IMG/VR virus record: IMGVR_UViG_3300027911_000056
Span: 1-27,869 of that record
Reading direction: 5' to 3' (one strand)
DNA: 27,869 bases
Source of the DNA: a virus
Numbering within the stretch: the stretch's first letter is position 1; each line of letters starts with the position of its first letter. A program made the position numbers and the translations under genes. Under the pieces are notes generated by a model. It worked only from the letters and a program-made list of their open reading frames with translations, was not told where the DNA came from and did no database searches. Shown one piece after another: positions 1-27,869 of the stretch.

Positions 1-172
1 TGTAGTTTCTACTACAACGCCCCCATCAATCCATTTTCATTTCAAAGTCCTTTCTACTGAGAGGCAGGAGGGGAAGAAGGAAACGTCAGCGTGCAACGCT
101 TTTAGTCTCCTTGACTCTTACGGAACGCTAAGCGAGTGCGTTCTCCCCCTTCCACCTCCCAGCTATCGGGTT
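1..172. other. Non-coding left edge with several small inverted repeats
   Basis: I see no supportable gene in this stretch. It holds a palindrome at the very edge (TGTAGT/ACTACA arms, 1-6 and 11-16), a compact hairpin at 88-100 (AGCGT/ACGCT) followed by TTTT on the plus strand, and a 6-bp hairpin at 123-143 (GAACGC/GCGTTC). A purine-rich run lies at about 58-83. It is downstream of the minus-strand gene cluster, so the hairpins could help end that transcript or belong to a regulatory region that continues beyond the window. No clean rho-independent terminator faces the minus strand. Confidence 0.4.
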
Positions 173-340
173 TCAATTTCCTCTAGGTTTAGCTGGATTG
201 TTTCCCTTATTCTTGCAACTAAGGCATCTCAGTAACCAATTAGACGTGCGCGGTATCTTGTAATTCTTTTGAAACCAACCATCGCCTATTCCTACAGGCT
301 TGGCGCACATAAAACATATTCCTTTATATCTGTTTCTCAT
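173..340 (-). CDS. Small zinc-finger protein, 55 aa
   Basis: A 55-residue frame opens at ATG 340 and closes with TGA at 173. It carries two CxxC pairs, C9-x2-C12 and C39-x2-C42, spaced as in small phage zinc-ribbon proteins; the segment around CFMCAKPVGIGDGWF and RCLSCKNKG is typical of such folds. The likely role is nucleic-acid or protein binding through one structural zinc, but the exact function is unknown. An AAGGA lies about 13 bases before the start, which is too far to be a good ribosome site. It is the last gene of the leftward cluster inside the window. The two CxxC pairs are seen directly; the zinc-binding role is inferred. Confidence 0.6.
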   Translation of the reverse strand: MRNRYKGICFMCAKPVGIGDGWFQKNYKIPRTSNWLLRCLSCKNKGNNPAKPRGN

Positions 341-405
341 GTTTCTTTGGGTTTCCTTTCCCCATTGGATTCTCCTAAATTGTGGTTTAGGGGAATCTGT
401 GGAGG

Positions 406-666
406 TTAGAAGGCTAGTGATAAGTTCCTCGGATTTTGATGAAACACTATCGGCTCTTTCCTTTTCAATCTGTACTGGACTACATGCGGCCCTTTTCCAT
501 CTATCTGCACATACCTCTGTTCCAATTCATTGTCCATCTCTCTCATTCGTCTTTCAATGTTGCTTTCCTTTTTCTTTAAGACTCCTCCAACTTCACGGGC
601 CAGCTCGCCGCCGAAAACCCAATCGCGGCCAATGAGAGCTTTTACTATGGTTTGAGGAATGGTCAT
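406..666 (-). CDS. Winged-helix-like DNA-binding protein, 86 aa
   Basis: The 86-aa product starts at ATG 666, nine bases after the stop of the SSB-like gene, so the two are probably co-transcribed. Residues 1-50 look helical and rich in charged residues (KKKESNIERRMREMDNEL), and residues 51-68 contain a Gly-Pro turn followed by HVVQYRLKR. That order resembles helix-turn-helix plus wing of small phage winged-helix proteins. This would fit a transcription regulator or a replication accessory factor, but no specific family is recognised. There is no Shine-Dalgarno site before the start. Confidence 0.55.
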   Translation of the reverse strand: MTIPQTIVKALIGRDWVFGGELAREVGGVLKKKESNIERRMREMDNELEQRYVQIDGKGPHVVQYRLKRKEPIVFHQNPRNLSLAF

Positions 667-675
667 TGGAGTGGA

Positions 676-1332
676 TCAAAAAGGAATGGAATCTGCGTCT
701 ACCTCGTCAGGATACTTGATAGTATTCACATCGAAATTATCTACTTCACTCTGTGCTTTTCCCCTCTTCATCATAAGCATTTGATACTCTGCCGAAGTCT
801 TCATTTTCTCTTTAAGGAAGTCAGGGAGCTTATCAAAACGTACTTCATCGAAGTTAGCATAATTCATTATCTCTGTTGCATTCACCTGTTTAGGCACTTC
901 CATTCCTTTCATCATCGGCTGTGCTCCCATGATCTTCGCATATGTGTCTCCTTTTGAACTTTTCTTATGAACGATAGACATAAGGAACGGTTTACCAAGC
1001 AGAGTTTCAATATCGAAGGCGTATGCTTCATCATCGTGTAGGTTTACTCCAATGATACCCTCGACAAACTTTCTCAAATTAGCCTTTGGCCCCATTGAGA
1101 AGGTGAACTCCTTTGAAATCACCCGTGGCTTTGGCCCTTCCTCTGGCTTAAACACTCGTGTCTCATTTGGAAGCTCAAAGGTCAGGTAAATCTTAGCCAT
1201 GTTCTTCTTTTCACCTTTGTACTCCTCTGGTACGGTTCCAATCTGCAAAATCTTGTACATGATTGCTACATGGGTTCCTGCTGGAATCGGCTCAATCTTT
1301 GTTCGTTCTGGTGTTGGTGCTGTTGTTGCCAT
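676..1332 (-). CDS. SSB-like phage replication/recombination protein, 218 aa
   Basis: The product most resembles phage-type single-stranded DNA-binding proteins. The N-terminus (residues about 12-80) opens with IEPIPAGTHVAIMYKILQIG and alternates beta-strand-like segments, consistent with an OB fold. A region of unclear fold follows, and the protein ends in YPDEVDADSIPF, which matches the acidic tip ending in Ile-Pro-Phe that bacterial SSBs use to dock partner proteins. It should coat single-stranded DNA during phage replication and recruit host or phage enzymes, in keeping with the nearby RusA-like resolvase. The start at 1332 is preceded by an AAC-rich leader (CAACAACA) rather than a Shine-Dalgarno site. 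The acidic tip is seen directly; the OB fold is inferred from sequence character. Confidence 0.7.
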   Translation of the reverse strand: MATTAPTPERTKIEPIPAGTHVAIMYKILQIGTVPEEYKGEKKNMAKIYLTFELPNETRVFKPEEGPKPRVISKEFTFSMGPKANLRKFVEGIIGVNLHDDEAYAFDIETLLGKPFLMSIVHKKSSKGDTYAKIMGAQPMMKGMEVPKQVNATEIMNYANFDEVRFDKLPDFLKEKMKTSAEYQMLMMKRGKAQSEVDNFDVNTIKYPDEVDADSIPF

Positions 1333-1352
1333 TGTTGTTGTGTTAGTTGTTA

Positions 1353-2108
<756 letters not shown>

Positions 2109-2128
2109 GATAGTTGTTATAGTTTTTA

Positions 2129-2371
2129 TTATTCCTTCGGCCCCTCTCCTTCGTCATATCCTCCTAGGTAATCCACATCAAGCCCGTCTGCCATATTCTC
2201 CAAGAGCCGTGCTGTCCGTTCGCTCGGCGTCGCTGTCATCTTCACTAGCTTGTTGAATACGATTGCCCTGCTGTTGTTCACGGAAGCTGGTGGAAACTGC
2301 TTCATAAAGAAGTAGCCGCTGTCGTCAAAATTATTCCTCTCGTTCTCTATTGCTGTTTTCATCTTTGCCAT
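2129..2371 (-). CDS. Hypothetical acidic protein, 80 aa
   Basis: The frame runs from ATG 2371 to a TAA at 2129, 20 bases before the start of the Ala-rich gene. The product has no motif I recognise; its C-terminus is acidic (MADGLDVDYLGGYDEGEGPKE) and there is no membrane segment or cysteine pair. It belongs to the compact leftward early cluster and has the AAC-rich leader CAACAACTACC before its ATG. Its position in a packed operon and its absence of overlap with other convincing frames support it being real. Confidence 0.6.
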   Translation of the reverse strand: MAKMKTAIENERNNFDDSGYFFMKQFPPASVNNSRAIVFNKLVKMTATPSERTARLLENMADGLDVDYLGGYDEGEGPKE

Positions 2372-2383
2372 GGTAGTTGTTGT

Positions 2384-2479
2384 TTAGTTGCTAGTGTCGT
2401 CGTTGCTCCAATCTGATGGAAAGCCTAGCCCTGTGCTTTCTCCTTCATTATCGTAGCCAGGAGGTATGTTGCTATTCAT
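2384..2479 (-). CDS. Very small acidic protein, 31 aa
   Basis: A 31-codon frame begins at ATG 2479 inside the end of the preceding gene (8-base overlap) and stops at TAA 2384, 12 bases before the next gene. The peptide is acidic, Gly- and Asn-rich (starts MNSNIPPGYDNEGESTGLGF). No family is recognised. The overlapping arrangement, which would allow translational coupling, and the lack of any other gene in this gap are the only support, so it remains tentative. Confidence 0.4.
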   Translation of the reverse strand: MNSNIPPGYDNEGESTGLGFPSDWSNDDTSN

Positions 2480-2585
2480 GGTTTTGAATCTTATTGTTCT
2501 CAATCTCTTCTAGTAAAGCTTCGCCTGCTGTTTGCTCTCTCCAGATAGGCTGTCCTTCCCAATTGCCCGTGATTATCTTTTTCAT
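2472..2585 (-). CDS. Very small hypothetical protein, 37 aa
   Basis: The frame starts at ATG 2585, which overlaps the TGA of the upstream membrane-protein gene in an ATGA arrangement, and ends with TAG at 2472. The peptide (start MKKIITGNWEGQPIWREQTA) ends in a charged helix-like segment, LLEEIENNKI. ATGA overlap at its start and an 8-base overlap at its end place it in a chain of coupled tiny genes, which is the main support. Function unknown. Confidence 0.5.
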   Translation of the reverse strand: MKKIITGNWEGQPIWREQTAGEALLEEIENNKIQNHE

Positions 2586-2770
2586 TTGATTATTGAATTA
2601 AGGTAAGGCTGTACGATCACTGAATCACAGTAGAGGCCGATGACTACCAGCGTTATCGCTACGACGTAAATCCAATCAGCTACCTTGCCCCAGTTCACAC
2701 GCTTCACGCGTCGCAAGTCGTTTACAGAAGCAGTGTAAATCTCGTTACCATCAAGAATCATTTTTTTCAT
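2582..2770 (-). CDS. Single-pass membrane protein, 62 aa
   Basis: The chosen start is ATG 2770 (MKKMILDGNEIYTAS); the frame is open 15 codons further, but that extension has no leader and begins in the regulatory region. Residues about 31-50 form one hydrophobic stretch (WIYVVAITLVVIGLYC) preceded by a basic segment (RRVKRVNWGK), so the N-terminus should be cytoplasmic. The role could be a small host-membrane effector, or a holin-like protein, though a single membrane segment is weak evidence for the latter. It is the first gene after the promoter candidate at 2904-2931, with a leader of about 127 nt, and its stop overlaps the next ATG (ATGA). Confidence 0.6.
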   Translation of the reverse strand: MKKMILDGNEIYTASVNDLRRVKRVNWGKVADWIYVVAITLVVIGLYCDSVIVQPYLNSIIK

Positions 2771-2822
2771 AGTTGTATTTTTAGTTGCAATAATTGATAT
2801 AGATTTTCGGCACACATAAGCC

Positions 2823-2835
2823 TTCGACTGTCGAA
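2823..2835. promoter_or_regulatory. Perfect palindrome, possible operator (TTCGAC-T-GTCGAA)
   Basis: Two 6-bp arms flank a single central base. The site lies in the untranslated leader between the promoter candidate at 2904-2931 and the gene starting at 2770. Such short, exactly symmetric sites are typical of dimeric repressors. The protein that binds is not identifiable here. Confidence 0.4.
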
Positions 2836-2874
2836 CCTAGAAGCACTACCTTCACCGGCCGTTGTCAAAAACTT

Positions 2875-2914
2875 GGGTGTACCTGCAATCGCTTACAAGT
2901 ACCAGTATACACCC
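2875..2914. repeat. Inverted repeat spanning the -10 and start of transcription
   Basis: Arms GGGTGTA (2875-2881) and TACACCC (2908-2914) are exact complements separated by 26 bases. The right arm overlaps both the -10 box and the edge of the operator-like palindrome. It could be a second operator or fold at the 5' end of the minus-strand transcript. Confidence 0.4.
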
Positions 2915-2931
2915 TACCGTTAGGGAGTCAA
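2904..2931 (-). promoter_or_regulatory. Sigma70-like early promoter with palindrome filling the spacer
   Basis: On the minus strand the -35 is TTGACT (2931-2926) and the -10 is TATACT (2909-2904), 16 bases apart. The spacer is almost entirely the palindrome CCCTAACGGTAGGG (2925-2912, arms CCCTA/TAGGG). A repressor bound there would block polymerase. A TTATCCACA box lies six bases upstream of the -35. It would drive the cluster starting at 2770. Confidence 0.6.
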
Positions 2932-3087
2932 GCCAGATGTGGATAACTCCTTTTTCTTCTTTTTTGCCTCATTTCCCTTCTGGGACATTTCCTTCATAAA
3001 AGCTATATACTTAGCCCCCATTACATATTTTCGTTTCTCTGCACTTTTCATTCCGAGTGAAACTGCCGCTTGGTCTTTTTCTTTCAT
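2920..3087 (-). CDS. Small basic protein, 55 aa
   Basis: A 55-codon frame from ATG 3087 to TAA 2920. The product (start MKEKDQAAVSLGMKSAEKRK) is strongly basic with a run of lysines near the end (EAKKKKKELST) and is predicted largely helical; nucleic-acid binding is plausible but no family is recognised. It is flanked on both sides by promoter candidates carrying the same 14-base operator-like motif, and its stop codon lies inside the second copy. That placement raises the possibility that it, or a partner, controls its own expression. If the upstream promoter is used, the mRNA would start at or next to its ATG. Confidence 0.5.
   Translation of the reverse strand: MKEKDQAAVSLGMKSAEKRKYVMGAKYIAFMKEMSQKGNEAKKKKKELSTSGLTP
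2938..2946 (-). promoter_or_regulatory. DnaA-box-like site TTATCCACA
   Basis: An exact match to the consensus bacterial DnaA box on the minus strand, six bases upstream of the -35 of the promoter at 2904-2931. It overlaps the end of the small basic-protein gene. A 9-mer can occur by chance, but a second exact copy at 5039-5047 is also next to a promoter. Confidence 0.4.
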
Positions 3088-3093
3088 AAATGT

Positions 3094-3122
3094 ATCTTAC
3101 CCTAGCGTTAGGCTTTAGGCAA
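3094..3122 (-). promoter_or_regulatory. Weak sigma70-like promoter with second copy of the operator-like motif
   Basis: Minus-strand TTGCCT (3122-3117), 17-base spacer, TAAGAT (3099-3094). The spacer contains CCTAACGCTAGGGT (3112-3099), sharing 13 of 14 positions with the motif at 2924-2911 and placed the same way against the -10. Both hexamers are poor matches alone; the shared motif and spacing are what support the call. The predicted transcription start coincides with the ATG at 3087. Confidence 0.45.
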
Positions 3123-3444
3123 ATGCATCTATTTTAAAACAGATAAACTCTTGGCCCTTCTCCACATCAACCTTCTCTACATTCCATTTATAAATCTTTT
3201 TGTCATTAAACCCATAGTGATCGGCGAGGCAATCCTGAAACGCCTTAATTAGATTATCCCCGTCTGACTCTTTAGAAGAGACACCGAAGGTATAAGACAC
3301 CTGCAATTTCCCTTCTGGTATCTGAATACCTTTAGGCAGCAAATAGAAAAGCTCCTTCTTAAACGAGAACAATTCGGGAGTTGAAAACCTTCGGCCTTGA
3401 TAGGCTCTGTTTATCGAAAGGGCTTTGACTGCGATTCTGTTCAT
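3115..3444 (-). CDS. rusA: RusA-like Holliday junction resolvase, 109 aa
   Basis: The product matches the RusA family of phage crossover-junction endonucleases in length and motif layout. These homodimers cleave four-way DNA junctions to resolve recombination and replication intermediates before packaging. The acidic metal-binding residues are visible as D61 and D63 in SDGDNLIKAFQDCL, with K67 and D71, and D81 in GFNDKKI, matching the D-x-D-N-x-x-K and later N-D-x motifs of the family. The start at 3444 overlaps the stop of the upstream 45-aa gene as ATGA, implying coupled translation. The family assignment rests on the motif pattern; the activity is inferred from it. Confidence 0.85.
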   Translation of the reverse strand: MNRIAVKALSINRAYQGRRFSTPELFSFKKELFYLLPKGIQIPEGKLQVSYTFGVSSKESDGDNLIKAFQDCLADHYGFNDKKIYKWNVEKVDVEKGQEFICFKIDAFA

Positions 3445-3578
3445 TTTATTTCAAAGCTTTCGATTATTGCCTTACGAAAAAGATTTGTTAGTTCATTGAT
3501 AGGGCAAATCCTTTCAAACTCTGTCATTTTCCTATCAAGAAATGCCTGCTTCTTATCCTTTAGTTTTGCTTCAGTCAT
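3441..3578 (-). CDS. Small charged protein, 45 aa
   Basis: The frame opens at ATG 3578 and its TGA overlaps the rusA-like start codon (ATGA). The peptide (MTEAKLKDKKQAFLDRKMTE...) is highly charged and helical in character, with one cysteine and no recognisable motif. It fills the gap between two convincing genes and is linked to the resolvase by the four-base overlap. Function is unknown; a regulator or partner of the resolvase is possible only by position. Confidence 0.55.
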   Translation of the reverse strand: MTEAKLKDKKQAFLDRKMTEFERICPINELTNLFRKAIIESFEIK

Positions 3579-3590
3579 ATTATTTCAAAA

Positions 3591-3764
3591 TTAACACCAA
3601 ACACAATCATCTTGGTAACAAGGTATATTTCCGTGCCAATGCGGTTGTTTCCCAAAATAGTTAGGTCTTTCGTAAGGAGACAAATCTTTTTTAACTATAA
3701 CTTCTAACCAAGCTATTCTTTTTTCCAAAGCCATGATTTTATCTTCTAGTTTTTCCTTTTTCAT
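3591..3764 (-). CDS. Coiled-coil protein with Cys/His C-terminus, 57 aa
   Basis: The selected start is ATG 3764, just after the stop of the upstream gene at 3766; a longer frame from a TTG would overlap that gene by 32 bases. Residues 1-30 form a heptad-like charged helix (KLEDKIMALEKRIAWLEVIV). The C-terminus has HWH, then C-x5-C-x2-C (residues about 43-57), a possible metal site. No family is recognised. It may oligomerise through the helix and bind zinc at the end. Confidence 0.55.
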   Translation of the reverse strand: MKKEKLEDKIMALEKRIAWLEVIVKKDLSPYERPNYFGKQPHWHGNIPCYQDDCVWC

Positions 3765-3765
3765 A

Positions 3766-4086
3766 TTAAAATTGATTCTTAGCAGCTCCTTCTGCAACCC
3801 TGATAAGCGACGAAAGTGCGCTGATAACTTTCTCGATTCTCTTCAGTCTCAGCCGACAAGACATTTCTGTTATTCCCATCTCAGTTGCATCCCACTGCCT
3901 GTCTGCACTCTTATCGCTTTTGCAGTCCTTCCGTATTTCCATCCATATTTGAGGCTTTCTGGTCAATACAGCCTCTAATTGACCTGAAATGAAGGAATAC
4001 TGCCCTGAGAGGGTTACACGCAGCTCTGAGGCCCGTATAGGCCCAACCTGGCCTATCTGTAGTTCCTTTTCTATTTCTTCAAGAAT
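3766..4086 (-). CDS. Hypothetical protein with unclear non-ATG start, up to 106 aa
   Basis: The frame is open from about 4095 to TAA 3766 but has no ATG in its first half. Options are ATT at 4086 (106 aa), TTG at 3966 (66 aa, with AGAGG five bases before it) and ATG at 3942 (58 aa). The upstream part (residues 17-40 of the long form, ASELRVTLSGQYSFISGQLE) looks like genuine protein and continues smoothly into KPQIWMEIRKDCKSDKSADR and a helical C-terminus, so I favour the long form, which overlaps the preceding gene's end by 16 bases. Function unknown. An ATAGGCC/GGCCTAT hairpin lies inside the coding sequence. Confidence 0.5.
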   Translation of the reverse strand: MLEEIEKELQIGQVGPIRASELRVTLSGQYSFISGQLEAVLTRKPQIWMEIRKDCKSDKSADRQWDATEMGITEMSCRLRLKRIEKVISALSSLIRVAEGAAKNQF

Positions 4087-4346
4087 GGTTTTATTTTAAG
4101 TTTACCGAAGAAGTACCTACTGAAGCTTTCTGCTTTCTGACACATGCAGTAGAAATGACTAAGTTCAAATCCTTTTAAGTGTGCCACCTTGATTGCAATT
4201 CCCCTCGCAGTCATTGGCTTATACTTTGTCCCTACTCTCTCACTGTTGATAGCTATGAGCATGTTATTGATGATCTCGTCTCTCTCTGAGCGTATCTTCA
4301 GAGTAGTCTGCGGTTTAAACCTAGTGACATCAAATATTATTTCCAT
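4071..4346 (-). CDS. Hypothetical early phage protein, 91 aa
   Basis: The start chosen is ATG 4346 (MEIIFDVTRFKPQTTLKI), which overlaps the end of the HNH gene by 17 bases; the frame is open further but that would lie inside HNH coding sequence. The sequence RSERDEIINNMLIAINSERVGTKYKPMTARGIAIKVAHLKG resembles small phage proteins found near replication genes, with a helix-turn-helix-like middle. Two cysteines (YCMCQ) and a basic C-terminus (GKLKIKPFLKK) are also present. No function can be assigned with confidence. Confidence 0.6.
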   Translation of the reverse strand: MEIIFDVTRFKPQTTLKIRSERDEIINNMLIAINSERVGTKYKPMTARGIAIKVAHLKGFELSHFYCMCQKAESFSRYFFGKLKIKPFLKK

Positions 4347-4617
4347 TTTCTTTATTAAGATGATTTTCTTCTCTTGCCCGCTTTTGATTGCATTTCCAAC
4401 AAGCAATTACTTTCTCAACGTCTTCACCTTTCTTTCTGTGGAACCTACTAATTAAATGATCGAGTGTAGACATATTCTCAGGTGTCTTCAAACCCTTTAA
4501 ATGAAAGTCTGCCTCAGAGGGATATTCAACAGTCTCAATTCCACACCAGTGGCATCTCTTATCTTTCATCCACATGGCAACTCTCCTTGCTTTTCTATAT
4601 TGTCCTGTAAATGACAT
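4330..4617 (-). CDS. HNH endonuclease, 95 aa
   Basis: A compact beta-beta-alpha-metal nuclease. It has C22-x2-C25 (CHWCG), the catalytic D53-H54 in STLDHLISR, and C73-x2-C76 followed by N77 and a basic helix in ACWKCNQKRAREE. Two CxxC pairs framing the DH motif are typical of small phage HNH proteins, which either nick DNA at packaging sites or act as free-standing homing enzymes. It lies about 690 bases left of the terminase genes but on the other strand, in the early cluster. It is the first gene after the structured region 4650-4993. No Shine-Dalgarno site precedes its ATG. The HNH motif is seen; its biological role is not resolved. Confidence 0.8.
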   Translation of the reverse strand: MSFTGQYRKARRVAMWMKDKRCHWCGIETVEYPSEADFHLKGLKTPENMSTLDHLISRFHRKKGEDVEKVIACWKCNQKRAREENHLNKENGNNI

Positions 4618-4649
4618 TTCTATTGCTACTTATTTACAATCCGTCCCTG

Positions 4650-4767
4650 CTCCAATGAGACCGGGAGGAGCGAAGGTCGTCGGAATATGTGTCGCGTGTG
4701 AATCAGTGTCCCCCTGAGTCTGTTGCTAGGCAGACCTTATAGGGCTTTCCTCATATCCTCATTGGAG
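4650..4767 (-). other. Second structured segment, nested inverted repeats
   Basis: An exact 10-bp inverted repeat, CTCCAATGAG (4650-4659) and CTCATTGGAG (4758-4767), encloses a second pairing (GGAATATG 4682-4689 with CATATCC 4752-4758, one bulged base) and an inner hairpin GTCTG/CAGAC (4718-4722, 4731-4735). The stems nest in order, as expected for a folded RNA. It lies between the promoter at 5001-5029 and the HNH gene, so it would be transcribed leftward. It may be a leader element or a separate RNA. No known family is recognised. Confidence 0.45.
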
Positions 4768-4860
4768 GGTGGGATACACCACCATCTGTGAAGATACGAG
4801 GCACAAGGAGTTATTTATCTGGCAATCTCCTAAAACCAGTTTCAACACGCGAGTTTTAGA

Positions 4861-4993
4861 CACGAAAAAAGGCTTTCGTGAGAGCAAGAGTCTTTTTTAC
4901 GGACTCCCACCCTGGCGAAAACCATTTTTGGTAGAAACTTACTTTTCTAATCTACCAAGGATTCGCTCTCACGGCAAGTCATCGAAGACTTAC
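4861..4993 (-). ncRNA. Candidate structured RNA (branched fold) with its own promoter
   Basis: Read on the minus strand from the start predicted by the promoter at 5001-5029, the RNA opens with hairpin A (4993-4987 with 4980-4974, 7 bp, loop UUCGAU). Directly next to it is a 9-bp stem CGUGAGAGC/GCUCUCACG (4973-4965 with 4885-4877), which encloses hairpin B (UUGGUAGA/UCUACCAA, 4958-4951 with 4935-4928) and hairpin C (GAGUC/GACUC, 4906-4902 with 4892-4888). A last hairpin, CACGAAA/UUUCGUG (4880-4874 with 4867-4861), shares bases 4877-4880 with the closing stem, so the two cannot form together. This could be a free RNA or a switching leader for the HNH operon. No known class is recognised. Confidence 0.55.
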
Positions 4994-5000
4994 AAATAAA

Positions 5001-5029
5001 ATTATATAGAAACAGTACCAACCTGTAAA
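5001..5029 (-). promoter_or_regulatory. Near-consensus sigma70 promoter facing the structured RNA
   Basis: Minus-strand TTTACA (5029-5024), 17-base spacer, TATAAT (5006-5001). The predicted start is at about 4993-4994, exactly where hairpin A of the candidate RNA begins. The promoter sits just beyond the stop of the 68-aa gene. An exact TTATCCACA box is ten bases upstream of the -35. Confidence 0.7.
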
Positions 5030-5032
5030 CAA

Positions 5033-5239
5033 TTACACTGTGGATAAATCCCCTTTATATTTATCGAACACATTTCTACGCTCTTGTCTAGCTTTCTGGG
5101 TAATGACATAACAACATATTCCTTTATAAAGCCCTAGAAATCCAGCTTTGCTATTATAAAAGGCTTTTCTCATCTTTTCTGGCGGGAAATATATTTTCCC
5201 CAACTGCCACTCTTCATACGAGAGTATCATTTTATCCAT
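5033..5239 (-). CDS. Hypothetical protein, 68 aa
   Basis: The frame runs from ATG 5239 to TAA 5033. An AGGA seven bases before the ATG could serve as a ribosome site; the internal ATG three codons later is an alternative. The product has aromatic and basic character (YEEWQLGKIYFPPEKMRKAFYN), a short hydrophobic segment (GLYKGICCYVI) and a basic C-terminal half. No family is recognised. It is the first gene of the leftward cluster, transcribed away from the terminase genes across a 66-bp divergent spacer. Confidence 0.55.
   Translation of the reverse strand: MDKMILSYEEWQLGKIYFPPEKMRKAFYNSKAGFLGLYKGICCYVITQKARQERRNVFDKYKGDLSTV
5039..5047 (-). promoter_or_regulatory. DnaA-box-like site TTATCCACA
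   Basis: Exact consensus match on the minus strand, ten bases upstream of the -35 of the structured-RNA promoter and overlapping the last codons of the 68-aa gene. Same orientation and similar distance to a promoter as the copy at 2938-2946. Confidence 0.4.
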
Positions 5240-5266
5240 GCTTAAATCCTAGCACTAAAGCCTTTA

Positions 5267-5297
5267 TTGACCTGTGTATAACTTTGTGTGATATACT
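5267..5297 (+). promoter_or_regulatory. Late/packaging promoter in the divergent spacer, likely leaderless
   Basis: TTGACC (5267-5272), 19-base spacer, TATACT (5292-5297) with an extended -10 (TGA just before it). The long spacer is compensated by the extended -10. The predicted start is about 5304-5305, only a base or two before the ATG of the small terminase at 5306. A TTATACACA site (5273-5281, minus strand), one base off the DnaA consensus, lies inside the spacer. Confidence 0.55.
5273..5281 (-). promoter_or_regulatory. DnaA-box-like site TTATACACA
   Basis: One mismatch from the TTATCCACA consensus, inside the spacer of the terminase promoter. It is the third such site in the left arm. 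Its significance depends on the other two and is weak alone. Confidence 0.3.
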
Positions 5298-5305
5298 TAT
5301 TTGAA

Positions 5306-5656
5306 ATGGAAGACCCGGTAAATATCGGAGCAAATCGGAGAGCTGATGGGACATTCGGCCCTGGAAATGTTGCTAATCCTAATGGAAGACCAAAAGGAAC
5401 AAGTATAAAAGATCGTGTACGTATTTGGCTTGAAGAACATCCTGATGACATGGATGCTTTCGTGAATCATTTTGTTAAAGAGAACAGAGACTTAGCATGG
5501 CAGATGATGGAAGGAAGACCGCCGCAGAAATTACAAGGAGACCCAGACTCACCGCTTCTCTTCGAGGTAATCAATTATGCCAAAAGTAACAATCCCGAAG
5601 GACTACATACCGAGGCAGTACCAACTAACCCTGCTGGAAGCTCCACAGCGCTTTAA
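5306..5656 (+). CDS. terS: Small terminase subunit-like protein, 116 aa
   Basis: Likely DNA-recognition subunit of the packaging motor. The N-terminus carries GTFGPGNVANPNGRPKGTSI (residues about 14-33), whose GRPKG core is a hallmark of a domain common in phage proteins placed just before large terminases; residues 34-80 are helical. ATG 5306 is preferred over the in-frame GTG at 5288, which lies inside the -10 region. There is no ribosome site, matching a leaderless mRNA. The last 26 codons overlap the large terminase start by 80 bases. Assignment rests on position and the GRPKG motif rather than a full family match. Confidence 0.65.
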   Translation: MEDPVNIGANRRADGTFGPGNVANPNGRPKGTSIKDRVRIWLEEHPDDMDAFVNHFVKENRDLAWQMMEGRPPQKLQGDPDSPLLFEVINYAKSNNPEGLHTEAVPTNPAGSSTAL

Positions 5657-6845
5657 GATTGCAGTAATGCATCGACGCGCGGGGAAGAGCAAGACGGCAT
5701 TGGTACAGCAAATTGTTAGAAGTCAGTTAAAGAAAGGCGTTTACTATTATTTCCTACCAACATACCGACAAGCAAAAAGCGTCTGTTGGGATGAGTTGGT
5801 TAAAAAGCATATTCCCTTAGAGTTTGTTGAGAAGATAAATGATTCAGAGTTAGCTGTGTATTACAAGAATGGCAGTATCCAACGCTTTGCTGGATGCGAA
5901 GACATTGATAAGCATCGTGGAATAAACCCCATTGATGTTGTGTTTGATGAATTTTCTGAAATGTCAGAGCAAATATGGACAGCAATCATCCAGCCAGTCC
6001 TCCGAGAAAATGGCGGTACGTCTACTTTTATCTTTACACCAAAGGGAAAGAACCATGCTTGGAAGCTGATTCAGATGGCGAAGGATAATAGCAATGAATG
6101 GTTCGTTACTATTCAGGGCGTTTCTGACACAAAAGTCTTTACCGATGAGCAATTAGCAGAAATCCGGCGCAATACGCCACAAGCTCTATATGAGCAGGAA
6201 TATGAATGCAAGTTTCTAGAAGGTGCTTCGCAATTTTTTAAAAGGATACATCAGAATAAATATCCAAAAGATTATCCATTGCCTGAAAATGGTGATTTTC
6301 AGCTTGGTGTGGACTTAGCAAAATATAATGACTGGACTGTTCTTACCCCTTTTAGTCTTAATACCTTCATTGTCTATCCCCAGGAGCGTTTCAATCAGAT
6401 TGACTGGAACTTGCAGAAAGCAAGGATTGAGGCTATGGCCCGACGTTTCAATAACGCTCTTATTTGGCCTGATAGTACAGGGCTTGGCGACCCTATCGTA
6501 GAAGACTTGAAAGCCCGTGGCCTCAACATAGGCGGCGAAGACGGTCGAGGCTTTAAGTTCACTGAAATATCAAGGCAGAATCTTTTAAATAACCTGGCAA
6601 TCTTGCTTGAACAGGATAAAATTAAGATTCCTGATGATGAGGGACTGATAGCAGAATTGGAGGCATTTCAATACACCCTGACTGAAAACGGAAAGATAAA
6701 GGTAAAAGTCCCAGAAGGACTGCACGATGATCGAGTAATGAGCCTCGCTTTGAGCGTATACGGGGCTACGACGCCTGTTAGGCCCGACATCTTTACCCAG
6801 AGCCGCGTCCAGCAGAATAGGGCGCGTAACGTGTCATATAACTGA
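5577..6845 (+). CDS. terL: Terminase large subunit (packaging ATPase/nuclease), 422 aa
   Basis: Full-length motor protein that translocates and cuts phage DNA at the portal. The ATPase half shows Walker A HRRAGKS (residues 32-38), Walker B IDVVFDE (119-125) and the coupling motif STFIFTPKGK (149-158). The RNase H-like nuclease half shows the acidic residues D246 (LGVDLAKYND), D299 (LIWPDSTG) and D384/D385 (HDDRVMSLAL). All are in the expected order and spacing. The start at 5577 is needed to keep the N-terminal segment before Walker A and overlaps the upstream gene by 80 bases. The stop is part of four tandem stops (TGA TGA TAA TAA), within which the next ATG lies. Confidence 0.95.
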   Translation: MPKVTIPKDYIPRQYQLTLLEAPQRFKIAVMHRRAGKSKTALVQQIVRSQLKKGVYYYFLPTYRQAKSVCWDELVKKHIPLEFVEKINDSELAVYYKNGSIQRFAGCEDIDKHRGINPIDVVFDEFSEMSEQIWTAIIQPVLRENGGTSTFIFTPKGKNHAWKLIQMAKDNSNEWFVTIQGVSDTKVFTDEQLAEIRRNTPQALYEQEYECKFLEGASQFFKRIHQNKYPKDYPLPENGDFQLGVDLAKYNDWTVLTPFSLNTFIVYPQERFNQIDWNLQKARIEAMARRFNNALIWPDSTGLGDPIVEDLKARGLNIGGEDGRGFKFTEISRQNLLNNLAILLEQDKIKIPDDEGLIAELEAFQYTLTENGKIKVKVPEGLHDDRVMSLALSVYGATTPVRPDIFTQSRVQQNRARNVSYN

Positions 6846-7207
6846 TGATAATAAATATCACCAAATCCACGCTATTCACCGTAGACCCTGACGCGAGGTT
6901 CTCGAAGGAATATATCTTGCCGAAAGGGACTTGGCTTGAACTGTATCGCAAGCATAAGCTCTTAGGATATTCCAACGGAGACATGCGAGATTATCTTTTC
7001 CTTAAATATGCCCGGAATCTAAAGCACCCGACTATGTACCGATGGATTGCAAGGTCAGAAGTGTATTCAATCGTCCATCCGCTGATTAAAAAGGGCGTAG
7101 TGCATGTGAACACTTCTATCTTCGGGGATTATGAATCCTATGTGATGAACGAGTTGCTAAAGTCTTTAAAGAATGGTGCATACAATAAACCTGAAAGTAT
7201 CATATAG
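6845..7207 (+). CDS. Conserved hypothetical next to terminase, 120 aa
   Basis: Starts at ATG 6845 on the last base of the terminase stop, so it is co-translated. The middle of the protein (LLGYSNGDMRDYLFLKYARN, then HPTMYRWIARSEVY) looks like a helix-turn-helix with a basic recognition helix, followed by HPLIKKGVVHVNTSIFGDYE. I recognise this as a type of protein commonly seen between terminase and portal in phages, but no role is established. It may help DNA recognition during packaging. It is the last gene before a hairpin boundary element. Confidence 0.65.
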   Translation: MIINITKSTLFTVDPDARFSKEYILPKGTWLELYRKHKLLGYSNGDMRDYLFLKYARNLKHPTMYRWIARSEVYSIVHPLIKKGVVHVNTSIFGDYESYVMNELLKSLKNGAYNKPESII

Positions 7208-7228
7208 TTAGCCACTTGATAGGATTTA

Positions 7229-7274
7229 GTGCATAAAAAAAGGAAAACAGTGAGCATTACTGGTATTTTTATGC
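7229..7274 (+). promoter_or_regulatory. GTGCATAA-box boundary element before the portal operon
   Basis: A GTGCATAA box starts 47 bases before the portal ATG. GCATAAAAA (7231-7239) is exactly complementary to TTTTTATGC (7266-7274), which ends one base before the start codon; an inner hairpin CAGT/ACTG (7248-7251, 7259-7262) sits between. TATTTT at 7265-7270 could be a -10. The first 20 bases closely match the element before the scaffold gene (AGYGCATAA...GGAAAAC). Confidence 0.55.
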
Positions 7275-7275
7275 T

Positions 7276-9135
7276 ATGCCTCCGAATCAAAATCCCCTTC
7301 CTGTACCTCAGAACATCTTTGCTCAGATTCGACATGAGAGCGACCAATTCCTATACAATTTCATTTCTCCTGTCCCGGGCTACGCTTTCAATCAGTATCA
7401 GACGCTCAAGCGCATCTTTCTCTACCTTTCCAATCGTTATGAGAACGGAGCTTACTACCTGAATCGAGAGAAGCTATTTTTCAACATTGTCACTCCGGCA
7501 GTCGAGGTGGCGACGAAGATGCTCAACATCGACACTAAGGACATTCGTCTCATTCCGACCAATCCTGAATCCTACTTCCCTACCTATCTTTTGGAGAAGG
7601 AGCTGAAGCAGTGGCTGAAGAAGAATGAGATGGGCCGCATCCTCAATGAGATTGTGGAGGAAACGCCTCGTTATGGTTCGGTTTTGCTTGAGAAGACAAC
7701 GACAGGAGCAAAGGTTGTCGATATTCGACGCCTCATGCTTGACCCTACGGTTGAAAGGGCAAAGGATTCCCGTTTCATCACCACGATTCATTACATGAGC
7801 GACGTGGAGCTTCGTGCTACCGGCTGGGATAACGTAGAGGAAGCTATCGAGAAGTTCGGCAACACTCGCGCGGCGCAGGCTTTCGAGGATAACTCGGGAA
7901 ACCTGAACATAATGCACTCGACTCCTCAGATTAAGGTATTCAAGCGTTATGGCGAAGTTCCTCAATGGTGGCTCGATGGAGGCAAGTCGGACAAGATGGT
8001 TCGTGCCTTGTTCATCGTAGCTGGCCCCGACTTCCTTCAGCGCAATCAGACCGGGCAGGTTACGAACGAGCTAGGCGTGGTGATGTTCAAGTCAGCTTGG
8101 AGAGGGGAATATCCTTTCAAGGATTTCCACTACACCAAGATTAAGGGAAGGTGGCTCGGCATGGGAGTAGTCGAGATGCTCTTTGACGTTCAGACTCGCG
8201 TAAATGAAATCAAGAACCAGAAGAGGCTTTCGATGGAGCTTTCGGCCTTGCATCTGTTCCAGACAAAGGACAAGTCTCTGGTAAGGAACGTACTAACTGA
8301 CCTAGAAAGTGGCGACATTATCTTCTCTCCGAATGGAGTTGAGCCTATCGCTAATGAAGAGAGAAATCTACCTGCTTTCAAGGATGAAGAGGCTAGCTAC
8401 GCAGAACAGGTGGATAAGCTTACTTTCGCCTACGAAGCAGTCAGAGGCGACCTTCCACCATCAACGACGCCTCTCGGCACTACGCAAATCGCCGTGGCCC
8501 AAGCTACCGGCGTTTACGGCTTCAAGCGTCAGAACGAGGCCATCTTTCTTCGAGAGTTCTTCAATGACCTAGTATTGCCGAATCTTTTGAAGGATTTAAC
8601 CCCGGAGCATATCATGCGCTTTGCAGGCACTTCTCAGGAACTGGATAAGCTTGATGATGCCGCCGCAGAACTCCATGCCAATCAGGTGATTATCAACGCG
8701 GCGATGAATGGAGAGATGATTACGCCAGCCCTCCAGCAAGCGGCAAAGGATAAGGCAATCAAGGAGTACAGAAAGAATGGAACCAACCGTTTCTTAAAAA
8801 TCAAAGAGGAGTTTTACAAGGATGCAGAGTTCGAGTTCGATTTCAATATAGACAATGAGCAGCTCGACCCTAACGTAATCCTTCAGGGCATTCAGACGCT
8901 CTTCGGCTTCCTGCAGAATCCTGCAGTCTTGCAAGACCCGCGCCTCAAGATGCTCTTTTATCAGGCAGCGGAGCAATTGGGAATCAGCCCGGCCGAGATG
9001 GAGTTCGCTGATAACCAGGCTACCGAGATGCAACAGAATGGTCAATTGCCGACGCTTCAACAGCAGCAGCCGCAGGCACCGCCAGGCCAGCCTAGCCAGC
9101 CAGTTCAGCAGAAACAATTAACAACAACCCAATAA
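7276..9135 (+). CDS. Portal protein, 619 aa
   Basis: Ring-forming channel at the capsid vertex through which the terminase threads DNA. The length, location directly after the terminase block and composition fit podovirus-type portals. Characteristic segments include the clip/stem-like region around GRWLGMGVVEMLFDVQTRVN (residues about 290-310) and the following long helices, and a Gln/Pro-rich, probably disordered C-terminus (QQQQPQAPPGQPSQPVQQ) that may face inward. The ATG at 7276 has no ribosome site and follows a hairpin element; it is the first gene of a five-gene operon. The portal role is inferred from length, position and local similarity that I recognise rather than a short signature motif. 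Confidence 0.85.
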   Translation: MPPNQNPLPVPQNIFAQIRHESDQFLYNFISPVPGYAFNQYQTLKRIFLYLSNRYENGAYYLNREKLFFNIVTPAVEVATKMLNIDTKDIRLIPTNPESYFPTYLLEKELKQWLKKNEMGRILNEIVEETPRYGSVLLEKTTTGAKVVDIRRLMLDPTVERAKDSRFITTIHYMSDVELRATGWDNVEEAIEKFGNTRAAQAFEDNSGNLNIMHSTPQIKVFKRYGEVPQWWLDGGKSDKMVRALFIVAGPDFLQRNQTGQVTNELGVVMFKSAWRGEYPFKDFHYTKIKGRWLGMGVVEMLFDVQTRVNEIKNQKRLSMELSALHLFQTKDKSLVRNVLTDLESGDIIFSPNGVEPIANEERNLPAFKDEEASYAEQVDKLTFAYEAVRGDLPPSTTPLGTTQIAVAQATGVYGFKRQNEAIFLREFFNDLVLPNLLKDLTPEHIMRFAGTSQELDKLDDAAAELHANQVIINAAMNGEMITPALQQAAKDKAIKEYRKNGTNRFLKIKEEFYKDAEFEFDFNIDNEQLDPNVILQGIQTLFGFLQNPAVLQDPRLKMLFYQAAEQLGISPAEMEFADNQATEMQQNGQLPTLQQQQPQAPPGQPSQPVQQKQLTTTQ

Positions 9136-9136
9136 C

Positions 9137-9571
9137 ATGAATTATGAATTGACCGGGGGAAACCCTAAGAAGCCGATGCCGATAATGAACAATTACGTCC
9201 GTAATGATTCAGGAGGCATTCGAGGAGACGAGCGTACGAATCCTGCAGAAACTTATGAGAGAAAGGATGTGGATGGAAGCAATGGCAAGCCATATCCGCA
9301 GATGCGAAACTTCGTGATGGGAAGCGCAATGGACGGATATATCAACAATCAGCATCAGCCTGTAACGCCAAGCACAACTAGCCCTGATGTCAGGCTTGGA
9401 CAGGTGAAATATGCCAAGCGTGCAGGTGCAGAATCAGTCTACAAGGACGCCACGCGCAACACTGCAGACGATAATGCGGCAAGCCGAAAGACGCAGAGGC
9501 AGCCAAGCCCATCGAGCGGCGAATGGAATGCCGGAGAAGAGGGAGAAGAGAGCCAGGGAGGAAGCATTTAA
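9137..9571 (+). CDS. Hydrophilic, probably disordered head-associated protein, 144 aa
   Basis: The gene begins one base after the portal stop, with an AAC-rich leader (AACAACCCAATAAC). The product is rich in Asn, Gly, Asp, Ser and charged residues throughout, lacks hydrophobic cores, and ends GEEGEESQGGSI. It is likely an unfolded or assembly-dependent virion component or internal head protein. No family is recognised. The operon position between portal and scaffold supports a structural or assembly role. Confidence 0.6.
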   Translation: MNYELTGGNPKKPMPIMNNYVRNDSGGIRGDERTNPAETYERKDVDGSNGKPYPQMRNFVMGSAMDGYINNQHQPVTPSTTSPDVRLGQVKYAKRAGAESVYKDATRNTADDNAASRKTQRQPSPSSGEWNAGEEGEESQGGSI

Positions 9572-9574
9572 ACC

Positions 9575-9820
9575 ATGAAAACCATACCTAAGAGATTCCT
9601 CCAAGACCCCGAATGGTACCAAGTGGAAGAAGTGGTCATGGAGTTCATAAGCCCGCTGAAGGATATGTCCACGATTGACACGAAGCAACCAGCGGAACAT
9701 GTGAAGGCAGAAGTGATTGCGAGAGGGCTGTCATACGAAAGCCTCATAGGATTCATAAGGAGTTCAGGAATGGTTAGGGAGACAAAATTATCAGAAAATA
9801 AACCAAGCATATTTCGATGA
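9575..9820 (+). CDS. Hypothetical head-region protein, 81 aa
   Basis: Starts at ATG 9575 three bases after the previous stop. It is a compact protein beginning MKTIPKRFLQDPEWYQVEEV, followed by an alternating pattern with one clear helical stretch (AEHVKAEVIARGLSYESLIGFI). I recall similar short proteins near phage portal genes but cannot name a function. The stop codon overlaps the next start (ATGA), implying coupled translation. Confidence 0.6.
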   Translation: MKTIPKRFLQDPEWYQVEEVVMEFISPLKDMSTIDTKQPAEHVKAEVIARGLSYESLIGFIRSSGMVRETKLSENKPSIFR

Positions 9821-10179
9821 AAGACAATAACAAATACGAAGTAGGCATAACCCCGGACGATAATAACAATATCCGTCTTCCGGGAAGCGTTCAGCCAGAG
9901 CCAACGAGGGGAAGCGGAGATTACATGTTTGCAAAGCAGACGAATCTTGACCCTAAGCAGACAGCAGGCGTCGTAGGCACGCCTACATTCGACGGAAGCG
10001 GAATGGGACAGGCAGGCTATATGTATCCTTCGCTTAACTCGAATGTAGATGTGCGCAATTCAGATACTACGCTTATGGCTACCGCAAGCACTGAGAACCT
10101 ATCAAGGAAGTATAAGTATCCGAATGTAAGCCAGGACGTGCCAGCAAAGGGCCGGGGCCAGTACAATGACCATTCATAA
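9817..10179 (+). CDS. Hydrophilic hypothetical virion protein, 120 aa
   Basis: Start ATG 9817 overlaps the upstream stop. The product is Asn-, Gly-, Asp- and Pro-rich with no hydrophobic core (for example DNNNIRLPGSVQPEPTRGSG), similar in character to the 144-aa protein at 9137. Such proteins are common between portal and capsid genes and may be internal or decoration components that are unfolded when free. No motif is recognised. Confidence 0.6.
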   Translation: MKDNNKYEVGITPDDNNNIRLPGSVQPEPTRGSGDYMFAKQTNLDPKQTAGVVGTPTFDGSGMGQAGYMYPSLNSNVDVRNSDTTLMATASTENLSRKYKYPNVSQDVPAKGRGQYNDHS

Positions 10180-10187
10180 CAAATACC

Positions 10188-10394
10188 ATGTCAACAACTT
10201 CTTCAACTTCACGCTCAGGCCAGTCAGTCTATGCAGGTACGCGAGCGAATGACGTACTCGAACACCTTGTAGACCAGTTTGAAAAGGGCTGGAAGCAGCG
10301 TGCGAACAATCAGCCTATTACTGCGACCGAGGTGACAAATGTTCAGACGGCAATCGCGACGATTCTTAACGCAACCTCAAAGTATCCTTACTAG
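10188..10394 (+). CDS. Small helical hypothetical, 68 aa
   Basis: Starts at ATG 10188, eight bases after the previous stop, with leader AACAAATACC and no Shine-Dalgarno site. After a Ser/Thr-rich N-terminus it has one amphipathic helix (NDVLEHLVDQFEKGWKQR) and a second (EVTNVQTAIATILNAT). This resembles small head-assembly proteins, but no family is recognised. It is the last gene of the portal operon. Confidence 0.6.
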   Translation: MSTTSSTSRSGQSVYAGTRANDVLEHLVDQFEKGWKQRANNQPITATEVTNVQTAIATILNATSKYPY

Positions 10395-10407
10395 ATTCCC
10401 GTGAGGG

Positions 10408-10488
10408 CTTAGCGCACAGCCACCTCCTATAAAAAGCACAGCGCATAAGAAGGAAAACTTTTTAAACCATCTAACATATAGCTTATAT
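10408..10488 (+). promoter_or_regulatory. GCGCATAA-box boundary element before the scaffold/capsid operon
   Basis: The 94-bp gap holds an imperfect inverted repeat, CTTAGCGC (10408-10415) and GCGCATAAG (10441-10449, one bulge). The GCGCATAA box begins 48 bases before the scaffold ATG and continues GAAGGAAAAC, matching the portal element. A TATAGC or TTATAT before the ATG might be a -10 but is weak. ATAAG and CTTAT near the start codon are complementary. Confidence 0.5.
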
Positions 10489-10983
10489 ATGGCAGAAGAA
10501 AACGTGAATCTCGACACTCCAAACGAGGCAGCTCCAGCATCTGAAACTGCTGAACAACGTCTAAGCAGGCTCGAAGAGACTAATAGGAAGCTCTACGAGC
10601 GGACTAAGAAGGCCGAAGCGGAAGCCAAAGAGGCACGCGCTAAGGCTGCCGAAGTGAAACCTGCGATTAGTGAAGCACAGGCTTACCAGAAGCCTTCGGA
10701 CATTCTCAAGGCAGATGAGTTCAAGCTCTACCGCGCTGGATATACCGAATCTGAAATAGATTTGATTATGCACAACGGTGGGGCAAAATTGCTCGATGAT
10801 AAGAAGAATCCTTTGGTGCTTGGCTTACAGGCGGCAAAGGAGCAGCGCAATGCTGAAGAGGCAGCAGGACGGGCAACCGATTCTACGGGCCTTTCTGACA
10901 TCGAACGCAAATACACCGAAGCTGACTTGAGAAATATGAAGAAGGAAGATATTGCTAAGCTTGTCCCTCACGTTAATAAATAA
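10489..10983 (+). CDS. Scaffold-like protein, 164 aa
   Basis: Assembly scaffold candidate. It directly precedes the major capsid gene and has the composition expected: acidic N-terminus, then a long charged Ala/Glu/Lys coiled coil (residues about 23-60, including KKAEAEAKEARAKAAEVK), then a C-terminal region with further helices and a basic end (KKEDIAKLVPHVNK), the part that in other phages binds coat protein. It would guide procapsid formation and be removed before DNA entry. No protease gene is visible nearby. The coiled coil and position are direct observations; the scaffold role is inferred. Confidence 0.75.
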   Translation: MAEENVNLDTPNEAAPASETAEQRLSRLEETNRKLYERTKKAEAEAKEARAKAAEVKPAISEAQAYQKPSDILKADEFKLYRAGYTESEIDLIMHNGGAKLLDDKKNPLVLGLQAAKEQRNAEEAAGRATDSTGLSDIERKYTEADLRNMKKEDIAKLVPHVNK

Positions 10984-10988
10984 CTTAC

Positions 10989-11978
10989 ATGGCATCAGCA
11001 GCAGCAACTCTGATTACGCCGGTACAGGTCTACTACGACAAGGTATTCCTCGACCGCGCTAAGATTGAGTTGCGTCACGACTTCGGAGCACAGGTCAAAA
11101 ATGTGCCCTTGAATAGCGGTCAGGTAGTTCGCTGGACGCGTTTCTCGCCTCTTGCGATTATCACCTCGGCCCTTTCAGAAGCGACAAACCCTGCAGAAGT
11201 AGCAATGACGGCTACCCAGGTATCTGCAACTCTTCTTGAGTACGGAAACGTCACGAACGTCTCCTCGCTCTTCTCGATGACGCAGATTGACGTAGACCTT
11301 AAGGAACACATTGAAGTTCACGGCCAGAATGCAGGCGAATCAATCGACCAGCTTATTCGTACCGAGCTTCACAGTGGCTCAACAGCACTGATCGTGGCCG
11401 GTACTCTTGGTAACCCAGCAGCACCTAATATTTCGGACATTCACTTGACTGACGTGTTCACCGGCGCAGCAGTCCGTCAGGCAGTCCGAACGCTCAAGCT
11501 CAACAAGGCGCAGCGTTTCGAGTCAGGACTCTATCGCGGCATTATCGGCCCTGCTTCGAGCTACGACTTGTTCGGCAACTCGGAATGGCTCGATGCTCAC
11601 CGCTATACGACTTCGGACGCTATCGAGCGCGGAGTAGTCGGCAAGCTTCACGGAGTTGAGTTCGTAGAGACTAACAACCAGTACGTCGCGCTCTCAGGAG
11701 GCTTCTCTGGTACTCCGGTTACGGCAGCTTCGGCTGGCGTCGCCAACGTCTACTCGACCTTCATCTTCGGCAAGAACGCTTATGGCGTCGTCAACCTCGG
11801 CTCTATCACGGCACCTACGGTTATCGTGAAGAATCCTGGGCCAAATGACACCTCGAACCCTCTTAACATGTTCTCGACTGTCGGATGGAAAATGCCATTC
11901 GCTACGAAGACCCTTAACTCTAACTGGGTTATTGAAGTTAAGACCTCGACGGCAGGAGCAAATACCGCAACCTTCTAA
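10989..11978 (+). CDS. Major capsid protein, N4-gp56 type, 329 aa
   Basis: The main shell protein, of the HK97 fold. I recognise the N4-gp56 family pattern: N-terminal RAKIELRHDFGAQVKNVPLN, then a conserved central block with VTNVSSLFSMTQIDVDLKEH and the ENIDQ-like AGESIDQLIRTELHSG, and C-terminal TVGWKMPFATKTLNSNWVIE. Length is near the family's usual 300-400. The gene starts five bases after the scaffold stop with a leader of AATAACTTAC and no Shine-Dalgarno site. It is followed 24 bases later by a strong terminator, so the scaffold and capsid form their own unit. Confidence 0.9.
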   Translation: MASAAATLITPVQVYYDKVFLDRAKIELRHDFGAQVKNVPLNSGQVVRWTRFSPLAIITSALSEATNPAEVAMTATQVSATLLEYGNVTNVSSLFSMTQIDVDLKEHIEVHGQNAGESIDQLIRTELHSGSTALIVAGTLGNPAAPNISDIHLTDVFTGAAVRQAVRTLKLNKAQRFESGLYRGIIGPASSYDLFGNSEWLDAHRYTTSDAIERGVVGKLHGVEFVETNNQYVALSGGFSGTPVTAASAGVANVYSTFIFGKNAYGVVNLGSITAPTVIVKNPGPNDTSNPLNMFSTVGWKMPFATKTLNSNWVIEVKTSTAGANTATF

Positions 11979-12002
11979 AAAGGAAGCAGTTATGCACAGA
12001 AG

Positions 12003-12025
12003 ATACCCTTTACAGGGTATTTTTT
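12003..12025 (+). terminator. Rho-independent terminator after the capsid gene
   Basis: Perfect 7-bp hairpin ATACCCT/AGGGTAT (12003-12009, 12014-12020) with a 4-base loop, followed by a T run to 12025. The stem can extend further through A-T and G-T pairs. It ends the scaffold-capsid transcript. Confidence 0.85.
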
Positions 12026-12037
12026 GTTATTTATAAT
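12009..12037 (+). promoter_or_regulatory. Consensus sigma70 promoter overlapping the terminator, leaderless
   Basis: TTTACA (12009-12014), 17-base spacer, TATAAT (12032-12037). The -35 covers the terminator loop and the spacer contains the right arm and T run. The expected start is about 12044, three bases before the ATG at 12047, so the mRNA would have essentially no leader. It drives the glycan cassette. Confidence 0.8.
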
Positions 12038-12046
12038 TAAAGGCAC

Positions 12047-12271
12047 ATGAACAGCGTAACGACGCTTCAGCTGCCAAATGGAATAGTTATCGACATTCTC
12101 GCCAAGAACGGGAAGATTGGCTATACCTTTGAATATGAAGGGCAGAATTATGGAACGGCAGTCAAACCAGAATCAAGAAGCTTGGCTTCTATTTCAGCTG
12201 CCTGCCTTTTGCTTTTGATAAACGCGCAAGAGACTTACAAGGAGCTAACAAAGGAAAAAAATGGAAAATAA
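12047..12271 (+). CDS. Hypothetical protein, first gene of the glycan cassette, 74 aa
   Basis: Starts at ATG 12047 right after the promoter at 12009-12037. The product begins MNSVTTLQLPNGIVIDILAK and appears to be a small alpha/beta protein, with a hydrophobic helix in the middle (ASISAACLLLLINA) too short and polar at its edges to be a clear membrane segment. No family is recognised. Its stop region overlaps the next gene by 11 bases. Confidence 0.6.
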   Translation: MNSVTTLQLPNGIVIDILAKNGKIGYTFEYEGQNYGTAVKPESRSLASISAACLLLLINAQETYKELTKEKNGK

Positions 12272-12581
12272 AAATCCAATCACGCGTGTCTTTCCTGATT
12301 TTGCGGACGAATTGGCAAAGATTGACCCTCGCCTTACTATCGTCCCTAATCCTAACCGCCCAAAGATTGCAAACATCAAGCTGGATGGGACTGACATATG
12401 CCCTATTCCGGCCTACGAGATTCGAGAGCTTCCTGACCCTGGCTACACCATTGAAGGCCCAGGCGGGAGAATGATGATGCACCGCTCGAAGCAAGAGGCG
12501 ATAATGCTTGTGAAGCATACTCTTGGCCTCATTCAAGACCCGAACGAGGCGGATAAGTTTTTCGGCCGCAACGGTTACTGA
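12261..12581 (+). CDS. Hypothetical protein, 106 aa
   Basis: Starts at ATG 12261 within the end of the previous gene. Unlike most genes here it has a good ribosome site (AAAGG seven bases upstream). The product is rich in Pro and Ile in its first half (PRLTIVPNPNRPKIANIKLD) and has a helical middle (RSKQEAIMLVKHTLGLI). No motif is recognised. The position in the cassette suggests a role in virion decoration, but that is inference only. Confidence 0.6.
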   Translation: MENKNPITRVFPDFADELAKIDPRLTIVPNPNRPKIANIKLDGTDICPIPAYEIRELPDPGYTIEGPGGRMMMHRSKQEAIMLVKHTLGLIQDPNEADKFFGRNGY

Positions 12582-12592
12582 AAGGAGAAACC

Positions 12593-13036
12593 ATGCGAGT
12601 AGTTCTTTTGCAGGGAGCATTTGAAATCCTGAACGCCGGTCACGTTCAAGTATTCAAACGCTGTCGCGCGCAGGGAGATATGCTTATTGTCGCCCTGAAT
12701 ACCAATAAGCTGCTCAAAAAGTACAAAGGAAGGGATGCAGTTCTCCCTTTCAGTCAGAAGAAGAAGATTCTTGAGGCGATTCGATGGGTGGACAAGGTTG
12801 TTCCCGCTCACGATTTCTCTCCCATGAAGCTTCTTGAAAAGTACAACGTGGATGTCTACTGCCTTTCCCGTGAATGGCAGTCAACCAAAGACGCTGAAAT
12901 CGAGTACATGAAGAAGAAAGGAGGCAAAGTCTTCTTTACTCGTGACTACAAGGTCGTGCGCACCAGTGGCATTAAAAAGTCCTTGCTTGCAGAAGCCGAA
13001 GACCAATCGGCTCTCGAAAGGAAGGCTGGGGTGTAA
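12593..13036 (+). CDS. Cytidylyltransferase-like nucleotidyltransferase, 147 aa
   Basis: The fold is that of the TagD/RfaE-type nucleotidyltransferases that activate a sugar or polyol phosphate with CTP or ATP. The family's GxFDxxHxGH appears as GAFEILNAGHVQ (residues 8-19): the second His and Gly are kept, but the first catalytic His is Asn (N14). The C-terminal signature RTxGI is present as RTSGI (123-127). The middle has the conserved basic/aspartate block FSQKKKILEAIRWVDKVVP. A strong AAGGAG ribosome site precedes the ATG. A hairpin (GGGGT/ACCCC, 13028-13032 and 13039-13043) overlaps its stop codon. The Asn substitution may alter activity. Confidence 0.75.
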   Translation: MRVVLLQGAFEILNAGHVQVFKRCRAQGDMLIVALNTNKLLKKYKGRDAVLPFSQKKKILEAIRWVDKVVPAHDFSPMKLLEKYNVDVYCLSREWQSTKDAEIEYMKKKGGKVFFTRDYKVVRTSGIKKSLLAEAEDQSALERKAGV

Positions 13037-13053
13037 AAACCCCATTTCAATAT

Positions 13054-13899
13054 ATGAAAATACATTTAGTTAATTATGAACAGGCGTGGAACGATGGCAT
13101 ACTTTCAAAGTTTGCACGGAGGATGTATGACGAACTGGAAAAGATTAAAGGCGTCGAAGTCTCTATTGGGAATGTTCCCGACCCTGAAGCTGACATCGTG
13201 CATCACATAAACTACGCTTCATATCGTCATTCCAGCACTATCAATACTCTGATGGTGACGCATATAGACACGCCAAGTAAAAAGGAAAATTTGCTCAAAG
13301 GAATGGAGACGGCTGATATGGGTATTTGCATGTCTTCTTCCCTACCAGATATTCTTACAAAAGAGCTACGTATTCCAAAGGAGAAACTCTCTTATGTTCT
13401 TCCGGCGCATGATTGCAAACCACGACGCTTTCAGATCGTGGCAATCTTAACAAATGTCTATCCTGACGGCTGCAAGCGAGAGGGAATGTTTACTGAATTG
13501 GTCAAAACGCTTGATAAGAACAAGTGGGCTTTTAGAATAATGGGAAGCGGATGGAATGACATTCTTGTCCCTCTTGTTGCCGACGGATTACAGGTGGATT
13601 ACTTCCCAAGTTTTGACGCAGAAAATCACCAGCGCATCTTAGAGTCTTCCGATTATTGTCTTTATTTTGGAAAGGATGAGGGGTCTATGGGCATCCTAGA
13701 CGCTGCTAATGCTGGCCTCAAGACTATTTCGACACCACAAGGCTTCCACTTGGATATTGGATTGGATTACGTTTTCGATACACAGGAAGAACTGAACAAA
13801 ATTTTCAAGAAGCTCAGCAGGAATAAAGTTGGGGATTTGTCTTGGAAGACATATACCAATGAACATATAAAACTATGGAAACAACTCCTAAGAAAATAA
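13054..13899 (+). CDS. GT-B glycosyltransferase, 281 aa
   Basis: A short GT4-like enzyme transferring a sugar from a nucleotide donor. The N-terminal half binds the acceptor; the C-terminal half contains the donor-binding pattern around residues 205-240, KDEGSMGILDAANAGLKTIS, where an acidic EGSMG segment replaces the usual E-x7-E of GT4. RIMGSGWNDILVPLVADGLQ upstream corresponds to the Rossmann strand and loop. No signal peptide or membrane segment is seen. The start has no ribosome site; the end overlaps the methyltransferase by 25 bases. Donor and acceptor cannot be named. Confidence 0.75.
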   Translation: MKIHLVNYEQAWNDGILSKFARRMYDELEKIKGVEVSIGNVPDPEADIVHHINYASYRHSSTINTLMVTHIDTPSKKENLLKGMETADMGICMSSSLPDILTKELRIPKEKLSYVLPAHDCKPRRFQIVAILTNVYPDGCKREGMFTELVKTLDKNKWAFRIMGSGWNDILVPLVADGLQVDYFPSFDAENHQRILESSDYCLYFGKDEGSMGILDAANAGLKTISTPQGFHLDIGLDYVFDTQEELNKIFKKLSRNKVGDLSWKTYTNEHIKLWKQLLRK

Positions 13900-14375
13900 A
13901 TCTCGGTTCAGGAAAAGATTACCGCGACGGCTACACCAACGTCGATAATCTTTCCATGTGGAAGGGCATGGTGGACGTGAATGCCGATTTAAAAATGCTG
14001 AAATATGAAGGTGGAGATTTGGACGAAATCCTGGCTTCTCATATCGCCATGTACATAGATACGATTGAGATGCCGATTCTCCTTAAAAGGTGGCTCGGGT
14101 GGCTGAAAGAAGGAGGCAAGCTCGTCATTGAGACAGGCGATTTGAAGAAGGTGGCAAAGATCATTGCCTATTCTGAGAAACCGGAGGAGATAAACGGCAC
14201 TAATGGAGTAATGCAATTGTTTGGCTGGGCTGAGACAAAGGGGCATACTTGGGCATGGTGTTATGAGACGCTAGAGCCTCTTTTGCTCGCTACTGGCTTC
14301 AAGAAGATTGAGCGAATTGACGGAGGCTATCACAACAGGCCGGAGAGGGACATAACAATAACAGCATGGAAATAA
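13875..14375 (+). CDS. SAM-dependent methyltransferase-like protein, 166 aa
   Basis: A class I methyltransferase with motif I as INLGSGKDYRDGYTNVDN (residues 8-25), where the Gly-rich turn binds S-adenosylmethionine, followed by an acidic residue in DVNADLKML. The strand-helix order continues through EILASHIAMYID and WLKEGGKLVIETGDL. In a glycan cassette it would methylate a sugar hydroxyl, though protein or small-molecule substrates are possible. It overlaps the genes on both sides (25 and 10 bases), so translation is probably linked. Confidence 0.75.
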   Translation: METTPKKINLGSGKDYRDGYTNVDNLSMWKGMVDVNADLKMLKYEGGDLDEILASHIAMYIDTIEMPILLKRWLGWLKEGGKLVIETGDLKKVAKIIAYSEKPEEINGTNGVMQLFGWAETKGHTWAWCYETLEPLLLATGFKKIERIDGGYHNRPERDITITAWK

Positions 14376-15328
14376 AAAAGTGCAATGTCGCAGTCGTGGG
14401 CGGCGCAGGCTTTCTTGGAAGCCACCTCGTAAATCACCTTATCGAGGATAGATTCTGCAAGGTGCTTGTCTTGGACAATCTCATAGCAGGCCATCGCAAG
14501 TTCATTCACCCTAAAGCCAAGTTTGAATGGTGCGATATTACCCATTCTGAAAGCGAGCTTAGAAAGTTTTTCGAGCAATACGAGATAGACTTTGTTTTCA
14601 ATTACGCCGCTTCACCCTATATTCCTGTCTCATTTGAAAGGCCGCTCCATGTTTTTGATATAAACGCTTCGGGAGCCTTGAAAGTGATTAACGCCGCGCA
14701 GGCAGCCGGGGTAAAAGGCATATTGCAGGTATCCTCTGCTGAAATCTACGGGGACGCTCCTGAACATAAGATTGACGAGAATTGGCCAGCACGTCCTCAT
14801 TCGACGTATGGCTCGGCAAAGCTTGCGATTGACTGCCTTGTGCAATCTCGCTTTAAAGAGGCTGGGACGCCCTGCATTGCGCTCAGGCAGTTTAACTGCG
14901 TAGGAGAGCGTGAGACGCACGAATACGTCATACCGGTCATTATAGAGCAATTGGCGAGAGGTTCTACGGTCAAGCTTGGTAACAATTCCTTTAGGGACTT
15001 CCAGTATGCAGGCGATGCCGTCCGAATGGCAGTAGAACTACTGGAAAAAGGCCAATTCGGGGAGGTCTATAACATGGGAAGCGAGGAGGGAATCAAGATG
15101 TATGACCTCGCAGCTCTTATCGGCGAGCTTATGGAAGTAGATTGCGAGGTAGAAGTAGACCCTAAGCGCATGAGGCCGTGGGAAATTTGGAGCTTACTTT
15201 CTGATAATACAAAATTGTATAAAGTTATCGACTATCGCCCAAAAACTTCATTAAGAGAAGCTCTCAAAAAGACGATAAAAGATTTTCACGATAATGGAAA
15301 TAAATGGTGCTATGAAAAAAATAACTAG
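14366..15328 (+). CDS. Extended SDR sugar epimerase/dehydratase, 320 aa
   Basis: NAD(P)-dependent nucleotide-sugar enzyme with the Rossmann motif GGAGFLG (residues 12-18), DITHSE after the second strand, the catalytic Ser in SSAEIYGD (123-130) and Y148-x3-K152 in YGSAK. This covers the GDP-mannose 4,6-dehydratase and UDP-glucose 4-epimerase group. A dehydratase followed by the nearby DegT-type aminotransferase would give a 4-amino-4,6-dideoxy sugar, but the motifs cannot separate epimerase from dehydratase. The C-terminus appears intact though shifted by overlap with the homing endonuclease that starts 17 bases before its end. Confidence 0.85.
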   Translation: MEIKKCNVAVVGGAGFLGSHLVNHLIEDRFCKVLVLDNLIAGHRKFIHPKAKFEWCDITHSESELRKFFEQYEIDFVFNYAASPYIPVSFERPLHVFDINASGALKVINAAQAAGVKGILQVSSAEIYGDAPEHKIDENWPARPHSTYGSAKLAIDCLVQSRFKEAGTPCIALRQFNCVGERETHEYVIPVIIEQLARGSTVKLGNNSFRDFQYAGDAVRMAVELLEKGQFGEVYNMGSEEGIKMYDLAALIGELMEVDCEVEVDPKRMRPWEIWSLLSDNTKLYKVIDYRPKTSLREALKKTIKDFHDNGNKWCYEKNN

Positions 15329-15761
15329 AAAAGGAGTTGAATTTGAGATTGATAAACAAGACGAGTCTGTTGTTGATAATTTAGTTTGGAGGATAGACCA
15401 CGGCTATCTTAGGAACAAGAGTGTTTATCTTCATAGGATGCTTCTCGATTTTCCTAAAGGTTGCATTGACCATATAGATGGAAATCCATTAAATAACAAG
15501 CGAAATAATTTAAGGATTTGTAGTCAGCAGGAAAATACGATGAATAAGCGTAAATCCCGCAATTCAAGTTCAAAGTTTAAAGGAGTAAGCTGGATTAAAA
15601 GAGACCGGAGATGGTACGCATGTATAAATAAAGATTACAAAACATATTCACTCGGAACATTTAAAGATGAAATCGATGCAGCGAAAGCTTATGACAAGAA
15701 AGCAATAGAAATGTTTGGTAAATATGCAAAAACAAACCTATGCAACCCTATCAAGAATTAG
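15312..15761 (+). CDS. HNH-AP2 homing endonuclease, 149 aa
   Basis: Free-standing homing nuclease inserted into the glycan cassette. The HNH part has H41 (VYLHRMLLDFPKG), D53-H54 (IDHIDGN) and N61/N66 (PLNNKRNNLRIC); an AP2 DNA-binding domain follows at about residues 87-142 (FKGVSWIKRDRRWYACI... SLGTFKDEIDAAKAYDKKA). The start chosen is ATG 15312 (MKKITRKG); an in-frame ATG at 15294 is an alternative. The gene is visibly more A+T-rich than its neighbours and overlaps both, 17 bases with the epimerase and 22 with the aminotransferase. It probably spread by homing and is not part of sugar synthesis. Confidence 0.88.
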   Translation: MKKITRKGVEFEIDKQDESVVDNLVWRIDHGYLRNKSVYLHRMLLDFPKGCIDHIDGNPLNNKRNNLRICSQQENTMNKRKSRNSSSKFKGVSWIKRDRRWYACINKDYKTYSLGTFKDEIDAAKAYDKKAIEMFGKYAKTNLCNPIKN

Positions 15762-16630
15762 AACAAAAATATGCTGCATTTGTTGGCGCTAAGCACGCTG
15801 TTTCTTGCAATAGCGGTACTGCTGCTTTACACCTTGGACTACTTGCTCTTGGAGTTGGCAAAGGAGATGAGGTTATCATCCCTGACTTCACGATGGCCGT
15901 TTGCGGCTTCGCTGTATCTTACTGCAATGCTACTCCCGTATTTGTGGATTGCGATGACAGTCTTTGCATGGATTGGCGCTTGATAGAAAAGAAGATAACC
16001 AGGAAGACGAAGGCAATCATGGCCGTACACATTTACGGCAGGCTTTGCAATATGAAGGAGATTATTAGGATTGCGAAGAAGCATAAACTAAAGGTTATTG
16101 AGGACGCTTGCGAGGCCCAGGGAGCCGTTTACAAATCAAAAGCAGACATAACCTGCTATTCATTCTATGAAAACAAAATCATCCACGCGGAAGAAGGCGG
16201 TATCTGTACGACGGATAATAAAAAGTACGCTGAAAGAATCGCTTATCTCAAAAATATGGCTTTTGGTGAAAAGCATGATTACTTCCACAAGGAAATAGGC
16301 TTTAATTATCGAATGCCTAACTCGCAGGCAAAATTAGCCTTGCAATCTTTGAAAGAAGTAAAAAAAGAGTTAAGGCGTCGTCGAAAGTTTGAATCTTTTT
16401 GTCGGGAAACTTTGCCAAAAGAATGCACAACGCTTCCTAAGCGAGATGTTGTTTGGGTCTATGATTATTTAGGTGAACCTGTTAGGGGTTTTATCACTGA
16501 TGGAATTGAAACATTGGTACAAACACGCCCCTTTTTTAAACCCCTTTCCTCCTTTCCGATGTATGGCGGCAAGTGTCAGTCTCCTAAGGCTAAGTGGTAT
16601 TCCGAAAGGGGACATTATATAAAATTATGA
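15740..16630 (+). CDS. DegT/DnrJ-type sugar aminotransferase, short at both ends, 296 aa
   Basis: PLP-dependent enzyme making amino sugars from keto sugars. The core is intact: CNSGTAALHLGLLALGVGKG (residues 23-42), D122 in VIEDACEAQGA that contacts the cofactor, and the Schiff-base lysine K146 in YSFYENKIIHAEEGG. It starts at a point corresponding to about 35-40 residues into a typical family member, because the homing endonuclease lies directly upstream, and it ends at SERGHYIKL where relatives usually go on by about 25-35 residues. The next gene overlaps its stop as ATGA. It may be active as a shorter form or impaired. Confidence 0.8.
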   Translation: MQPYQELEQKYAAFVGAKHAVSCNSGTAALHLGLLALGVGKGDEVIIPDFTMAVCGFAVSYCNATPVFVDCDDSLCMDWRLIEKKITRKTKAIMAVHIYGRLCNMKEIIRIAKKHKLKVIEDACEAQGAVYKSKADITCYSFYENKIIHAEEGGICTTDNKKYAERIAYLKNMAFGEKHDYFHKEIGFNYRMPNSQAKLALQSLKEVKKELRRRRKFESFCRETLPKECTTLPKRDVVWVYDYLGEPVRGFITDGIETLVQTRPFFKPLSSFPMYGGKCQSPKAKWYSERGHYIKL

Positions 16631-17271
16631 GCAACGTCACTCTCTACACCGTAATCACGAATGATAAAGACCCGATAATGGAGCAGGATTTTCCCATTAC
16701 TCGTTTCATAGATTCCTACGATAAGTTCAAAGACCCGCGTCGCAATTCTCGCATTCAAAAGATTCTCGCTCATAAATATATAAATACCGAGTTTTCCATT
16801 TACATGGACGGTAATATGAAACTGCTCGTTTCACCTGAAGAAATAATCAAGCGGTATATGGACGGCTATGACATGATGTTATTCACTCACGGCCTGAGAG
16901 ATTGCATTTATGACGAGGCGATGACTTGTGCCAAGCTCGGACTCGATGACCCAGAGCTGATTATCGAACAGGCCAAGCACTATGAAGACATGGAGTATGG
17001 AAAGCATAAAGGGCTTTTGCAGGGCGGATTCATCGTCCGAAGGCATAACAAGCGCGTAGAGGCGTTTAACGAGGCATGGTGGGCTGATTATTGCCGATAT
17101 TCGCGACGTGACCAGCTCTCTCTCATGCCAGCAGCGGACAAGGCAGGAGTTATCATCAACGCTGTCCCTAGAATGTGGCAAGTCTTGCCAAATGGTACTG
17201 CCGTAATAGGAGATGTCCTGCTTACCACTTTCCATAAGAACTTCGAGGGTAATTTCAACGAAAAGAAATGA
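16627..17271 (+). CDS. DUF616-type glycosyltransferase, 214 aa
   Basis: A GT-A-like transferase recognisable by the family's ordered motifs: YMDGNMKLL (residues about 57-65, DxD-like metal-binding region), RDCIYDEAMTC (about 88-98), the GL-x2-GGFIVRRHN block (about 127-140) and WWADYCRYSRRDQLSLMPA (about 151-169). This family includes plant TOD1/MUCI70 proteins and many bacterial and phage members. The sugar is unknown. The start at 16627 overlaps the aminotransferase stop (ATGA); an earlier ATG at 16594 would lie within that gene. Confidence 0.8.
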   Translation: MSNVTLYTVITNDKDPIMEQDFPITRFIDSYDKFKDPRRNSRIQKILAHKYINTEFSIYMDGNMKLLVSPEEIIKRYMDGYDMMLFTHGLRDCIYDEAMTCAKLGLDDPELIIEQAKHYEDMEYGKHKGLLQGGFIVRRHNKRVEAFNEAWWADYCRYSRRDQLSLMPAADKAGVIINAVPRMWQVLPNGTAVIGDVLLTTFHKNFEGNFNEKK

Positions 17272-18389
17272 AGATACTTTTTTATAGAAATGATTACGCC
17301 GCTAATGTGAACCGCAAGCTGGAAGACGGCTATGGTGGCGTAGGGGCTTACCGTATCATCTATCCTTCCCGATACGCCAAAGGGCATGATGTGGATGTAG
17401 TGGGGATAAACCTGTCTAAAAAAGGGGAGAGTTCTGAAAAGAAATGGTCACGAATCTTCACTGACTACGATGTATTTTGGACTACCTATTTCTATTCGCC
17501 AGAAGAGGCAAGTGCCATGTTCTACCATAGGGATAAGTTCAAGAAGAAAGTAATCATTGACCTTGATGACAACTATTTGGATGTTGCAAAGAGCCATCCT
17601 CTATACGACAAGCTAAAGGAAACTAAAAAGGACAGAGCATTCACTTCCACCATTTTGTCCTTTGCGGACGTTATAACCGTTTCGACCGAACCGCTGAAGC
17701 AGAAAATTGCGGAACACATGAAGAAGGTCTATGGATTGGAAAAAACAATCATAGTTATCCCCAACATGAACGAAAGGAAAGATTGGGACTTTCCTGCCGC
17801 TCCTAAAGACACAAATAAGTTCATTATCGGCTACTCGGGTTCCAATTCCCATTACGACGACCTTAAAATGGTCTTCCCGGCGATTGCCAAGATAATGGAT
17901 AAATATCCGCATGTCTATTTCGAGAGCATGGGGGCAATAGGCAAAGAAAACATCGAGCTATTCAGCTGTTTCAGCGAAAAGGCCAAGCTTCGGTGCGACA
18001 TTATGCCTTCTACTTGGACTTTCGGAGAATACCCAAAGCACCTTTCGACGATGAAATGGGATATTGGAATAGCTCCGCTTGTCGATACGGCCTTCACGCG
18101 ATGCAAGAGCCACATCAAGTTCATGGAGTATGCAATGTATAAGATTCCGACGATTGCCTCGCGCGTGTATCCTTATTACGTCCCTTGTTTCGGCAGGGAA
18201 GTGATAACTCACGATGAAACGGGAATGCTTGCGAAGCCTTCTGAGTGGTTTGGAATGATTGAAGAAATGATTTTGAATAAGGATAAGAGGGAAAATCTTG
18301 GAAGAAACGCTCACAAGCATGTGATTGAGAACTGGCAATATGATAAGCAATTTTCAGATGCAATAGATAAAGCCCTAAAATCTTTATAA
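17268..18389 (+). CDS. GT4-like glycosyltransferase, 373 aa
   Basis: GT-B enzyme with N-terminal GGVGAYRIIYPSRYAKGHDV (residues about 24-43), a shape typical of GT4 acceptor domains, and a C-terminal donor domain with IGYSGSNSHYDDL (about 192-204) and SHIKFMEYAMYKIPTIAS (about 284-301), where KFMEYA carries the conserved Glu of the E-x7-E motif. It ends ENWQYDKQFSDAIDKAL, a usual GT4 terminus. It is the last gene of the cassette and is followed by two hairpins. No membrane segment is visible, so it acts in the cytoplasm. Confidence 0.85.
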   Translation: MKILFYRNDYAANVNRKLEDGYGGVGAYRIIYPSRYAKGHDVDVVGINLSKKGESSEKKWSRIFTDYDVFWTTYFYSPEEASAMFYHRDKFKKKVIIDLDDNYLDVAKSHPLYDKLKETKKDRAFTSTILSFADVITVSTEPLKQKIAEHMKKVYGLEKTIIVIPNMNERKDWDFPAAPKDTNKFIIGYSGSNSHYDDLKMVFPAIAKIMDKYPHVYFESMGAIGKENIELFSCFSEKAKLRCDIMPSTWTFGEYPKHLSTMKWDIGIAPLVDTAFTRCKSHIKFMEYAMYKIPTIASRVYPYYVPCFGREVITHDETGMLAKPSEWFGMIEEMILNKDKRENLGRNAHKHVIENWQYDKQFSDAIDKALKSL

Positions 18390-18392
18390 TAG

Positions 18393-18457
18393 GCCGTATT
18401 ATTACGGCAAGTGCATAAAAAAATGCTCCCTTTTAATTGAGGGAGTATTCTTTTATC
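18393..18457 (+). terminator. Double hairpin and GTGCATAA element before the tail operon
   Basis: Hairpin 1 is GCCGTA/TACGGC (18393-18398, 18403-18408). Hairpin 2 is ATGCTCCCT/AGGGAGTAT (18423-18431, 18440-18448) preceded by seven A's and followed by TCTTTT, a terminator form that works on both strands. A GTGCATAA box begins at 18411, 47 bases before the ATG at 18458. TATTCT (18446-18451) could be a -10, giving a leaderless start. Confidence 0.7.
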
Positions 18458-19210
18458 ATGTCACTTCAATTCTCGGACACTTCTGCTTCTAAGGCCGGAC
18501 TCATTCAGGAATGCGAGGCAGCGGTCTTTGGCGACAATTCCTACGGGCGCATTTCAAATGACCCAAGCCTACTCGCGACCTTTACCCGCTACATTAACGA
18601 GGGATTGAATCGCGTAGTCTCTCTCATCCTTCTGGCTGACGGCCGCTGGCAGTGGGACGATAACAATAACACCGATTTCCCTATCGGCACGACTAGCCTT
18701 GTGACCACTCCGGGGTCTGAACAGCAGGATTACGCTTTCGCTATCAACTTCCTAAAGATTACACGCGTCGAAGTTCTCGACTTTGCTGGCAATTGGCAGC
18801 TTCTCAAGCCGATTGACCAGTCCGACATCTATGACCAATCTCTTACCGATTTCCTGAAGACTGCAGGACTGCCGATGTATTACGACAAGATTGCCAACTC
18901 GGTCTTTCTCTATCCAAAGCCATCGGCAACTGCAGTGACTGCAACTAACGGCTTAAAAGTCTGGTTCCAGCGGCCGCCTTCATACTTTACTACCTCTGAT
19001 ACTACGAAAGTCCCTGGATTCAACTCGATGTATCACCGCTTGGTAGCCCTTATAGCTTCGAGGGATTACGCTGCGGTCAAGCAGCTTTCCAATGCAAAGG
19101 TACTAAGCGACTTGGTGAATCAGCAGGAGGATTCCCTTGCGGAAAGCTATACGCTCAGGAATAAGGACGAGCATATAACCATGTCTGCTAAGAAGTACAA
19201 TTTCAGATAA
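18458..19210 (+). CDS. Head-tail adaptor protein, 250 aa
   Basis: Candidate connector below the portal. I recognise its pattern from podovirus-like phages: N-terminal TRYINEGLNRVVSLILLADG, DGRWQWDDNNNTDFPIGTT (residues about 54-72), YDKIANSVFLYPKPSATAV, FQRPPSYF and C-terminal LRNKDEHITMSAKKYNFR. Members follow the capsid and lead the tail module. The start is ATG 18458; the frame is open seven codons further upstream, but that part lies within the hairpin element. It has no ribosome site. The role is inferred from similarity and position. Confidence 0.7.
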   Translation: MSLQFSDTSASKAGLIQECEAAVFGDNSYGRISNDPSLLATFTRYINEGLNRVVSLILLADGRWQWDDNNNTDFPIGTTSLVTTPGSEQQDYAFAINFLKITRVEVLDFAGNWQLLKPIDQSDIYDQSLTDFLKTAGLPMYYDKIANSVFLYPKPSATAVTATNGLKVWFQRPPSYFTTSDTTKVPGFNSMYHRLVALIASRDYAAVKQLSNAKVLSDLVNQQEDSLAESYTLRNKDEHITMSAKKYNFR

Positions 19211-19416
19211 TGGCAACCTTTACCACACAGACTAAATCAGCAGATAGCTTCTCGACTCAGACGAAGAGTACGGACGCTTTCTCATTCCAGGCAAAGGCAG
19301 TTTCAACGCCAAACTTTCTTCAGACAGAGGGTAGTTTCTATCTCCTTCTTGAGACTGGAGACAAGATTATCCTAGAACAGTCAGTAGTCGGATACACTAA
19401 TCAAAACCGCTCATGA
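19210..19416 (+). CDS. Small tail-associated protein, 68 aa
   Basis: Starts on the last base of the adaptor stop. The N-terminal half repeats a short unit (TQTKSADSF / TQTKSTDAF / FQAKAVSTP), then ends with FYLLLETGDKIILEQSVVG, a segment I have seen in short proteins next to phage tail fibres. The role is probably structural. The stop overlaps the next start (ATGA). Confidence 0.6.
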   Translation: MATFTTQTKSADSFSTQTKSTDAFSFQAKAVSTPNFLQTEGSFYLLLETGDKIILEQSVVGYTNQNRS

Positions 19417-21377
19417 GCGACACAAAAATATCAGCACTGACAGCCTACGCAACGCCTCAGCCGACTGACGTGTTGCCTATTGTAGACCTGGGAGCCGGTC
19501 AGACAAAGAAAGTAACCTTTGCGACAATAGGAACAAATCTTCCAGCGGCTTCGGCAACGAATCAAGGCCCGCTGTCTTCTTCTGATTGGACTACTTTCAA
19601 CAATAAGTTCACCCTTCCTTCCCTCACTTCGGGTTCAGTCCTTTTTTCAAACGGGACAACGATTGTCCAGGATAACGCTAATTTCAATTGGGACGATAAT
19701 CATAACGTGCTTTCGATAGGAGGCTCGATTGTCGCTACGGGAGACAATAAGACTCTTATCACGGCAGGAGGAACTATAAATAACTATGTAGCCATCGCGG
19801 TACAGAACAAGAGCAATGGGGCGAGCGCGACTACCGATGTGTATGCCTCTGCTGATAATGACGGAACGACGCTCACGGGTCACTATACCGACATGGGTAT
19901 CCTCGGTTCGGGCTTCTCCCCTATTTCAAACGGAGAAATAAAGAGCGTTTCCATAAACGTAGCCGGTACCGGTTATTCAGTGAATGACGTTCTTACCATC
20001 TCTTCTGGAAATGGCGATGGAACAGTCACGGTAACGACGATTGGAGGCGGGGGCGTTATCCAGGCACTTTCCCTTTCTGCAAACGGCACAGGATACACGA
20101 CAGGAACCGCAATCGCTACTACGGGAGGCACTGGAACCGGAGCAAAGGTAAATATCACTTCGCTTTTGGACAATACGATTTATTCCGCGAATGATAATTA
20201 TGTGTACGGTTCAGGAGGGAATCTGGTTATTTCGACAGATACGCTTGGAAAGGAAATACCGTTTTCCGTAGGAGGTTTCGGTTCGACAAATGAGGTCGGA
20301 AGGTGGACTGCTACGGGATTAAAAGTTGGAAAAGCTGGAACGACACTCGGCACGATTTCACTGCAGGGCAACACTTCGGGAGCAACCATCCTCCAGCCTG
20401 CCGCAGCAGCTTCCGGAACTCTTACGCTGCCTTCGGCGACGGATACCCTCGTTGGAAAGGCTACGACTGATACCTTTACGAACAAGTCAATCAGCGGCTC
20501 GACTAACACCATAACGAACGTATCGCTCTCAACTGGCGTAACGGGAAACCTGCCTGTAACGAACCTCAATAGCGGAACTTCAGCTTCCTCTTCGACTTTC
20601 TGGAGAGGAGATGGCACATGGGCTACTCCGGCAGGAGGCGGCACAGTGACCTCGGTTTCGGTCGTAAGCACGAACGGCTTCGCTGGAACGGTAGCGAATG
20701 CAACCACTACGCCTGCAATAACCATCAGCACTTCGATTACTGGAGTTCTTCAGGGAAACGGCACCGCCATTTCGGCTGCGACGACCACTGGTTCAGGTTC
20801 GGTTGTCCTTGCGACCTCTCCCACGCTGACTACTCCAACAATCGGAGCGGCGACAGCGACTTCAGTAAACGGTCTCACTATAACTTCCTCAACTGGCACT
20901 CTTACTGTCACGAACGGTAAGACCCTTTCTGCAAGCAATACGCTGACCCTTGCGGGAACGGATTCGACGACGATGACCTTCCCTAGCACGTCAGCTACCA
21001 TTGCGCGAACCGATGCCGCTCAGACCTTCACTGGAACCCAGACATTTGCCAATACCGTCTTAACGGCGAATGCCATAACGGCAGTAAGCAATGCCGCGAC
21101 CATTCCCGTGACTTCCGGGCGAAACATCGTAACGAATAACTCGGCTTCGGGACTCACTATCACCCTGGCTACTTCTGGAGCGTCCAGTATGCAGACCTGT
21201 GTAGTGCAAATCTTGCCTTCTTCCGCAGTGGCGCAGACTCTTACCCTGGTAAACACGGAAAATTCAGCTATCACGAGCGTTCCTGCCAACACTGGGTCGT
21301 CAACGACGATTCCAATAACTCTGGGTTTCATGTACAACGCCGGTACGAGTAAGTGGACTTGCGTAGCTTCATCTTAA
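19413..21377 (+). CDS. Tail fibre or spike protein, 654 aa
   Basis: A long beta-rich Thr/Ser/Gly/Ala protein of the kind that forms trimeric tail fibres. It starts with MSDTKISALTAYATPQPTDV, a common fibre N-terminus that would attach to the virion, has SVLFSNGTTIVQDNANFNWD near residue 75, the frequent SSTFWRGDGTWATPAGGGTV segment (about 392-411), and ends in a beta domain (NNSASGLTITLATSG to FMYNAGTSKWTCVASS). The repeated short beta segments in the middle suggest a beta-helix or shaft. No enzymatic motif is visible. It probably binds the cell surface. Confidence 0.8.
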   Translation: MSDTKISALTAYATPQPTDVLPIVDLGAGQTKKVTFATIGTNLPAASATNQGPLSSSDWTTFNNKFTLPSLTSGSVLFSNGTTIVQDNANFNWDDNHNVLSIGGSIVATGDNKTLITAGGTINNYVAIAVQNKSNGASATTDVYASADNDGTTLTGHYTDMGILGSGFSPISNGEIKSVSINVAGTGYSVNDVLTISSGNGDGTVTVTTIGGGGVIQALSLSANGTGYTTGTAIATTGGTGTGAKVNITSLLDNTIYSANDNYVYGSGGNLVISTDTLGKEIPFSVGGFGSTNEVGRWTATGLKVGKAGTTLGTISLQGNTSGATILQPAAAASGTLTLPSATDTLVGKATTDTFTNKSISGSTNTITNVSLSTGVTGNLPVTNLNSGTSASSSTFWRGDGTWATPAGGGTVTSVSVVSTNGFAGTVANATTTPAITISTSITGVLQGNGTAISAATTTGSGSVVLATSPTLTTPTIGAATATSVNGLTITSSTGTLTVTNGKTLSASNTLTLAGTDSTTMTFPSTSATIARTDAAQTFTGTQTFANTVLTANAITAVSNAATIPVTSGRNIVTNNSASGLTITLATSGASSMQTCVVQILPSSAVAQTLTLVNTENSAITSVPANTGSSTTIPITLGFMYNAGTSKWTCVASS

Positions 21378-21381
21378 AATC

Positions 21382-21954
21382 ATGGGATGCCTAAACGAAA
21401 ATTTTGACTCATACAGCAACGGAAACCTGACCGGCAATGGCTCTTGGTCGGGGAATGCTACCTGGCAAGTTGAGTCGAGCGTCGTTCAGGCTGGAACGCA
21501 TGCAGCAACAGTCAATAGCAATAGCAGCTTGCTCATAAGTAACACGGCCATTTCAGCTTCGAGCGGCATTCAGTCCTTTTATGTTCGCAGCGATAACGTG
21601 ACTAGTACGAGCGCTGTCATAATCAGCTTCGTAGAGGGAAGCACTGAGAGATTCGCCATGCTCGCCAGAGGTTCCGATTCAACCTATCGCCTGAGAGGAA
21701 CGAGTGACGTGACTATCGGTACCGTTGCGGCAAATACCTGGTATCAGGTGGAGATTCAATTCGATGGAGTAGGCCAGCAGATTCGAGCCAGGATAAACGG
21801 GGGAACGTGGACTTCATACATGGCAGCTGAATCGAATTGGACGACTATAAATAAAATCACTCTTTCTTCAGGAAATCAGGCTGTTAATTGGTATTGGGAC
21901 ACTTTCACCAACAACACCCCAGTGACTTCTTCGGGCTTCCTAATGTTCATGTAA
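21382..21954 (+). CDS. Jelly-roll (LamG/concanavalin-like) tail protein, 190 aa
   Basis: Begins MGCLNENFDSYSNGNLTGNG and contains the alternating strands and NTWYQVEIQFDGVGQQI pattern (about residues 112-130) typical of concanavalin-like sandwich domains that bind glycans or decorate virions. No cleavage motif is seen. Located between two adhesin-type proteins, it could be a glycan-binding decoration or fibre tip. The fold is inferred from local similarity; no specific ligand can be named. Confidence 0.65.
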   Translation: MGCLNENFDSYSNGNLTGNGSWSGNATWQVESSVVQAGTHAATVNSNSSLLISNTAISASSGIQSFYVRSDNVTSTSAVIISFVEGSTERFAMLARGSDSTYRLRGTSDVTIGTVAANTWYQVEIQFDGVGQQIRARINGGTWTSYMAAESNWTTINKITLSSGNQAVNWYWDTFTNNTPVTSSGFLMFM

Positions 21955-21958
21955 ATAT

Positions 21959-23299
21959 ATGAACCCCGATCTACAGACAGAAATAGACGCACTCGCATCC
22001 AGGATTGACCAACTCGGCCAGTCTTCGGATATTCCCTTTGATGTAGAGGCTGCGTTTCGAGAGAGGCTTGGACTTAAAACAATAGGGACAAGCACTGGCG
22101 TCGTTCATGCTAATTCAGGCGTCCTTTCCGCTTCCGGTATCGTTTCTACTGATTTTGCTACGAACGTTTTGGATACTGACGGCACTCTTTCTGCAAACTC
22201 TGATACCAGAATCGCTACCCAGAAGGCAACAAAGACTTATGTAGATGCCAATGGTAATTTCAATGACTTTGGAGACGCTTCTGATGGCAACGGCGTAATC
22301 ACGGGGAATACCACTTACACCAGAGACATGTTTTATGACAATCTCACCATAAACACGGGTGTCATTGTTGACGCTGGAGGATTCAGGGTATATGCAAAGA
22401 CTTCCGCGACGGTAAACGGAACATTCCATAGGAATGGAAACGATGGTTCAAATGGAGGAGACGGAAGTGCTGGTTCAGGAACGGGCGGTTCAGGAGGCGC
22501 AGCAGGCGCAGGTGGTGCGGCTAAGACGGCAGGTTCTCTGCCCGGAAGCCCTGCCGGAACTTCAGGAACTGCTGGGGGACTCGGAAGCACCGGAAGCAAT
22601 AACGGCGGTTCAAATGGCGGTGCAGGTTCGACCACTTCTAGCCTTTCATATCTCATCGGTACAACGGCTGCGGCGGCAAGCTCGGCAGGAGGAGTAGGAG
22701 GCAATGCCAGCCTTAGCGGTGGAAGTGCTGGAACCACTGGTTCAGCAGGAACCTTTACGGCCTCGACGAATCCTCCAAGAAATGCAGTCAGCGCAGTGAC
22801 CTGCATAGATACTCAGGGAGTAGTCCAATATAACGTATCGGCAGTCTCCCCTTCTGGGACAGGAGGTGGTGGCGGGGGTGGCAATAACTCGGTAAGCAAT
22901 TATGGAGGCCACGGAGGCGGCGGTGGTGGCAATGGAAGCAATGGCGGGGTATGTTTCTTATTTTCAAAGCTTATTACTATCGGGGCTTCCGGCGTTATTT
23001 CTGCAAACGGCGGCAATGGAGGAAATGGAGGCAAGGGTGGAAATGGGACATGCAACTTGACCTCTGCAACTGGAGGAGGAGGCGGAGGTGGTGGCGGCGG
23101 CGGCAACGGAGGCAATGGAGGAGCGGTAATCCTGGGATACAAGACATTAGTAAATAACGGACAGATTTTGGTAAGCGGAGGATTGAAAGGAACAGGAGGA
23201 ACTTTCGGAAACCAATGCGGCCTGTCTGATTTTAACGGAGTCGCTGGTTCTGACGGGAACGCAGGCTCTTCAGGAACTATTTATTCACTACAACTATGA
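21959..23299 (+). CDS. Glycine-rich adhesin-like tail protein, 446 aa
   Basis: The first 35 residues are helical (MNPDLQTEIDALASRIDQLG), then a beta-rich linker with a repeated fibre motif (TRIATQKATKTYVDANGNF), then from about residue 150 to 440 very high glycine with runs of up to 11 Gly plus many Gly-Asn units, interrupted by short hydrophobic stretches such as VCFLFSKLITIGASGVISAN. Glycine-rich motifs separated by short variable loops are how gp38-type adhesins of T4-like phages build packed polyglycine helices with loops binding the receptor. That is the best comparison, not proof of homology. The stop overlaps the next start (ATGA). Confidence 0.65.
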   Translation: MNPDLQTEIDALASRIDQLGQSSDIPFDVEAAFRERLGLKTIGTSTGVVHANSGVLSASGIVSTDFATNVLDTDGTLSANSDTRIATQKATKTYVDANGNFNDFGDASDGNGVITGNTTYTRDMFYDNLTINTGVIVDAGGFRVYAKTSATVNGTFHRNGNDGSNGGDGSAGSGTGGSGGAAGAGGAAKTAGSLPGSPAGTSGTAGGLGSTGSNNGGSNGGAGSTTSSLSYLIGTTAAAASSAGGVGGNASLSGGSAGTTGSAGTFTASTNPPRNAVSAVTCIDTQGVVQYNVSAVSPSGTGGGGGGGNNSVSNYGGHGGGGGGNGSNGGVCFLFSKLITIGASGVISANGGNGGNGGKGGNGTCNLTSATGGGGGGGGGGGNGGNGGAVILGYKTLVNNGQILVSGGLKGTGGTFGNQCGLSDFNGVAGSDGNAGSSGTIYSLQL

Positions 23300-25119
23300 T
23301 TTCTCTACCAAAACAGCCTTCTCCGTATCAGCCTCCTACTTGGATTCAGAATAATAACTCTGATGTGAATGGTTCCCTATGGGCCTCTTTTGGGATAGAC
23401 CTTTCAGAGAATGAAGGCAAGCTCAGGGTTGGCAAAAGGCTTTTGCTCAATTGGGGAACAGGAGATGATGCTAATATGACGAGTTATCCGGTAGGATTCT
23501 CCTCGATTCCTAACGTCAATGGAATCTTCACTGTTGCGGGAGGATATGTTTGGCAAAGTGGCAATAATTATCCATCTTCAACTTTTGCGAGGCTTGTAAA
23601 CGGCAGCGGAGGCGTATCTGGCGCGCCTACCAATTGCGATTCGACCATTTCTGACATTGCCTTCCTAAGCAATACTGTCGGCAATTTCCTTTTTGTCACT
23701 ACGAACTCGACAGATGTTTACAAGACTGCAGATGGCCTGACATGGACAAGCAATTCTATCGGGGCTTCCGGTTCAAGCGGCAGAATGATGACGCCTTACT
23801 CCGGGAGGATGTACATGGCTTCCGGGGGCAACACCGTGGTTTCATGGTCTGACCCTTCCAGCCCTGCCAATAGCGGAACATATACCGTCACTCTTGGAAC
23901 GAATGAGACTATCACTTTTCTCCGAAGCTCATCGAATCGCATTTGGATTGGAGTAGTGAACTTGAATAACAAAGCGTATGTATACGAGTGGGACGGTACT
24001 GCAGCCGAGGTCACAAAGTCGTATCGAATGGAAGCAAATGGCGCACTCGCATGCGTCATTAAGGACGATGTGCCATGGGTAGTCGATTCAAACGGAAGCC
24101 TCCTTGTCTGGAACGGCGGTACTTTCATCCGACAGACTTCCTTCTTCCGCAAGAATAATAAGCTTCTGCAAAATGCCCTCGGCTCGAATAATAGCCGCTT
24201 CATACATCCGAATGGCATGTCCATCATCAACAAGCGGATACACATACTGATTGACGGGCGCAATTATGATTCAAACTCGACCCTGGAAGAGACTATCGCT
24301 TCAGGCATCTGGGAGTATGACGACACGCGAGGGCTAGTTCATAAATACGCCATCGGACAGACGAAGAGCGGGGGGACTATCCAGGACTTCGGGCAGCCGA
24401 GAATCGCAGGAGCGGGGGCATTGTCAGAGTTCAATCTTCCTAACACCTCTGGGGTACGCAATGGCACATTTCTTTGCGGTGCTTCCTACTACTCTGATGC
24501 GACGACAGTAACATCAGGCATATTCTATGATGATACGAATGACACATTGAAGAAGGGCGGCTACTTTATCACCACCAAGCTATACGCCGCTGACGAAAAT
24601 GGCCTGCCATCGGTACAGAACATCTGGCAGAATAATTACGTCCTCTACAAGAAGCTTCTTAACTCGGCAGATGAGATAGTGGTCAAGTATCGCGTATCGG
24701 AAGCAGACCCTATCGAAGCAACTATCACCTGGATTTCTTCTGCGACTTTCACTACCACTACGGATGTAACCCAATATTGGACTTCAGGGACTGGCGGAGA
24801 GGTCGAGATACAGAATGGCATCGGAGGCGGCGGATGCTCGCATATAATAGGCATCGTGAATAATTCAGGGACTTATACCGTAACGGTAGACGAGACATAC
24901 GCCCTTGCTTCGGGTACGGCAAAGGCGCGATTCCAGTCATGGAAAAAGATAGGAAGCATCGTTCTAAATAATTCTAAGGCCGATGGCGTTACTTTTGACC
25001 AGGAAGGAATGGGGGATTTAACCAATTGGATTCAGTTCAAGGTGTGCATGATTTTCACAGGAAAAGACGAGATAGAGAAGATGCTTATAATAAACTCAAA
25101 CGTAAATCCAGCTCACTAA
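23296..25119 (+). CDS. Large structural tail protein, possible beta-propeller, 607 aa
   Basis: Starts in ATGA overlap with the adhesin. The sequence has repeated Trp/Tyr-Gly-Ser units such as VYKTADGLTWTSNSIG, VYEWDGTAAEV and VVDSNGSLLVWNGG spaced at about 35-60 residues, as in beta-propellers, followed by a beta-sandwich-like C-terminal third. Such proteins form the tail hub or nozzle in podoviruses. No catalytic motif is seen. Family placement is inferred from repeat character and location only. Confidence 0.6.
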   Translation: MISLPKQPSPYQPPTWIQNNNSDVNGSLWASFGIDLSENEGKLRVGKRLLLNWGTGDDANMTSYPVGFSSIPNVNGIFTVAGGYVWQSGNNYPSSTFARLVNGSGGVSGAPTNCDSTISDIAFLSNTVGNFLFVTTNSTDVYKTADGLTWTSNSIGASGSSGRMMTPYSGRMYMASGGNTVVSWSDPSSPANSGTYTVTLGTNETITFLRSSSNRIWIGVVNLNNKAYVYEWDGTAAEVTKSYRMEANGALACVIKDDVPWVVDSNGSLLVWNGGTFIRQTSFFRKNNKLLQNALGSNNSRFIHPNGMSIINKRIHILIDGRNYDSNSTLEETIASGIWEYDDTRGLVHKYAIGQTKSGGTIQDFGQPRIAGAGALSEFNLPNTSGVRNGTFLCGASYYSDATTVTSGIFYDDTNDTLKKGGYFITTKLYAADENGLPSVQNIWQNNYVLYKKLLNSADEIVVKYRVSEADPIEATITWISSATFTTTTDVTQYWTSGTGGEVEIQNGIGGGGCSHIIGIVNNSGTYTVTVDETYALASGTAKARFQSWKKIGSIVLNNSKADGVTFDQEGMGDLTNWIQFKVCMIFTGKDEIEKMLIINSNVNPAH

Positions 25120-25120
25120 A

Positions 25121-27541
25121 ATGGCAACATCAAATTACACGGGGAACAGCATCGTAGACTATCTCGGCTCGACAGGTGCCGCGAGCGATTTCAATAGCAG
25201 AAGCCAGCTTGCCGCTCAGAATGGCATAACCAATTACACCGGTACGGCAGACCAGAACCTTTCCCTTCTTGGAAAATTGCGAGGAGGCGCGACAGGAACG
25301 TCTCAGAGCGCGCCCAATATCCCCCAGACAATTCAATCTCCTCAGATTCCGTCGAGCAATAGCAATGCCGTGAATAACACTCCTGTAAATAATGTCCCGC
25401 AGGCCCAGAATCTGCAGAGCCTTAATTCCATAAATGTCCCTCCGTATCAGTCTCCTTCTTCGAGCGGCAATGCGAAGGCAGTCATAACGAATGTGGGGGC
25501 GATGAATCAGAATGCAGGGAATGCCCTTAGCCCAAGCCAGCAGGCTTTGCTCAATACGACTGACCCTGCCGCTTCTCAGGCGCAGGCCAATTACGACCAA
25601 CAGAAAGGACAGACACAGAATCTCATAAATCAGTATATGGGAATGGGGCAAGACCAGCTCAATCAGGAGGCTGCCGCAGGCGTGCCACAGCTTCAAACGC
25701 AATCGAACCAGCTTACACAGCAATATCTTGCAGCACAGGCGACTTATAACTCGGAGTACAATTCGATTATCAACGACCCTACGCTTACCAGGGAACAATC
25801 AGCGCAGAAGATAGATGACTTGCAGCAGCAGCATGGTTACAACCTGACGAACATCGGTATCCAGCAATCTATCGCCCAGAACGACTATAACAACGCAGAA
25901 AGTCTGATTCAGCACCAGATTCAGATTAAATATGGTTCACTGAAAGATACCATCGGCTTCCAGCAAAACTTCCTAGCACAAGCGCAAGACCAATTGACTC
26001 AGAAGCAACAGCAGAGTTTCCAGGCTAATCTTGCTGTCCAGCAACAGATGTATACGCAAGGGACTTTCTATTCTCAGCTTAACGCGACTACTGGAATGGA
26101 TATTCTGAAACAGGCTACTACAAATGGCGCTCCTCAAGATGTCATCAATAATCTCGGTCAATTGATTGCAAATGGAGGAACACCAGCTCAGATTGCTGCA
26201 GCTGCAGGAAAGTATGCTGCAACAGGAAGCTATACCCTTGCTTATAATGCCAATACGCAGCAAATGGAACCGTATAACCAGAATACTGGCTTGTTCAAAG
26301 ATGGTTCCGCAGTTTCTGCTACGGCCCAAACAATAAATCAGACTGACCCTAATTCGGCAGGTGTTGTAACGGCTCCCGATGGTTCCCAGTACGACCTTTC
26401 CTCTTACGCCACTGACCCGACATACACTACTGCTCTTCAGGGAGCAACTTCTACCATTCAAAGCATGGTAGGAACCGTCAATTCTCCTCAGTCAATGCAG
26501 TCGGTGATTTCTACTATGGCTCCCACAAGTCCAATTACAGGGACAATGGCATATTCGGCGGCAAAGAATGCCGGAATTGACCCAACAGTTTTCGCTGCAC
26601 AATTGCAAAAGGAATCCATTTTTGGGACGAGCAATGTTGCCGCTGCTAATAATAACTTTGGCGGGGTGACTTATACCGGCTCACAGGCCCAGCTTTCGGC
26701 AGGCATTACGCAAGGCTCTCCGCGACCAAAAACAGAAGGGGGATACTATGCAAAGTTTCCGACGGCACAGGCTGGACTTAACTATCAAGCAGGTATCGTT
26801 GCTAAAATGAAAGTGCCGCCCCCACCAACAACCCCAGGCCAGACGCTTGATACCCAGGCTGGAATAAAAGGCGTGCAGCAGATCAAGGCTTCGCTTCCAG
26901 TGAATATCGGAACGGCAGTCAATTGGATAAACGCCACTGGTAATGGTTACATTGATATGTCTAAAGTGAAGGACATTCCAGGTTCTCCTTCTGGCTCTGC
27001 ACAGACGCAAGCGTATGCCTATGCAAAGGAATACGGACTTGCTGCTTTAAATAGTGACCAAGTAAGCGCGGTACAGGATTATGATGCTGCCATGCAGCGC
27101 GTAAACAATATCCAGCAATCATGGAATGCTGTAGCTCCCCAATCAGTTCCAAGTGCGGTTCTAAATGGTTTGACCAATGGAATCTCAGAAGCCTTTAAGA
27201 CTGGAAAAGGTACTGACTTGATTAAATACAAATCAAACGTAGGAAATGCTATTGCAGCCTTTAACGAAACGACCGGATCAAAAAGATTGACTCCTTTCAG
27301 CGCAACATTGGCAGAAAGCTCTTTGCCCGTCGTTCCTGATGTTCACACTGGCGTGAATGCGGATACTCTTGCTTCGGGTAATGCAAAATTGGATAACACA
27401 AGGCAGACACTTAATGCTACACTTATGGCAATAGATCCTGCACATTTCACTCCCGCACCTCTTTCAAAAGAATTGCAGACAAACCAGCAGCAGAACATCA
27501 TTACGGCTCCCGACGGAACTCAAGTAATCATCACTGACTAA
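25121..27541 (+). CDS. Virion protein with peptidoglycan-hydrolase-like domain, 806 aa
   Basis: Probable ejected or tail-tip protein that opens the cell wall. Residues 10-53 (NSIVDYLGSTGAASDFNSRS, then NYTGTADQNLSLLGKLRGG) resemble short wall-binding segments found in endolysins. Residues about 60-310 are Gln/Asn-rich with helical stretches. Residues about 467-565 match glucosaminidase or transglycosylase-type hydrolases: AGIDPTVFAAQLQKESIFGT, with the probable catalytic Glu near residue 498, then NNNFGGVTYTG and YYAKFPTAQAGLNYQ. The C-terminus is helical and alanine-rich. Which glycan bond is cut is not clear. The start lies one base after the previous stop, with leader CTCACTAAA. Confidence 0.7.
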   Translation: MATSNYTGNSIVDYLGSTGAASDFNSRSQLAAQNGITNYTGTADQNLSLLGKLRGGATGTSQSAPNIPQTIQSPQIPSSNSNAVNNTPVNNVPQAQNLQSLNSINVPPYQSPSSSGNAKAVITNVGAMNQNAGNALSPSQQALLNTTDPAASQAQANYDQQKGQTQNLINQYMGMGQDQLNQEAAAGVPQLQTQSNQLTQQYLAAQATYNSEYNSIINDPTLTREQSAQKIDDLQQQHGYNLTNIGIQQSIAQNDYNNAESLIQHQIQIKYGSLKDTIGFQQNFLAQAQDQLTQKQQQSFQANLAVQQQMYTQGTFYSQLNATTGMDILKQATTNGAPQDVINNLGQLIANGGTPAQIAAAAGKYAATGSYTLAYNANTQQMEPYNQNTGLFKDGSAVSATAQTINQTDPNSAGVVTAPDGSQYDLSSYATDPTYTTALQGATSTIQSMVGTVNSPQSMQSVISTMAPTSPITGTMAYSAAKNAGIDPTVFAAQLQKESIFGTSNVAAANNNFGGVTYTGSQAQLSAGITQGSPRPKTEGGYYAKFPTAQAGLNYQAGIVAKMKVPPPPTTPGQTLDTQAGIKGVQQIKASLPVNIGTAVNWINATGNGYIDMSKVKDIPGSPSGSAQTQAYAYAKEYGLAALNSDQVSAVQDYDAAMQRVNNIQQSWNAVAPQSVPSAVLNGLTNGISEAFKTGKGTDLIKYKSNVGNAIAAFNETTGSKRLTPFSATLAESSLPVVPDVHTGVNADTLASGNAKLDNTRQTLNATLMAIDPAHFTPAPLSKELQTNQQQNIITAPDGTQVIITD

Positions 27542-27542
27542 C

Positions 27543-27869
27543 ATGGCAGTACAAATGACCACAGCGCAGTATCAGGCACAATATGGGACACCTCCTCCGG
27601 CTCCTGGGCCTGCTCCTTTGACACCAACGGGGCCAGTACAGATGACTTCTGCTCAATATCAGCAGAAATACGGGACAACACCAACAACAGTGCAGCCTGT
27701 TTCTCAAGAAGGTGGGTTATTGAATACGATCGGACAAGCGATCGGACAAACAAATCAAATCGTTTCTGAAATACCTGGTCAGTTCGCTCAGAATCTTAAT
27801 CAAGCTTATGCGAGTGCAGGGCCAGCCCTGGTAAATGATGTTCAGCAAGGGGCAACAAGCATGAGTGCC
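27543..27869 (+). CDS. Internal virion protein, cut by the window end, at least 109 aa
   Basis: An open frame from ATG 27543 runs off the right edge. It opens with two near-identical units, VQMTTAQYQAQYGTPP and VQMTSAQYQQKYGTTP (residues 3-18 and 34-49), joined by a Pro-rich linker, then amphipathic Gln/Ala-rich helices (GQAIGQTNQIVSEIPGQFAQ). Proteins like this are often ejected with the DNA or line the inner tail. Its position just after the 806-aa hydrolase-like protein fits. Total length is unknown. Confidence 0.6.
   Translation, partial: MAVQMTTAQYQAQYGTPPPAPGPAPLTPTGPVQMTSAQYQQKYGTTPTTVQPVSQEGGLLNTIGQAIGQTNQIVSEIPGQFAQNLNQAYASAGPALVNDVQQGATSMSA

Follow-up and report, generated by a model that had tools for sequence, protein, structure and literature searches.

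Introduction

GOLLD and ROOL are large, ornate phage RNAs, and the HEARO/IsrB RNA offers a further likeness, which we treat as a lead only. On the side of promoter control, dnaA is autoregulated, and DnaA-regulated sigma70 promoters exist. In the early phage operons of HK022, the put RNAs (putL and putR) act as nascent-RNA antiterminators (PMC9378689). Each is about 70 nt long and has two stem-loops, and the copies are related in sequence. The putL element is located immediately downstream of PL and is paired from nucleotide 3 onwards; put-type read-through of terminators requires no phage protein and proceeds via the zinc-binding domain of the RNA polymerase beta' subunit (PMC9378689).

Here we describe a candidate structured, apparently non-coding RNA on the minus strand (4730-4993) of DNA from a phage whose host is uncultured, the whole 27,869-nt stretch of which (IMG/VR record IMGVR_UViG_3300027911_000056, positions 1 to 27,869) is referred to as the window. 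As in the put RNAs, stem-loops start at about the predicted +1, right after the promoter; unlike them, the RNA here is 260-376 nt long, contains six or more helices and is predicted to switch folds. HK022 putL appears to be its nearest known analogue in kind, a likeness from which we claim no membership. The promoter resembles DnaA-regulated sigma70 promoters in carrying a DnaA box close upstream of the -35 hexamer, and differs from them in that one narrow box distance is found in many phage promoters, where regulation by DnaA is putative. With GOLLD, ROOL and HEARO the locus shares a long structured non-coding phage RNA with an HNH gene downstream, but no Rfam match names these families (E up to 10), the HNH protein is a plain one of 95 aa, and repeats are absent.

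Results

A near-consensus promoter with an upstream DnaA-box-like element

An earlier note, made from the letters of the DNA alone, had proposed a TTTACA-17-TATAAT promoter on the minus strand, with a start on the first base of a 7-bp hairpin. Both elements are present at 5029-5001, the -35 hexamer TTTACA occupying 5024-5029 and, across a 17-nt spacer, the -10 hexamer TATAAT occupying 5001-5006. Just two sites in the 27,869-nt window match TTGACA-16..18-TATAAT with at most one mismatch, where a Markov model expects 0.45. The predicted +1 is U4994/G4993, 7-8 nt past the -10, and hairpin P1 begins at 4993, in line with that proposal.

A DnaA-box-like element, TTATCCACA, lies further upstream on the same strand (5039-5047), such that the exact DnaA-box sequence TTATNCACA starts 18 nt before the -35 (5047 to 5029). 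We defined a class of promoters with TTATNCACA located 15-19 nt upstream of the -35, into which the RNA promoter falls. The other near-consensus promoter of the window, on the plus strand, has its box at 11990 and its -35 at 12009 (offset 19 nt), and a third good promoter, on the minus strand, has its box at 2946 and its -35 at 2931 (offset 15 nt). A second exact DnaA box near the RNA promoter occupies 5273-5281.

The same arrangement was found in related phages, represented by loci fetched by similarity of the terminase TerL. Promoters with at most two mismatches accompanied 11/82 boxes at an offset of 8-23, compared with 0-2 in each of the other bins between -200 and 311. Conversely, exact boxes occurred seven times at offsets 15-19 from 257 near-consensus promoters and eight times across the remaining offsets between 9 and 299; three of the seven come from the window that suggested the test, and the other four are independent. 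Examples of TTATNCACA-promoters in the TerL-related loci are L075:5592, L084:2696, L052:3813 (minus) and L070:5325 (minus). Among about 122 promoters of other viruses, picked by another motif, the box was found in none. Judged by sequence, the RNA promoter is thus a member of a recurrent box-plus-promoter class, at whose box DnaA would putatively bind, and support for the promoter now exceeds that in the earlier note because this class recurs in related phages. The class provides a firmer footing for an orphan RNA, and is itself of interest. We also considered TGTAAG at +1 as a common start of stable RNAs (two RNAs in the window and a tRNA in L083), and rejected it, as the motif is widespread in phage promoters.

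Box-promoters precede apparently leaderless genes, a tRNA and structured non-coding stretches

In several relatives, as well as at window position 12047, an ATG lies 5-10 nt past the -10, as for leaderless mRNAs. At the latter site (11990-12047, plus strand), the box-promoter TTTACA-17-TATAAT overlaps a terminator-like hairpin that follows the major capsid gene, and the next gene has its ATG 9 nt past the -10. Elsewhere, a box-promoter immediately precedes a phage tRNA-Gly(TCC) gene (L083:2788-2922), so the class can serve a stable RNA.

In three further phage loci (L075, L052 and L086), no gene is called in the 140-294 nt beyond the promoter, and these stretches fold with z-scores of -3.2 to -6.2. 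These strongly folding non-coding stretches (L075:5645-5900, L052:3762-3626 on the minus strand, and L086:1713-1955) differ from one another, with GGGGTAAAC common to those of L052 and L086. Since these promoters, too, precede folding stretches, the RNA described here is one of several long structured leaders or non-coding RNAs, each unique in sequence. Within the window itself, the minus-strand region 2770-2946 comprises the box TTATCCACA (2946-2938), the promoter TTGACT-16-TATACT (2931-2904), a structured non-coding leader of roughly 128 nt (z about -3) and then a 62-aa ORF.

The promoter unit is enriched in Patescibacteria

We searched for the box-plus-promoter pattern in 287 genomes of the Patescibacteria, the phylum of a Gracilibacteria MAG, and by our own count found 95 occurrences, compared with 14 for a reversed-pattern control. 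Shifting the box 20 nt further out left 46 occurrences, an approximately two-fold enrichment for the spacing, and restricting the pattern to exact TTGACA gave about 55 versus 15 by eye. No enrichment of the unit was seen in Pseudomonadota (8 versus 6 for the control in 100 genomes from the phylum of an Alphaproteobacteria MAG), and 59 genomes from the phylum of a Victivallales MAG yielded 7 versus 2. Three of the Patescibacteria matches are dnaA's own promoters, with the ATG 6-9 nt past the -10 (L088-L090). As the promoter unit recurs in both related phages and Patescibacteria, transcription from 4993 on the minus strand is likely, judging from these sequence patterns.

The counts are consistent with a Patescibacteria host for the phage, without proving it; because TerL relatives in these genomes are rare and distant (3/287, all distant), the host can only be inferred. 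A literature search found no paper linking Patescibacteria, promoters and DnaA boxes. In three Patescibacteria genomes (L095, L096 and L097), box-promoters are followed by a common leader, GTTCC-TTTTTGAGAGGG..GGAAC, which has another TGTGGATAA box at its end and is possibly a conserved host leader RNA.

The region downstream of the promoter is unusually structured

The five stems that the earlier note had named (7, 9, 8, 5 and 7 bp) are all found at their positions on the minus strand, and their pairs are Watson-Crick throughout except for one U-G in P1. P1, at +1, spans 4974-4993 (GUAAGUC/GACUUGC, 4993-4987/4980-4974). The P2 domain follows (4877-4973), closed by a 9-bp stem (CGUGAGAGC/GCUCUCACG, 4973-4965/4885-4877), and contains the 8-bp hairpin P3 (4928-4958; UUGGUAGA/UCUACCAA, 4958-4951/4935-4928) and the 5-bp hairpin P4 (4888-4906; GAGUC/GACUC, 4906-4902/4892-4888). 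The 7-bp hairpin P5 (4861-4880; CACGAAA/UUUCGUG, 4880-4874/4867-4861) overlaps the closing stem, as had been observed, with CACG common to P5 and the 3' arm of P2.

Over this 133-nt segment (4861-4993, minus strand), the predicted folding energy is -47.4 kcal/mol, with z-scores of -5.1 to -5.2 against 200 or 300 dinucleotide shuffles, none of which was equally stable; the fold thus withstands the comparison with shuffled sequence that the earlier note had proposed, and it is the top score in a sliding fold scan covering the first 12 kb of the window. The structured stretch is also longer than described there, extending to about 4730 and including a long hairpin, P6 (4749-4801), with a 12-bp outer stem of pair probability 1.00. 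For the whole of 4730-4993 the z-score is -5.8, with 0/300 shuffles as good, and folding of the adjoining 4618-4750 is ordinary (z +0.5).

The strand is not settled by folding alone, because the plus strand of the same 133 nt also folds well (z -4.5). Across 4730-4993, the minus-strand fold exceeds the plus-strand fold in stability by 13.5 kcal/mol, where 5.0 is expected from composition (z -1.9); in the folding model the energies lean towards the minus strand without proving it, and the promoter is more telling in this respect. The long-range helices I7 and I4 (AGGGTGGGA/TCCCACCCT and CTCCAATGAG/CTCATTGGAG) may form pseudoknots; their probability in nested folding is 0, and repeats of this kind occur near chance expectation.

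Two mutually exclusive folds are predicted to succeed one another

The overlap between P5 and the closing stem had led to the proposal of two mutually exclusive folds, which is borne out in the model with the amendment that the closed fold is a transient intermediate, not an end state. When forced on the 133 nt, the closed fold with its 9-bp stem reaches -43.7 kcal/mol, versus -47.4 kcal/mol for the minimum-energy fold. As the transcript is lengthened, the pair probability of the closed fold, 0.95-0.98 at 117-120 nt, drops to 0.20 by 126 nt and to 0.01 by 133 nt, at which length P2 is replaced by P5 (0.79) and a 12-bp extended form of P4 (4902-4913 with 4881-4892; 0.98). In transcripts beyond 133 nt, P5 becomes less certain (0.02-0.5). 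This order is derived from thermodynamic folding of growing prefixes, a crude model of kinetics, in which the closed and extended-P4 folds would occur in succession.

An orphan RNA with no terminator found before the HNH gene

The next gene downstream encodes a plain HNH protein of 95 aa (4330-4617, minus strand; PHROG match 5e-5), and no leaderless promoter was detected in front of it. The minus strand from 5000 to the HNH start (4617/4618) yielded no terminator-like site. Nor was an intrinsic attenuator or terminator leader, with a G+C-rich hairpin and a U run, found over this stretch, in which UCUAAAAC follows P5. A 76-aa ORF on the plus strand (4769-4999) matched no family and was taken as chance, and an 8-nt repeat, CCTGTAAA, at 4604-4611 and 5022-5029 was dismissed as a target-site duplication, its occurrence being at chance level.

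The earlier note had recognised no known RNA class, and none emerged from our comparisons. Rfam 15 gave 0 matches above the gathering threshold in the whole window, and across 4300-5560 only chance matches (E 1.4-10), with GOLLD, ROOL and HEARO not among them. Covariance models found no group I intron or HEARO core, ARAGORN no tRNA or tmRNA, and a repeat search no tandem or interspaced repeats of a TIGR or CRISPR array.

Searches of 86 TerL-related loci with blastn, nhmmer and a covariance model built on the single sequence gave no homologue of the RNA. None was found among phage and plasmid records either, or in 156 pattern-seeded viral contigs. The latter comprise 36 from IMG/VR, seeded by two 15-mers of the switch strands, and 120 seeded by promoter plus TGTAAG, with blastn and nhmmer run on all and the covariance model on 80. 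A 20-nt match recurring in four IMG/VR contigs lies inside an open reading frame and was taken as chance. In the 287 Patescibacteria genomes no homologue was accepted; the best match (L257, covariance model, rough E 2e-5) lies antisense to a ribosome-biogenesis-GTPase-like gene and was rejected. A pattern scan of viral contigs also found no relatives of the HNH, 68-aa and 218-aa early proteins. The RNA is unclassified, an orphan without a homologue in the databases searched. Of the earlier suggestion of a regulatory or free phage RNA, what holds is a structured RNA that is probably transcribed from a promoter of its own and matches no known family; since no terminator-like site was found, it may be the leader of the HNH/early operon rather than free-standing.

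Discussion

Our results comprise the DNA elements, the statistics of folding, the modelled succession of folds and the recurring promoter class; what we infer for this RNA, from its transcription and cis mode to a regulatory effect or any other function, would run as follows. A leftward sigma70-type promoter with an upstream DnaA-box-like element would fire at 4993/4994, and its transcript would be structured and apparently non-coding as far as about 4730 or beyond, most likely reading on into the HNH gene and early operon. P1 would form first, the 9-bp P2 domain would close once the transcript reached about 117-120 nt, and about 6-16 nt later extended P4 and P5 would displace it. Such timed refolding would suit an element that acts on the elongating polymerase or gates early-gene read-through. 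As modelled, a cis-acting nascent-RNA leader of the HNH/early operon is our working interpretation, which we hold tentatively and put at somewhat below an even chance. It draws on the strong promoter, the hairpin at +1, the modelled refolding and the failure to find a terminator ahead of the HNH gene; against it stand the lack of any homologue, and hence of covariation, in the databases searched, the crude treatment of kinetics by prefix folding and the nearly equal folding of the plus strand relative to its shuffles.

The RNA could instead act in trans, as a free-standing phage RNA of about 260-376 nt that binds, for example, a protein of the host or the phage; processing, or a terminator that is Rho-like or of an unrecognised kind, would then generate its 3' end. 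It would have its own promoter, of a class that also precedes a tRNA (L083) and long structured non-coding stretches (L075, L052, L086), and the unusual folding ends at about 4730, ahead of the HNH gene. Yet trans-acting RNA classes are often shared, and no homologue was found; moreover, with no leaderless promoter seen ahead of it, the HNH gene may depend on the RNA transcript. Because no intrinsic terminator was found before that gene, we slightly favour the cis leader over a free RNA, which we regard as unlikely though worth serious consideration.

A long untranslated leader or decayed insertion, in which the inverted repeats have no selected function, would agree with the lack of any detected homologue or conservation, and chance alone would give a region this large single perfect inverted repeats of 8-10 bp; the whole fold, however, beats all 300 shuffles and follows a near-consensus promoter of a recurrent class, and we hold this explanation to be distinctly improbable. 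We give still less weight to a DNA-level origin or regulatory element, in which the DnaA boxes and inverted repeats would work as DNA and the transcript would be a primer or by-product. The exact DnaA boxes at 5039-5047 and 5273-5281, a pair lying within 240 bp, the cumulative GC-skew minimum at about 5000 and the folding of both strands would fit such an element, but gene direction also switches at the skew minimum, the box-to--35 spacing across phages is narrow, and the boxes at other window promoters (2946 and 11990) point to transcription.

On a bolder reading, the RNA might represent a phage RNA class of its own. It would be a nascent-RNA switch that heads the early operon of Patescibacteria phages under a host-DnaA-controlled promoter, coupling early transcription to the state of replication in a host with a tiny genome, a proposal that in its entirety we consider very doubtful. 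If it were true, a phage group with scarcely any experimental work behind it would gain a defined promoter architecture with starts that can be predicted, leaderless messages and one or more long structured leaders. It would also become testable whether Patescibacteria phages read host DnaA, and whether early genes come under nascent-RNA control in phages other than the lambdoid ones. Host assignment of such viruses may likewise be aided by the promoter signature.

Several further features came to light. Very strong folding with a long nested hairpin occurs in two near-identical phage contigs (L053:1802-2130, z -8.2; L055:265-590, z -5.2), before a small zinc-ribbon-like ORF and with no Rfam match. 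In the window, a 251-aa early protein (1353-2108, minus strand) contains a long tract composed almost purely of Ala, Tyr and Asp, and clustered genes of sugar-nucleotide and glycosyl-transfer type (12593-18389, plus strand; the cytidylyltransferase named by Pfam, the rest by eye) are found inside the phage structural region.

Follow-up and report, generated by a model that had tools for sequence, protein, structure and literature searches.

A conserved, modular glycan locus that is linked to the major capsid protein (MCP) lies between the MCP gene and the adaptor-position gene of a short-tailed, uncultivated phage. In all 47 loci compared here, sequences in this slot contain the same core pair, a 106-residue protein (u106) and a glycosyltransferase (GT3), with varying genes between them. 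From this arrangement we infer a capsid-coupled virion glycosylation locus, with the capsid or another head protein as acceptor, a reading to which we assign a probability of about 0.62. Few cases of virion glycosylation are known in phages, and the cassette would be a capsid-adjacent variant with a swappable sugar supply.

Results

The window, that is, the whole stretch of DNA analyzed, is a 27.9-kb tailed-phage record from IMG/VR that encodes a terminase, a portal, a capsid and, further downstream, tail-type proteins. An INPHARED search for its close DNA relatives returned none. Distant relatives of the capsid occur in podoviral Bacillus Pagevirus, Streptomyces Beephvirinae and the environmental podovirus MW202801. 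Ten ORFs, all on the plus strand, separate the capsid gene from the next conserved virion gene (Table 1), and family matches bore out the preliminary description in placing three glycosyltransferases, a nucleotidyltransferase, a short-chain dehydrogenase/reductase (SDR), an aminotransferase and a methyltransferase-like protein (weak matches) between capsid and adaptor. That description was incomplete, however, as it overlooked an HNH-AP2 homing endonuclease and also lacked the core/variable structure of the cassette.

Table 1. Features of the cassette and its flanks; positions refer to the window.
Feature	Position	Strand	Evidence
Major capsid protein (MCP), left anchor	10989..11978	+	phrog_1357
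Rho-independent-terminator-like hairpin 3′ of capsid gene	11996..12027	+	folding z −6.0
Sigma-70-like promoter match within left hairpin; unproven	12009..12037	+	11/12 matches
u74, 74-aa conserved protein, no family match	12047..12271	+	common in closer relatives
u106, 106-aa core gene, no family match	12261..12581	+	adjoins capsid in 47/47 full loci
Cytidylyltransferase-like nucleotidyltransferase, TagD/ECT-like	12593..13036	+	PF01467 E 5.5e-12
GT1, GT-B-fold glycosyltransferase, GT4-like	13054..13899	+	weak in Pfam; predicted structure
Small SAM-methyltransferase-like protein	13875..14375	+	weak: phrog_5399 E 0.013, Methyltransf_11 E 0.18
Extended SDR, NDP-sugar 4,6-dehydratase/epimerase	14366..15328	+	E 5.6e-49
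HNH-AP2 free-standing homing endonuclease, SDR/aminotransferase junction	15294..15761	+	phrog_99 E 9.7e-40
DegT/DnrJ/EryC1 sugar aminotransferase, short form common to its clade	15740..16630	+	E 1.1e-75
GT2, TOD1/MUCI70-type glycosyltransferase, GTG start	16594..17271	+	PF04765 E 5.5e-18
GT3, GT4-like glycosyltransferase, core gene	17268..18389	+	phrog_7162 E 1.6e-35; in 47/47 full loci
Right boundary, hairpin 1	18393..18408	+	folding test
Right boundary, hairpin 2, terminator-like	18422..18449	+	folding test
Adaptor-position gene, right anchor	18458..19210	+	named by position only

Two scans of IMG/VR for the capsid protein yielded loci L002–L051 and L055–L085, of which 46 run from capsid to adaptor and, together with the window, make up the set of 47 (MCP identity about 41–93%). 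Because the searches used the capsid, this set is not biased toward glycosyltransferases. Analysis with tblastn and profiles located GT3 and u106 in the capsid–adaptor slot of every locus; the ORF table lists each of them only 46 times because overlapping frames mask GT3 in L045 and u106 in L044. Frequent disruption of the genes in relatives, named beforehand as evidence that would speak against the cassette's proposed role, was not observed. The shortest intervals (1.5–2.1 kb) have the order capsid, u106, up to two small ORFs, GT3 and adaptor, and the longest (9.1 kb) feature additional GT1, GT2, SDRs, aminotransferase, nucleotidyltransferases, cupin, sugar C-methyltransferase and O-methyltransferases; an RmlA-type nucleotidyltransferase or UDP-glucose dehydrogenase occurs in a few loci. 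Gene content can change between close relatives, as L004 and L021 have 92% of capsid residues in common, yet just 55% of their cassette gene types.

Comparison of pairwise distances across 45 loci revealed that both core proteins diverge with the MCP (r 0.84 for GT3 and for u106), whereas correlations with MCP distance are lower for the adaptor (r 0.57), gene content (r 0.42) and the SDR (r 0.28), and core gene distances correlate less well with those of the adaptor (r 0.60–0.65). Shared ancestry alone yields a positive r, so the contrast between these correlations carries more weight than their values, and the correlation of the middle genes with capsid distance is what shared ancestry alone would produce. 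A scan with GT3 reached a sister lineage with capsids about 35–42% identical, in which a single ORF of 546–637 aa, shortly 3′ of the capsid gene, encodes a GT3–GT2 fusion; in several of these loci, genes for GT1, an SDR, a C-methyltransferase, a cupin protein and an aminotransferase come next. The short gene that precedes the fusion probably encodes a u106 relative, as indicated by hhalign (72%, pairwise E 4e-6).

The preliminary description had proposed a look at capsid–adaptor spacing in relatives that lack the cassette. In MW202577, which has a related portal and adaptor and no cassette, only a few small ORFs lie between the capsid and adaptor genes, but the capsid belongs to a different family (phrog_267). 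The presence of this adaptor without a cassette indicates that the cassette tracks the capsid and not the adaptor. The capsid fold does not itself require a cassette, since none is annotated in Pagevirus and Beephvirinae, whose capsids are 29–33% identical.

Both boundaries of the block feature hairpins. Perfect-stem terminators occur 3′ of the capsid gene in 20 of the 47 loci (2.2 expected) and 3′ of GT3 in 10 (1.4 expected). The left boundary had been described as a terminator–promoter, and the terminator-like hairpin stands; the promoter-like site shows no enrichment in relatives (8/47 loci against 7.9 expected), and conservation of a promoter inside the hairpin was rejected on this basis. 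The site is regarded as unproven because it lies within the hairpin and is not enriched. The double hairpin reported on the right was confirmed (folding z −6.9). The adaptor-position gene beyond it had no match among PHROG and PDB profiles, and it most likely starts at ATG 18458 rather than at TTG 18437, the start assigned previously.

For u106, a small alpha/beta structure was predicted with confidence, although comparison of the model with PDB and viral structures revealed no significant fold match. The GT3 profile matches structures of the GT4 class, a broad fold class that also has lipids, polysaccharides and small molecules among its substrates. Structure and profile comparison of the enzymes, as proposed in the preliminary description, was successful for GT3 (GT4) and for GT1, whose model (pLDDT 81) aligns with GT-B/GT4 enzymes (Foldseek E 7e-9; Z 15, rmsd 13.1, 259 aligned), but neither GT1 nor GT2 has a significant match among PDB sequences.

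The nucleotidyltransferase departs from the TagD/ECT signatures HxGH and RTxGISTT, featuring NAGH and RTSGIKKS instead; the replacement of HxGH by NxGH is common to its relatives in L007, L012, L017 and L055. The SDR contains the glycine-rich NAD motif GGAGFLG and a YxxxK motif (YGSAK) expected of extended SDRs. Its SSAEIYG motif lacks the full TDE triad that SDRs of other loci possess (STDEVYG), although it retains the glutamate of dehydratases. The aminotransferase scores far above the cut-off of its family (255.5 bits against 19.8) and its PLP-binding catalytic Lys146 is invariant in 22 aligned members, but it lacks the regions found at the N and C termini of the family. Truncation by the neighboring homing endonuclease was considered and rejected, as the short form is also found in L004, L007 and L008, which lack the endonuclease at that junction. 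The closest solved relative of the aminotransferase is perosamine synthase. Among NCBIfam models, the SDR and the aminotransferase score best against the partner models LegB, a 4,6-dehydratase (157.8, cut-off 475), and LegC (211, cut-off 420), respectively, which represent enzymes of the legionaminate/bacillosamine type; on these scores they are not members of either family. The product of the pair is most likely a 4-amino-4,6-dideoxy sugar. The amino- or methyl-sugar chemistry suggested earlier is supported, both by these partner models and by the sugar enzymes of relatives.

Locus L038 contains 24 in-frame TGA codons inside conserved genes. A broken cassette was considered and rejected, as these stops are TGA read as glycine: of the 25 in-frame stops (24 TGA and one TAA), 16 stand at positions where relatives most often have glycine, and several of these glycines are nearly invariant. 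None of the other loci shows this pattern, and the window itself does not use code 25 because TGA is the stop in nine of its 32 genes. Reading of TGA as glycine is known from Absconditabacteria, Gracilibacteria and some of their phages (PMC10746230, PMC13059738), and the host of at least this one lineage member is probably one of these TGA=Gly Patescibacteria. A search of GTDB genomes with a first capsid profile returned no host. A second profile found L164 (52% identity) on a 4-kb contig in a Caldisericia MAG; this is probably a binning error.

Discussion

A mechanism is proposed in which GT3, acting in the cytoplasm, would add the first sugar to a virion protein, and GT2 and GT1 would lengthen the chain. 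The acceptor would most likely be either the capsid subunit or an adjoining short head protein. The SDR and the DegT aminotransferase could supply an NDP-4-amino-4,6-dideoxy sugar by 4,6-dehydration followed by 4-transamination; this sugar may in turn be modified or complemented through the methyltransferase and the CDP-type nucleotidyltransferase. Exchange of the middle genes, to which resident homing endonucleases may contribute, would change the sugar of the coat and leave the core transferase matched to the capsid. The terminator 3′ of the capsid gene probably serves to keep the enzyme dose below that of the capsid.

The main rival is that during infection the enzymes produce or alter a glycan of the host surface as auxiliary metabolic genes (AMGs), for superinfection exclusion or episymbiont adhesion, which we consider unlikely, if clearly the most serious alternative. 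The enzyme types match O-antigen nucleotide-sugar pathways, and 46 such genes (galE, rmlB, rmlD, gmd and others) in groundwater Patescibacteriota phages have been read in this way (PMC12911398); the code of L038 likewise suggests that part of the lineage infects Patescibacteria. Against this reading, GT3 and u106 diverge with the capsid. No GtrA flippase was detected in 17 long lineage contigs in searches where the controls matched, and TM-like segments are nearly absent, with two in one small protein (L039) among 356 cassette ORFs, although host flippases could be used instead. Integrase was likewise absent from all 17 contigs, some of which may be fragments, while the controls matched; there is thus no sign of lysogenic conversion. 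The slot could mirror late expression alone. Even so, the slot, the constancy of GT3 and u106, their tracking of the capsid, the absence of integrase and the missing cassette of MW202577 with its different capsid together make virion glycosylation the better supported reading at the level of sequence. The preference for it stated in the preliminary description accordingly fares well on position (47/47 loci), divergence and the scarcity of membrane proteins, with the glycan itself still a prediction.

Glycosylation of tail or receptor-binding proteins instead of the capsid is an improbable variant. The products encoded downstream (19413–25119) have a high content of Ser, Thr and Gly, and the cassette sits between head and tail genes, but the core gene distances fit the capsid (r 0.84) better than the adaptor, and the adaptor of MW202577 does without a cassette. 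Phage glycosyltransferases can also modify DNA, as in T-even phages. A pentose on cytosine is described for Shewanella phage Thanatos (PMC12838424). Glycosylation of the genome for protection from restriction is very unlikely here: the cassette is placed among head genes, its aminotransferase/C-methyltransferase pathways and three glycosyltransferases are unlike known base-glycosylation routes, and a thymidylate-synthase-family (ThyA-like) enzyme occurs in just one of the 17 long contigs, the window being only part of a genome. We give equally little credence to a homing-endonuclease hot-spot that collects passing sugar genes with no common role. HNH or NUMOD3 endonucleases do occur in the slot of the window, L012, L014, L021, L037 and L044, and the middle genes turn over rapidly; against this stand the presence of the core pair in every locus, invariant catalytic residues such as Lys146 of the aminotransferase, the fusion of GT2 and GT3 in the sister lineage, and the fact that almost all recognized genes encode sugar enzymes.

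Under virion glycosylation, a glycosyltransferase locked to the capsid and a swappable sugar supply would make this modification a lasting characteristic of a widespread, uncultivated phage lineage; the close capsid relatives compared here all have a glycosyltransferase beside the capsid gene. A more speculative extension, offered tentatively, is that u106 and GT3 form a capsid-specific core and the exchangeable cassettes define the "coat serotype" of each phage, with TGA=Gly Patescibacteria among the hosts. If true, the sugar genes of such phages, at present classed as host-surface AMGs, would be genes for the virion coat. The locus thus offers a testable alternative to the host-surface auxiliary metabolism reading of such genes (PMC12911398), and is a potential source of small capsid-matched sugar-modifying enzymes.

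A search of the literature, with most subscription papers outside its scope, found no capsid-adjacent cassette of similar kind. Among phages, virion glycosylation with MCP glycans is reported for cluster F1 mycobacteriophages such as Che8 (Freeman et al. 2023, as cited in PMC11256854). Glycosyltransferases are phage-encoded there as here (GT1, GT2 and GT3), with MCP glycans reported for Che8 and predicted for the cassette. In the F1 phage Maravista the glycosyltransferase genes are found toward the 3′ end of the genome and do not adjoin the capsid gene, whereas the cassette has a glycosyltransferase locked to the capsid gene and a sugar-nucleotide pathway. The phi92-type (Justusliebigvirus) cluster includes a GT3-like GT-B protein (26% identity over 71%) that adjoins other glycosyltransferases; unlike the cassette, it does not adjoin the capsid gene but sits close to the genes for DNA polymerase and endolysin, in a genome of 148 kb. 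Glycosylation genes are also borne by temperate phages, as in the gtrABC seroconversion clusters, but no GtrA, membrane glycosyltransferase or integrase was found here. Chloroviruses and Megavirinae are described as glycosylating autonomously, with sugar pathways and glycosyltransferases proposed to decorate virions (PMC5408694, PMC10117803). The cassette likewise combines these two components, but those are giant eukaryotic viruses with an unrelated capsid and layout.

The distant capsid relative MW202801 (podovirus ctQWt234, Manatee Spring), known from an environmental genome alone, also features a multi-enzyme block 3′ of its capsid gene. Its annotation (Fe-S oxidoreductase, GT, PhyH, methyltransferase, NodB-like, GT) differs from the sugar genes of the cassette, although the last glycosyltransferase is a GT3 relative (26% identity), and the PhyH–methyltransferase–NodB set is also present in L045 and L046.

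The slot between the capsid gene and the adaptor-position gene also houses endonuclease genes: an HNH-AP2 homing endonuclease gene lies at a junction within the window's glycan cassette (Table), HNH or NUMOD3 genes are likewise present in the slot of relatives L012, L014, L021, L037 and L044, and such endonuclease genes may drive gene exchange there. In three relatives the capsid gene itself is interrupted by approximately 0.6-0.7 kb, perhaps an intron or intein; L036 and L037 seem to have the interruption at a common site. Some relatives carry sugar-type genes (PhyH, NodB, MT, NTase, SDR) 5' of the capsid gene, and thus a second location for such genes exists.

Two cassette enzymes are variant forms. 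NxGH replaces HxGH in the nucleotidyltransferase subfamily of the window, L007, L012, L017 and L055, a variant kept across relatives, and the DegT aminotransferase is a short form, common to the window's clade, that is missing about 35 residues at the N terminus and about 25 at the C terminus.

In the sister lineage (capsids about 35-42% identical to the window's), the glycosyltransferases GT3 and GT2 are fused in a single ORF of 546-637 residues (L139, L141, L144, L146, L163 and others), lying a short way 3' of the capsid gene. A short ORF in this lineage resembles GroES by eye, and could conceivably encode a capsid-folding co-chaperonin.

Throughout relative locus L038, conserved glycine positions carry in-frame TGA codons, which indicates from sequence that it uses genetic code 25, and this code suggests a host within the Absconditabacteria or Gracilibacteria.

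One minus-strand product of the window contains a long low-complexity, Ala/Tyr/Asp-rich stretch, AAYAAYAAAYADAAAA.

Table. Locations of features in the window and related loci
Feature	Location	Context
HNH-AP2 homing endonuclease	window 15294-15761	junction between SDR and aminotransferase genes
NxGH nucleotidyltransferase	window 12593-13036	
Short DegT aminotransferase	window 15740-16630	
Low-complexity protein	window 1353-2108 (- strand)	
Interrupted capsid genes	L019:711-2429; L036:3085-4640; L037:7937-9542	
Upstream sugar-type genes	L084:1067-2619; L055:427-891; L074:2207-3211	5' of capsid gene
GT3-GT2 fusion	L139:6001-7641	sister lineage
Short ORF	L139:5478-5738; L144:5420-5689	directly 3' of capsid gene, sister lineage
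In-frame TGA codons (example)	L038:14395-15513
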